Source of the DNA: Bolinopsis microptera | Lineage: Eukaryota > Ctenophora > Tentaculata > Lobata > Bolinopsidae | Assembly: GCF_026151205.1 (NCBI RefSeq) | Contig: NC_087074.1 | Coordinates: 17,892,712-17,956,711, forward strand | Reading direction: 5' to 3' | DNA length: 64,000 nucleotides | Part shown: positions 1 to 64,000 of the stretch, piece by piece | Layout: every line of letters begins with the position of its first letter | How positions within the stretch are numbered: the stretch's first letter is position 1 | Notes under the pieces: generated by a model | What the model saw: only the letters and a program-made list of their open reading frames with translations | The model's database searches: none | Told to the model about the DNA's origin: nothing | Translations under genes and position numbers: made by a program

Positions 1-3000
1 AGTCAGATAAAACGATGTCTTCCACCATATCACCAGTGTCAACAAATTCTACATCTTCATCAACTTTCGTCTCTTCTTCTACCTTTTTCGTTTTCTTCTT
101 CTTCTTTTTCTTTTTATCTGGTGATGATGCATCTGAAGAAGCACCGTTGACATTTTCTATTCCATTTGCGTCAGGAGTGTCTTTCGTCTTTGACTTCTTG
201 GATTTCTTCGCTTTCTTCTTAGGAGATGGTGCAGTTTCCCCTTCCTCATCGCTATCATCAGCTCCAACATCCTCCTCCTCACCTTCCCCTCCTTCCTCCT
301 CCTCCTCTTCAGCACTCTTATTAGCAGCCGCCACAGCTCGGTGTATCTTGAGCCAGGTGTTGAAGTATTTAGTAAGAGCAGAGTCAGGAAGCTGACTCTC
401 CCACTCTGTCACCTTGTCCAGGTCCTTGGGGGTGAAGGAGACGCTCGACCTTTTCTCGGTGAGGTCACGTGATACCGCTTCCATCTTTTCTAGTAGTTGT
501 TTCATCTGGGGACGAATGGCAATTAGTTTTCCTTATCGATTCAAAGAATTTTTAATTTCTTTTGATGAAGATTAAACTGAAGTTCAGAAAATTATGAACT
601 ACATTTATATAATATCCAAGGTTCAATTTCAAACAGAAAATCTTTACAAAACAAATTGAACGGAGCTTTTTTAATCGAGACAAACCTGAGAAGTGTACTT
701 AGGATTGTTGCACTTTTTGTTAAACTTCCTCAACCACACAATTACAGGGAAAGAGACCTCAGGGAAACTGATGCTTTGTGACAGTTGAGAAATGTAGTTC
801 AGGAGGAGTTCATATGTCAGGTCGAATACACCGTCCTGGAACGCTTTTGTCTTCTTGTAACCTTTCGTTACCTGTGAGGATTCCGGTTATATACCACGTG
901 TTTTTATAGTTTATACCCTTCAATTTACTTTAATTAATTCAATATAGTTTTTACGTTTTGAAATAAAAACAGAGAATACGCAAAAATCCAACTGTAAAGC
1001 TCAAAAGAAAACTTACCCTGAGAACACAAGTAAGATCAACAGGTTTGGTAGCAGGTGCTTTGTGGACCACAGCACAGAAGTCCAGAGTTCCTAACAAGGA
1101 ATGTACCAGAGGAATGTGCTTGTTAGTGGCAGCAGCAAGATGGAGCATGAGGCGGATGGAGTGGAGATGGAGGGGGTAGAAACACGGCGAACTGTGCAAC
1201 TTTATCACACCCATCATTACCTGATTGATGACGTCATAAAACAAGAAAAATCGACGAAACTTATTATTTACAAACTAATTATCTTCAATCTTCGACCTTT
1301 TGTTGCATAGAAAGATCTCGTAACCTACAATTCCATTCAGATATCACAACAATTTCATTATAAATTCGCCACAATTTAACAACAATAATGTCACTACAAT
1401 TTTACCTGTATGAGAGGGAAGATGAGGGGTTGAAGACAAGCATCACAATCCGATAACACAGATACCCACACGTGCAAACAGTTGACATACTGCCAGTTAT
1501 AGACGGACTCAACATCCTTCTTGTTAACGATCACTGAGCGTAATGTCACTGCTAACTGTCGGATGTAAAGGAACCCCTGAAGAGTAGGGGTCAGTCTGGG
1601 ACTGCAAGTTAAAGTCAATGAGTTAAAGTCAATTCGTAATTAAATAATTAGTAATAATAAGGATGTCACCAACGTAGCGAAAAGACGATGTAGTCCCATA
1701 AAATAATTGCTACAAAACGTCTATAGTCTATAACTTAAACGGAAAAATCTGACTCTAAATTTCAAGTATTTATTGAAATTGCAATTTGAAGCTTTTAGTG
1801 GTTAACTTTTTGTAGCATTGCTGTAACACCCTACTTACCGTGGTGTAAGTGCTGTAACACCCTACTTACCGTGGTGTAAGTGATGGAACACCCTACTAAC
1901 CGTGGTGTAAGTGATGGAACACCCTACTTACCGTGGTTTAGTGCTGTAACACCCTACTTACCGTGGTGTAAGTGATGTAACATCCTACATACCGTGGTGT
2001 AAGTGATGTAACACCCTACTAACTGTGTAAGTGATGGAACACCCTACTTACCGTGGTGTAAGTGATGGAAGGGTTTATTTTAAACATTTCCACAAGACTG
2101 TTCCTCATCAACATAATGTTGTCACGTGACTTTGGGTTCATCATCTTACTGCACTTGGTGTACTCAACGTACATTTTCTTCAACATGTCCTCCAGGAATG
2201 TGGGTATCTTCTTCACTACCGCCTGTTTGGTAATATGTTGATTAATATTTGGGGAGAAGCTAGATTTAGTATGAAGATATATTTGGGGAGACAAACAATT
2301 TAGTGGGATGGAGCAAAGTAGTTTTGTACACAACAGCAACAAATCATCAAACCTGAAGACAAGTGAAAGCTACAACTCGAGAAAGCTCAGATTTGCTACC
2401 CCACACAGCTACATGACTCTTAACAAACTTCTTGATAAGTCTAGAGAAAGCAGCATAGTATGGTAACATGGCTTTACAGTGCCTCATCACTGCACACAGT
2501 ACATCGTTACTCGTCAGCAGACCTATCGAATAGGGAGTGAATTAAAAGAAGGAAAAATTCGACAAGATAATCAAACCTATTTTAACAAAATTTCCATGAG
2601 ACAAGCTTCGATTTTATAATGACACCATTAAGAGGAAAGCTCCGGGTATATAGTTATTCAGAAAACGTACCTAATAACTCAGTCAGACTGGTAAGATAAG
2701 ACTTGAGAGACATTTTAAGTCTGTTCCACTTAGTGGAACTAGTAGGATTCTCTCCCAGGTGACTCTTCAGCAATTCACTGGTATACTTCAGACACATCAT
2801 GATGACTTTATTAACAATATCTGGGTCTACTATGGTGTACTTCATCTCGGATTCTGGTTCATCTCCTTTAGCGGTAACGACAGCAGCTTGGAATGCCCTG
2901 ACAAGCTGCTTCCACGTTGGCAAACTGTTCTTCTCCAGGTTTAACTTCCACTTTTTGAGGAGCTGTGGCGTAACATTAATTGCAGTGACAGTGGGTTCTG

Positions 3001-3565
3001 CAAGTTCAGGTTCTTCTTGACCAGCCATTTCTGTATTAGGATCTGGATCATTATCTGACATGTTCTCTGCCTCATCTTCTAAATCTTCTGGAATCTCATC
3101 CTCTGAATCTACTCCGGATAAACCGTCCGAATCTTCAGCCCCACTGAAATCAAGAAGGTATGGATCGTTCTCTTGTAGAAATTTGAAGAAATCGGAATCC
3201 TTTTCTCCGAGTCGTGACAGCCCTTTCTTAACATTGCCCGACTTGGGAATGTTTTCATCCTTGCTAGCGGTCTCTGGAGTCTGATCAGACTCCTCTGCAG
3301 TCTGTCCTGATGAGTCAGCCGTCTCGTCAGATACAGCAGGTTTAGATTTCTTTGACTTTTTCTTGGCCTTAGGCTTAGGCTTGACGGGTGACTCTGACCC
3401 TTGGATGGCATCGTTGTCATCGTCGAACGAAGCCATAAAATCGTCAGCATTCAGTTCACCTAAATCATCTCCTTTGACAGCTACCACTTTCTTCTTCTTT
3501 GTTTTAGGGGCTTCGAGCTTCTTTCTTTTCCTTTTCTTCTTCTCAGGCTGATTTTGCACCATCAT
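1..3565 (-). CDS. NOC2L: Nucleolar complex protein 2 homolog (NOC2L), 3' end cut by window
   Basis: Ribosome-biogenesis factor of the Noc2 family, which acts in the nucleolus and nucleoplasm on pre-60S particles and in vertebrates also binds histones. Seven exons read on the minus strand: 3565-2671, 2522-2353, 2222-2052, 1576-1406, 1220-1017, 871-686, and 505 to beyond position 1. All junctions are GT-AG and the phases agree. The N-terminus is Lys/Arg-rich with acidic Ser/Asp/Glu stretches. It is followed by a family-typical block (DSDFFKFLQENDPYLLDF). The helical Noc2 core carries GFLYIRQLAVTLR, ESVYNWQYVNCLHVW and LQPLIFPLIQ, all close to the known family. The last visible exon ends in acidic and poly-Lys low complexity. 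The start is the first of two ATGs at 3565. An AG acceptor-like site lies two bases upstream, so a 5' leader exon or spliced leader is possible. The C-terminus runs off the window. Confidence 0.93.
1815..2070 (-). repeat. 31-bp minisatellite built from a NOC2L exon end and its 5' splice site
   Basis: Eight units with a 31-bp period (28-31 bp apart) start at about 1831, 1862, 1893, 1924, 1954, 1985, 2016 and 2044. The last is the genuine end of the NOC2L exon 2222-2052. Read on the minus strand, each unit contains the exon tail (codons for SITYTT) followed by GTAAGTAGGG, so most units are copies of the real splice donor. Some carry GTTAG or GTATG instead of GTAAG. The array lies inside the following intron. 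Confidence 0.9.
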
Positions 3566-4008
3566 CGCTAAAATGAGAATATGATGTTAAATACCCCAAA
3601 TATGTGCAAAATCCTTTTGCGCGCAATAAATACTGTCGTGCAAGTGGTGTTAAATAGACTTTACTAGACTTTGAAACTTCGCGCCGTCCAGATATAACTA
3701 AGTTGTGGTGTAACTGTCTCATTCAGCAGGAGTTGCTCGTGCTACTGCGACAGTGCAACCGAAGAATCAATAAATCGTGACGAGGACATCGGGTGAAAAC
3801 AGTTTAAATTTACATACGGGGATTCATAATTCATCGGTGGTATAAATAGATTGTTAATTCTGTATAAATAATTGAAAAGTGAAAATATTAAACAAATACT
3901 TTAGTACTAGTTGTCTAAGTAGAACATATCCTGTTCTGTATATAATGCAAATGCGAAATAAGTTAGTTTCATATTGACATGATTCGAGCAGTGACTACAA
4001 AAATGATT
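3566..4008. other. Short spacer between TMX2 and NOC2L
   Basis: This 443-bp stretch separates the TMX2 stop codon from the NOC2L start on the same strand. I see no ORF of note in it. On the minus strand a short pyrimidine-containing tract ends in AG two bases before the NOC2L ATG. The spacer must hold the TMX2 3' UTR and either a NOC2L promoter or a trans-splice acceptor. Confidence 0.6.
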
Positions 4009-7000
4009 TTATTTCTTCTTCTTATTTTCAGTTTTCTTGTTACTCTCAGCAGATTTCATGTTCTTGGACTTCTCCAAAGCTTTCTCGTAGAACTCCTGTA
4101 GTTGAAGATCTCTCTTCAAGTTTTCCTGAAGAAAATTGGACTAAGCAAGTGAAAATGAATGTGCTAACCCTGTAACCCAAATAGATTCACCTAATAACAT
4201 AGTTAAAATTAAAACTAAACATATCTGATACCATACTCCATCTAGCTGAAGTATAACTGTCTTGTTAGTTAGAGGATAGTGAACACGATGGTAAGGTAAC
4301 TTAAGTTTAAGCTGGGTTTTTGTTGGGGACTGGCCAGAAGTGCCCAATGTTTACTCAAAATATATATGATATAATTATTATCTGTCAATAGTCAGAAGTC
4401 AAAAGTTAAAACTCATCTCCTAATAATGCAATTTCTAAGTTGTTAGAACAGGTATATAGTTACTAGCTAACCATTTAAATTTTGTTAGTACGACTGTTAT
4501 CAGTCACGTAGCCGTGGTTGCTGGTGAATTATTGACAGTGTAACTGTGATGGTATGCAGTGAAATTGATTAAGTAATAATGTTTGCGAGCGTGTCTATGG
4601 TAATATGGTTTAAGACCAGGTTGTAACCAGCATAACGGTTATTGTAAATAGTTGCGTTTTTAATTCCTTAGTCCTGCTATATTATATAACACTAGAAACC
4701 CACTAGTCGAAAGCTTTGTTCGAGGAAATTTGTAAAATCAGCTATGTTTTAAAATCTCTTCATCATCTAGCTCTGTTATGCTGTAGAAATTATGGATTTT
4801 ATTTGACAATGACGACAACGTTGTAAGTATTCGGAATCCCTAAATACCAAGTAAGAGATACTCAAACTTCAATTGATTTTTTGTTAATTTAATTGCATTA
4901 GGTTTCACATCAGGGCCACACCTCATGTTCTCAGATGTTACAGCCTATTTATAAATGAAATGAAATGAAACCGCATTTGGTACTGAAAATATTTGTGGGC
5001 ACTACCATCTTCATGGTAGCATTTGGTACTGCGCTAAAAACAATCTCCATGATCAATGGTTGTAAACTTTGTTGAGAATAACTTTAATTGGTCCCAGAGA
5101 TATTCACGGAAATTTGTTTCGTATATTTTGGCGACACTAAAGGTGTCCCTGCAATAATCTAGGCTCCTTGCATATCAAGGGATTACGTTCTTAACTTATG
5201 TTAAGAGGGATTATTTAATTTAATTCAATTGAATACTTGTCGCCCAGCAGACAAGTGCTCAAAGATGAATTCTTTATTAAACAGATCTCTCGTGGCATGG
5301 TTAATTAATAAAACATTAAAAGTAAAATCCTTTTGACTCCCCTGGCACTGGATTATCGTGCTCTCAAGAGGCACAGTGTATTACACTGCCCGTTACTCAC
5401 TTTGACTAACGGTTTGCTCATCGATACCCATTCGACCAAAAATTGAGGAATTAATGAGTATGGGTCCCCCCCCCATCACTGTCACTGTCGTGTCGTGTCG
5501 AAACAAAAGTTGTTCACCCCCACCAGTTCTATTACACGGTAGTTTACAAGTTTAAAGCAGGTACCATTTAGAAACAGAACATGAGATATCCGATAATAGA
5601 TCTACAATTTAAACATACGGATTGTGGAGTGACTGGAGCATACAATGCAGTCACATACACAGTAAATCCTTGATTGTATAATGTATAGAATCAGACAAAA
5701 GAGTTGGCCCACTTAGCGCTCCAAACTGTTACAACAGATAATTAAGAGGGACACTCGACCTAACCCTTGTCTGGTGACCAATCAGCGGGCTGTATCCTGA
5801 CCACGTGACACCAATCAACCAGTAGTGGGGGAAGTGTCAGATAGTTTTACAAGAGCGATGCAGGTTACTACTTACGTAGCTCATAAGATACTGTTTGCCG
5901 TTATTGGTCTGCTTTATCCTGGCGGCCGGGACCCCTCCTTCAAACACGATTATTGCGGGGAGTTCTGTCTGAAAATGCGATTTGTTAGTTTTGAAATTTT
6001 GATTATATTTATGTTTATAATATATTATTTTTAATTATCTTTATGTTTATTTATTATGTCGTTGCATGTTTTACTCTTTAAATTAACTGTATGACCCTCA
6101 TTTGTGTTGGTTGAGATTGAAACAATTTAGTTCAAGTCGAATAGAGAGTCGTTCTAGTTTTTGTCAGTGATTGGTAGAGAAGAATTTGTGTCGGGTACAA
6201 GGTAAGACGAAAAAGTTGTCCAGGAAACGTCATCGCAATTTTAACTTCATTCCCCATGATCTGATTTTGGAATTTTTCGAGAATGATGAATGTTTATCAC
6301 AGGGCCAAAAATATTTTTCGCAATTTTTAAGTAAAAAACGACCGATAGCGCCCCTAATTGATTGTTTCCAAAAACCTATACTAATACTAAAGGTTGTAGC
6401 ATAGCCCTGAATATAAATAATTGGTTATGGACAATTTCTCCGGTTTAATCTTCTGTTGAGAACATTCTAATTGTAATTGAGGCTCTCTGAACGCGCAGGC
6501 CATAAGTTTAGTCGTTATAAGATAAGACATGATGAAATCACTTTCCAACCTCTGTACATATTACACTGTTGTTAGAATGGCCACTTACAATAGTTACAGC
6601 TTCATATTTCATGGATCATACCAAAAAAAAACTGGTCCGTAAACATGAACCACGCAATTAAAATAGGAGGAAACAAGTACAGATCTCATCAATTAGATCA
6701 CTGATAACGAACTAGCAGCTAACTTCAGATTAATGCCCGCTATGTTATTTAATCTGTGGGCAGTCTTTAAAGTGCAATCTAGTTTAAAAGGTAGAGCGCT
6801 GGATAATGTTCTGTAACTTTACAATTTCATGGCAGCGTTATCACGTAGCAACCGTCAATGTTATTTCAGTCGACTCAGGTGACTCATTTAGTATATAATT
6901 GTCTGTCATTGCTTACAGTTTACGAGATACATGTATAAGTGGGTTTAAGAGCTTTTAACGTTTACCGTAGTTTTTTATCTTCTTTTATTAGTTTCATCTA

Positions 7001-10000
7001 GCCTAAGTTTCAGTGAACAGCTAATTAGTATCCGCTAATTACTGTAATTAGTATCTGCTAATTACTTTAATTGATTGTTAACAGTAAACAAGTACCCTGA
7101 GACAGGAGGAGCTGATATCGTAGGATTCGGGAACTCCGTGTGACTTTAACACGTCACATTTCCCAAACTTCATGTAGTCATGTGTATACCTGGGTAATTA
7201 GTTGGTTAATTGATTGGTTAATTACCTGGGCAATTAGTCGGTTAATTGATTGTTTAATTACCTGGGCAATTAGTCGGTTAATTGATTGGTTAATTACCTG
7301 GGCAATTCACATTAACATATCCTATTTATAAATAAGTCTCGTCAAATCATTTCAAACCATATTTGAAGGGGTACAATATTAAGATTCAGCAGTTTCAAGA
7401 TTAACAAAACTAAGAAATTAAGAAATTCCAACTCACTCTCTGCTCAAGGCACCAAATATAGGTTTTACAGCGTTGCAATGTGGACTAAAAGTGGTGTAAA
7501 ACTCAACAACCCATATACTGTGTTTATCGTTCTTAAGCTGCTCAGGTAGGGTATTGTCAACAAAATACTTCATCTCTGAGGACTCCTCGAAACTGGGTGT
7601 CCGCACCGTTACCATGAGAACTGAGGGGAAATAGTTACCATTAAAACTGAGGGGGAAAAAGTTTTGTCTTTTTGTTCGCTTACTTATTTTGCTTATTTTG
7701 GTTGTGTTTATCCTCGTAGCAGGAAGGGTCATCAGATTTATGACCACCTCGATGGCGAGTAGTCTACCAGGGAATTAGACCAGCTGCATCTATAACCGGA
7801 AGTCGGAGGGTTGTCCGGTATCAAAGCAATAAACTTGGACAAACTAATAATTGTAAGGATAAGAAGTTTACGTTACCGTGCATATCTATTTAATTTATTT
7901 ACAGTTTCCATTGCCATGCCCATCGAAACCCATGCCCGCCCATTTGACCAAAAATTGGGAAATCAATGAGCATGGTTAGCCACCCTGTCTGTACCATATA
8001 AATCAGTCTACATAAGACCCACTTAGTGACTGTATTATTATAATCTGTTCTAATCGTGATTAGTTGTATTATGTTATTTCTAATTCGTTGTACTATTTTG
8101 TTTTCTGAAATCAAATCAAATTAACGTAATTATATATTAAACTGAATACTTTATTTAAGTATTCAGTTTATTTTCTTTAGTTCTTTAATGATAAGTATTT
8201 CTTATGCTATGACGATCTTGTCCAATCTATAGCTCGCATAAAAGCCACAGTAATCAGTCCATCAAGCAATTACACGTCCATTTTTATACATATATATGAG
8301 CCATTACATCTCCATTTTCAAATAAATGCCCTATTACGAGGAGTCATAAACTCAGTGTGACGCAGCAGACTAAACGTGAAGACCGCACATTTGTACAGTA
8401 GATCCAATCACTCTCCTTATCAATATGTTAAAATTTGTACTAAGGAACTGGGTACTCTCACTTTCAATATCTATACTCATATTCAAGTATAGCTTTATTC
8501 AATATTTTAGGTCGTAACAGACCTATTCCAGTCTATAACCTTGTATTCGATGGTAACATCAACGGTAATCAATCGCGCTCCAAGTAGCAGTTTTACACAA
8601 CATGTTGCTGATTCCGTCCGGTCAGTCCAACATCCCACATACCATTTAACCGCTAAGCTGACGAATTTCAATGGTTATTAACGACGTCATGACAAAGTTA
8701 GCTTTTCCAAATTTTGGATGTCTACTCAACATTTCTGTAACCTTATCCTGCACAAGGCACCATATGTGCGGACACACTTAGGAACCACTTAGGAACCAAT
8801 TACCATATGGATAAGTGTTTAGGGCTCAGTATGAAGGTTTATAATTACTCCATTGGTTCTGTTTTAGTGAACCTGACGACCAAAGTCAGGCAGATGTTGC
8901 TATAACCATCATTTACTGGTCTAATAACTGCTCATTTCTCGGACAACTTCCTAACAGCCCATTTCACATATATTTTCAAGTCTATTCGTTGGCTTAAACC
9001 CCATGTCACTAGTATCAATGTAGTTTCCTTTTCCTGTTATATTTTGTTTCAGACAAGATAAGATCTCCCATATTGTTCTACAACACACAGCGCTCCTCCC
9101 AACCTCGATATATTTAGGCTCTACCAATACCAGTCCTGAAATCTCAGGGTTATTGCTGGTCGTACGTCTATATACAAAAACCTTAACTCCTTGGTGGCAT
9201 GCCCAAGTACTAACCTAGCTTTATAATGCGGTGACCTCCCACTATGCGGCCCCCACTATGCAGAGTCACACTACGCGGGTCCCCACTCCCAAGCCCCCTG
9301 GTCTAGATTCTCATATCAAAAGAATAAATCTGCAGTGTGGAGATTTGGCTGAATTCTATGACATAATTATCGTACACTATCGTACACACCATCCTACTAA
9401 GGATACACCACATATATGGACGAAGTAAAGCGTTTGCTTGTTAAGTTTGGTATACGTTTTACTGTTTTATTGTATGCAGATTACTTGGGGGTCCATGCCT
9501 TGCATTTTAATGTTATACCTTTGGCTTCGAGGAAGTAACTAATTTATTACTTAATTTATCATGTATTAGTTATAATACGAGTTCTTCAGAATTAGTGATA
9601 ATTGGAGCATAATATTTACTCATTTCCGCAGTCTAAAATTTATTAACGCATCGACGAGTAATCGTTTAGAAAAGACTAAAGTAAACTTCTTGTTAAATCA
9701 TTGCGGCCTTTATGAGATGCTAAACAAATTGTGCACAGAACAATATATATCTCTAATTTCGTCATCAGGTAACATCACGTCAAAACGTAACACCCGTGGG
9801 AGCATTTAGCTGTAAACCTTTCTGCAGCAACTGTAACGGTGACAGTAAGTGCCACCATTATCTCGTTACCAATAGTAATAGCGTTCCGGAAGTTACCGGC
9901 CCATTTGCTCACATTTGTTTGGGAACTTTATTATTCGCAGGAATTAGACCTTGTGCTAATAATATCGCTGTTCAGTTGACTTTACACTGCGAGTTTTGTT

Positions 10001-12967
10001 AGATCTATAGATATTTTCTCTAGCTCGCTTTCAAACAGGTTCCAAATAAAACGATCATATTATATCAGTTTAAATATAATATATATGTAATTGGAACTAA
10101 AACGTGGAACAAATTGACAAATGATATCAGATCATTGAAAAGATGCCTGTTTTAGAAAGTTTGTAAAACTTTTATTTTCAATACAGCATTTGTGGTTGTT
10201 AGTGCCCATAAAGCTTTGTCATCCTCGATCATTTTGATTCAAGGAAACTTTGTACATAATTCCATTCCTCTGTTACAATAACGTGCGAATGACTAAACCT
10301 TATCATGCTTATCATGCTTATGACCATCTTTATTAACAGATGATTTTGTTATTTTTTGAAGCGTGTAATTCATATATGCCACAATTTGTTGATTTATTAT
10401 TTAATCGATAGTTAATTACACTGATAATCAATTTGTAGTCTCATGTGATGAGATTATCGAATACTTTATGGTGTGTCATGGTGTTGTAGTAAAGCGAACG
10501 TCGGTGTCTCAAGCCGTTAAAAGCAGTAATTCAGTCTGTTAACTGTGTTTACGTCAAGGGCTCGATTACGATACAGTTAACCCCGAATTACTGTACCTAT
10601 TCCCTTCTACAAAATATTTGAAATCCTTCGAGTCTTGTTTACGAATAGTGCCTTTGATGTCGTGTTTTGGTTTCTAGACGAAATGTTCCTTGTCTAGTGT
10701 CCTTGTCGAAGCCACTGACTAACCGACTTATTTTATTTATAACATTTTACTCTTCACTTGACCACTTAGCTATGCTAAATATCTCTATCATGTTTACGAA
10801 AAGCGATAATGATTTATCCGCTTTTAGCTTCAACACACACTTTTCTTTCTGTTTCCTTCACTTCAAAATACCCCAGTGGTCATGTAAACACGGAAGGAGA
10901 GATCTACACTCCATCATGTCCTTGTTTCACGATGTTAACTCAACTGACCCAGACGCTGAATCTCAACACATGGTTGACATTTCTTTTGGGTTGGCGTTCA
11001 TCTTCTTGTTCTTAATTTCAATAATGCTAAACCCTCTCAGTTTTCTCTATCACAGTCGGAAGAAGACGCTATCATGCGCACTCTATACCTACCTTGCAAT
11101 CTGTGATTTCGTAGTGAACTTGTGGCACCCGCTTGCTGCAGCACAGTACTTGCTACAAAAAGAGCGCCCTAAAAACCATGAAGCAACAACCAACGAGCGT
11201 TGCGCTTTCTTTGTGTATTCGACCTTCTCGCGGTTCAGCGGTCTTCTCATCAATATCATCCTAATATGCGGCGTGGTCGAGATAACGCGCCCTAATACTA
11301 CCATACCAAAGGGTCCTGTGTTGCGCCTGGTCTCAGCTCTGTTAGGCCTTTACAGTCTGTTGCAGTTCCTGGTTGCTTTCTCCCCTGACAACATAGGCCC
11401 ACCAACCTGGGCTGCCTGGAGTCTGGCTATACATTATCAGAATAGTCTGGAGGTCGTTGTTTGGGTCACTTACATCATCTTCTTTATTCCCGGCCCTTTT
11501 GCAGTGGTGGCAGCGATCCAATTCCTCTCAAACAGCAGCTATCTTGAAGTGTCGAGGTCTGAATTCATTAAAATCATGCTGCTGACCATACCTAACTTTG
11601 CATTTCCAATATTCTTGACTGTAGACTTTTTCTCTTGGCACAGTGGAACAGGAAATTACCGCTCTGAGCAGAGTGATCCCATTGATGCGAACGTCATGAC
11701 TTTTTTCGGGAAAACATTCATCCCCACCTTTAGTTCGGCGTGGAATCCTCTTTTTGTGTGCTTACTGACACGGGACTTGAGAGTCATGGTGAGTGACATG
11801 TTTAAAAAAAGAAGCCAGAGATCAAATCCTGATGAGCATGATATCCTTTAGAATTAATGCAATAACTAGATACAATCTGTCCCCCAGCCTTTTATGCCAA
11901 CAAAAGGTAAGAAATCTAGTAGTAGTATCCACTGGCTGCTGAAATTTATCGATGCTGTCGGTAGTAGACACGAATTACATACAAGTTCTATTGTACTGCT
12001 CCAACATGGAGATAGGACTACTCGACGAACATATTATTACTCTGAGGAAAGAAAGGGCGACGGTTATTTAACATGATTTTTAATCACTCAGGAATTTGTT
12101 TTGAGGATTAGGGAGTTGGTGCTGCTTAAGATCTTGCAATGTTCTGAGACCCTTTGGTTGGTATTTTGATTATGTGTACTGTTGCACATGTATACGTGTA
12201 TTTATTTTCATTCTATTGGTAATAAAATTACAATTTATAATTATTTCATTATGTACATGTTTGGTTTCACTTCCCTGATTTCCCTTGCACTAATCGATGA
12301 CATAATAATTTGAAATATATCGACATTAACTGCTGAAAAGATGAAAATAATACTGTATTACAAAATTGAAAGAGAAGCTATATATGTAAATCTTAAGTAA
12401 AACCATCATCAGACTAACCTATACAAAAGATAGTGTACCAAATAGCCAGCTGAATGCTCATCTTGTAGAAAAGAATAGCAGCCCCAGCTTTGGCGAACAC
12501 GAACAGAGTGGAGAGGTATGACTCCACGCTCACGCACCGCCGATTTTTAATCGCTACCACGCATATCACGAAAAAGTAGATCTCACATTCGTACTGAAAA
12601 TATTATTTATATTAGTTTACTAAAACAAGTCTTTTGTCTGAAAACATGGGTATTAGGTAAGAGGTGAATTGCCCCGTTTTCTTTTCACAGCTAATAAGCA
12701 TTAAACATCCAAATATCCAAAAACAGGAAGAATTTAAAATACATGCCAGCAATTACTAATTAATAATAATTAGCTAAACTAATTAGCAAATTGTGATCCA
12801 CAAAACACAATACCTACAAAGTCAAGTGTACAGTTGCCTCCCACCCAGTTGCAAAGGCCAGGAGTGAAGCGGAGTAAGGGATGGAAGAATGAGGCTATGG
12901 TGTTCAGGATGAAGTACGGGGTTGCTAGACTTCTCAACGTCTTCTTCAGCGCGTACACGTTCACCAT
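4009..12967 (-). CDS. TMX2: Thioredoxin-related transmembrane protein 2 (TMX2)
   Basis: ER-membrane member of the protein disulfide isomerase family. Six exons read on the minus strand: 12967-12818, 12593-12419, 7620-7437, 7189-7096, 5968-5876 and 4125-4009. They give 813 nt, or 270 residues, against just under 300 in human TMX2. N-terminal hydrophobic segments (residues about 10-35 and 50-108) match the family, including IKNRR and FCIVLMVT. The thioredoxin-like domain follows from about residue 125 (WVVEFYTTFSPHCNAVKPIF, then KFGKCDV, then ELPAIIVFEGG). The active-site position reads SPHC, so the first cysteine of a CXXC is absent, as in known TMX2. The C-terminus ends in KKKK, which fits a KKXX ER-retrieval signal. 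The ATG at 12967 lies two bases after an AG acceptor-like site. The third intron-exon border carries a minisatellite, and a GPCR-like gene sits inside the 4.8-kb second intron. Confidence 0.93.
4126..5875. repeat. Last TMX2 intron with a partial copy of an inverted-repeat element
   Basis: No coding exon is seen here. Positions about 4692-4850 match the terminal arm of the element at 45305-46126: CTAGAAACCC, then GTCGAAAGC, then ATGGATTTTATTTGA and GACGACAA. This is a solo end or decayed half-copy. A short C-homopolymer lies near 5466. The sequence near 5405-5465 resembles 7915-7975 (both contain CCAAAAATTG), a minor dispersed repeat. Confidence 0.55.
7186..7306 (-). repeat. 36-bp minisatellite repeating a TMX2 3' splice site
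   Basis: The motif ACCTGGG recurs at 7188, 7224, 7260 and 7296, exactly 36 bp apart. The first copy is the real acceptor of the TMX2 exon 7189-7096. On the minus strand each unit reads GACTAATTGCCCAGGTAA, or close to it, so a CTAAT branch-point-like motif and a CAG acceptor are repeated together. The array lies in the intron directly upstream of the exon. Confidence 0.85.
7621..12418. other. Large TMX2 intron hosting a nested gene
   Basis: This 4.8-kb intron contains the plus-strand GPCR-like gene at 10916-11851. Elsewhere I see only short ORFs without family resemblance and AT-rich sequence. A small inverted repeat (arms of about 14 bp, AAACTGAATACTT) lies at 8133-8168. No convincing further exon was found. 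Confidence 0.6.
10916..11851 (+). CDS. Divergent seven-transmembrane receptor (class A GPCR-like), single exon
   Basis: A 311-residue membrane protein without introns. The chosen ATG at 10916 gives a short extracellular N-terminus with an N-glycosylation site (NST). The frame stays open further upstream, but that part is not receptor-like. Hydrophobic helices begin at about residues 21, 54, 94, 132, 174, 216 and 262. TM1 contains MLNPLSFLYH, TM2 contains LAICDFV (like the conserved Leu-Ala-x-x-x-Asp), and TM7 contains SAWNPLFVCLL (NPxxY-like, without Tyr). No DRY motif is visible; the corresponding place reads VVEITRP. The tail is short and basic (KKRSQRS). Ligand and coupling cannot be inferred. 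It lies antisense inside a TMX2 intron, and its intron-poor structure may reflect retroposition. Confidence 0.75.
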   Translation: MSLFHDVNSTDPDAESQHMVDISFGLAFIFLFLISIMLNPLSFLYHSRKKTLSCALYTYLAICDFVVNLWHPLAAAQYLLQKERPKNHEATTNERCAFFVYSTFSRFSGLLINIILICGVVEITRPNTTIPKGPVLRLVSALLGLYSLLQFLVAFSPDNIGPPTWAAWSLAIHYQNSLEVVVWVTYIIFFIPGPFAVVAAIQFLSNSSYLEVSRSEFIKIMLLTIPNFAFPIFLTVDFFSWHSGTGNYRSEQSDPIDANVMTFFGKTFIPTFSSAWNPLFVCLLTRDLRVMVSDMFKKRSQRSNPDEHDIL

Positions 12968-13495
12968 GGCTATACAATACCAAATAAATATCTGACAAAG
13001 TAAGTTAACATTTACAAGGTTGTAAATCAGGGTGATTGTTGGTTACTGGGTACGGTGTAGCCTCATGTGATCACATTATAATATAGATAGATAAATAGCC
13101 ACCGGCCATTATAATACGGCCAAACAATTCCGAGATGTTCTAAAATTATTTAATTATAATGAGTTGAATCAGTAATTCTGGAATCTTAAATATAAACATT
13201 ATAACTGCATTAAAATCATTATTCACAATGACTTTCAAAATCTCAACAACTGATTAAATGAATACCAGAAGTTGTAACTAACCCCAACATTTCAGTCTAA
13301 AATATCAGGCCATTTCTGTACAAAAGATGATCAATAACAAAACATTTTATTAGTGATCGGTTACTTGGTCACTACTTGGTCACTAATTGCCCGCTCTGAC
13401 AGTAACCCTCCGATAGTGGCCATTCCGAATAACGTCAAAATAGATCCTCATGATATGGCTATTCAACAACTTCCAGCCTCTCAGTTCAATTTGCA

Positions 13496-15347
13496 TCAGT
13501 GAAAGAGAGCGGGTACCCAGTAGCTACTATCCACCTCATCTATCCATATCATACCCTGATCCATTAGACTATCAATTGTTTGGTTTATTCTTAGCTCAGG
13601 CCAGCCCATTTTCTCTAAACTCGATATCGTCAAACTCCCGCCACTCTGGCTCGCTACCTGTAATCATTATTGTAGGTTTTAATAGAACCGTTAGTGCGTT
13701 AATTGACAGTAACAAGTTCTTGGAGTCATGACGCCATCAAAAACTATAAGTATCGTAATTACGATCAAATGAGGGCGATGTGAGATGTCAACCTTTAAAT
13801 GACCTCGCCTTCAGGAGATTACCACACCATACTTACATCTAAAGCAGTAGTATGATCCATGGTCAGTTCACCAGGAACCGACTGTACAAGGCTCTGTTTT
13901 CCAGCTTTCACTATCTTAAAGCCATCACCTAAAGACAGCGATATGTGAATCTGTGTTTTAAAAAGGAAGCTTATATACCTTTGACGTTGCTAATATTGAG
14001 GATTCATCCGATCCTAGCCTAACAGGTTTAGCAAACCAAATCATTAGCTGATATTACCACTGACCAGCAGTCACATGACCAGTGAGCAGCGGTAACATGA
14101 CCACTGACCAGCGGTCACTTCAAGGCACAGACTGCTCATTATAGAGCCTACTTAATAAGTATGCTTATAGTACTTAAATACATTTGTTAAAAACCTTTGA
14201 ATGATTATTTACAATACTATATACCCTAGAGCATATTTAAATTATAGGTACCTAGGACAGCAAGCTTGCCGATAGCTCTGGAAACGTCATCAGGTTGAAC
14301 GTCTTTACGTGTTTTGCCGCTACTTTTACCCAATCTAGCAACTAGATCCTCCATAGTGATGATACCTCCGTTAATCGGTCTAGTAGCTAGACACACCTGA
14401 CAATTACAAGGGTGGTTATCAGAGAGAACAATCACTTACAGAGAGATAAACAACCCTTCTAATTAGAAATATATGCTCTGAGCACGTACTGAGCACGTAC
14501 ATGTTTGGTACCGAAAATTAAATTATTTAAATATTATTCCTCACCTCAACGATTTGAACTCCAAGTTCATAGTAAAAATCGCCAACTCCAAGTAATTGGG
14601 CCCAGAAACCTTTGGATGAAGCAAGAGGATCGACACCTATCTTTGAGCACATGACTTGAAAACGGGCCCTGAATCAAACTTTGAGTGAACCCCAATTTCA
14701 TGATTAATGATAAGCAGAAAAAAATAGACTTGTAAAATTTATTCTACAATTAGTGTATTCCCGGCCCAAGGCGTTGTTTGATTTTTGAGGCTTCTCCTAA
14801 ATTAAATTGTATTATATACTGTTAAGTCATTAAGGGTTAATTGTATATACAATAATACAATGTATTATTGTGTATAATAAAATTTGCAATAAATTAAAAT
14901 TAACGGCTTCATTAAAATTTACCTAAACTCAGGATTTTTCTTTATCTCATTTTTATATTTCATTGCAAATTCCTCAAGGGACTTCTTAAATACATCCATC
15001 TGCTGCGAAACCTGCTGCACTTGTAGTTCAGCAATTTCATTGCCTTTCTGAAATATTTAAAATGTAAAATTTGTGTACAAATTTACTTAATATTTAAACA
15101 AAGTGAATTCAGAACCTTAACTAACAAGATCATCGAATACAAATGACAAATCTCTGTACAGGTGTAACCAAAAACCAAAACTGCTGGAATAATTGATATT
15201 CTTAACATAATGATATCATGAATCCGATATTACAATATTATCTTCAACTCAACTCTTTTTTAAAGTTTAAAGAGAAAATACCTGTGTTAGTTTCTCTTGT
15301 GCAAGTCTTTGCTTTCTGATAGCACCTATTCCCACGTTCCGTCTCAT
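13496..15347 (-). CDS. SNF8: ESCRT-II subunit SNF8 / VPS22 / EAP30
   Basis: Subunit of ESCRT-II, which sorts ubiquitinated membrane cargo into multivesicular endosomes. Six exons on the minus strand: 15347-15282, 15047-14923, 14668-14545, 14396-14252, 13928-13837 and 13657-13496. They total 714 nt, or 237 residues (human about 258), with all phases consistent. The N-terminus [20 protein letters not shown] matches the family start. It is followed by a coiled segment ([20 protein letters not shown]) and by [20 protein letters not shown], then [20 protein letters not shown], both near-diagnostic of SNF8. Two winged-helix regions follow, including [10 protein letters not shown] and a C-terminal SSYWVPALF just before the stop. 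It lies 528 bp upstream of TMX2 on the same strand. Confidence 0.94.
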
Positions 15348-16215
15348 CCTTGTGTCAATTTCAGATTTCCATTTTAACTGATTATATTACCTTAATAAGA
15401 GGAATTATTATAAAATAATAATTTGGTACACCACAGTCAGGAGGTGATTCCCGGTATAATTGTGTTTTGGCTAGGGCTAAGTATAGCTTGAAGGGGGCAG
15501 GGGGGTATTCATGAAAATTTCCTCGAAATCGACATTTTACTCGTTTTTCTATTAGAAAAGAAACTTATGCTTTAAAAAATACCTGGAATACTGATTACTG
15601 ATGTAATACTGATAGTAAGAAACCAAATAATTAAAGATCTTAATTATGACTAAAACAGATTATCGATATAAAGTTTTTCCAAGTTCGTGAAGGTGCCATA
15701 TTAAAATGTAGGTTTTTTCCCGATTTAGGGGGAGGGATATACTTTAATATACAGGGTGCCCAAAAGTAACTACCCACACGCAACCCTTTAATAACTCACG
15801 TAATTCGTGTCAGAATTTCACACAAAGATTTCAGAGAATATAGATATGGGTCAAACTTAGAATTTCACCCAACAAACCAGTACTTGATTCTTGACAATAC
15901 AACCCTGGTATCCTCTACTGATTACAAGCACTCAAAATCCAAAACGTGAAATTCAGCGGTAGTTATTAGAAATCAAAATTGCGTGGATTTCAAGCTGCTT
16001 CAATTATTACAAAAATTAAATCTGTTTAGCGCCGGATGGAGGAAATCCTTGACGTATTTGACGTATTTCTCTCAGAAATGAAATACACTGTATTTTGAAG
16101 CCGTTTTTTGATGTATTTAACAGCCATGCATGTATGAAATTGTTTCTAAGATAATATGAAAGTTGTTGACTTGATACGGGGAAAAAACTTAAATTCAAGA
16201 CTCTCGTTATTGAAT
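15348..16215. mobile_element. Intergenic sequence with a mariner-type end fragment
   Basis: Between SNF8 and the SINE I see no gene. At 15750 a TA is followed by CAGGGTGCCCAAAAGTAACT, which resembles one end of the TA-flanked element at 62877-63646 and of many Tc1/mariner-like elements. Further in, near 15825-15875, a stretch around ATATAGATATGGGTCAAACT matches the reverse strand near 31935-31970. A matching second end was not identified, so this is scored as a fragment. Confidence 0.45.
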
Positions 16216-16545
16216 GGCTGGGTGGCCTAGTGGTTAGAGCTTCCGCCTTCTTATCTGTACAGAAGGTTCAGGGTTCGAATCCCAGTTTCACTCAGTCTAG
16301 GGAGTAGCTAAGGATTCATTGGATCTATGTGATCTCCTCGGTCGACTCAGCCGAATGATAGGAAACTTGATTGAGGGTTAAATGAGGAGGGGTGCCTGTG
16401 CCAAAAGATCAAGAATCTTAGGATACTCCTTCAGAACATCTACAATGTAGTGTACTGTAAAACAAGGGCGGTCGAACTATTCGATGACCCTCTAGAGGAA
16501 TCTACGAACTTTACAAATTAATTTAATTATTATTATTTATCGTGT
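16216..16545 (+). mobile_element. tRNA-derived SINE
   Basis: The head contains a near-perfect RNA polymerase III A box (TGGCCTAGTGG at about 16223) and B box (GGTTCGAATCC at about 16274), spaced as in a tRNA gene. The cloverleaf is not complete and the sequence runs on for about 250 bp of non-tRNA body. The 3' end is AT-rich with an ATT-type simple tail. This is the architecture of a tRNA-headed SINE rather than a functional tRNA gene. No second copy was seen in this window, so the 3' end is approximate. Confidence 0.7.
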
Positions 16546-16635
16546 TTTAAAACTTCTGATATTCGGATAAATGAATCATTTTACCTCGTAAAATAACACC
16601 ATTAACCTTATATTTTGTTAAATGCATTATATAAA

Positions 16636-18515
16636 TTATAATGAGAAACGAGAATTAAACTCAAAAGAGTGAGTCTTTAGATGATCTTTGAGATCCGATT
16701 TCTGAACTGTTTCATATGAACAATCTGGACATTTAAAAGGTTTTTCTCCCGAGTGAGTACGCATATGTACTTTGAGGTGTGATTTCTGAGCTGTCGCAAA
16801 CAAACAATCTGGACATTTAAATGGTTTCTCTCCAGAGTGAATATTCAGAGTATGTTCTTTTAGGTGTGATTTCCGAGCTGCTGCATACAAACAATCTGGA
16901 CATTTAAATGGCTTCTCTCCCGAGTGAGTAATCAAATGTACTTTAAGATCTGATTTCCGAACTGTTGCATATGAGCAATCTGGACATTCAAAAGGCTTCT
17001 CTCTGTGAGTACTCATATGTACTTTAAGATTTGCTTTCCGAGCTGCCGCGAACGAACAATCTGGACATTTAAATGGTTTCTCCCCGGAGTGAATCTTCAA
17101 ATGATTTTGAAAAGCTGATTTCTGAACTGCTGCATAAGAACAATCTGGACATTTAAATGGTTTCTCTCCAGAGTGAGTCTTTAGCTGATCTTTAAAGTGT
17201 GATTTCCGAGCTGTTGCATACGAACAATCTGGACATTTAAATGGCTTCTCTCCAGAGTGATTACTCATATGCACATCAAGTTGAGATTTTTGAACTGCTG
17301 CGTACGAGCAATCTGGACATTTAAATGGCTTTTCTCCTGAGTGATTCCTCATATAATGCACATCAAGATATGATTTCCGAACTGCTGCATACGAACAATC
17401 TGGACATTTAAATGGTTTATCTCCTGAGTGAATCTTCAAATGATCTTGTAGGTTTGATTTCCGAGCTGTTGCATACAAACAATCTGGACATTTAAATGGC
17501 TTCTCTCCCGAGTGATTACTCATATAATGCACATTGAGTTGTGATTTCCGAACTGCTGCATACAAACAATCTGGACATTTAAATGGTTTATCTCCGGAGT
17601 GAGTCTTCGTATGTATTTTAAGATCTGAGTTCCGAGCTGCTGCATATGAACAATCTGGACATTTAAATGGTTTCTCGCCGGAGTGAATCTTCAAATGATT
17701 TTGAAAAGTTGATTTCTGAACTGCTGCATATGAACAATCTGGACATTTAAATGGCTTCTCTCCCAAGTGATAACTCATATGCACATCAAGTTGTGATTTC
17801 CGACCTGCTGCATACAAACAATCTGGACATTTAAATGGTTTATCTCCAGAGTGAGTCTTCGTATGTACTTTAAGATCTGATTTCCGAGCTGCTGCATATA
17901 TGAACAATCTGGACATTTAAATGGCTTCTTTTCTGAGTAAGTTGTTACGTTATATCGAAGAGTAGCTCCGATATTTTCTTGAGGATTGCAAGTTTTCAGA
18001 GGAATGCAAATAATGTCCAATCTATTCCTGATTCCAGATCCTAGACTACTAATATTATCACTATCATTTTGAAATTCATCACATTTTGGTCTTTTTCGTT
18101 TGCCAGAGTTTTCTACATGATCTCTGATATGTTTAATGAAACTATCCTCCTCCAGAAACTTTTCCCCACAAACTGAGCAGAGGAAGCCACCGGACTTTCC
18201 ATTAATTTTTGTCTGCTCCGTTTTTACTTCTGATTTCAAAAAGTCACATTTATTTTTAACACAACAACCATCTTGTTCTTTAACGTGACTATTGTCATGA
18301 AAAGACCCTCCAGTAAAGTCACTGAACAATCTTTGTTCCTCATCCTGTTCTTGTACTTGTAGGTCAGGCTTATAATGACGTTCCCTGATATGTTCAATAA
18401 AATACTTCTCATAGAAAAGTTGTTCACCACATGCTGGACACAGAAAACCTCCATTTTCGCTTCTCGAATCCTCTTCTTCAGTCTTTACTTCGCTTTTAAT
18501 GTGAGGACATGACAT
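16636..18515 (-). CDS. Poly-C2H2 zinc-finger protein with a two-base frameshift
   Basis: Probable DNA-binding nuclear protein. From the ATG at 18515, the N-terminal part has two atypical C2H2 fingers (GGFLCPACGEQLFYEKYFIE and GGFLCSVCGEKFLEEDSFIK) separated by acidic linkers and IKSEVKTE-type sumoylation-like motifs. Then comes a tandem array of 15 near-identical fingers with canonical linkers (SGEKPFKCPDCSYAA). One finger has lost a zinc ligand (KDQLKTH, His to Gln). In the first finger of the array the reading frame breaks. The codons for CSY are followed by an extra AT (around 17896-17901) compared with every other finger, so the long array lies in a different frame from the start codon. 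The ATG directly follows an AG acceptor-like site (TTTTCAG), so a 5' exon or leader is likely. The break may be a real allele, a sequencing indel, or early decay. Confidence 0.85.
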
Positions 18516-18620
18516 CTGAAAAGAATTCTGGTTGAGAGTATGAATCGCTTGCTAATTTTTTTAAATTCGATTAATTATCATATATGAAAATCAAGCGTTA
18601 CATTTCAGCCATGCAAAATC

Positions 18621-18909
18621 CAGTGGCGTAACGTTGCCTGTTGGCGCCCCCCTGCCGAAAAAAGCGCCCCCCTGTTGGCGCCCCCTCCCCTTTTGGTGCC
18701 CCTCCCTAAAATTGAACAAATTAGGTGATCTTAAAGAATACGCCGGTAAAATCTCTAAAAAAATGTGTATCTAGAGCAAAACGCGCAGTTTTGCTAGTAC
18801 TTTAGTTAAGTTTTCGAAATTTTCCCACATTCAAACGACGATTTGGCGCCCCCCTAAGACGGCGCCCCCCTGCACAGCGGGGTTAGCAGGGCCTTTCGTT
18901 ACGCCACTG
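18621..18909. mobile_element. hAT-type MITE, 289 bp
   Basis: The ends are inverted repeats CAGTGGCGTAACG and CGTTACGCCACTG. The element is flanked by a perfect 8-bp target duplication, GCAAAATC, at 18613-18620 and 18910-18917. It has no ORF. The CAGTGGCG terminus and 8-bp duplication fit the hAT superfamily. The interior is rich in GGCGCCCCCC blocks. Confidence 0.88.
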
Positions 18910-18937
18910 GCAAAATCACATTGAAATTATTTTGATA

Positions 18938-19436
18938 CTAGTGTAACCCGTGCATACAGCCGGGACTTCACTATTGCAGTGGAAATGCTAAAGTATGTAA
19001 TAAACCTCCCTATTATATTTGAAAACATGCATAACATTGTCGTATGAAAGTATGAACTCTCTATACAGTCCAAACAGACCACAATGAGTGCAATCCCCCC
19101 TAATAAGCTTATAGTATTATCTAGTGGCAAACCTAATTATGATTCATGTACCAACACTACATAATATGCAGAAATGGGAGAGAGAGCGAGGACACAGGAG
19201 GGCCAAAGTGCAAAGAAACTGCTGCTAATTGCTGCTCACTGCTGCTGTCACGCGTGCGCCACTTGCAGCAGTTAGCAGCAGTTTCTTTGCACTTTGGCCA
19301 TCCTGTGAGGAGGAAGAAAAAGAGAGCCATTTTATGTCACATTAGTGATACAAAACCATCAATTAAACCACTTACAACCGACCAATTTGAAAAACCTTAT
19401 TCATAAGGCTTCGACAGAGTTTTGACGATGTGTGGA
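18938..19436 (-). mobile_element. Diverged Helitron relic
   Basis: On the minus strand the sequence ends in CTAG followed by host T (plus strand A then CTAGTGTAACCCG at 18937-18950), with a degenerate hairpin just inside. The body matches the three Helitron copies at 36381-37946, for example ATTGTCGTATGAAAGTATGA and CAGTCCAAACAGACC. A hairpin element (19193-19307) and the 3.27-kb element starting at 19437 interrupt it, so its far end is not resolved. Confidence 0.65.
19193..19307. repeat. 115-bp hairpin / mini-MITE
   Basis: An uninterrupted 28-bp inverted repeat starts at 19201 (GGCCAAAGTGCAAAGAAACT) and closes at 19299. It extends outward with one mismatch (CACAGGA / TCCTGTG). The interior is composed of CTGCTG/CAGCAG-like words. 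It could be a tiny transposon or a transcribed hairpin. It sits within a Helitron relic. Confidence 0.7.
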
Positions 19437-22400
19437 CTAGGAACCTTGCCGGATTTCAATCTCAAATCCGGCAAGCCGGATTTTGCCGGACCGGAACCGG
19501 TGGTTTCAGAGTGAAATATAAGGCAGCCGGATCTTGCCGGATTTTGCCGGATCTTGCCGGAAAATTTAAATTCATATTCTTATTTTTATACTTTTGTCAT
19601 TTAATTATCATAATATTAATTATAAAACGTGATAAAGATAAATACTAGAGCTACTGTTCGTAATAAGGTTCAGTTTTCCTCTAATTTAATACTGCCAAGG
19701 TTGCGATTATAGCCCGGGGCTAGCCCAGGGAGGTGGCCGAAAATATTTTTTCGATTTTTTCTTAGTCCGCACCTACCCCTCGATACATAATTCTGGACTC
19801 GAGGTTTCCCCCGGTAATTCGATCTCGGAAGGCAGGCCTCCCCTTAGCAACATGAGCTCGGAAGCGGGAGCTCTCGATACAGGAGGTACGTCTCAAGAAC
19901 GACTCGGACCGAAAATTTTCTAAGTCAAAAATTTTTCTAAGTTTTTCTGAAAACCACTTTTTTCCACGATTCAGGTTACCTTGTTCATTATTAGCCGAAA
20001 ATATTTTTTCGGTTTTTCGAAGTCCGCACCTACCCCTCGATACACAATTCTGGACTCGAGGTTTCCCCCGGTAATGTGATCTGATCTCGGAAGGCAGGCC
20101 TCCCCTTTTATTTGCAACACGAGCTCGGAAGCAGGAGCTCCCGATACAGGAGGTACGACTCGGATCGAAAATTTTCTAAGTCAAAATTTTTTCTAAGTTT
20201 TTCCGAAAACCAATTTTTTCCACGATTCAGGCTACCCTGTTCATTATTAGCCGAAAATATTTTTTCGGTTTTTTCGAAGTCCGCACCTACCCCTCGATAC
20301 ACAATTCTGGACGAGAGGTTTCCCCCGGTAATGTGATCTCGGAAGGCAGGCCTCCCCTTTGCAACACGAGCTCGGAAGCGGGAGCTCCCGATACAGGAGG
20401 TACGACTCGGACCGAAAATTTTCTAAGTCAAAATTTTTTCTAAGTTTTTCCGAAAACCACTTTTTTCCACAATTCAGGCTACCCTGTTCATTATTAGCCG
20501 AAAATATTTTCTCGGTTTTTCGAAGTCCGCACCTATCCCTCGATACACAATTCTGGACGAGAGGTTTCCCCCGGTAATGTGATCTCGGAAGGCAGGCCTC
20601 CCCTTTGCAACACGAGCTAGGAAGCGGGAGCTCCCGATACAGGAGGTACGTCTCGAGAACGACTCGGACCGAAATTTTCTAAGTCAAAATCTTTTCTAAG
20701 TTTTTCTGAAAACCACTTTTTTCCACGATTCGGCTACCTTGTTCATTATTAGCCGAAAATATTTTTTCGGTTTTTCGAAGTCCGCACCTATCCCTCGATA
20801 CACAATTCTGGACTCGAGGTTTTCCCCGGTAATGTGATCTCGGAAGGCAGGCCTCCCCTTTGCAACACGAGCTCGGAAGCGGGAGCTCCCGATACAGGAG
20901 GTACGACTCGGACCGAAAATTTTCTAAGTCAAAATTTTTTCTAAGTTTTTCCGAAAACCACTTTTTTCCACGATTCAGGCTACCCTGTTCATTATTAGCC
21001 GAAAATATTTTTTCGGTTTTTCGAAGTCCGCACCTATCCCTCGATACACAATTCTGGACGAGAGGTTTCCCCCGGTAATGTGATCTCGGAAGGCAGGCCT
21101 CCCCTTTGCAACACGAGCTAGGAAGCGGGAGCTCCCGATACAGGAGGTACGTCTCGAGAACGACTCGGACCGAAATTTTCTAAGTCAAAATCTTTTCTAA
21201 GTTTTTCTGAAAACCACTTTTTTCCACGATTCGGCTACCTTGTTCATTATTAGCCGAAAATATTTTTTCGGTTTTTCGAAGTCCGCACCTATCCCTCGAT
21301 ACACAATTCTGGACTCGAGGTTTTCCCCGGTAATGTGATCTCGGAAGGCAGGCCTCCCCTTTGCAACACGAGCTCGGAAGCGGGAGCTCCCGATACAGGA
21401 GGTACGACTCGGACCGAAAATTTTCTAAGTCAAAATTTTTTCTAAGTTTTTCCGAAAACCACTTTTTTCCACGATTCAGGCTACCCTGTTCATTATTAGC
21501 CGAAAATATTTTTTCGGTTTTTTCGAAGTCCGCACCTACCCCTCGATACACAATTCTGGACGAGAGGTTTCCCCCGGTAATGTGATCTGATCTCGGAAGG
21601 CAGGCCTCCCCTTTTATTTGCAACACGAGCTCGGAAGCGGGAGTTCCCGATACAGGAGGTACGACTCGGATCGAAAATTTTCTAAGTCAAAATTTTTTCT
21701 AAGTTTTTCCGAAAACCAATTTTTTCCACGATTCAGGCTACCCTGTTCATTATTAGCCGAAAATATTTTTTCGGTTTTTTCGAAGTCCGCACCTACCCCT
21801 CGATACACAATTCTGGACGAGAGGTTTCCCCCGGTAATGTGATCTCGGAAGGCAGGCCTCCCCTTTGCAACACGAGCTCGGAAGCGGGAGCTCCCGATAC
21901 AGGAGGTACGACTCGGACCGAAAATTTTCTAAGTCAAAATTTTTTCTAAGTTTTTCCGAAAACCACTTTTTTCCACGATTCAGGCTACCCTGTTCATTAT
22001 TAGCCGAAAATATTTTTTCGGTTTTTCGAAGTCCGCACCTATCCCTCGATACACAATTCTGGACGAGAGGTTTCCCCCGGTAATGTGATCTCGGAAGGCA
22101 GGCCTCCCCTTTGCAACACGAGCTAGGAAGCGGGAGCTCCCGATACAGGAGGTACGTCTCGAGAACGACTCGGACCGAAATTTTCTAAGTCAAAATCTTT
22201 TCTAAGTTTTTCTGAAAACCAATTTTTTCCACGATTCGGCTACCTTGTTCATTATTAGCCGAAAATATTTTTTCGGTTTTTCGAAGTCCGCACCTATCCC
22301 TCGATACACAATTCTGGACTCGAGGTTTTCCCCGGTAATGTGATCTCGGAAGGCAGGCCTCCCCTTTGCAACACGAGCTCGGTTTTTTCGAAGTCCGATA

Positions 22401-22707
22401 CACAATTCTGGACTCGAGGTTTCCCCCGGTTATGTGATCTCGGAAGGCAGGCCTCCCCTTTGCAACACGAGCTCGGAAGCGGGAGCTCCCGATACAGGAG
22501 GTACGAGTACGACTCGGACCCGCGAAAATTTTCTAAGTCAAAATTTTTTCGAAAATTACTTTTTTTGATTTTTTTTTCGGTAAAAAAAACTGAAATCCGG
22601 CAAAAATCCGGCAAATTTTTTCCAGCCGGAGCCGGAGCCGGAGCCGGATTTTGAAGCCGGATATCCGGCCGGATCCGGATTCAGCCGGATTTCCGGTCAG
22701 TTCCTAG
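19437..22707. mobile_element. 3.27-kb element with inverted ends, 6-bp duplication and internal satellite
   Basis: The outer ends are inverted: CTAGGAAC at 19437 and GTTCCTAG ending at 22707. A matching TGTGGA lies on both sides (19431-19436 and 22708-22713), consistent with a 6-bp target duplication. Next to both ends are dense CCGGAT/ATCCGG words. The interior is almost entirely a tandem array (separate entry). I see no transposase. Short ORFs on both strands are by-products of the repeated unit. Confidence 0.7.
19730..22570. repeat. Satellite array with 1506-bp higher-order repeat
   Basis: About 12 units of roughly 250 bp, marked by the word GGCAGGCCTCCCC. Anchor spacing from 20093 is 252, 246, 255, 246, 255 and 252 bp, and the whole pattern then recurs: 20093/21599, 20345/21851, 20591/22097 and 20846/22352 are each exactly 1506 bp apart. 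Diagnostic variants travel with the period, for example the CTGATCTCGG insertion plus CTTTTATTTG at 20080-20112 and again at 21586-21618. The last unit is disrupted by a deletion near 22380. Confidence 0.9.
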
Positions 22708-22713
22708 TGTGGA

Positions 22714-23884
22714 CGGACGCGGATGACGACGAAAACTAGAAAATTAAACTTAAATATATTGCAGATTAATTGGGGATCGGGTTTTGGTTCCCTGATAAAT
22801 GTTTACTCGAAAAATAATTGAATTACAGAGAATATCTATGATAAATGTTAAACCAGTAAGACATACCAAAATATCCAAAAATCAAACGATGTATCTTGGC
22901 AGAGAACACAAAACATAAACAACTGGTAGTGTGCCCTGAGAGAATAGCCCTAGATAAACCTGGCCTGAGTGAGACCTTCGAGATTGCTATTCCATATTCA
23001 GCGATGTGTGTTCCACAAACTGGGTTACAATCACAAATCACGGTTGCAGTTTTAAGACTCACAAAAAAAGGTTCTCGTTGAAACTAAAAATTTCGTCGTT
23101 CTAATAGCATAAATCATCAAATATACGCATCAGTCTTAAATGCGATCAAAATAAAGTACGATAGATAACCAATGCACTGAATGGTACACCTTCGTGACTG
23201 TCTAGGTGACAGCTATATTGGTGACAGTAAATGTCTTATCTACACTTAAAATCCTGCCATCCCTAACATTGTGATACTTTGTTGGCTGAGCAGTGATAAT
23301 TTCCTTTAGTTTGAGAACAAATTTCTGATGAGCTGCTCTTTCCTTCCTGTTTCTGTCAGGTGTGGTACATGGCACATTTTATTATGTTTACAAATGTATC
23401 CCTAACTTAGAAAATTCAAACAATATACACATAATATAGCATTGACCCTATATAAAAATTCAATATGAAATTCAATAAAAAATCTTAGTAAATTTTATAA
23501 AAACCCTTTAAGTAGTAAAAGTAGCTAATTCAATTTGTTGGCTCTAAATTTATATCTAGTTCTGATATTTTAACAGCGCTACCACTTTTTATCCCTCTTT
23601 CTCCTCTAAGAGCTATAATTGTTGTTCTCAATAAGTCAAATCTTATCCTTTTCCTGATAAATGTCAGTGCCTCAATGTATCTTTGTCCTAATTTTCTAAA
23701 GTGAAACATATTTTAGTGAAACAAATTTAAAATTTTATCTTTTATTTTACAATCATAATATAATAATATTTATAAGCCTCCGTTTTGAAGGTTTTAAATT
23801 TTGATATATTCACATTTCTATTTAAAATTAAATTCTATGCATAAGTCATAAACATTCTATCAGCTAACTTTTTGAAAAAAGTAT
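22714..23884. other. No gene recognised
   Basis: AT-rich sequence between the satellite element and the reverse transcriptase ORF. Short ORFs at 22823-23081 on both strands resemble no family known to me. The right part may include untranslated or decayed 5' sequence of the following retrotransposon. Confidence 0.4.
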
Positions 23885-26557
23885 TTGCTTCTCTTCCCAA
23901 AATGGGCAAAATGGTCAGATTATATTGAGGATGATCTAATAGCAAAGAAAGCAGACTTCTTTGACAGTGATGCTACATCTCAATGGGACACCATCAACTC
24001 AACAATCCATGCAGCAACATCTAAGTTTGCAACACACAAGAAATCCACCCCACATAGCAAACCTTACTGGACAGATAGACTTACTCAAATGTCTAAAGCA
24101 CTTAGAGACGCAAAGAGATTATATATGAAACGTAACACCTTGTCGAACAAAGCTGCCCTAGATCATGCCAAAGGTTTGTTTGATGAAACTAGGAAAAAAG
24201 AGTGTCAAAAGTTCATTTTAACAAAGACTAACAATCTCAATGCCTCCCAATGTACAAAGTTTTGGAAAGAATTCAATCGGATGTTTTCTAAAAAACGTGA
24301 CAACAAGGTAGAGCCCTTCAAGGAAGCAAGTGGTGATCTTATCACAGATTCTAAAGACATTGAAGAAATACTATTTGATAGCTTCTTTGCAGGTAAACAT
24401 TTGCTGGAAAAAGGAACAGATTTTGATGCAAAGTTCTATGAAGATGTCAACAGAATCTATAAGGAATGTCTTGAATCTAATGAAAGTGAGCCCCAAGACT
24501 CTACCTACACAACCAATGATGAAGAGGATATGCTAAATGGGGAGATTACTAAAGCTGAACTTCAACACTTCTTCAAAAATTATCAAGCAGCAGGAAAAAG
24601 CTTTGATAACTTTGAATTCCATCCCGTAATGTTTAAAAAATTGGGAGGAACTGCCTTTGAATGTATTCTTGCATTGTTGAATTCATGTTTGAAGACTGGC
24701 CACTGGGTTTGGGATATTGCTGATGTAATATTTCTCAAGAAGGAAGGCAAAACTGACTACAGCAAGGCAGGATCTTATCGACCGATCTCTATAACATCCT
24801 ATATTGGTAAGGTGTTTGAACAAATAATTGCTAATAGATTAGAAGAGCACCTTAGAAAGAAGGGCCTAAGCGATGAGTATCAAGAAGGGTTCACAAAAAA
24901 GCGCAACACTGTTCGTTATCTAAACAGACTGGATAATGATGTTCGTAGTCATCTTCAGAAGAAATACACGGTCATCTGTCTCTTTATAGATTTTGAAAAA
25001 GCTTTTGATAGTGTTTGGAAAAAAGGTCTCATGAAAAAGTTGTCCGACTTTGGAGTATCCGGAAGTATGTGGAGACTTATAAACAGCTTTCTCTTCAACA
25101 GAAAAGTTCGTCTTGTATTCAACAACTATACTGGCTTCATTAGAGCATGTAGAGAATTTGGACTACCACAAGGTTCAGCATTGTCTCCAATTCTATTCAA
25201 ATTCTTTTTGCATGACCTTGCACAGGATCTCACCCTCAACCCAGATATAGGGGTTTTCAAGTTTGCAGATGATGGAACATTAAGGGTCAGAGGTGAAACA
25301 ACACACCAGTGTCTTCTCAATCTACAGATGACATGTTATGCTATCTATAAATGGAGTATAACATGGAGAATGATAATAAACTGTGATCCCGGAAAAACTG
25401 AACTAATTGGATTTGGAACTGCAGAAAACGATGAAACGCTTCTTCCATTGTCATTTCGTCTTGGTAGCAACGAGATCAAGTTCGTCGAAAAGACCAAAGT
25501 ACTAGGCTTGATAATGGATAGAAAGCTCACCTACATCGAGCACGCAAAGGATATTAACAGAAAGATACTTGGCCGGTGGGCTACAATATGCAAGTATACA
25601 AACCGCAACTGGGGATTCAGACAACATGTCATTGTAAGGCTAATTGAAGTTCTCATATATTCACGGATCCACTATGCTGGAACTGTCTGGATCAATAATA
25701 GAAGTATCAAAGAAATTGAAAGCGCTTGGTATAGGACTATAAAAGCAGCTTTGGGTGCAGTGTTCAATGTAAGGCTAACTACAGCTGAAATGATACTTGG
25801 TGTGTTGCCACTCAACATATCAAACAAAGTGAACTCAGTGAAGCACATCCTTAAACTGAATATATTCCCGAATAAAGAGGATCCACTGAAACACCTTATT
25901 GATGACCAAATGAAATCAGGCAGTTACAGCGCACTAACTGGAAAAGTAAAAGATGTATTTCAGTTTCTATTGTGGAAATCTTCGATACTTCCTGAACACT
26001 TCACTAATGAGGATCTAAAAATCATAAATAACCATGATCTAGAAAAACTCACCAGTCTATCAATAAAAGGATGCAGCTACAGTAAATCAGTGATGAAACA
26101 TTACAGTGAACAGCTTTGGCAATCGTCCATAAACAGCCAGTACCAGCTGGAAGGGTATACAGAGGCACCTACAGTGAGCGCCACAAAGCTCAAGTTTCCG
26201 CCCAAAACATCAAGGCAACTTGAAACCTTGTTTCTAAGCTTGTTCTATCCGAACAACATAATGAATGAATTTCTACACCGCTTCAAAAGCAGTAAATTTG
26301 ATTCTCCACTGTGTGATTGTAAGCGAGGGGCTCAAAATTCACTTCACCTGCTTACCGACTGTCCTGATGTACAAGCAGATAAAAGGAACAAAATGAGTGA
26401 GCTTCTTGAAAGACACCCTTTCCACAACATCAAAAACCAAGGCTATGGTGGGAACTCAATGTTGATATCATGGAGCAGACTTCGTGAGTTCTTTGATCTA
26501 GCACTGGAAATAACAAAGGATGCAGAAGAATTCCTTCGAATAGAGATAAAACTTTAA
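23885..26557 (+). CDS. Non-LTR retrotransposon reverse transcriptase, 890 residues, open
   Basis: Copies element RNA into DNA at the target site. The reverse transcriptase domain spans roughly residues 290-530, with motifs GSYRPISITSYIGKVFEQII, FIDFEKAFDSVW (catalytic Asp, about residue 368), GLPQGSALSPILF and FKFADDG (catalytic Asp pair, about residue 460). A C-terminal Cys/His motif (CDCKRGAQNSLHLLTDC, about residue 811) is typical of jockey/CR1-like elements. No apurinic endonuclease domain is visible before the reverse transcriptase, so the copy is probably 5'-truncated or the endonuclease lies in a decayed upstream part. The absence of stops over 2.67 kb suggests recent insertion. The clade is uncertain. 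Confidence 0.9.
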   Translation: MLLFPKWAKWSDYIEDDLIAKKADFFDSDATSQWDTINSTIHAATSKFATHKKSTPHSKPYWTDRLTQMSKALRDAKRLYMKRNTLSNKAALDHAKGLFDETRKKECQKFILTKTNNLNASQCTKFWKEFNRMFSKKRDNKVEPFKEASGDLITDSKDIEEILFDSFFAGKHLLEKGTDFDAKFYEDVNRIYKECLESNESEPQDSTYTTNDEEDMLNGEITKAELQHFFKNYQAAGKSFDNFEFHPVMFKKLGGTAFECILALLNSCLKTGHWVWDIADVIFLKKEGKTDYSKAGSYRPISITSYIGKVFEQIIANRLEEHLRKKGLSDEYQEGFTKKRNTVRYLNRLDNDVRSHLQKKYTVICLFIDFEKAFDSVWKKGLMKKLSDFGVSGSMWRLINSFLFNRKVRLVFNNYTGFIRACREFGLPQGSALSPILFKFFLHDLAQDLTLNPDIGVFKFADDGTLRVRGETTHQCLLNLQMTCYAIYKWSITWRMIINCDPGKTELIGFGTAENDETLLPLSFRLGSNEIKFVEKTKVLGLIMDRKLTYIEHAKDINRKILGRWATICKYTNRNWGFRQHVIVRLIEVLIYSRIHYAGTVWINNRSIKEIESAWYRTIKAALGAVFNVRLTTAEMILGVLPLNISNKVNSVKHILKLNIFPNKEDPLKHLIDDQMKSGSYSALTGKVKDVFQFLLWKSSILPEHFTNEDLKIINNHDLEKLTSLSIKGCSYSKSVMKHYSEQLWQSSINSQYQLEGYTEAPTVSATKLKFPPKTSRQLETLFLSLFYPNNIMNEFLHRFKSSKFDSPLCDCKRGAQNSLHLLTDCPDVQADKRNKMSELLERHPFHNIKNQGYGGNSMLISWSRLREFFDLALEITKDAEEFLRIEIKL

Positions 26558-26605
26558 ACAGTTGATTATATTCCAACTACCATAACTACACCATCCCTAT
26601 GATTA

Positions 26606-26680
26606 GTGAGCCGGGTTCAATGTTAGACCGGACGAAGCATATATTTCATGAGCCGGGGTCAATGTTAGACCGGACGAAGA
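26606..26680 (+). repeat. Duplicated 3' tail of the retrotransposon
   Basis: Two copies of a unit of about 30 bp, TGAGCCGGGTTCAATGTTAG followed by ACCGGACGAAG, lie about 42 bp apart just after the reverse transcriptase stop. They probably belong to the element's 3' untranslated region. No poly-A is evident directly after them. Confidence 0.7.
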
Positions 26681-27233
26681 TATGGCTACATCTCAACAGT
26701 GGATAACACAGCAGAGGTTCTATTACAGTTAAATTCTGTTACCTGAACTCAACTTAACAGTTCTAATATTATAGCATATACTATAATATTATGAAGATAT
26801 TTTGTGTCAAAATGAGGCTGTTTAATCATTCTTACACACCAAAGGTTGTTGTGTGTTTTTTAATTAATTTATTATTGTTTAAAAGTTTATATTGAGAATT
26901 TTATACAGTAGTCTATAGACCAATTAAATTATTTACTGGTCACATATATGTGGTTTTAGAATTATATAATGACATTGAACGAACTTATTTATTGCGAATT
27001 CAAAGGATTGCTAGTATTTTATTTATTTGTTTTCACTTCTGCACGTTTAGGCAGTTGCTCTTGTGACCAGAGTTTTAGAGTTATATATATATATATCTCT
27101 TCCCATTCCAGCTGTTGTTGATAGGACTATTGGTGTAAATGTTTTTTTTTGTTTTTTTTGTTTAAAATTTCACTGATTCCCCACATAACAAGCTAATGTT
27201 ACTTTTATTTTATCGGTATCACTTTATTACTGC
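26681..27233. other. AT-rich spacer without recognised gene
   Basis: It contains TA-repeat (27080-27096) and T-run (27142-27160) simple sequence and no ORF of note. It leads into the first MITE cluster. Confidence 0.5.
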
Positions 27234-27342
27234 TTGTATCACGTCGTGACCCCCACTGTCGTTTTACTATATCCCTGTAGAGTTTTAACGATACAGGGGG
27301 AGCCGCGCACTCGTGCGCGGCGGGTCATACAACGTAGGACAA
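27234..27342. mobile_element. MITE family B, copy 1
   Basis: The ends are TTGTATCACGTCGTGACCCC and GGGTCATACAACGTAGGACAA. The flanks are ATTACTGC and ATCATTGC, an imperfect 8-bp duplication. An internal GC-rich hairpin is built from GCCGCGCAC / GTGCGCGGC. It is related to the copies at 28257, 51032 and 52143. Confidence 0.75.
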
Positions 27343-27548
27343 ATCATTGCGGCAGTGATTATCCATTGTTAATGGACTAGCCCGGCGCGCGCTATTTCGT
27401 GATATAGATGTCTATGCAGAACCGTTTACTGCTTAGTACTTAATGCTGGAGCGGTACCAATGTTCGCAGAGGCGCGCGTTCAATCACAAGCGTGCGGTTT
27501 TGGAAATTCTCCGTTATCGGCATTAATGCAGTGTTTATGGCTCACGTA

Positions 27549-27688
27549 TTAATTGACAATGTCAATTCATCGCAGCTCGGCGCGGCACAGTAACGCATTT
27601 CACCGATCTAGCCGATCTATTTGTCGTTGCAATAAGCCTCATTGCACATTGAGTGCGAGGCGCGGCACATTAACGCATTGCGCTACAA
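27549..27688. mobile_element. MITE family C, copy 1 (reverse orientation)
   Basis: Begins TTAATTGACAATGTCAATTC and ends GCATTGCGCTACAA. It contains CAGCTCGGCGCGGCACAGTA and a second GCGCGGCACA block. It matches 29389-29506 and 52538-52665 in reverse. No clear target duplication remains. Confidence 0.65.
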
Positions 27689-27735
27689 TGGCTTGTACTG
27701 CGCAAACGACCGAAATTTCCCCAACATGTAATTCA

Positions 27736-27825
27736 TTACCTGGGGACCTCAGGCTATCTGCTATCATGTTCATAAACAACCAAATTGAGATTAGGCGGAA
27801 TGACAGGCTGAGCGCAGCCCAGTAA
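27736..27825. mobile_element. MITE family A, copy 1 (90 bp)
   Basis: The ends are TTACCTGGGGACCTCAGGCT and GGCTGAGCGCAGCCCAGTAA. It is flanked by the perfect 8-bp duplication GTAATTCA (27728-27735 and 27826-27833). It has no coding capacity. Confidence 0.88.
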
Positions 27826-27998
27826 GTAATTCATAATTGAAAGATGACAATTAAATAAAGCCTGCGAGCGCGGCGCTTACGCCCGCACCTGAGGATTACT
27901 CAACATTGTATGTTTGTGTTCGCGTCGGACTGAGTCTATGGTTGAATTTTCAACTTTAACTCTATTTTTAAATATAACATGTATTGATTGTTTTGTGG

Positions 27999-28118
27999 TA
28001 AATAAAAATGGCAAGTGCTACTTCGTAGCACTTGCCATCGGGCCATTATATCGGGCCATAATATTTCGAGAAGAAAGTGGCGCGCTACTTCGAAGAAATT
28101 TAGACGAGTAACATCCGT
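27999..28118. mobile_element. Palindromic repeat module (family D)
   Basis: Starts with a near-perfect palindrome, TGGCAAGTGCTAC, TTC, then GTAGCACTTGCCA (28010-28037). It runs to CGAGTAACATCCGTCAA. The same words recur near 51390-51440, 51905-51990 and 52105-52135, indicating a dispersed short element. Boundaries and target duplication are not resolved. Confidence 0.5.
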
Positions 28119-28256
28119 CAACTTCCGATGTAACTTTGGAATCAAAGATTCATCTTTTCTCTCATATCAAAGAAATGTGTATGTATGATGTAGTAGTGGT
28201 AACTACAATTCATCGTTTACTGATATATTATATAATATATAAATGGTGGTCGGAAT

Positions 28257-28344
28257 TTGTATCACGTGGTTGGTGGTGACCCCCACTGTCGCTTCACTAT
28301 AGTACCCCTGTATCGTGCGCGGCGGGTCATACAACGTATGACAA
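28257..28344. mobile_element. MITE family B, copy 2 (88 bp)
   Basis: The ends are TTGTATCACG and GTATGACAA. It is flanked by the perfect 8-bp duplication GTCGGAAT (28249-28256 and 28345-28352). A truncated third copy starts at 28408 (TTGTATCACGTCGTGACCCC) and fades after about 45 bp. Confidence 0.87.
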
Positions 28345-29388
28345 GTCGGAATCAGGGGTAAAATAAGTTCACTTCGCCACAACCCTTTGAGAGAGTTGCA
28401 AACAGACTTGTATCACGTCGTGACCCCCATGGTCGTTTCACTAAGTTTTAAAACGTTTCTCCTAACTCAACTGTAATTCCTCAAAATCACCAGAGCCTCC
28501 ATATTCACTGCCACCGTTCACTTAATATTCAACCAAACACCCCACAGTATATTCAATTTCAAGAAAGGCGCTCCTATGCTGTCAATTGTGTGTGCACTTA
28601 TTTCCTTCGCTGCTCCGAAGATCGAAATAGCTTCACCGAAGATATGCGTCAACGTAATTCAAATGCACGAAACTTAAACAATTTTACTATCAATTTGGTG
28701 AGAACCTCGCGAATTAGTCATAATTAAGATTTAAGGATAACCCTGGCCCTGACTTCAAGGAAAGATGAATGTTTTCATTAATCTCTGTACAATTATGACG
28801 GTCCATGATAATGGATCTATAATTTAATTTTAATCCTGTGTAATCCTGTGTAAATCCTGTTTAACGGGTGATACTCGTAAAATATCTGTTCCATATATTG
28901 GACCGTCGACGAGTCCAACTCGGCGCGCGTCCTGGTAGGTTGTAAACCTACAAAAATCCTGTGTAATCCAAGCATGCAAGCTCACCTGGTCCAATTAGCG
29001 GGAAACGGAGGACAAGGTCTGGTGACGTCATAGTCACGTGACCTCATAGGCTCATAATCACTTGACCTCAGACCCAATCAATGATCAATTAGGTTCGGGC
29101 ATGGTCAGCCCCCTGTCACCCGATCTTGAGGTGACGTACGACACCTCGTTTACGCAATCAATGCCTAAAATGCTACACACGTCGAATATGTAATGAGGAC
29201 AAAAGTGCGGGTAATTTTGGCACCACTGTAGAGTGGTGCTAAAATATTTGGGTGGGTTGATGGCTAGAGCCCTTTTTACCGCCGTGAGGCGGGCGCGCGC
29301 TACTGCAAGCGCAAGGGCTCTGGATAGAGCAATCAACCAAGTTAAAATGAATCTAATTTACATACTTTCCACTACTGTATAAGTTGAT

Positions 29389-29506
29389 TTGTAGCGCGAT
29401 GCGTTACTGTGCCGCGCCGCGCACTCAATGAGGCTTCTCACAGCTCGATCGGCGAGATGCGCTACTGTGCCGCGCCGAGCTGCCATAAATTGACATCGTC
29501 AATTAA
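29389..29506. mobile_element. MITE family C, copy 2 (118 bp)
   Basis: The ends are TTGTAGCGCGATGCGTTACT and GACATCGTCAATTAA. It is flanked by the perfect 8-bp duplication AAGTTGAT (29381-29388 and 29507-29514). Two GTGCCGCGCCG blocks lie inside. Confidence 0.86.
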
Positions 29507-29890
29507 AAGTTGATAAATCGTCGTTTAGCAACATGAGGATTACACACAAGATATTCATTGTGCTTCTCTTTATTAGTAGCATAATTTAATCCCTCAATCT
29601 TTCCTAATACTTCGTCTGAAACATACCAAAAATGACTATCATTTACAGATCCGTTTTAAATAGTTTCTTTTTTGAAAGCCTCTAATCTTATTTTGCAATG
29701 CATTCAGAGTTAATATATGCACTTATACAAACCACTTGGAATACTTTTGAAAGAAAATAACAAGCTCCAAAACGCTACTGACGTATTTCTTCATAAAAAG
29801 CACAATAGCGTAAAAAGCTTTTGTCGAGGTGCCTCGAAAGTGATCTCAAACGATTCCCCGTTCAATTTTGGTCGAGGAACGCCAACTTAG

Positions 29891-30763
29891 ACATCCATCA
29901 GTAAAGATCGCAATGAGTATTACACCAGAAGACAGGAGGCAATTCAGGAGTCTCTGCCACAAACATTTAAACTTATGTTACAGCTAGCAGCGGAGAAGGG
30001 TGCAAGTTCCTGGCTAACCACCTTACCACTCAAAAGCTATGGTTATCTCCTGAATAAGCAACAGTTTTCAGATACTATAGCTTTAAGATATACCCTGAAG
30101 CTGAAAGATTGTCCAAAACTTTGTACTTGTGGTGATTCCTACTCCGCAAACCATGCCCTCACGTGTAAACTTGGGGGTTATGTGACCTTGAGGCATAACT
30201 CACTTCGAGATACAATAGCTAATATCATGCGGACAGTCAAATGCAAGGATGTTCAGACAGAGCCCCCTCTTCTTCCAGTCAGCGGCATGCAGTTACCACG
30301 AGGTACAGCTACTGGAGATCAAGCCCGACTAGATATATCAGCAAGATCAGTTTGGAATGCGTTGGAAAGAGCATTTTTCGATGTAAGAGTGTTTCACGCT
30401 CCTGCTCCAACCAACGCAGCTAAACCAATTCCTATGATGTATTTGGCTCACGAGGCTGAGAAGAAAAGAGCATATAATGCAAGGGTCCTAGAAGTGGAAA
30501 AAGCTTCCTTTACACCTTTAGTTTTCTCCACAACAGGAGGCATGGGAGTCGAAGCGCAACGCTTGATTAAAAAGCTTGCACAAAAGATGGAATCTCCAAC
30601 GGGTCAGCGATATTCAGACTCAGTTACATATCTTAGAAAGCGCTTGCGCTTTGAGGTATTAAAGACAACAGTTATTTCGATAAGGGGGGACAGAGGGCCC
30701 AAGTTGCGATATAAACCAGACAATATTGAAGATTTAGATTTAAATATTGAGCCCTTCGGCTAG
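29891..30763 (+). CDS. Partial mobile-element ORF of a recurrent invertebrate type
   Basis: The open frame runs from after a stop at 29888-29890 to 30763. The first ATG is at 29975, but homologous-looking codons continue upstream, so the 5' end is truncated. The protein (ASSWLTTLPLKSYGYLLNKQ, then a CTCGDSYSANHALTCKLGG zinc-binding-like segment, RHNSLRDTIANIM, DQARLDISARSVWN, ERAFFDVRVFHAP, SFTPLVFSTTGGMG) resembles the C-terminal part of element proteins that recur in cnidarian, mollusc and sponge genomes. The spaced Asp residues in LDI and FFDVRV hint at a restriction-endonuclease-like nuclease. That reading is inference only. Confidence 0.65.
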   Translation, partial: TSISKDRNEYYTRRQEAIQESLPQTFKLMLQLAAEKGASSWLTTLPLKSYGYLLNKQQFSDTIALRYTLKLKDCPKLCTCGDSYSANHALTCKLGGYVTLRHNSLRDTIANIMRTVKCKDVQTEPPLLPVSGMQLPRGTATGDQARLDISARSVWNALERAFFDVRVFHAPAPTNAAKPIPMMYLAHEAEKKRAYNARVLEVEKASFTPLVFSTTGGMGVEAQRLIKKLAQKMESPTGQRYSDSVTYLRKRLRFEVLKTTVISIRGDRGPKLRYKPDNIEDLDLNIEPFG

Positions 30764-30991
30764 AGAATACTTTCTTAGATATTTTGGACAGTTTTTAATA
30801 TTAGTAATGTTAATGAATTGTAATTGATTGATATGTAATATTTAGGCCCATGGCCAGTTTTCAAAAAACTTAGTGCATAATCAAGCAAGTTATAAACATA
30901 TTTCATACATATCAAATTGGATGTGCTTTTGGCGGAGATATAACGTGCGCCATGTATCTGTTTGCTATACCAGCTGCGAGTATGGACAAAG

Positions 30992-31094
30992 TTTAATTGA
31001 AGAAATGTCAAATACTATAGAGTGTAATATAACATGTAGGCTTAGCCTACATGTTATATTACACTCTACAGTATTTGACATTTCTTCAATTAAA
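30992..31094. repeat. Near-perfect palindrome, 50-bp arms
   Basis: The left arm 30992-31041 and right arm 31045-31094 are complementary at 49 of 50 positions, around a 3-base centre (TTA). The single mismatch lies in ACTATAG versus CTACAGT. It could be a palindromic MITE or a hairpin-RNA precursor. No target duplication is obvious. Confidence 0.85.
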
Positions 31095-32681
31095 GCCTAC
31101 TAGGCTACTATGCTATGCCCCCACTTTTTATTTATTGTACAAACCATTGATGAAATCAAGGACGGATATGCTTAAGTACGTTGCAAAGAGATTGATATGG
31201 TGGACAAGTAGCAATTGCTTCTGTAATTGCTCATGTGTGAAGGAATGGCAAATCAGAATAAACTGATTCATGGAAATCTGTCCGAGGAATGGTTTTTTAA
31301 GGTATTCGTTAGACTAAAGCTTTAAGGAAAGGAAAATGTCACTCAAACAATGTATACATACAATTAAATCAAGTGATGTAATTGGCAGAGCACAATCAAA
31401 TTAAGTGCTGCAATTGGCAGAGCACAATATTTTTAAGGAAAAGTGCCCAATGGTTAGTTCTAAATGTATATTTATAGACACATTTAGTTAGATAATTCAA
31501 CTAAACACAGAGTTATGACCCTTTTAAGATCTGGCAGATACATGATCTCGGCACATAATCAGCGATTTCGTCACCCAATCAGTGATCTCATCGGAAGGTA
31601 TTCGCTAACGTGCAACAATTAGCCTCATTCGGCAGTACCATACATGTTTGGGGATGACGATCTGATCACTTTGAGTGAATACTGATAGTGACTTTCCTTA
31701 AAATCAAAGATATTTGTGTTACATCGCTTCGGTTGTTGCCCTATAAGCAGTCTCAAACCAAACAGACGGTTGATTGAGTGAGGAGATCACTGATTAAGTC
31801 TTGGGATCAAGTATCCGCCAGATCTTAAAATGGTCATAACTCTTTAAAAAACAATTATAGTGAAAAAGAGGGAGTTGGGTCCGGGTGCCACACCCTCTAT
31901 AATAAATGGAATTTTACGAAACTTTCATAAATTCTAAGTTTGACCCATACCTATATTCTCTGAAATTGTATTATAAACAACTAGAAAGTCGATTTCGTGA
32001 AAATTTCTTGAAGACCCCCTTAACTCTGTTTTGAGAAGTTGGTTTGTTATTAAATTCTAGAGAACTTCTTTAAATTTTCTATTTAAACACAAATATACAT
32101 GATAACAAGCTCCTGTTTTGAAAGAACTATGTATTGAGGATGGTTTTCTTTATAATGTTTTGTCTCCATACAACTTTGCTGTTGAATGAGCTGTGCTACA
32201 GTAGCGTTGGTGAAATCGAATATCAATTTTAATCTTCAATTTAGTGGTCTACAGGTCTCTACATTGAGCAGTATTATGAAATGATATTGCAAAACATTTA
32301 TGGCTGCACTGAAAGCGTTAAACATATGTACCTCATTAAATTGTCCCATCAACTGTGTAGGCTTAAATGTTTTTAATATAAGTTTTTTTCTCCTGCAATG
32401 ACATACAATTCATTGTATTTTGTGTTTATCGGGTTTATAAATCATTTCATCCGTAGGTAAGTTAAACATCGACATGTGATAATCAAGTTCTGCTGAACAT
32501 GGCAATGTGAAATGGGGGTATCTTATTGTGGTATCACTTGATAATGGTAAGATTTCTTGAGTTATCATATCAATTTTGTGATACTTACATTTAATTAAAT
32601 TTGATCTGATTTAAATGATTATTTGGCTGAACAAACAAGCCATATTTACTTGTTAACAAGCATCTTGAAACTAATTTTCAG
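31095..32681. mobile_element. Non-coding stretch with an inverted-repeat element (31509-31843)
   Basis: At 31509 AGAGTTATGACC, then CTTTTAAGATCTGGC, is inverted at 31805-31843 with few mismatches over about 39 bp. This defines a MITE-like element of about 335 bp without ORF. A 33-bp tandem pair (AATTGGCAGAGCACAA) lies at about 31360-31430. A stretch near 31925-31970 matches the reverse of 15825-15875. No upstream exon of the following gene could be fixed here. Confidence 0.55.
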
Positions 32682-35600
32682 GAAATTGAGGGTCAAGAAA
32701 TTGCAGATAAAAGTAAGTTTTCCAAGAGGTCCTCATTCAAGAAGTCAAAGCATAAGACTATTGAACCTATTCCTGTTGTTAAAGAAAATGAAAGTAACGG
32801 GGAAGCTGAAATTGTTGCTTCCAAGAAAGAACTGTCTTCTATATATTCATACAGGTTTGATTGTTGATAATTTTTGTTGATGATTTTATTTCATAGAATG
32901 CCTACAGAACATAATCGAATTTTCTTTAGCTGTCCAAATAATACTTCCTTCAAGAAAAAACCTGAAATCCGGGGGTGGCTTTTCCTATTATTTAAAAAAC
33001 AGAAACCTGTATATGGTCAATTTATCTCAAGAGCACTCAAAGCTACAAACAATCTTTGCGCAAAATAACCGTTTTTAGCCATAATCGGACATTTGAGATT
33101 TTTAGGAAATCATAAGAAAACAATCAAATAAAACATTTTTGCACACATTATCAAATTCTTTCAGGAATGAGGAAAACCTTCTCATCAAACACCGACCAGG
33201 CAAGAGGTCTGTAACATTCAGCAGTGACCCAGTAAGGATTGAATATGCAGCACCTAGGACATTTACCCGTCACTACATTAAGTCTAACCACAAAAAGAAG
33301 AAAGATACTATCCATAGTGAAGGACTGATCATGCTTATGAATAACCCAGAAGTCTTACAACGCCTTGATCAGGATGCTGCAAAACCTGCTAAACCAGCTG
33401 ACCAATCAACTCCTGATTCAGATCTAAGCCTCAAGCCTAACTTGAATGATCAAATAAAGATAAGCTTCTTTAAACCTCCTATTGCTGGTAGTTACGTTCC
33501 CTTATCCTCAATTAAAGATGGTAGTGATGGTGAAAGCAATTCTAGTGAAGAGAGTAGTGAGGAAAATGTTTATGTTGTGGGTCAGTCAGAGCATGACGAG
33601 GAATGTTTGAACATTCTTAGCAATGGTCTTGACGACGATGATGAAGAAGATGATAGCTTCTTTAGTAAATCAAATCCATTAAAAGAGACAAACATTGATG
33701 ATGTTATTTTCAGTGCAAAAATGACAGAGGTCATTGAAAAATCCTCTCCCAGAAAATTCAAAGAAACAAGTCTGATTGAGCTTCCTGCTCCCCCGCCTCC
33801 TGCTCCCCTGCCTCTGGAACTTGCACCTGAACATGATCCTTCACTTGATCATGTACCACCTACTGCTGAAGAATCAGAGGAATCAGAGGAATCGTCCATG
33901 GGATCTGTTGACAGTGGCATACACGAAACTGGAACAGATCATGATAGCCCTGCAGAGGAACGCTTGCCAACAGTTTCTACTAAACCAATACCACCGCCAA
34001 AACCATCCACCTCTGCAGGTGAACTGCCCAAAAACAGTGTTGAAAAGTCTTCGCCTGATGAAATGTCTGCTTCAACCAAGCCAACCATTGCACTCAAGCC
34101 TAAACCACAAGTCACCCTACGGCACCAATTGACAACTAAGGAACAAGTTGTCACCAAACCCCAAGTTGTTGCTAAACCTCAGGTTGTTGCCCCTAAACCA
34201 CAGGTTGTTGCTAAACCGCAGGTTGGTGCAGCTAAACCCCAAGTTGTTGCTAAACCGCAGGTTGTTGCTAAACCACAGGTTGTTGCTAAACCGCAGGTTG
34301 GTGCAGCTAAACCACAGGTTGTTGCTAAACCGCAGGTTGTTGCTAAACCACAACTTCATGTTCCTGCTCAGCCAAGGTGGCAGCGCCCAATTCCTACCCT
34401 GTCCAAACCATTGCAGCAAGTGTCACCTCAACCTATACAAGTAGAACAGGAAGAAGAAACTGATTCAGGAAGTGAAGAATCTGAAACTAGCAGTATTAGC
34501 AGTGATGATAGACCACCCTCACCTGATGGGCACGAAATGACCTACCTCCAGTACGATGAAGAGCCTATGCTACCCAAATACAAAAAAGATATCCAAATTG
34601 AGAAAATAGAGGAAGCTCTAAAAATCGGTCAACCTCCTAATTCTGATAACAATTCCCCTGTTCAAAACAGTGGACCCACACCTCCTAGTGATTTGCAGAT
34701 GAGAGATGAGTTTGCTCCTATATTGAGACCAAAGGCCCCAACACCAGAAATTCCCAGAACGTCTCTCGAAAATTTCTTTGGTCCCAATTCAGATGGCTCT
34801 GTCAGGGATAGCAGACGTGACAGCAAACGAGATAGTCAACTATTAGAAAGACATGAAATGGAACAAAAACAACTGAGGGAACTACAGAAGCTAAAGCAAA
34901 TAGAAGAGCAACAACTGAAAGACCTTAAGATGCAGCAAGAGATAGAAAAACAGAAACTTGTAGCTATTCAGGCTCAACAACACATCCAAAGGCAGATGGA
35001 TATAAAGAGACAGCAAGAATTGCAACTACAGATTGAAAGAGAACAACTCCAAGAGTTGCAAAGGCACAGGGAATTACAGCAGATCCAAGAAATGCAAAGG
35101 TTGGAACTCATCAAAATTCAAGAAGAAGAAAGGAGGCGCGAAGTTGAAGCCCAACGTGAATACCAACGCCAGGTGGAAGAACAGAAACAAATGGACACAA
35201 AACTTAATTTGGACAGGGAGAGGGTCGAACAAGATCGCCAAGCTGAATTAGAAAGACATAGAACAGATGAATTAGAAAAACAGAAACAACTAGACCTCAT
35301 CAAACAAATTGAAGCTGAAAAACAGAGACAGTTTGAGAAAGACAGGCAATGGCAATTAGAAGCTGAAAACTCGAAATATGCGCATCAAGCACAGCAAAGT
35401 GCACAGCTAAATGCTGATTTCGAGGACATAGACAGCCTGTTGGAGGGTCTAATGGAGCTAGATCCTATCATCAGTCAACAGAAACACAATCAGCAGCAAC
35501 GACTTCAGCAATTTGGTGGGTAGTTATAGTGTTTACTTTCATTAAAAAACTTTATCTAGCTAAAATTGTTCAGGAACAATTAAATCATATCTGTAATAAT

Positions 35601-36298
35601 CTTCTTTTTCTTTATAAGAAGTCAGGATAGGAATTCCTGGTTCAACATAATGTGATTTCAATAGGGCCTCAAAATGATGTTAACATTGTCCTTATTCATA
35701 TAGGAAACAACTTTATCACGTACTCTAAAGTTAAGCTCCGTCATAATAATATAATATACTTGAAGCGAAAATATACGTCTCTCGGGCGATTCCGTTATTA
35801 GTATTTAAATCTATAGGTAAATAGGTACTGAAATTCTCTCATTAATTAATTAATTAATTAATTACTTACTAATTAGTACTTCAGTAATAATAATTAAATA
35901 TGTTAATCTTGTTCCACCTGACCCTTGTTCCTTCAGAGGCGGAGTTAATTAGAAGTCGACAGCGTGAGGAAAAAAATAAGAGGGTAAGAGAGGAGGAGGA
36001 AGCGCGTGGACTGCAAAAAGAAAAAGAGCGCATTGAGAACTCTAAACTGGAAAATCAGCGCATATCTGCAGAAGATGCAGAGAAGAAGAAACTATCTGAT
36101 CTGGAGGCCCTCAGAGAGCGCAAGAGGAAAATGAGAGAAATGTCATTGGACGAAGTGTTAAAGTTGCAAAAGGAGAAGAAGAAAGGTTCTCCCACCCCTT
36201 CAATCCGATCTGAGAGTATTTCCTACGCTAGCTTGAAAAGGAACTCTAATGAATCACTTCACAGTGTTTCTGCTAGTGAGTTGACTTTACGTTTTTAA
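32682..36298 (+). CDS. Coiled-coil, proline-rich protein with PP1-docking-like motif (5' end missing)
   Basis: I do not recognise the family. Exons are 32682-32854, 33165-35515 and 35937 to 36275 or 36298. All have GT-AG borders and matching phases. The first visible exon starts after an AG acceptor, so the start lies upstream. The protein has a basic N-terminal part and then GKRSVTFSSDPVRIEYA, where RSVTF fits a PP1 RVxF docking motif. Acidic Ser-rich segments follow, then a Pro-rich region with about 10 KPQVVA-type repeats (34140-34350). Next is a long Glu/Gln/Lys/Arg coiled coil (34840-35390), an acidic motif (DFEDIDSLLEGLMELD), and a second coiled coil in the last exon. At 36275 a strong donor (GTGAGT) competes with a stop at 36296-36298. 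It may continue into the exons at 43254-49310, but the phase does not join directly. Confidence 0.75.
35545..35780 (+). repeat. Dispersed 235-bp repeat, copy 1
   Basis: Nearly identical to 39892-40129 over about 235 bp (from AACTTTATCTAGCTAAAATT to GCGAAAATATACGTCT). It sits in an intron of the coiled-coil gene. The second copy lies upstream of a reverse-transcriptase remnant, so both probably derive from the same non-LTR family. Confidence 0.8.
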
Positions 36299-36380
36299 AA
36301 CAGGGGGGGGGGGGGGGGCAGGGGGCATAATCAGAGTGCAAACTTGTTGGAGGCCAAATTGAACTGCTTATATTATAATA

Positions 36381-37015
36381 CTAGTGTAACCCGGCCTACG
36401 GCCGGGATTTCACTGCCGCAGTTAAAAAGGGTAGGAGTAATTACCCGCTGAGTCAAAACCCGGATTAGGCGAGCAATTCTATTCGGAGTGCCCTCACGTA
36501 TCCAATAGTATGCTTAAAAGATAGTAATTCTTAATCAATAATCAATAGAAATTAACCCTTAACACCATGCACCACACCAGCCTATCATATTTGTGAACAT
36601 GCATTACATTGTCGTATGAAAGTATGAACTCTCTCTACAGTCCAAACAGACCGTTTGAGCACTCCCTCCCCTAATAAGTTTATAGTATTATATGACCATG
36701 TAATATATACGCCATGTAATATATACGCTACATATGCAGAGAGAGAGAGAGCTAGCCCCGTAACTCTTGCCGTTCTTCTCAAGCCATTTTATGTAACATA
36801 TTTTGTGGTACAAAACCATCAATTAAACCACTTACCACCGGCCGATTTTTATAAAATTTGCTTATTGGCTTCGTCAGAGTTTTGTCGGCACTATACCGAA
36901 AAAACCAGTCCCGTAACTATTACCGTTTTTTTTGTATAACCGTTCGGAAATTACACACAGACACACACACAGACACACACACAGACACACACACATTCTG
37001 GTGTTATTAAGTTGA
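36381..37015 (-). mobile_element. Non-autonomous Helitron, tandem copy 1
   Basis: Read on the minus strand it starts TCAACTTAATAAC, contains a (GT)n block, and ends in the hairpin CCCGGCCGTAGGCCGGG, then TTACA and CTAG, followed by host T. These are the diagnostic Helitron termini (5'-TC, 3' hairpin, CTRR, A/T insertion). It abuts copy 2 without spacer. A G-homopolymer (36302-36319) lies just outside. Confidence 0.8.
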
Positions 37016-37297
37016 CTAGTGTAACCCGGCCTTCGGCCGGGATTTCACTGCCGCAGTTAAAAAGGGTAGGAGTAATTACCCGCTGAGTCAAAACCCGGAT
37101 TAGGCGAGCAATTCTATTCGGAGTGCCCTCACGTATCCAATAGTATGCTTAAAAGATAGTAATTCTTAATCAATATTCAATAGAAATTAACCCTTAACAC
37201 CATGCACACACCAGCCTATCATATTTGTAACCGTCGAACACAGACACAACACAGGACACACCACACAACACACACCATTCTGGTGTTATTAAGTTGA
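37016..37297 (-). mobile_element. Non-autonomous Helitron, tandem copy 2 (internally deleted)
   Basis: It has the same CTAG-end with hairpin (CCCGGCCGAAGGCCGGG on the minus strand) and the same TC-end as copy 1. The middle third is missing. It is joined head-to-tail to both neighbours. Confidence 0.8.
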
Positions 37298-37878
37298 CTA
37301 GTGTAACCCGGCCTCGGCCGGGATTTCACTGCCGCAGTTAAAAAGGGTAGGAGTAATTACCCGCTGAGTCAAAACCCGGATTAGGCGAGCAATTCTATTC
37401 GGAGTGCCCTCACGTATCCAATAGTATGCTTAAAAGATAGTAATTCTTAATCAATAATCAATAGAAATTAACCCTTAACACCATGCACCACACCAGCCTA
37501 TCATATTTGTGAACATGCATTACATTGTCGTATGAAAGTATGAACTCTCTCTACAGTCCAAACAGACCGTTTGAGCACTCCCTCCCCTAATAAGTTTATA
37601 GTATTATATGACCATGTAATATATACGCCATGTAATATATACGCTACATAATATTATGCAGAGAGAGAGAGAGCTAGCCCCGTAACTCTTGCCGTTCTTC
37701 TCAAGCCATTTTATGTAACATATTTTGTGGTACAAAACCATCAATTAAACCATTTACCACCGGCCGATTTTTATAAAATTTGCTTATTGGCTTCGTCAGA
37801 GTTTTGTCGGCACTATACCGAAAAAACCAGTCCCGTAACTCTTACCGTTTTTTTTGTATAACCGTTCGGAAATTTCAA

Positions 37879-37923
<45 letters not shown>

Positions 37924-37946
37924 TTTCTTGGTATTATGAAGGTTGA
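37298..37946 (-). mobile_element. Non-autonomous Helitron, tandem copy 3
   Basis: Full-length relative of copy 1. The far end on the minus strand is TCAACCTTCATAATACC, preceded by host A (plus T at 37947). With copy 1 this places the three-copy array between host A and T, as expected for one Helitron integration of a concatemer. A long (CA)n run lies near the TC-end. Confidence 0.8.
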
Positions 37947-39891
37947 TACATAATATTATTGAAAGGATTTCCTGGTCATCTTTCCTTAAACTATCGATAT
38001 CTTCGCTTCACTTTCCCACAAATGAATTTAAACACTATATTGCCCTAAATCTAATAATCCATACGACCCCACTCCTGAGTGAAGATTGTGATATAATGTG
38101 ATAATGTGATATGATGTTGTTATGTGATGTGGTATTGTGGTGTAGGTCTTACAGGTCAGTAACAACATCCCCGTAACCTGACCCTCAAATATCCTCTCCG
38201 CCTCCAGGTGGTTTTAATTATATCATTCCCTAACTTGGCCCACAGCCAGACTCTGTGTAGTGTACAACTTGGCACACAGCCAGACTCTGTGTAGTGTACT
38301 ACTTGGCAGACAGCCAGACTCTGTGTAGTGTACAACTTGGCACACAGCCAGACTCTGTGTAGTGTACAACTTGGCACACAGCCAGACTCTGTGTAGTGTA
38401 CAACTTGGCACACAGCCAGACTCTGTGTAGTGTATAACTTGGCACACAGCCAGACTCTGTGTAGTGTGCAACTTGGCACACAGCCAGACTCTGTGTAGTG
38501 TACAACGTGGCACACAGCCAGACTCTGTGTAGTGTACAACTTGGCACACAGCCAGACTCTGTGTAGTGTACACTTGGTACTAGTGTCTGCAACTTGTTAT
38601 ACTTTTAACACATTAAAGAGCTCTTTATAGCTGACAAGCATTGAACAATGAAGAGGTGAGAGTAGTCATTAATACAACAATGTACATTAGTAAAAATGTA
38701 GTAACTACTAACCAGTAATGTGTAAAATGTGATGTTCTACCTCTGTCAACCTGTCTAATATGTTTAATATTAATTATCCAATTAGTCCAATAACTGAAAG
38801 AGGAGCAGAAATATCAAATATGTTTGTAACAGTGTTTATAGTGACTACAATTGAACTAAGTGTCGAAATAAGTAAATCATGCTGTTTCCTTACCTAGGGT
38901 AGTAGGTTATTACGTTATTAGGGCCTTTTTCATATAATATCTAGCAGCCAGATAACAAACTGTCCTGTAATGTTAACGAACTAAGATGGGGGGCCGGGGG
39001 GCTAGATGAACCATGTAAGATGGGGGGGAGGCTAGGTGAACCATGTTAGGTCTTGTGGTACCAAACTTAGAGACCTTGCCATGAAAAGGAACAGTTACAT
39101 ATTAATTGTTTAAATACTTAGAATACTTTGACTTAAAACTTAGCTACATTTATAACATTCTCTTTACAAACCACCTCACACCAGTAAAACCATCCTCCGT
39201 TAACTACGTCACTCTACCCATTGTGTTTGCAGTAATGTCTACACTCCAGGATGCATTACATGTGTGGTATGTGTGGTATGTGCGGTGCTGAGCTGCTCCA
39301 TTTCCTGGGTCAGTGCACGTCATAGAAGAGGGTTACCTGGCAACCAACTGCCATGGTTACTATGGTTACTACACTACTGGAGTAGTTAGTACTTACTGGA
39401 CTATTATTCTGATTAAAAGAATGTGTCTATCTGGGAATTCCTATACACAAGGAACTAATCTAATACACCTTAACTATGCTCCTTAGATTGCACTGAAATA
39501 TTGCACTGAAATATTGCACTGAAATATTGCACTGTCATATTGCACTGTAATCGGCTGTTGATTACGAGAATAAACTACATAGCAGCAAGACTTTAAAACC
39601 CGAATCTTTAGATATATATAATATATAGTTTTAATACTTTCAACACTACTATATAACAAATAATTTGAGGATGACTGTAAAGGTACATTTTACCGACATT
39701 TGAAGTCAAGGCGTTGTTTTACTGACAGTTGTGGCTGACTAACAATATATATATAAATATATGTAATATCTGTAATAATATATTTTAAAAAATAATAATT
39801 ACGTTATGTTGCATAACTATCACTAGTCTTAGTGATCCCCGCTCTAGGATGACATAATGATTAACAGCTAATATCATTCTTCTGGGAAGAA
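37947..39891. repeat. Intronic or intergenic stretch with a 34-bp minisatellite
   Basis: Positions 38234-38575 hold about 10 copies of a 34-bp unit around CACACAGCCAGACTCTGTG. Because 34 is not a multiple of 3, all minus-strand frames look open, but they are not genes. At 39485-39545 ATTGCACTGAAAT recurs four times. No exon was recognised in the remainder. Confidence 0.75.
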
Positions 39892-40129
39892 AAAAAAACT
39901 TTATCTAGCTAAAATTGTTCAGGAACAATTAAATCATATCTGTAATAATCTTCTTTTTCTTTATAAAAAGTCAGGATAGGAATTCCTGGTTCAGCATAAT
40001 GTGATTTCAATAGGGCCTCAAAATGATGTTAACATTGTCCTTATTCATATAGGAAACAACTTTATCACGTACTCTAAAGTTAAGCTCCGTCATAATAATA
40101 TAATATACTTGAAGCGAAAATATACGTCT
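39892..40129 (+). repeat. Dispersed 235-bp repeat, copy 2
   Basis: Matches 35545-35780 almost base for base. It leads directly into the minisatellite and reverse-transcriptase remnant that follow, so it likely belongs to that element. Confidence 0.8.
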
Positions 40130-40162
40130 TCTGGGAGTTTAAATCGTCACTTCAATTTCACA

Positions 40163-40470
40163 GTAAAGACGATGTCACAGTTAAGACAATGTCACAGTTA
40201 AGACAATGTCACAGTTAAGACAATGTCACAGTTAAGACAATGTCACAGTTAAGACAATGTCACACTTAAGACAATGTCACAGTTAAGACAATGTCACAGT
40301 TAAGACAATGTCACAGTTAAGACAATGTCACAGTTAAGACAATGTCACAGTTAAGACAATGTCACAGTTAAGACAATGTCACAGTTAAGACAATGTCACA
40401 GTTAAGACAATGTTACAGTTAAGATAATGTCACAGTTAAGACAATGTCACAGTTAAGACAATGTCACAGA
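40163..40470 (+). repeat. 17-bp minisatellite inside a retroelement remnant
   Basis: About 18 copies of CACAGTTAAGACAATGT. It separates the 235-bp repeat from the reverse-transcriptase tail and seems to have expanded from the element's own sequence. Confidence 0.85.
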
Positions 40471-40500
40471 CAATAACTTAAAACTATTCGATTTATTGGG

Positions 40501-41133
40501 GTGATGTACAGGATAAAACATAAATTGCCAATGAAGGCCCGTTTACAGATTTTCCAAAATTTTGTTCAGTCCCATTTAAACTTCTGCTCACTTGTATGGG
40601 GATTTGCTTCAAAATCTCTTATAGAATCTCTTTTTGCTAAACAAAAACAAGGTATTAGGGCAGTTATGGCCGGAAATGTGAACTACTACTACAAGGACGG
40701 AAAACTGCCAGAGCACACAAAACTAGCATTTAAAGAACACGAGGTCTTAACCTTTCAAGGGGTTATCGTTAAAAACGCACTTATTTTAATGCACAAAGTT
40801 CGAAATATGTCTAGTTTGTTACCTAAATCGATTTCAGAACTTTTCCCTCCTAACACACCCAAACAAGGAACGACACACGAACAAAACTTAGACTGGTTAT
40901 CAATTTACTCACAGACTGACCTGAGATCTAGCATCTTTTATAAAGGCCCAATGCTCGCTATTTCAGAGCATAACACTCGCATTACATGCCCATCCAGTAT
41001 ATTTTCTATCAACATATATAAGAATTCGTGAAAAAAAGTACTACTAGACTTGCTAAGTGCTGGCTGCAACGACGAATGGCCACCATTTTTACTCCACAAC
41101 CTACCCGGATTACGTAAATCACAAAGAACATAG
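40501..41133 (+). pseudogene. Non-LTR retrotransposon reverse-transcriptase C-terminus, truncated
   Basis: A 176-codon open frame (to 41031) resembles the region after the reverse-transcriptase catalytic core of CR1/jockey-like elements (LPMKARLQIFQNFVQSHLNF, then SLVWG, then AKQKQGIRAVMAG). The catalytic motifs are absent. After a stop at about 41031 further element-like codons continue in another frame (LLDLLSAGCNDEWPPFLL). It is a dead fragment. Confidence 0.75.
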
Positions 41134-43253
41134 TCAATAATCACTCAAAACCAAACTCATACAGCTCAAATTAAACAATCTGAATCAGGACAACATTTCA
41201 AACCACCTGCCATTCTAACAGCACATTCCTTATTTCACTGCCACATAGCGCATATCTACACTGATAACACACCTAATTGCGGTGAGGCAGCATCATAAAG
41301 TTACTAATATCAAATATGTCTGCAGATCAGGGCCAGTCGACTCGACCAATAAAATTTTAATTGAATAGTTTTAATAGATAACATTACAATTATAATCTGC
41401 GTGCCCCTCGGGGATGAATATTTAACTTATTTCAATTATATATTACTTTTGAGTAAACATTGGCTGGTACTACGGACCAGTCCCCCAATCAATCAATCAT
41501 TCGTAATATTGATATGACGTAAAGGTGGTCACCCTAATAAGCTGTAATATATGTATTAATATAATTACTTTATAATTATATTAATAACACTAGTATTAAT
41601 ATAATTACACTGAAACATTATAACCTACTCCTTCATCATGAAATGATGAAGTGTGTGATAACTCGCTTATAAAGAGCATGGAATGAACGTCGAACTATAT
41701 AATAGATATTATATAGTGGTACAGCTGTATGATATGACACATTCTTTGCAAGCATCACTTTCATTGAGCTAATCATATGACTGACTGCTTGATGAATTAT
41801 CCGTACAGATGCTGTGAAGTTAAGTAATTCCAGGCAATGTTGAACAATCTGTCAGGACACGTGTTAGTCCGCCCCCCACCCCCCCCCCCCCCCCCCCCGG
41901 CGGCAAACTGAACATAACATAAAACTGAATAAGGGATTTTGAGTAGAGTTGCAAGTGAGTTACTAAAGATACTACACATGCAGTGCTGTTGCAATCTCCC
42001 CTAGAGATTTAAGGTGATGACACATTGAACAACATTTAACATTTAGCTTCTGCTGCCTATAGAATATACTGCTAGGGAGGTGAGGTATGTTTTGTGCACG
42101 TGACAGGAGTTAACCAATCAGCTTTAACAAACACCTGTCACATGTGTAAGTGCTGCTTTGCCAGCAGAATCCACATATATTACTATAACCTTAATCCTTA
42201 CATCACAGAATCAGTATCATTACCTTGTTCCTAAAAAATATTTACAATCCAGCCTGAATTCTTTGCGAACAATTTTGTTCGTGAAACTTTTTTCTGAGAA
42301 ACCAACAAACACGGGTGACAACCACCCACGGCATACTTTACTTGGGTGCTTTACTTGTAGCTAATGTCTCTCCTGAACTACTGATTGGTAAGGTGTTGCC
42401 CATAAGGAACCCCCACCCCCCAATGGAACAGTACATGATTGTCATTATATAATGTGTTCAAATATTCCACCTCTATATTTTAATTAGGAGAGTTAAAATT
42501 AAAATATTCTGACCTGTGAACCAATCTGGAAGCTTTATAATACCTTAGTAAGTGGCGACTCAGCTGTGTTGTACTCTTTTCAAATGAGCTAATGAAGTAC
42601 CGTCTACCTCACACAGTAGTTGTCATGGTTACCTGTGTAGTTGTCATGGTAACCACAGTAGCCTTTATTACTTAGTTAAATACCTTACACTGCCCTAGTT
42701 AACATTGTGTTATGATATGTTATAGTGGGTCTAGTGACAGTGGTGTTATAATAATAGGTGTTTAGTACTTCAGTATCTTATGTGTTATTATGCGTATTCT
42801 AAAAATCTGCACTGTATTTTAAACAAATTGTTTCTAAATTGTTCCTAAAGTTACAATCTTGTAAGATTGAGCCACAAGTGGAACACAAGTGGAACACAAG
42901 TGGACATTTCCTCAATATTGTACATTTTGATTTTAACGTAAACCGTTATCAGGTTTAGATAGAGCTAGTACAGGGCCGCGTAACCAAGGTAACCAGATGA
43001 TAGCACCAATATCCCTGCTACATGAGATAATAAACCCCTACACTCAAACTGTACAGGTCAGTGTTCATATTTGTTTGTTATTATACTAGAATACAAATAA
43101 CTAGATGTATAGCTTTTTAGGTGTTAGCGCATACTACAGAATATGAATTAGAAATAAAATAAAATCGAGGACCGAAAACTAAAATTTTAGATAAAGTTGT
43201 ATGATTACTATTTAAAATGTTCCTTGTTCGTTCTAACTGTTCTCATTATCCAG
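41134..43253. other. Non-coding stretch with homopolymer
   Basis: No recognisable exon. A C-run of about 20 bases lies near 41877-41898. AT-rich sequence and short duplications (ACAAGTGGA near 42880-42905) are present. It is probably intron if the flanking proline-rich exons form one gene. Confidence 0.5.
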
Positions 43254-46200
43254 GAAGAACCTGCAGAATCATCTCGTTCACTACCGGTTATAGTAGACAA
43301 CCTGTTGGTGACCTCACCTGATCTACCACCCAGAACCGATCTAGGGAACAGCAAACCATCCTCCTCTCCTAACACAACTTTAAACAGGACAGACACTCCA
43401 CTCCATCTAGCTGATATAAAGACAAAGTTAGAGCCTTGCAGCGCTACTCCTAGACCCCCAATTGATAACGCTTCCCCCAACTCGCTAGTAGACCCTTATA
43501 TAGTTACTGCTAAGATAGAATCTTACCCTGGCTCACAGCATGTAACTCCTGCATGGTCTCCCAATACAGTTAAGGTATGTTTTAGTTAATTACATTATTA
43601 GTTCAAATGGTTCGCACCTTAATTCAATATACTGTCTGAAATATTGTTTTTTGTGTAGAAGTGTATAGAATAGATCAATGACTATAATGTTATGTGAATA
43701 TGTTGAATGTTTTGTCCTTATGTGGCCAAGGAAACAAAGTTATATTCAGCTTAGTCACGATATTACAGTATTAAATCTTTTAAATTTCCATTTTACTACT
43801 TTCTGTTTAAACGACTCACTACTTGTCATAAAAAGCGAGTGAAATGTCGTAATTAATTTGATTTTTAACCCGATACTAGTCAAGATATTTCAAGGTTTGT
43901 TACGTGCGCGTTTAACTTGTGACATGCTGGTCGTTTTCAGATACCTTAGTTCCCAAAATTTTGTGTGCCATTATATTGAGCACAATTTATTTGAGCCCGA
44001 AAAATTTGGGCAGAAAATTTGAACTCATTTGGGCGACCGAAAATTTGGGCACAAATTCTTCGAAAAATGAACGATTTTCCACTAAAATTTCAGTTAGATA
44101 TTTGCCTTAGTTCATTATTATTCCTTACTATTCCAGTCATTTTGCTTTAAATTTTAAGCATGTAGGTGGTAGTCTGAGTTGTTTCACATTATGAAATTTA
44201 CGATCTGCCCAGTAACTACTAAAAAAATACAGTGATGATGGCACAGTACAAATGATAGATTATATACAATAGTGATATTTAGTCTCTCAATCAGATAGTT
44301 TAGTCTACTTACACGCAGCATATCTTATCATACCCCCTTTCACATACAATTATCATTATGACGCCTCACCCAGATGGTCGAAAGGTTGGGAAGAAAATTA
44401 GAAGGTTTACATCAATGATCTATCAAACTAAGCGACACATACGCTTAGCTTTGGGTGAAAAACAAAGGTGTACATAATTGTGTGTAGCGAACTACTGTAA
44501 ACCCGGACAAAGGTCAAGTCTAATTTTAATTAACCAGACATTCATTTAAAATATAAGCCTTTTTACTTGGTCAAGCCATGAATGACAGATTAGAAAACTA
44601 AAATTTCAAATATTATTTCACTTGGATATGAAGAAAAGCCATCTTTCTATATATAGATTTCAGGGCCACAGGCCAAATGCCAAAAGTTTGGTTAGCAAAA
44701 ATTTAGCAGACGGAAAAGATTTATGCAATTAATTTGGCCTGCAAAAAAATTTGGGCGAGAGGCCCGCTCAAATTTTTTGTCGCCCAAATTTTTGGGAATT
44801 AAGGTAGTTGCTGCGCTCTTCGTTAACAAATGGGGCCAAAAACTCAATACATATTTTTCCACTAGCAGAATATGACGTAACTGTAATAAAAGGATTATCG
44901 CAGCACTTCTGTTATCCTCCTACGCGCGCCACTGCGCGGCTCGACCCACGAGATTTAGCTGTTTTGTCACATTTTCTTGATCTATTAAAAAGTTCCAAGC
45001 TAATTTCACGACAGGGAGGCATGTACGTCATGAAATTTACTGTACACGCATGCCAACATGATCAGGTGGCTAATATTGTTCACTACGTTGACGGTCCATT
45101 AATGTGGCTCTTGCTATATGTTGGTTCAGACGAATTAATTATCATATAATCAAGTTTATTTTTTAGTTTAGTACGCTGTCATCTGGTCACACAAAATGCA
45201 ACTTATATTGCAATACCATTGTTCCATTAGTTGTATGTCAAAATTATGTCATTGTAATTTTACATGGCTGTAATTTTGCAACGCTTAATTTCTATATGCA
45301 CTACTAGAACCCGTGGTCGAAAGCTTTTTGTTCGAGGAAATTAAACAATCAGTTATGATTTAATCTTCTCTTCATCCTCTAGCTTTGTACTGTAGTATGG
45401 ATTTTATTTGATCATGACGACAAAGTTTGTAAGGTTTCAGATCCCCTTAACCTGGGGGACCCCAAGGCTATTATGTTCATCTTATAAAGATCGGCGGAAA
45501 TGACAGGCTGAGCGCCGCCCAGGTAAGATTCCCTAAACGATACTTCTACCGCATCGAAAAATATCAATCACACCCAAAGTATGACATAGTGATATCGTGA
45601 GTGTAAACGATGAGCTATTTATGAGGTATCATCGTATAAAGCATTGCAACACGCGTTGCTAGTCTGTTCTTGCTCGTGCAATCTCTTGCTAAGCAACGAC
45701 GCCCAGGATAACCTTTGAAGAAATTAACGCCATTATTCAAACGTTTATTTTACCTCACTTCCGACGTTAATTATAGAAATCTAAAGCCTTAATCAAAATT
45801 CAACCCTGCTAAAAATCGCGAGGTTTCAACTCCATGGCGAGCTGAAATTGGTGACATAGAAGAGTAGGTTTTTGGTCGATTTTCTGTGTGTTTTTTTTTT
45901 CTATGCCCCTGTTGCCGGGGTGATTTCGTCAAGTTTAAAATATAACATAGATACGGAATCCGAATACTTACAACCTTGTCGTCATTGTCAAATAAAATCC
46001 ATACTTTCTACAGTTATAACAGCTACAGTGTCAGTATAACGAGCTATACTAGACGATGAAAAGATTATATAATTATATTAAAACATAACTGATTTATAAA
46101 ACTTCCTCGAACTAGCGGGTTTCTAGTAATATATGATTATTAATTGAATTTTCAATTAAAATTAAAATAATCATGGTAAAATGCTGACAATATTCAACTA

Positions 46201-49200
46201 TAGGCGAAGCAGCAGGAGCAATGGTTGGATATAGACGATCTGTTAGCAGACGTACAGTCTATGATAACGGACAACAGGTCGGGACAGCCTGCCAGTACCT
46301 CCACGTATAGTCCTCCTCTCTCGTTCTATCAACACCTCTACCTCTAGTTACAATGAAGTGTTCGACGCTCCTCTCCCCACTGCCCCCTAAAGTCCCAAGC
46401 AGACCCAACTCTCCCAACTCCGTCCAACAACCTCCCTCTCCCTGCTAGAACATTCTCAGCCCTCCTCTCAGCCCACGCGTTGCTTCACCAGCAGCTCTAA
46501 ACACACCACCACGCTCCCCTCAAATACCCACCAGGTCCAACTTATCGGACTCCGAAGGAGTAACCCTTCCTCTGAGACGGAGGTTATTCCGCGCTCTAAC
46601 TCAGATGGAGCTCAGTTCAAGATATCAGCTTTTCCAGAACTTCCAACCAACACCAAACCCTCACGAGCAAGCCATTAGAAGGAGGAGCAGTATTGAAGAT
46701 CTTAACCGCAGGACAGAGCAACTCTCTCTACAGAGAAACCAGGTAAACTTTAACTTACTTAAAGCAGTGATAGAGCTTGCTTCTTTCAGTACAATGCACA
46801 TTTACATTTTACAGTGTGACAAGCAGTCAACAGAACTTCAAATACCTTACGAGACATATTTATGTTTGACACAATTCCGGTGACCTAAATGAATTGGGAA
46901 CGAAAATATGGGAATTTTTTCCGAAAACAGCCACATTTCGTACCCCAAATTAAATAATGGTATTTGCCATTTGGGGATTTATTTACAAAAATGAAACCCA
47001 ATATTTGAGAAAATTAAATACAAAGATCTTCTCTGATCAGCTGTTTCATCTTGTAAACAATTTTACCGGACCTCTGAAAGTTAACCTCAACTTAACTTAT
47101 AATCCTCCAGAGGGTATAGGAGACCGACAGTGTTTATTATCTTTCACTACTTCCGAAATTTTCATAAAGTAGTGATAGAGCTTGCCTCTTTTTATTGGAA
47201 CGTGTCCAAAATCATTTTAACGCAATTCATGATCGAATACTAGTGTTCATTAATTGTTTGATGAATCATATTTATAACTTACTATATAATTGATATTAAG
47301 TTGATCGTAAATCGATTAGGGGTCGTTCACATATTACGTAATCAGCCGAGGGTGGGGGGTTTTCAAATGCTTACGGTTGATTACGGGGGGGGGGGGGGGG
47401 GTTTGGTCGTTGATAACGTAATCAAAATTTCAATTTTTTACCGATTTTCGAAATAACAATTGGACAATTTTCGTTAATTATGTAATCAAAATTTTCGTTT
47501 TTAAAACCAATTTTCGTTTAGTAAGTGCTTTGCGATTATTTCATCATCCATTGTGATAGCTTTTAATAAATAAATGGCTCAACATGAACATGTAATAGAT
47601 AGTAATAAAATTAGTCTAATCTTGATTACGTAATATAGTAGGGGGGTTGGGTCTTGATTACGGGGGGGGGGGGGGGGGGGTTGGGTCAAACATTGATTAC
47701 GTAATATAGGGGGGGGGGGGTTCGGTCTTGATTACGGTTGATTACGGAGGGCTTACGGAGGGGGGGGGGGTAAAAATTGCCAATATATTGATTACGTAAT
47801 ATGTGAACGACCCCTTAAGTCATGATTAAGGAAAATACGTGAAAAATAATTTTTTGATGGTGACCTACATTTTGGTAGTCCGATAATATGGTGTTTCTTT
47901 CCGAAAAACCACCGACTTTCGTACCATTTAAATATGTCTCGTAAGGTACTATACTATACAACTACTATACAACTATTATTCGTTGTAATAAAACTGGATG
48001 GTGCAATAAATCAGCGTATATATGGATCTTTTGTTAAAGACATTTCGATTCGATAATAAATTTATTACGGAGTATGTTTACTTACATGAGCCGATAGGTA
48101 TGACTTTGTGAACATGTACACGTATCTTGCTAAATTGTATTTGTGACGATATAATGCGCTCTGTTATCAGTGAAGTTTTTTTTACGTGAAAATGGAGATA
48201 TCCTTTCACCAAGCATATCGGAGCAACGAAAGTTGCTTTTCGTGGACTTCGACTATATAGGAAACTAAAAAAGTAGAATCACTTGAAACTTTCTGTAGAT
48301 TTGAGAAACAGGTAGAAGGAAATTTCAGAGATTTGTTGACGATTGTTAACTATTTTGTGAACTGTAACAAGTTGTACTTCGGCGTTAAAGAGCACCCAAC
48401 AGGTCCAAGAAACGCTGTAAATTGTTTACTTCACATTACAAAGTATATTTTAATTAATACCCTACTATTAGTTAGTAATTAGTTACTCCTTCAGTCGTAT
48501 ACCAGCTCCTTCAGATCAAGACAAGGAGACGTGTATCCTTTAGCCCCCCAGCCTAAAGGTAAGTGTATGAATGGGTTATAAATGATGTTATTTTATACGA
48601 TAATATTATCTCCCCTCATAGTTTTGAGATTACCTCTGGTGTATATCGCTATTTGAAACCAGAGGCGGAGAGGGGGGGTTCACTACACTCTTTAGTTTTA
48701 GTCTGATGTTCTGCACATGTGTAATTGAACTAATATCACCTTTGTTGTTATTTGTTCATACTTTTGCACCTTTTTAACTACACAACACAGTGAAATCCAG
48801 CCAAAGGCCGGGTTGCACTAGTATTATATACATATTATACATTATACATCCACAAATAACTTCTAGTATTAGCAAGTTGGATATTGAGTATTTTAGTATG
48901 GTTATTGGTTACATCAAATTAGTTTCAACTAAGATGAAAAAACTCTACAATGAAAAACTATAACGATCAACAAAGATATAATTTCAGAACCAACATTAAC
49001 GACTAACGTGACTGTACCATTCTACCAGCCTCAAAAGATGTACCAGCGCGCCCCACCATCTACCTTACCATCTACTCTACCCTCTACCCTACCGCCACCC
49101 CCGCAAGGGTATGGGTACCCCAGCCCACCTTCTCAGTACGCTACACATCAGTACGGCACCATGCCTGGAGGTGCCGGACATCAGTACGACACCATGCCCG

Positions 49201-49310
49201 GCTACTCCAGCCCACCCCTCAACCAAGTGTACCCGGTTAACTCTGCCCCGCCGCCCTTACCTCGGCGACACAACTCTGATAAAGTAGCCAAACACCACAC
49301 CGTGGTGTAA
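43254..49310 (+). CDS. Proline/serine-rich protein exons, with frame breaks (5' end not resolved)
   Basis: I do not recognise the protein. Exons: 43254-43574 (phase 0, EEPAESSRSLPVIVDNLLVT), 46204-46742 (QQEQWLDIDDLLADVQSMIT at its start), 48495-48558 (SYTSSFRSRQGDVYPLAPQP) and 48988-49310 (FYQPQKMYQRAPP, Tyr/Pro repeats, ending SAPPPLPRRHNSDK and then the stop). Junction phases agree except inside exon 46204-46742. There the best protein reading changes frame several times and the length (539 nt) is one short of a multiple of three. PPPLPRR resembles an SH3 ligand. It may be the 3' half of the coiled-coil gene at 32682, since both are plus-strand and low-complexity and no promoter is evident between them. 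The direct phase does not fit, so an exon would be missing. Confidence 0.6.
43944..44804. mobile_element. TA-flanked MITE, about 861 bp
   Basis: The ends are CCTTAGTTCCCAAAATTTTG and AAATTTTTGGGAATTAAGG (inverted), between TA dinucleotides. Inside, TTTGGGC words recur in both orientations. There is no ORF. It fits a Tc1/mariner-type non-autonomous element in an intron. Confidence 0.65.
45305..46126. mobile_element. TA-flanked foldback element, 822 bp, with nested MITE
   Basis: Arms of about 150 bp are inverted: CTAGAACCCGTGGTCGAAAG at the left and CGAACTAGCGGGTTTCTAG at the right, each flanked by TA. A related single arm lies at 4692-4850. A family A MITE (45448-45526) has inserted into the left arm. 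Confidence 0.72.
45448..45526. mobile_element. MITE family A, copy 2
   Basis: The ends are TAACCTGGGGGACCCCAAGG and GAGCGCCGCCCAGGTAA. The flanks GATCCCCT and GATTCCCT differ at one base of eight. It is inserted in the foldback element. Confidence 0.75.
47319..47814. mobile_element. PIF/Harbinger-like MITE, 496 bp
   Basis: The inverted ends are GGGGTCGTTCACATATTACG and CGTAATATGTGAACGACCCC, about 26 bp, between TTA triplets (47316-47318 and 47815-47817). The interior consists of GATTACG words alternating with G-runs of 10-18 bases. Confidence 0.75.
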
Positions 49311-49794
49311 AGGTCCTGTTTTGTGCTGTTTATACAGCACTTATCTTCGTGGGCAATCAAACTTTTGAGTTTTCGTGCTTTTCACCAAATAATCGAAATA
49401 ATAAGAATTTTAATATGAAATTTGAGAGCATATAAATGAGGAAGAAGTAGAGTATTAGGGAATTTGCAGTTTTCTTGTATCAAGTGGTTGTTTGAAAATT
49501 CACGGTTATTTGGTGGGTGCACTATAATAAAATTCTCGAGAATAGGATGTTAAACACTGTAAAGTGTAGATCGATAAAAGGCGAGATGTTGCATAATCTA
49601 TGTATACTTAAACGAATTCTATTGAATATCTTATATTTTGCTCTATAAATTAAAATTTACAAGCGCTATTTTTCAGCTGTTTTAAGGAAAGTTGCAGTTT
49701 GAACTAATGTTGTAAATAAGTTTGAAGAAGGTGGAATTTTATAATAGGATTTGAAATGCACTTCATACCGTCTGTTCTGATGAGTTCCATTCAC

Positions 49795-50230
49795 TGCACC
49801 ATATACCCCCTACACTATATACCCCCTACACTATATAGTATATACCCCCCTACACTATATACCCCCTACACTATATACCCCTACACTATATAGTATATAC
49901 CCCCCTACACTATATAGTATATACCCCTACACTATATACCCCCTACACTATATACCCCCTACACTATATACCCCCTACACTATATACCCCCTACACTATA
50001 TAGTATATACCCCCTACACTATATACCCCCCTACACTATATAGTATATACCCCCTACACTATATACCCCCCTACACTATATAGTATATACCCCCTACACT
50101 ATATACCCCCCTACACTATATAGTATATACCCCCTACACTATATAGTATATACCCCCTACACTATATACCCCCTACATTATATAGTATATACCCACCTAC
50201 ACTATATACCCACCTACACTATATACCCTC
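49795..50230. repeat. Simple satellite CCCCTACACTATATA
   Basis: About 30 imperfect copies of a 14-15-bp unit, some extended with GTATATA. It lies about 0.5 kb after the stop codon of the proline-rich gene. Confidence 0.9.
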
Positions 50231-50817
50231 TCAATGCGACCCATCCTTCTCACACGGTTAATCTGAAAAATCCTGTGTAAAATATTTTAGCTATAATAAC
50301 GTTGGCTCATTTAATTGAGTCATACCGTATTTAATTAAAATTGCGATCGTGATTGTAAGTCGGAGCTCAGTCATTTTAAATCTACTACTGTTTAAGAATT
50401 GAAATATTATTAAATCAGATGGGTTGAAAATATATTCTTTTATGAGGGTTTAACTTTGAGCGTGCTGAATTCCTTTAATCAAGATTCTTGTATAATTTTA
50501 GTATTTTAAAGAATGTAAAAATAAATTATGTCTCTTGCTCTATAAACTGTATTACACAGAATGTGTATAATCATGACTGAGTCAAACTCTACAGCCATTA
50601 GAAGAGCGGCAGTTTTGGCTGCCCTTTAGCAATGAGCGTAATAATTGTAATGTAAGTGCGTATAAAAGTGCCCACTTTAATTCGTTTATTGAAAGTGTTT
50701 CCAAAATTCGTGGTACTATGTTTCATATGATATGTCATTATTATCACAAACATGTATTATTTGTAAATCAATCAATTTATAGAACAATTACAATTTCACC
50801 GCACAACCAATATATTA
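50231..50817. other. No gene recognised
   Basis: AT-rich spacer between the satellite and the second MITE cluster. I see no ORF or repeat worth naming. Confidence 0.5.
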
Positions 50818-50910
50818 TTACTGGGCCGCGCTCAGCCTGTCATTCCGCCGAATCTCTATTCGTTTATCTCTATATGTTTATGAACATAATAGCCTGAGGT
50901 CCCCAGGTAA
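50818..50910. mobile_element. MITE family A, copy 3 (93 bp, reverse)
   Basis: The ends are TTACTGGGCCGCGCTCAGCC and GCCTGAGGTCCCCAGGTAA. It is flanked by the perfect 8-bp duplication ATATATTA (50810-50817 and 50911-50918). Confidence 0.88.
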
Positions 50911-51031
50911 ATATATTATTGATAATATACGTTTCCACTAAAAACAGGATTACAATTTTTAAATTAGGATGTGGAAGTAGTTTTGTTGGATGTACTTTGT
51001 ATTGTACTTTGGGTGCTGATCCCGAAAGCAC

Positions 51032-51097
51032 TTGTCATACGTTGTATGACCCGCCAAGCATAGTGAAACGACCGTGGGGGGTCACGACGTGATACAA
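51032..51097. mobile_element. MITE family B, copy 3 (66 bp, reverse)
   Basis: The ends are TTGTCATACGTTGTATGACC and GTCACGACGTGATACAA. It is flanked by the perfect 8-bp duplication GAAAGCAC (51024-51031 and 51098-51105). The internal GC hairpin of other copies is missing. Confidence 0.88.
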
Positions 51098-51605
51098 GAA
51101 AGCACAATAGCGTAAGTAGCTTTTTGACGATGTGCCTCGAAAATTGAAAATGATCTTAAACGATTCCCCGCGTTCGATTTTTTTTCGATAAAAGTCTACT
51201 TGGTGCAGAAAAATGCCACAGACATATTTCAAATTATAGACATATTTCATATCAAATTGGATGTGCTTTCGGTGGATATTTAACCGGCGGTGGTACTCGA
51301 TTGACGATGTCAACCCTCCCATATCGTTGCTCTGCGAATTTTAATTAATACTAATAGATCAACGATCCAGTCAATTCGATGCGAAGTAAAAATTGACGGA
51401 TGTTACTCGTCTAAATTTCTTCGAAGTAGCGCGCGCCGTTGATTCACGATGTCAATCCTTCGCATCTCGCCGATCTGCATACGTGTGGTTGCGAGAAGCA
51501 TTATTTGATGCGCGCGCGACCCAGTAGTGCATCGCGCTACAACACGCGCCGCTTTCTTCTAGAAATATTAGCGCGCGCCGGGCCAGACCATTAACAATGG
51601 TCAAA

Positions 51606-51676
51606 TTACCTGAGGACCCCAGGCTATTATGTTCATTAAGATTAGGCGGAATGACAGGCTGAGCGCGGCCCAGTAA
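51606..51676. mobile_element. MITE family A, copy 4 (71 bp)
   Basis: The ends are TTACCTGAGGACCCCAGGCT and GAGCGCGGCCCAGTAA. It is flanked by the perfect 8-bp duplication TGGTCAAA (51598-51605 and 51677-51684). Confidence 0.88.
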
Positions 51677-51684
51677 TGGTCAAA

Positions 51685-52142
51685 GTAAGAATTGATTGAC
51701 GATGTCAATTCATCTCAGCTCGGCGTTGTAGCGCAATGCGTTACTGTGCCGCGCCGAGCTGCCATGAATTGACATCGTCAATTAAAGCTCGGCGCGGCAC
51801 AGTAACGCATCGCGCTACAAAATAAGAATGAATCAAAGCGGCAAAGTCCTTTTAATATAAGGGTGATACTCGTGAAATATTTGTTTCAAATACTGTCGAC
51901 GAGTTTGACGGATGTTACTTTTCTAAATTTCTTCGCGCCGCTTTCTTCTCGAAAGTTAGTGCTATACGATGGCAAGTGCTACGAAGTAGCGTGCGCCGGG
52001 CAAGACCATTACTGATTAAGCGAAAGGGTTCTGGTTAGAGCACTAGACATGTGCATAGGTAGAGCCTGTGTCACATTCGGAGGTCGCGCACTACTGCAAG
52101 CGACAGGGCTCCGGTTTGACGGATGTTACTCGTCTAAATTTC
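51685..52142. repeat. Nested fragments of MITE families C and D
   Basis: Family C words (TTGACGATGTCAATTCATCT, GCGTTACTGTGCCGCGCCGA, ATTGACATCGTCAATTAA) occur in both orientations at 51697-51815. Family D starts (TTGACGGATGTTACT) follow at about 51907 and 52108. The order suggests insertion of copies into one another. Individual borders are not resolved. Confidence 0.6.
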
Positions 52143-52246
52143 TTGTATCACGTTGCGACCCCCACGGTGCACGGTCGTTTCACTATGGTGACGATACAGG
52201 GGGAGCCGCGCACTTCGTGCGCGGCGGGTCATACAACGTATGACAA
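52143..52246. mobile_element. MITE family B, copy 4 (104 bp)
   Basis: The ends are TTGTATCACGTTGCGACCCC and CATACAACGTATGACAA. It is flanked by the perfect 8-bp duplication TAAATTTC (52135-52142 and 52247-52254). It contains a GC hairpin, GCCGCGCACTTCGTGCGCGGC. Confidence 0.88.
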
Positions 52247-52537
52247 TAAATTTCTTAGAAGTAGCGCGCGCCGCTTTCTTCTCGAAATGTTGTTGCCCGA
52301 CGGCAAATGCGCCGGGCCAGACCATTAACAATGGTCAAGGCTCCGGTTAGAGCTTAACTCGGCGCACATCTTGCCATGCTAGTTTATATATTATAAACAT
52401 ACAAGTGCATTTAGTGCAAGTGACAAGGTGGAGACTGGAGATGTAACATGCGCAAAATTGATATTACAGAAGGGCCAGTGGCCGACATTTGTAGGTTTAT
52501 AACCTACCAGGACGCGCGCCGAGTTGGCCTATTTTAC

Positions 52538-52665
52538 TTGTAGCGCGATGCGTTACTGTGCCGCGCCGCGCACTCAATGAGGCTTCTCACAGCGACAGAT
52601 CTCTAGATCGGCGAAATGCGCTACTGTGCCGCGCCGAGCTGAGATGAATTGACATCGTCAATTAA
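52538..52665. mobile_element. MITE family C, copy 3 (128 bp)
   Basis: The ends are TTGTAGCGCGATGCGTTACT and GACATCGTCAATTAA. It is flanked by a perfect 9-bp duplication CTATTTTAC (52529-52537 and 52666-52674). Confidence 0.86.
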
Positions 52666-54166
52666 CTATTTTACGATCAGTATATTACCGTACCCGTTAA
52701 CGTGGACACCTGATATGAAAGTAAAGTGTCATTCGAATTTCGAAATACTTTAGCATTTGGCAAACTACGACGCCCCGCATTATTATTTTTAATTTGGCTA
52801 TGCACTCGGGTCATATCGAGAAAAAAAGCTTGCGAACTTGTACTTGTACATTGTAGCTCGACGGATGTTGACCATTGTTAATGATCTCATGGCCCTGCGC
52901 GCGCTACTTCGTAGCACGTGCCATTTCGAGTAACATCTTGCTCTATCCAGAGCCCTTGCGCTTGCAGAAGCGCGCGCCCGCCTTGACTTGTGAAACAAGC
53001 ACGCCCGAAGTGGCGCGAAAGCACATGGTTAGTTGAAAGTAACATCCTTCAATATAATATTACCGACTAAGGTATATATTTATTTATTAAACTTTATTTG
53101 GTTGTCAGTGTTTCACCATGGCAAGTGGTTGAATTTTGTGAGACATGTCAGTTTCTCTATTGTCTTTGAAATATGTCTATTTTACAGTAGGCGATACTGA
53201 GTGGCAAGAATGAGGAACAAAACGCTTTGGGCTACCGGCTAATAATGGCCCATTTATAAAGCACTTCAGGCATGGCATTTAGCAATGATGTAATTTATGC
53301 TTAATTGTTAATTTTACCCTACTGCACTTCTAACGTTCTATAAAAATCTCTTGGCTAAAATACTTCCATCTTTATTGGGTATAAAAAATGCATAACACAA
53401 AACACACAAACAAAATGTTTCTAATTTACATGTAATATAAATTTCTATAAAACTAATAAATTTCTATACGATTAATAAACCTGACACTAAATAAAATTGT
53501 TGTTTTCTTGAGAGACCTCTCTATCAGAACAAACTCATTCCTGCCTCTATTGTGGACTAGGTGTGTTTTTGGAAATTTATATTGTTGATATTTTAAATAA
53601 TATTGGTAACAATGGACTGATTCTGTGACCAGTGTATTGTGCTCTACCACAGAGGCGGCTCGTGAGACCTGGATGGACGGAATTATAAATTACTGATCAT
53701 GATTACACACGGCAAACCTGGCACGCGCACCTCATGTCACACTGCACATGTCCATACTAAAAACGGGATCAGAAGAAATGTCGATACAATCTAAGATCAA
53801 CTATCAAGGCCATATGAGAAAGATCTGGTTGGGTGTCCTGGACCCTTAAAACCATCAATTTATACAGCGAGACGCGTGCTGATATTCTTTATAGTGTTTA
53901 CAATTAACTGTGTGTTAAATTTCGATCTGCAAGTTGTCCAAATAAGTTTTGGACACCTTGGAATCGAACTTCGTTAGGAGCAGTCACTTGCACGTGAACT
54001 CAAATGTTTGCGCAGTAAAATTACAGATTTCAAAAAATAATTTGTCCTGAATATAATTGCGTGGCCCCCCCCCCCCCCCCCCCCCCCGGCCCCCTTAATC
54101 TAACAAGACCATGTAATCAGCACTATCAGTAATGCAATGGTGTGAAATATACTACTTCACAAAAGA
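52666..54166. other. Spacer before the receptor gene
   Basis: Up to about 53040 there are more GCGCGC-containing fragments of the MITE families. From 53041 to 54166 I see AT-rich sequence, a C-run near 54066-54087 and only short ORFs. The promoter and any non-coding first exon of the receptor gene should lie here but cannot be pinpointed. Confidence 0.5.
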
Positions 54167-57100
54167 ATGGTGTCAGTATTGGTTTGGATGAGCTTTCTAA
54201 TATTCATCCCAGGTAAATTATGAACTTAATCTCAATTTAAAAAGTATAACCTATTAAATAGATTATTTGGTAGGTAATATTAGTTTGGATAGTTTTACTC
54301 TTAAATTTTGAAACTCCTAAAATAGAACCATTAACTTCATAAATGAGATTTCAAGCTCTTCCTACAATCATCTTTACTGTCTCCAAAAACAGATTATATT
54401 GTATGGCTAACCAAATTATGGATTGAATTAACTGAACAATGTGTGCTGCTTATTAGTTACAGCTGCTTATCAAGTAATGCTATAGTATATATTATATTGT
54501 ATTAAACTTACATATATTTACTATTCTGTTAACCATTTCAGGTTCTCATTTAGACAACAATCTCACTTGTGCAAAACCAAACCTGTTTGATGAATTCAGA
54601 GATAAATTTGGCAAAAAAAATGAAACAGTGAGTGATGCTTTTTAGTTAGGGAACTGTGAAAATTTCTTGGAACTAATTTGCCACAAGCATTTTGAGCAGC
54701 AATGTGTTGTTCATAGTCCCAGGAACCACGCCAAATAGTTGTAACAGTAGATTTGATGTGCACAAGTGTTCTTGGTGCACCTGGAGAAAATATGCTCAAG
54801 CTAGTTGTGCACATCAGATCTACTTTTACCACTCTTTGGCGTGGTTCCTGGGTCTGTATGTAGAATACATTCCTGCACAGAAATGCTTGTGGCAAAGTAA
54901 GTTCTGCTTCTTTAAAAATAATTTCAATTTACTTATGAGAATATTATATCCAGGAATATTTGTATTGAAATCCATAAATATAAAGTGAGTAATCAAAGTG
55001 TACCCTTCCTTTCTTCTATTTTCAGCTTAAAGTGAATGGTGGCTTCTATAATAAATGTCTCCACATGTATGAAAAGGACACGAAATTAAAAGTTGATGAA
55101 AACACCATAAGAGCGATCTCCGAAAAAGTGAACAAGCTTGCTGGAGGAATAATCGAGCAAATTGCTGAAGATGAAGGGATGGATCACTCAGATTATCTTC
55201 CCGTAAATATTGTAGTCTGTTTTTTTCATAGGACCCGATATCAATAGAAACTGATACCGACTAACCTGAGCTTCGACCTTAGTTTTAAAAATTATTATTT
55301 AAATATCAAATTTATTAGTTTAAAGATCAGTCTTCTGATCCGTTCGTTGCACTAATAAAATTATTTATTAGTTTATCAGTCGTTTTATTTTAGGCATTTA
55401 TGGAAACTTGCTTTGTGAAATCACATCTCGAAGATTTCGCAATTAAACTCAACAAGTTCTTTAAAAAAGAATACAAAATGAAACTGACTTGTCCATTGGG
55501 TTTACTCTGGGATATCATCTGCACCTTTCAAACCTGCTTGGAGTCTGATTGTGTTGTAGATGATGAAGTGTGTACGGACGCTAACGATACAAATGCTTGC
55601 TCTAAAGTGAACCTAAAGCTCTTTTGTATGGTGGGTTTTTGATAAAGAACTCATTTTTTGGCCTTATATTATACCTTTTGACAGAGGTAAAGAATAGGCA
55701 AGGCTAGGGTCGGTTTTAACTTTTGAGTTGTGGGTAAGTACCAATGTCTTCCCAAAAGCTAAGGGAATTGAATCCTCTTGAATTCCTTACGTTTTCCATG
55801 GAAATATAGGATCTGCAGTTAATTTGACTGCATAAGTGTGTTTTTTTGACTGTCCAACTAAGCAAACAACAATTTATTTTAAGATTAATTTAAATTTTTT
55901 TTAAAAGTTTATTAGCGGCATGATACATCTCACAAATTCATAATTATAACTTTATAACAAAACTTAGTAATTCTTTCTGACTTCAGGTGGATTTCGGAAG
56001 TTTTGTTGATAGTTGCGTCGATGACGAAAACCAATTCAAGATACCTATGAAACAAGCATTAAGTGCTGTATTAAGGAACAGCAGCTGCTCAAACTTCAAC
56101 TACATTTACCAGGGAATGCCTTCTTTACAAGGTGCAGGATGTTGAAGATTATTGTTGAAGATTATATGAATTGTACAGGGTGTCCCAAAAAAGGCTACCA
56201 AGTGATTATTGCTAATTACTCAAGAACAGCCATTTATTATTTACAGTGTATCTAGGATATGACCTCCGGATGCTGTGAAAATGTTGTTCATTCTAGGAGG
56301 GCAACCTCATGAGGTTTTTCATGGTACCAAAGTAAAGATCATGTTATATTGAGCTTGCTGCTTGGATAAAGACCTCTTTTGTTACCATCGCTACCATGTG
56401 TTATCATGTGTAATACAGTGTTACTAAGTGACGAATGAACATTGAACAGGCTCCCAATTGAGTTTTGCCCTGAAATTTGTAAGACAAATTTTGGAGCACA
56501 GGACTTACCAAGTGGTTACTGTTAAGTGTTAGGTTATCATTGAAGCGAGTTATTGCCAAATTAACTTGGTTGCCTTTTTGTGGGATACCAGAGGCAGCTC
56601 TTTGGAGCTGGCTGGTGGTTGTTTCGGGCGTCCAATCGACGGACTCAGGGGGCCGGAGGCTATTCGCTGATGACTGCATACAATAACACAGCAGAAAGCT
56701 AATCAATTAATTTAACGAAAGGCAGGATTTCAAATATTACATCGAAGCTAGAACTTACCATGCATAATACTAGCACATGCCCACATGTTTTACACATTAC
56801 ACACAGGGCCTGTGCAATTTGTAAAACAAATTGTAACAGGCAACAGCAAACTATAACGGAAACTTATAAAATAAGTGAAATAGGACACCACACGTGTACA
56901 ATCTTAGCCGCGCAGTATGATAGCAGATAGTTCAAATCGCATGGTCGCCCAAGGATCATGGATGACCTGATCGTATAAATTTCCAGTACGTTGATGCAAT
57001 GATGTACGTTGTAGCATTTGCAATTAACTGTGTGTTGATGCTGTGCGGCTTAGGCGTCCAAACGAGGATTGAATGCCTCACAACATGTTTTCACAAAGAT

Positions 57101-60100
57101 CATGTGTGCGCTTACATTCAACCGTTTGAGTTAAATAACAAGCTTTATATCACGATATTTCCGAATACTATTTCTTTTTTCAAGCACTAGATAATAATTT
57201 TAGGGCGTCCACGGACGCCTGGACGCCCTCAACAGCCGCCTTCGTGGGATACCCTCTGGAAATGACATGGTTCATTAACGCGTTGCCAATCACATTATGT
57301 TATATAACTATAACGAGATTACCTAAAGAGTTAAAATGATTCATGAATGCATCCAATCTTTCTAGATTAAACTGTACGTTCAAAATGTTATAATTGGAAA
57401 CTGTTTTTTTCAGTTATTGAGAAAAGTGTTATCGCTGCTGATTGTGGAGAAGTTATTGTTACCATGAAATGCTTTAGGAATGGCGAACATTTGAAGCAGT
57501 GGGTATTTCAAATTCATGTCAAACAAACTCTTCCTCTTGTAAATCCTTGCTAGTACATTCAAACTCTTCCTCTTGTAAATCCTTGCTAGTACCTAATAAC
57601 ATTACACGATGTTTTTCAGAGCGACGTGGTCTTTAAAGGATGTGAAGGATGCTGATGTTAGTAACGGAGCATTACATATTAGTCGAAAAGATATTCTGTT
57701 AAATCAAAGAAATTTTTCCTGCTATGATGGTCCTGCTAAAGTAGCAGATATAACCTCACACCATCTCCTGAAACTGTGTAACTCGGGTAACTATTTACTT
57801 TACGTCGTCAATTTGTGATGTTAACTATATGATCTCTGTGTAAAAGTGTTAGAATTATCGTGACTATGATTTAGTGTAATATTTTCTGTGATTCATTCAT
57901 GTGTATTTAGTTTTTGTATCAGATAGAGGAAATGAAGTATCAAATGACATTGACATTGTTATTGAACTCGATGATGACAATGGAAACTATATAACAGCGC
58001 CACCAGAGCCTACAAGTACAACCCCGCACACGAGTTCAACTCCTCAACCTATAGATAAAAACCGGAATAAATGGAAGGATTTTTACAAGGATGATAAAAT
58101 ATGGCTGTTCCGTAAGTACTCCAGTTTGGATGGGATTAATGCCTTCGATAACAAGAACAGGCTTCAGACAAACATTGATAAGCTAAGTGTAGCGATGGTG
58201 TCTGTGATGGGACGATTAACGCCTATATGTGGAGAATTGTGGAATAAGGAGGCCGCTGCAGTGTTTTGTAGGGAGGCCGGTGCCCAGCTTAGTCAAAACT
58301 GGACTGTGTTACATGTGAGTATGTTGTACACATACATAAAATACCTGCCAGTACTGTAACATACCGAGAAACCATTGACATAATATCACGTTAGCCATTT
58401 AGGGTATGGGCTTTGGAAAAGCTTACAATCGCAAAAATAATAAATTTCTGATAAAACTATTCACGATTTATCGGAATTCATAAACAAAATTACTCGATCA
58501 TTATGCAAAGTGAGCACGGAATAAATAACATTATTATCCCTCTAGCTCTTGTCAATGAAGCATGTACAACATGTAGTTACCTAGTTACCTAGTTACCATG
58601 TAACCTAGTTACCTAGAAACTTAGTTACCTAGTAACCTAGTAACCCAGTAACCTAGTAACCCAGGTACCTAGTAACCCAGTTACCAAGTAACCCAGTTAC
58701 ATAGTTACCAAGTAACCTAGTTACCTAGTTACCAAGTAACCTAGTTACCTAGTTAGTAGTTACCTAGTTGCCTAGTTACCTAGTTACCAAGTAACCTGGA
58801 CAATTTATAATCAATAACCCAGGTTGGTTCCTTGCACAAAACCAAAAATGAAAGACACAACGAAAGTGACTTCTACAAACATTACTTGCGAAATATAACG
58901 TGTAAAGGAGACGAGGCTAAAATCATTTGGTGTGAGCACGATGGGTGGTATCATCACAGTAATTGCACTCACGACGCTGTGGTAACTTGTAAGTACCTGC
59001 ACTCACCACGCTGTGGTAACTTGTAAGTACCTGCACTCACGACGCTGTGGTAACTTGTAAGTACCTGCACTCACGACGCTGTGGTTACTTGTAAGTACCT
59101 GCACTCACGACGCTGTGGTTACTTGTAAGTACCTGCACTCACGACGCTGTGGTTACTTGTAAGTACCTGCACTCACGACGCTGTGGTAACTTGTAAGTAC
59201 CTGCACTCACGACGCTGTGGTTACTTGTAAGTACCTGCACTCACGACGCTGTGGTAACTTGTAAGTACCTGCACTCACGACGCTGTGGTTACTTGTAAGT
59301 ACCTGCACTCACGACGCTGTGGTATCATCACAGTAATTGCACTCACGACGCTGTGGTTACTTGTAAGTACCTGCACTCACGACGCTGTGGTATCATCACA
59401 GTAATTGCACTCACGACGCTGTGGTTACTTGTAAGTACCTGCACTCACGACGCTGTGGTTACTTGTAAGTACCTGCACTCACGACGCTGTGGTTACTTGT
59501 AAGTACATGCACTCACGACGTTGTGGTCACTTGTAAGTACCTGCACTCACGACGCTGTGGTTACTTGTAAGTACCTGCACTCACGACGCTGTGGTTACTT
59601 GTAAGTACCTGCACTCACGACGCTGTGGTCACTTGTAAGTACCTGCACTCACGACGCTGTGGTTACTTGTAAGTACCTGCACTCACGACGCTGTGGTAAC
59701 TTGTAAGTACCTGCACTCACGACGCTGTGGTTACTTGTAAGTACCTGCACTCACGACGCTGTGGTAACTTGTAAGTACCTGCACTCACGACGCTGTGGTT
59801 ACTTGTAAGTACCTGCACTCACGACGCTGTGGTTACTTGTAAGTACCTGCACTCACGACGCTGTGGTCACTTGTAAGTACCTGCACTCACGACGCTGTGG
59901 TTACTTGTAAGTACCTGCACTCACGACGCTGTGGTAACTTGTAAGTACCTGCACTCACGACGCTGTGGTTACTTGTAAGTACCTGCACTCACGACGCTGT
60001 GGTAACTTGTAAGTACCTGCACTCACGACGCTGTGGTTACTTGTAAGTACCTGCACTCACGACGCTGTGGTTACTTTTAAGTACTTGTAAGTACCCTGTG

Positions 60101-63100
60101 TGAAGAGAGGAAGCTTCCCGGCCAATATCTCACCTTTAAAAATGGTGGAATTAAGGATTATATCAATAATGAAAAGAAGTTTACTCATCAACATTTGTTG
60201 TTTCATTGATAAATTTATTAGTTCTTTATAAATCAGCTTTATTATTTCCTTTTCAGGCTCTCAAGTAAAGGAAGGTGAATATTTTGATAAATTGTAGAAT
60301 AATCACTAAAGACATGCCCCCTTCCCCCCCCCCCCTCCCCCCGTAATCCTGTAATTTACTATATTTTTAAAGCTTATTCAAAACACACATTATTGCCCTA
60401 TTGGGATAGTTAATTCTTCCCTACGCCTATGGGTTTATTGTTTATTGACCCCCCACCCATTTAATCCCATTTCGCCAGATCCAGGTACCCAGTGGTGGCA
60501 CTTGTTACTGTTGACTGTGGGAGGAGTATGTTTCCTTGTTCTTTTGACTTATACATTCTTCTGCACCTTTGGAAAAGGATATCTCAAAGAGCTACTTGAA
60601 GCTTGGAACCGTTTCGTAAACGGAGGGGGAGGGTCAGTGCCTACTGAATCAGAGTGAGTTATAGGAGAAATGTGATCCTTTAAAAAATAATCTAAATCTT
60701 TTCAAACAATACATAATTATACATAATTGAATGCTTCTAAATAAACCCAGATATAAAAGGAGAAAACAAATATAGCCCAAATTTCCAGTATCCCAGTATA
60801 TCGAAACCCAAATTATGTGTTGAAAGAGGAGTAACCAAAACACGGTAGTGTGCAGTATGAAATACCACACCTGCAATAACATTGGGCCCTAGCAAAAAAA
60901 CTAATTAATCAATAAGTCAAAACATATATAATATTGTATATTTTATAGAAAATATATAACTCTCAAGGCTCCTTCTCCGAGCTAACGACTCTAAAGTTCC
61001 TGATTACGTGAACTTTGTTCGGCTCTGCTGTCCTTTTATTGAGTAGCTGGTGAATTTCACTGGCTTGAATCGCTCACTTGTACTTGTGTCGTTTCCAACT
61101 CGTTTACAGCTCAAGATTTTCGGTTTTTCGTTGAGATGATCCAACAGAATACCTGATACCTTAGCATGCAAGTTCTCCTCAGTCTCCGGAAGCCCACAGA
61201 TTATCAGACTTTTACTTCGATCTTCTTCGAGGGCAACCCTTTTCACTGCAGCTTGGATCTTCTTCGGTGCAAAGGCGTTTTTCACGTGTTATTGTACAGA
61301 GACGAATAGGTTTTAATCTCTTTCTGAGCTGCACTTTTCACAGTTCCAATGTCATCATCCTTCTTCATAGGTAACTTCTCCTGCAAATCACTAATTTTTG
61401 CCATGTCTTCTTCTTGCTTGGAGAGTAACTTCTCTTGTTTTAGTTCTATGATTTTAGTCGTATCTACTATTTTTCTTTCCTGAACTTGCTGTTGTCGGCG
61501 GATTGTAAGTGTAACACTGGACCACAATAATTGACCGCACACTGTCTCTAACCACACTGAAAACCTTTCTCTGGCTCTCTAGGCACACTTCTCAGGTTCA
61601 GTTTATCAAATTGCACATCGTTGTGTTGAGCATTGATTTTACTTCCAATCTCCTTGAAAATACTGACAGTCGCCAGGTGTATCTGATTCACATATTCCGT
61701 AAGGAACTCGCCATTATCAACCATAGTATCATCTAGTACCATATCCAAATGTTCATTCTGTAGCGGAAAAGGCATCGTACACGATGTACAGAAAAAGTAC
61801 AAACAATGTATTCCGATCTACAAAGCCAGAGAGAGATAATTCACTGATATACACTATACTATACTAGTATACTATACACTATAATATACACTATATATAC
61901 TAGTATACTCTACACTATAATATACACTATACTAGTATACACTACACTATACACTATACACTATACACTTTTGGCCCAATTGTGCCAAATCACCTCAACA
62001 TGCCCAAAACCCAGATGTTGGTTGCAACACCCAGGGGGATTGTTTATGTAAGTTACTTTATAACCTTGTTACTATTTACAGGACCCCGGGAGACATGAGC
62101 ACAATAGTCAGCCTTCAAACTGGATCAGGCACGGGTAGTGTGAATCCCATCTCTCTTAGTGGTGGTTTTAGCAGTTGGCCCTTCCCTTCCGGCAGTGTCC
62201 AGAGAACTGCTGAACCTATTGGGCCTGTTTATCCGGAGCCTAGACAAGAGGATAATCTCAAACGTCTCAATAGTAGAGAATGTGATGTAATTATAAGCCA
62301 AGCTACTGTGAACATCAAATTCTAGGACCATTTTATTCGCATCGCGTAATTTGTCAGTATTAAAAAGTGTCGCTAATTTTGGTCTGTTTTTGTCGTGCAT
62401 TTATCTTCGATGGGGTAAGTAAATGCCACGATTGAAACAGCAACGGGAGTTCTTTGGTGTAGGAATTTGGTGTTTGACAATGTTTAATTTAAATATGTTA
62501 ATCAGATTAGGCCTATAAATGAATGAGTTTATAATTCATCTACTGATTGTAAAGTTGTAATATGTATTAACATTGTTGCACGTTGTTGATAGTGCTGTGA
62601 TTCTAGTTGTAGTTCGTTTCTGACCGGCCACTCTTCAGGAGTGGGTATTGGGTGGGTATAAGGTTGAAGGAAAAACACTTGTTTGCAAGTCGTATAAAAA
62701 CATCACTGGTGAAACTAAAGATAACATGATGACTGAGTATTTCTTCCTGTCCAATGTTAAACACTCAAACATAGTGGAGTGTGTTAATGAACCGAGGGAG
62801 ATCTCTTTTAACAACGAGAAGAAACAGTACGTTAAGTAAACTCCTTATTATATTGCATAATGCATATAATATAATACAGGGTGGGCCGCCAAAAGTCAGT
62901 ACCCATACGTTGGCCTTAATAGCTCCGCCGTGTTTTATATTTGAGAGCTGTTGCTTTGCAGATGGCATACTGTACTTACTGGTTCGAGGATTCCGTCGTC
63001 AAAATTTGAAAATTCGAATATTTTAGACCACGCCCATTCAATATTAAAACACCTATATTGTTTTCTCTGAACATGCTGAACGCCTAATTTTTTCAGAGAC

Positions 63101-63905
63101 GGTAAATTATCAAATGTTGCATATGATCTGAAAATATGACGCAAAACGGATTAGAAATGACGAAGTTATCAAGCATTTTCTGTATCTCGTTAACAAAATT
63201 GACTGGGTGATTATGTGACACCGTGACACGACACTTTAATTGGGCACCCTTAACAATTCCCATAATGTTTAACGGGGTAGTTAACGGGGGCACCTTATCA
63301 CGTGATTAGGTAAACCAATCACCTGATCACACGTAATGAATAAACTCGTTATGCTTCATATCTCGGTCATCTGAGAAGCTACAGTTCTAATTCTTTCAGG
63401 ACAAACGTAAATCGAATGGCCAAACACAATTCAATAACATTTAGCTTGATCCGACTATCCAAACTATCAAATAAATGTGAAAATGAACCTCCATTTCAAA
63501 AAAATGAACGCGAATATTTTTCGAGTTGACAAATTCCTCGAACCAGTGGTGGTACTAAGCCATACCAGAAAGAAGTATTTAAATTGGGCACTCAGTGACT
63601 GAGCTATAAAGGCCAACGTATGGGTACTGACTTTTGGCCCACCCTGTATAAAATAATTTTATAATTTTCTTTGACGATAAAAATGTCGTAAAGCTCATAT
63701 TTTTATATAATGATTTGTTTCGTTATTTACATTGGAAAAAACTCAAATAGTGAAAAATTCGATAAAAAGCTGTTATAGACGCAATTTTGAGGGGAATCAT
63801 GTTTAATTTTCAAAACAAGAAAATAGTGTATCGAATTTACTGAATTCGTGAAAACGAGCTACTCATTGATTTATGTTTGAAATGTTAATACCAGAAGTGT
63901 AGGAA

Positions 63906-63939
<34 letters not shown>

Positions 63940-64000
63940 GGAGGACGACCCTGGTTCATACCACTTTTCAATTTCAGATCATTTTTCATGGAACGCTTGG
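54167..64000 (+). CDS. Receptor with SRCR ectodomain, one TM helix and kinase-like domain (3' cut by window)
   Basis: Fourteen exons: 54167-54212, 54542-54627, 55026-55202, 55394-55630, 55987-56131, 57414-57502, 57620-57786, 57911-58314, 58823-58988, 60257-60274 (18 nt), 60479-60653, 62082-62286, 62639-62835, and 63978 onward. A signal peptide (MVSVLVWMSFLIFIP) is followed by an unrecognised Cys-containing ectodomain with N-glycosylation sites, and a Ser/Thr/Pro linker. Next is one SRCR domain (about residues 412-506: GRLTPICGELWNKEAAAVFC to SNCTHDAVVTC), a TM helix (about 516-540) and a basic juxtamembrane part. A protein-kinase N-lobe follows, with LVCKSYK (candidate catalytic Lys), MMTEYFFL (alpha-C Glu), VKHSNIVE and hinge-like SFFMERL. 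The Gly-rich loop is degenerate (GGYKVEG). All phases fit except between 57502 and 57620, where the open frame is offset. Likely a tyrosine-kinase-type or pseudokinase receptor; its catalytic loop lies outside the window. Confidence 0.82.
54655..54925. mobile_element. Inverted-repeat element in a receptor intron
   Basis: Arms of about 95 bp are roughly 80% complementary. The best block is CCCAGGAACCACGCCAAA against TTTGGCGTGGTTCCTGGG, plus TTTGCCACAAGCATTT near the outer ends. It contains no gene. The open frames on both strands are by-products. Confidence 0.65.
56132..57413. other. Receptor intron without recognised gene
   Basis: It contains a solitary mariner-like end (TACAGGGTGTCCC at 56175) and unidentified sequence. 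Short ORFs at 56404-56706 and 56999-57190 resemble no family I know. Confidence 0.5.
58561..58800 (+). repeat. 8-bp minisatellite ending just before a splice acceptor
   Basis: AGTTACCT/AGTAACCC words repeat about 28 times. Several read TAACCCAG, like the true acceptor TAACCCAG at 58815-58822, which lies about 20 bp beyond the array. Confidence 0.85.
58973..60090 (+). repeat. 34-bp minisatellite built from the SRCR exon end and its 5' splice site
   Basis: About 32 units with 34-bp period contain CACTCACGACGCTGTGGTAA, then CTTGTAAGTACCTG. The first unit is the genuine end of exon 58823-58988 plus its donor GTAAGT. Units near 59323 and 59391 also carry TATCATCACAGTAATTG, which is further upstream exon sequence. 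This shows that exon DNA seeded the array. Units differ mainly at GGTAACTT / GGTTACTT / GGTCACTT. Confidence 0.93.
61004..61802 (-). pseudogene. Non-LTR retrotransposon ORF1-like remnant
   Basis: Three minus-strand reading pieces in different frames (61802-61548, 61557-61282, 61285-61004) join into an ORF1-like layout. A Gln/Lys/Glu coiled coil is followed by EEDRSKSLIICGLPETEENL and later SCKRVGN and FKPVKFTS. These match the RNA-binding-type ORF1 domain of L1/CR1-like elements. Frame breaks mark it as dead. It lies antisense in a receptor intron. Confidence 0.7.
61845..61970. repeat. TA-rich simple repeat ACTATACACTATA
   Basis: Short satellite of ACTATA / CTAGTATA words in the receptor intron before exon 62082. 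Confidence 0.85.
62877..63646. mobile_element. Mariner-type MITE, 770 bp, in the kinase intron
   Basis: Long inverted ends (about 50 bp) begin CAGGGTGGGCCGCCAAAAGT and end ACTTTTGGCCCACCCTG, flanked by TA. There is no transposase. CAGGGTG-type termini and TA duplication fit Tc1/mariner derivatives. It lies between the N-lobe exon and the hinge exon of the receptor. Confidence 0.85.
63908..63936. repeat. G homopolymer, about 29 bases
   Basis: Uninterrupted G-run in the last intron, just before the hinge exon. Similar runs lie at about 36302, 41877 (C), 47388, 47663 and 54066 (C). Such runs are prone to length error in assemblies. Confidence 0.9.

Follow-up and report, generated by a model that had tools for sequence, protein, structure and literature searches.

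What becomes of a gene whose exon end and splice donor have been copied dozens of times into the intron that follows? This question is raised by a predicted SRCR receptor gene of the ctenophore Bolinopsis microptera, in which a 34-bp unit spanning the border of exon 9 and intron 9 is repeated in tandem. We analysed the gene within a window of 64,000 nucleotides (contig NC_087074.1, positions 17,892,712 to 17,956,711 of the forward strand; positions below are those of the window) and compared its array with others in the same genome. The array is probably a mirage-type minisatellite that the gene tolerates, in which splicing would normally take the first donor; leakage to later donors could produce a soluble SRCR ectodomain.

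Host gene and anatomy of the array

The predicted model comprises 11 exons that form a single open frame of 569 codons, closed by the stop in exon 11 (Table 1). Exons 1 to 8 encode an apparent signal peptide, the ectodomain and the first half of the SRCR domain, which was recognised in the model protein by PF00530 (E 2.7e-9; 37.7 bits against a cut-off of 26.1). By eye, LLLLTVGGVCFLVLLTY of exon 11 resembles a transmembrane segment, and the hydrophobic N-terminus a signal peptide. A kinase domain lies downstream, from 62624 onward and in region L008; with its pieces joined by hand, it matched Pkinase with E 1.9e-19. It was considered as a part of the receptor and set aside, as its first exon, judged by eye, is out of phase with the splice that exon 11 could make. 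In another ctenophore, Mnemiopsis, 55 SRCR genes are reported, 12 of them with a change in expression on bacterial re-exposure (PMC11797021).

Table 1. Positions in the window of the predicted exons, the 34-bp array with its parts, and the Noc2 array.
Feature	Position	Strand	Description
Exons 1-8	54167-54212, 54542-54627, 55026-55202, 55394-55630, 55987-56131, 57414-57498, 57620-57786, 57911-58314	plus	AG/GT borders set by eye; phases agree and the frame stays open
Exon 9	58823-58988	plus	Second half of SRCR domain; last 25 bases are array unit 1
34-bp array	58964-60092	plus	33 units of 25 exonic and 9 intronic bases; units 11, 13 and 33 altered; 31 GTAAGT
First donor GTAAGT	58989-58994	plus	Only donor giving a transmembrane protein (569 aa) in silico
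First read-through stop TAA	59024-59026	plus	Formed by the unit 2 donor; translation from donors 3-31 stops here after 516 aa
Unit 11	59304-59337	plus	Hybrid without donor, upstream exon sequence (from unit splitting)
Unit 13	59372-59405	plus	Second hybrid without donor (from unit splitting)
7-unit higher-order repeat	59542-60017	plus	Units 18-24 identical in order to units 25-31
Exon 10	60257-60274	plus	18 nt; completes the final SRCR cysteine codon with two bases
Exon 11	60479-60657	plus	Hydrophobic (transmembrane) segment, short tail, stop TGA at 60655-60657
Noc2 array	1822-2070	minus	31-bp unit; unit 1 is the 3' end of a Noc2 exon (E 8.5e-9)

TRF placed the array at 58964-60084, with a period of 34, 33 copies and 94% matches. 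Splitting it at each TGCACTCA gave 33 units, of which units 1-32 are exactly 34 bp and unit 33 is out of register. The end of exon 9 itself forms unit 1, and each unit is made of the 25 exon bases followed by GTAAGTACC. The sequence TGCACTCACGACGCTGTGGTTACTTGTAAGTACC is shared by 17 units, and 8 more differ from it solely by A for T at position 21. The initial annotation had recognised the exon end with its donor as the amplified unit, which these results confirm; however, it had counted 23 exon bases plus GTAAGT, which needs correction to 25 exonic and 9 intronic bases. Its statement that nearly every unit offers an equivalent 5' splice site was accurate, with 31 GTAAGT in the 33 units.

Units 11 and 13 have no donor and are still 34 bp long; their last 15 or so bases are the exon's own upstream TATCATCACAGTAAT, standing where the donor should be. 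The upstream exon sequence previously noticed in two units is therefore present, but it replaces the donor and is not additional. Such hybrids suggest that exon and array have exchanged sequence, as had been proposed. In unit 33 the in-register donor is mutated to TTAAGT, and a GTAAGT follows at 60087. Among the 31 units other than the hybrids, variation is almost all at position 21 (9 A, 19 T and 3 C); positions 10, 14 and 26 each differ in one unit and position 34 in two. The higher-order repeat of seven units was compared with shuffles, in which its number of variant changes was reached in 0 of 5000 and its length in 68 of 5000, and is a sign of block duplication. A two-unit query of the genome, by a search that skips very common words, returned 15 matches, every one at this locus, so that one copy of the locus was found in the assembly.

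Predicted products of the 31 donors

Each of the 31 donors was joined to exon 10 in silico and the product was translated. Donor 1 yielded the complete 569-aa product, donor 2 gave a frameshifted protein of 561 aa without the transmembrane segment, and the remaining 29 donors gave one identical secreted form, which ends in VVTCKYLHSPRCGNL. The transmembrane segment was lost with 30 of the 31 donors, in agreement with the initial annotation, which had noted that 34 is not a multiple of three and that later donors would shift the frame; the first read-through stop also lies where it had been placed, near 59024. Because T followed by GTAAGT reads TGT, the last SRCR cysteine is kept on read-through, and a soluble form is therefore chemically sensible. 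All donors share the same hexamer with near-identical flanks, and no sequence mark sets the first apart as stronger. RNA hairpins that hide donors were considered and rejected: neither of two folded stretches showed unusual structure or was more stable than shuffles (z of 0.22 and 1.29). The equality of the donor sequences, together with two RNA folds that offer no structural reason, counts against a choice of the first donor.

These products raise an alternative in which the array is a regulatory rheostat, with donor leakage setting how much membrane receptor is made relative to soluble SRCR ectodomain or degraded mRNA, a balance that the length of the array would adjust from one individual to another. 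We consider this unlikely. It would fit the loss of the transmembrane segment with all donors except the first and the complete domain that the secreted form would hold, and the human CBS VNTR, which has the same anatomy, is linked to reduced enzyme activity in a paper title cited in PMC2630376. However, donors 3-31 yield a single product, and therefore copy number beyond three cannot alter the alternative protein, which argues against the earlier suggestion that copy number tunes receptor output. The intron is also devoid of AATAAA, ATTAAA and AGTAAA poly(A) signals, with one TATAAA at 60227. The remaining evidence against a rheostat comes from arrays of the same kind in genes of other functions.

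Arrays in other genes and across the genome

Among the 17 arrays of at least 2.9 copies in the window, two have at least two GTAAGT on one strand, the SRCR array and one in a Noc2 gene, and both are exon-end arrays. The Noc2 exon joined with the next exon matched its profile with E 2.1e-34 over positions 2-114, the in-frame join lacking about 6 profile positions. One of three acceptors tried keeps the frame with the first donor; with that acceptor, the first alone of the five minus-strand GTAAGT donors keeps the domain, and the other four meet one stop. The plus strand of this array carries 7 GTAAGT with no exon shown there, so that the presence of GTAAGT in an array does not on its own indicate an exon end.

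We examined 20 further GTAAGT arrays, drawn from the genome matches listed: seven arrays, all on C1 (L009-L015), four regions (L016-L019), and nine arrays chosen for CAG followed by GTAAGT (L021-L029), which are thus probably enriched in exons. Five adjoin an exon with a Pfam match, five have no more than an open frame up to the donor (L019, L021, L022, L027 and L029), and ten were without an exon (L010, L012, L014-L018 and L024-L026). The last group includes L010, where a long open frame without a Pfam match runs through the array and which was tallied as having no exon; L016, whose sequence was cut before the array start; and L014, which includes masked bases.

One of the five is a homeobox gene (L028, C10:4506851-4507551), where a 35-bp unit with donors across 20 units lies between the two halves of the homeodomain. 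The exon matched the homeodomain with E 2.7e-13, above the Pfam curated cut-off; of donors 1-4, which were translated, donor 1 alone rebuilds the domain, and the joined match reached E 4.4e-23. Two exons joined at L009 gave a kinase match above the curated cut-off (E 6.6e-13), and the kinase looks CDK-like; this array begins at the donor and contains no exon. A Sushi gene (L011, C1:428576) matched with E 0.0028 alone, below the cut-off, and with 5.9e-9 when joined with the next exon, above it. The exons of a WD40-like gene (L023) and of a dynein region (L013) each matched with E 1.7e-5, below the curated cut-offs. The ten sampled arrays without an exon and the three of five Pfam matches below cut-off (L011 alone, L013 and L023) count against reading such arrays generally as tolerated mirages.

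This kind of array is not special to the SRCR receptor, as it recurs in the Noc2, homeobox, dynein-like, WD40-like and Sushi genes. The initial annotation had treated the arrangement as a property of the receptor; equivalent arrays in conserved genes, where the first donor alone keeps the domain (one of five in Noc2 and one of four tested in the homeobox gene), do not bear this out, and the recurrence of the array in genes such as Noc2 and the homeobox, dynein-like and WD40-like genes speaks against a rheostat. Likewise against it, unit lengths ignore reading frame: they are 34 bp in the SRCR gene, 31 in Noc2, 41 in L009, 54 in L011, 50 in L013, 29 in L023 and 35 in L028, with one of the seven a multiple of three. 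The homeobox and Noc2 loci may be taken as indirect support for undisturbed regular splicing at such arrays.

Genome-wide, three spaced GTAAGT occurred at 8503 places on the forward and 8968 on the reverse strand, compared to 1708 and 1460 for TGAATG, 3070 and 3200 for GATAGT, 2209 and 3210 for TGATAG, 2627 and 2884 for GTTAAG, and 631 and 715 for GAATTG, the controls of the same composition. Triplets that include exon bases were found 212 and 248 times for AAGGTAAGT and 156 and 295 times for CAGGTAAGT, and 0 times on either strand for each reversed pattern. These counts are of overlapping windows dominated by long arrays, and not numbers of arrays or genes; what they show is that repeat sequence bearing donors is in excess. 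Three spaced TTTTCAG were counted as well (540 and 375, compared to 114 and 99 reversed); among the places listed, most of these acceptor repeats were in one array on C3.

Such an excess could arise if the donor motif itself drives tandem duplication, through short matches of GTAAGT-like exon bases to the donor or through breaks linked to splicing, making exon-intron borders hotspots. The counts of GTAAGT and of the exon-including triplets favour this, as do the L023 and L028 exons, in which the AAGT of the donor is found again at the border of the repeat. Nonetheless we judge it highly improbable. Long arrays dominate the counts, and in a sample of fixed positions (12 segments of 10 kb, 117,204 readable bases, 81 arrays of at least 1.9 copies) only one array had at least two GTAAGT; this array, L041, had five, and no evident exon was found beside it in three frames. 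Repeated donor-like hexamers were found in three of the 81 arrays, the other two being L044, with repeated GTAAAT, and L049, a 67-bp sequence present twice. The latter is a duplication of an exon border in which GTGAGT ends an open frame that begins after AG, and it has no Pfam match.

We give almost no credence to an artefact, whether a wrong gene model (a pseudogene or false exon) or an expansion in the assembly: although the exon borders were picked by eye to suit AG/GT and the frame, and no paralog of the host gene was found at E 0.001 or better among the few candidates scored, the eleven exons hold one frame throughout, the SRCR match is above the Pfam cut-off, and the WD40-like gene has an array of the same kind on a second contig. 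That second copy was the only one found with eleven flank segments as a joined query. It lies on an unpolished contig, where 9 units were matched against the chromosome's 10 and the tenth seems to have been altered by an indel, and is uninformative on polymorphism.

A probably tolerated array and its known counterparts

Taken together, these results favour a tolerated mirage-type array. It would have originated by tandem duplication across the border of exon 9 and intron 9. Unequal exchange or slippage may then have raised it to 33 units, and sequence may at times have passed between array and exon. The first, exon-proximal donor would normally be spliced to exon 10, the array leaving as intron, and the added donors would be redundant or leaky decoys. 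Since the exon and its own donor stay intact ahead of the duplicated units, the original splice is not altered, and for this reason the array would survive by tolerance and not by selection. If a later donor were used, the donor's own TAA would stop translation early, to give a secreted SRCR ectodomain of 516 or 561 aa or a degraded mRNA. A wider claim is possible but doubtful: that tandem amplification acts preferentially on exon-donor junctions, that many and perhaps hundreds of genes carry functional donor arrays under a first-donor rule, and that in receptors leakage yields secreted ectodomains in amounts that drift with array length.

Real genes that hold dozens of almost identical 5' splice sites offer a natural test of how a donor is selected by the spliceosome when all are equal, and donor arrays could also give rise to new introns and isoforms. 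Gain of introns by tandem genomic duplication has been described (PMC4974935, PMC3443670) and likewise copies a splice signal; the SRCR array differs in that it lies inside an existing intron, with no new intron evident. We found no earlier report of ctenophore intron minisatellites or splice-site tandem repeats in the open-access literature.

The closest counterparts are the amphioxus mirages, described in Adh3 and in the globin genes BflGb6 and BflGb9 (PMC3087553). According to that source, mirage units in Adh3 are 10-72 bp, many carry splice signals, and they evolve in concert within clusters; the clusters vary in length, at Adh3 even somatically, and the authors consider that the Adh3 data and globin RT-PCR suggest undisturbed regular splicing. 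The SRCR array shares with them a unit that lies across an exon-intron border, here that of the predicted exon model, and its 7-unit repeat and hybrid units 11 and 13 show homogenisation and turnover within the cluster. In contrast to the 6 and 3 units of two BflGb6 haplotypes (PMC3087553), the ctenophore array has 33 units and 31 donors. The human CBS VNTR, c.1444_1467+7(16_21), has 16-21 units of invariably 31 bp (PMC2630376); read from this notation, its unit is 24 exon and 7 intron bases, and 31, like 34, leaves a remainder of one when divided by three. The CBS VNTR is a single human locus with known polymorphism, whereas arrays of the present kind recur in several genes. Recurrence in conserved ctenophore genes would mean that the phenomenon is not confined to cephalochordates. 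Arrays across exon-intron borders were thus already known from amphioxus mirages and human CBS, and what appears to be new here is their recurrence in a ctenophore genome.

Arrays within the window and elsewhere in the genome

The exon-end-plus-donor arrangement recurs on the minus strand in the Noc2 gene, where an exon ends at 2052, the site of the 31-bp array, and the following exon starts near 1576. Within the array unit, GTAAGT is also present on the plus strand. By its period and letters only, the 84-bp array is possibly a run of tandem zinc-finger coding repeats.

Features considered (slashes mark putative splice junctions)
Feature	Position	Strand	Details
Noc2 exon-end-plus-donor array, second in window	1822-2070	minus	31-bp unit TTCCATCACTTACACCACG/GTAAGTAGGGTG, ~8 copies
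Periodic array	16666-17942		84 bp
Satellite-like array	19736-22476		255-bp unit, ~10 copies
8-bp array	58574-58797		TAGTTACC, ~28 copies
Protein-kinase-like exons	62624-64000 and L008		Pkinase E 1.9e-19, pieces joined
Homeobox gene (L040, L028)	C10:4505900-4510950		array of own exon end interrupts homeodomain
Donor array L029	C10:17037650-17038900	minus	
37-bp array L025	C8:7267850-7269000		unit contains TTTCAG/GTAAGT

Surroundings of receptor exon 9

The 8-bp array ends ~25 bp upstream of the exon 9 acceptor, TAACCCAG/GT, which is similar to the array units. Given this acceptor and the nearby array, exon 9 is array-flanked on both sides, with the 34-bp array downstream. The kinase-like exons may belong to the next gene or to the cytoplasmic part of the receptor; their catalytic motifs, judged by eye, are unusual.

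Splice-signal arrays elsewhere in the genome

The homeobox gene array consists of 35-bp units, with donors across 20 units. Upstream of the L029 donors lie three copies of a stretch that ends in TTTTCAG/AGGGTATCGTA, possible tandem acceptors preceding one and the same exon. At L025 the acceptor directly abuts the donor, and these units resemble a recursive-splice site, repeated.
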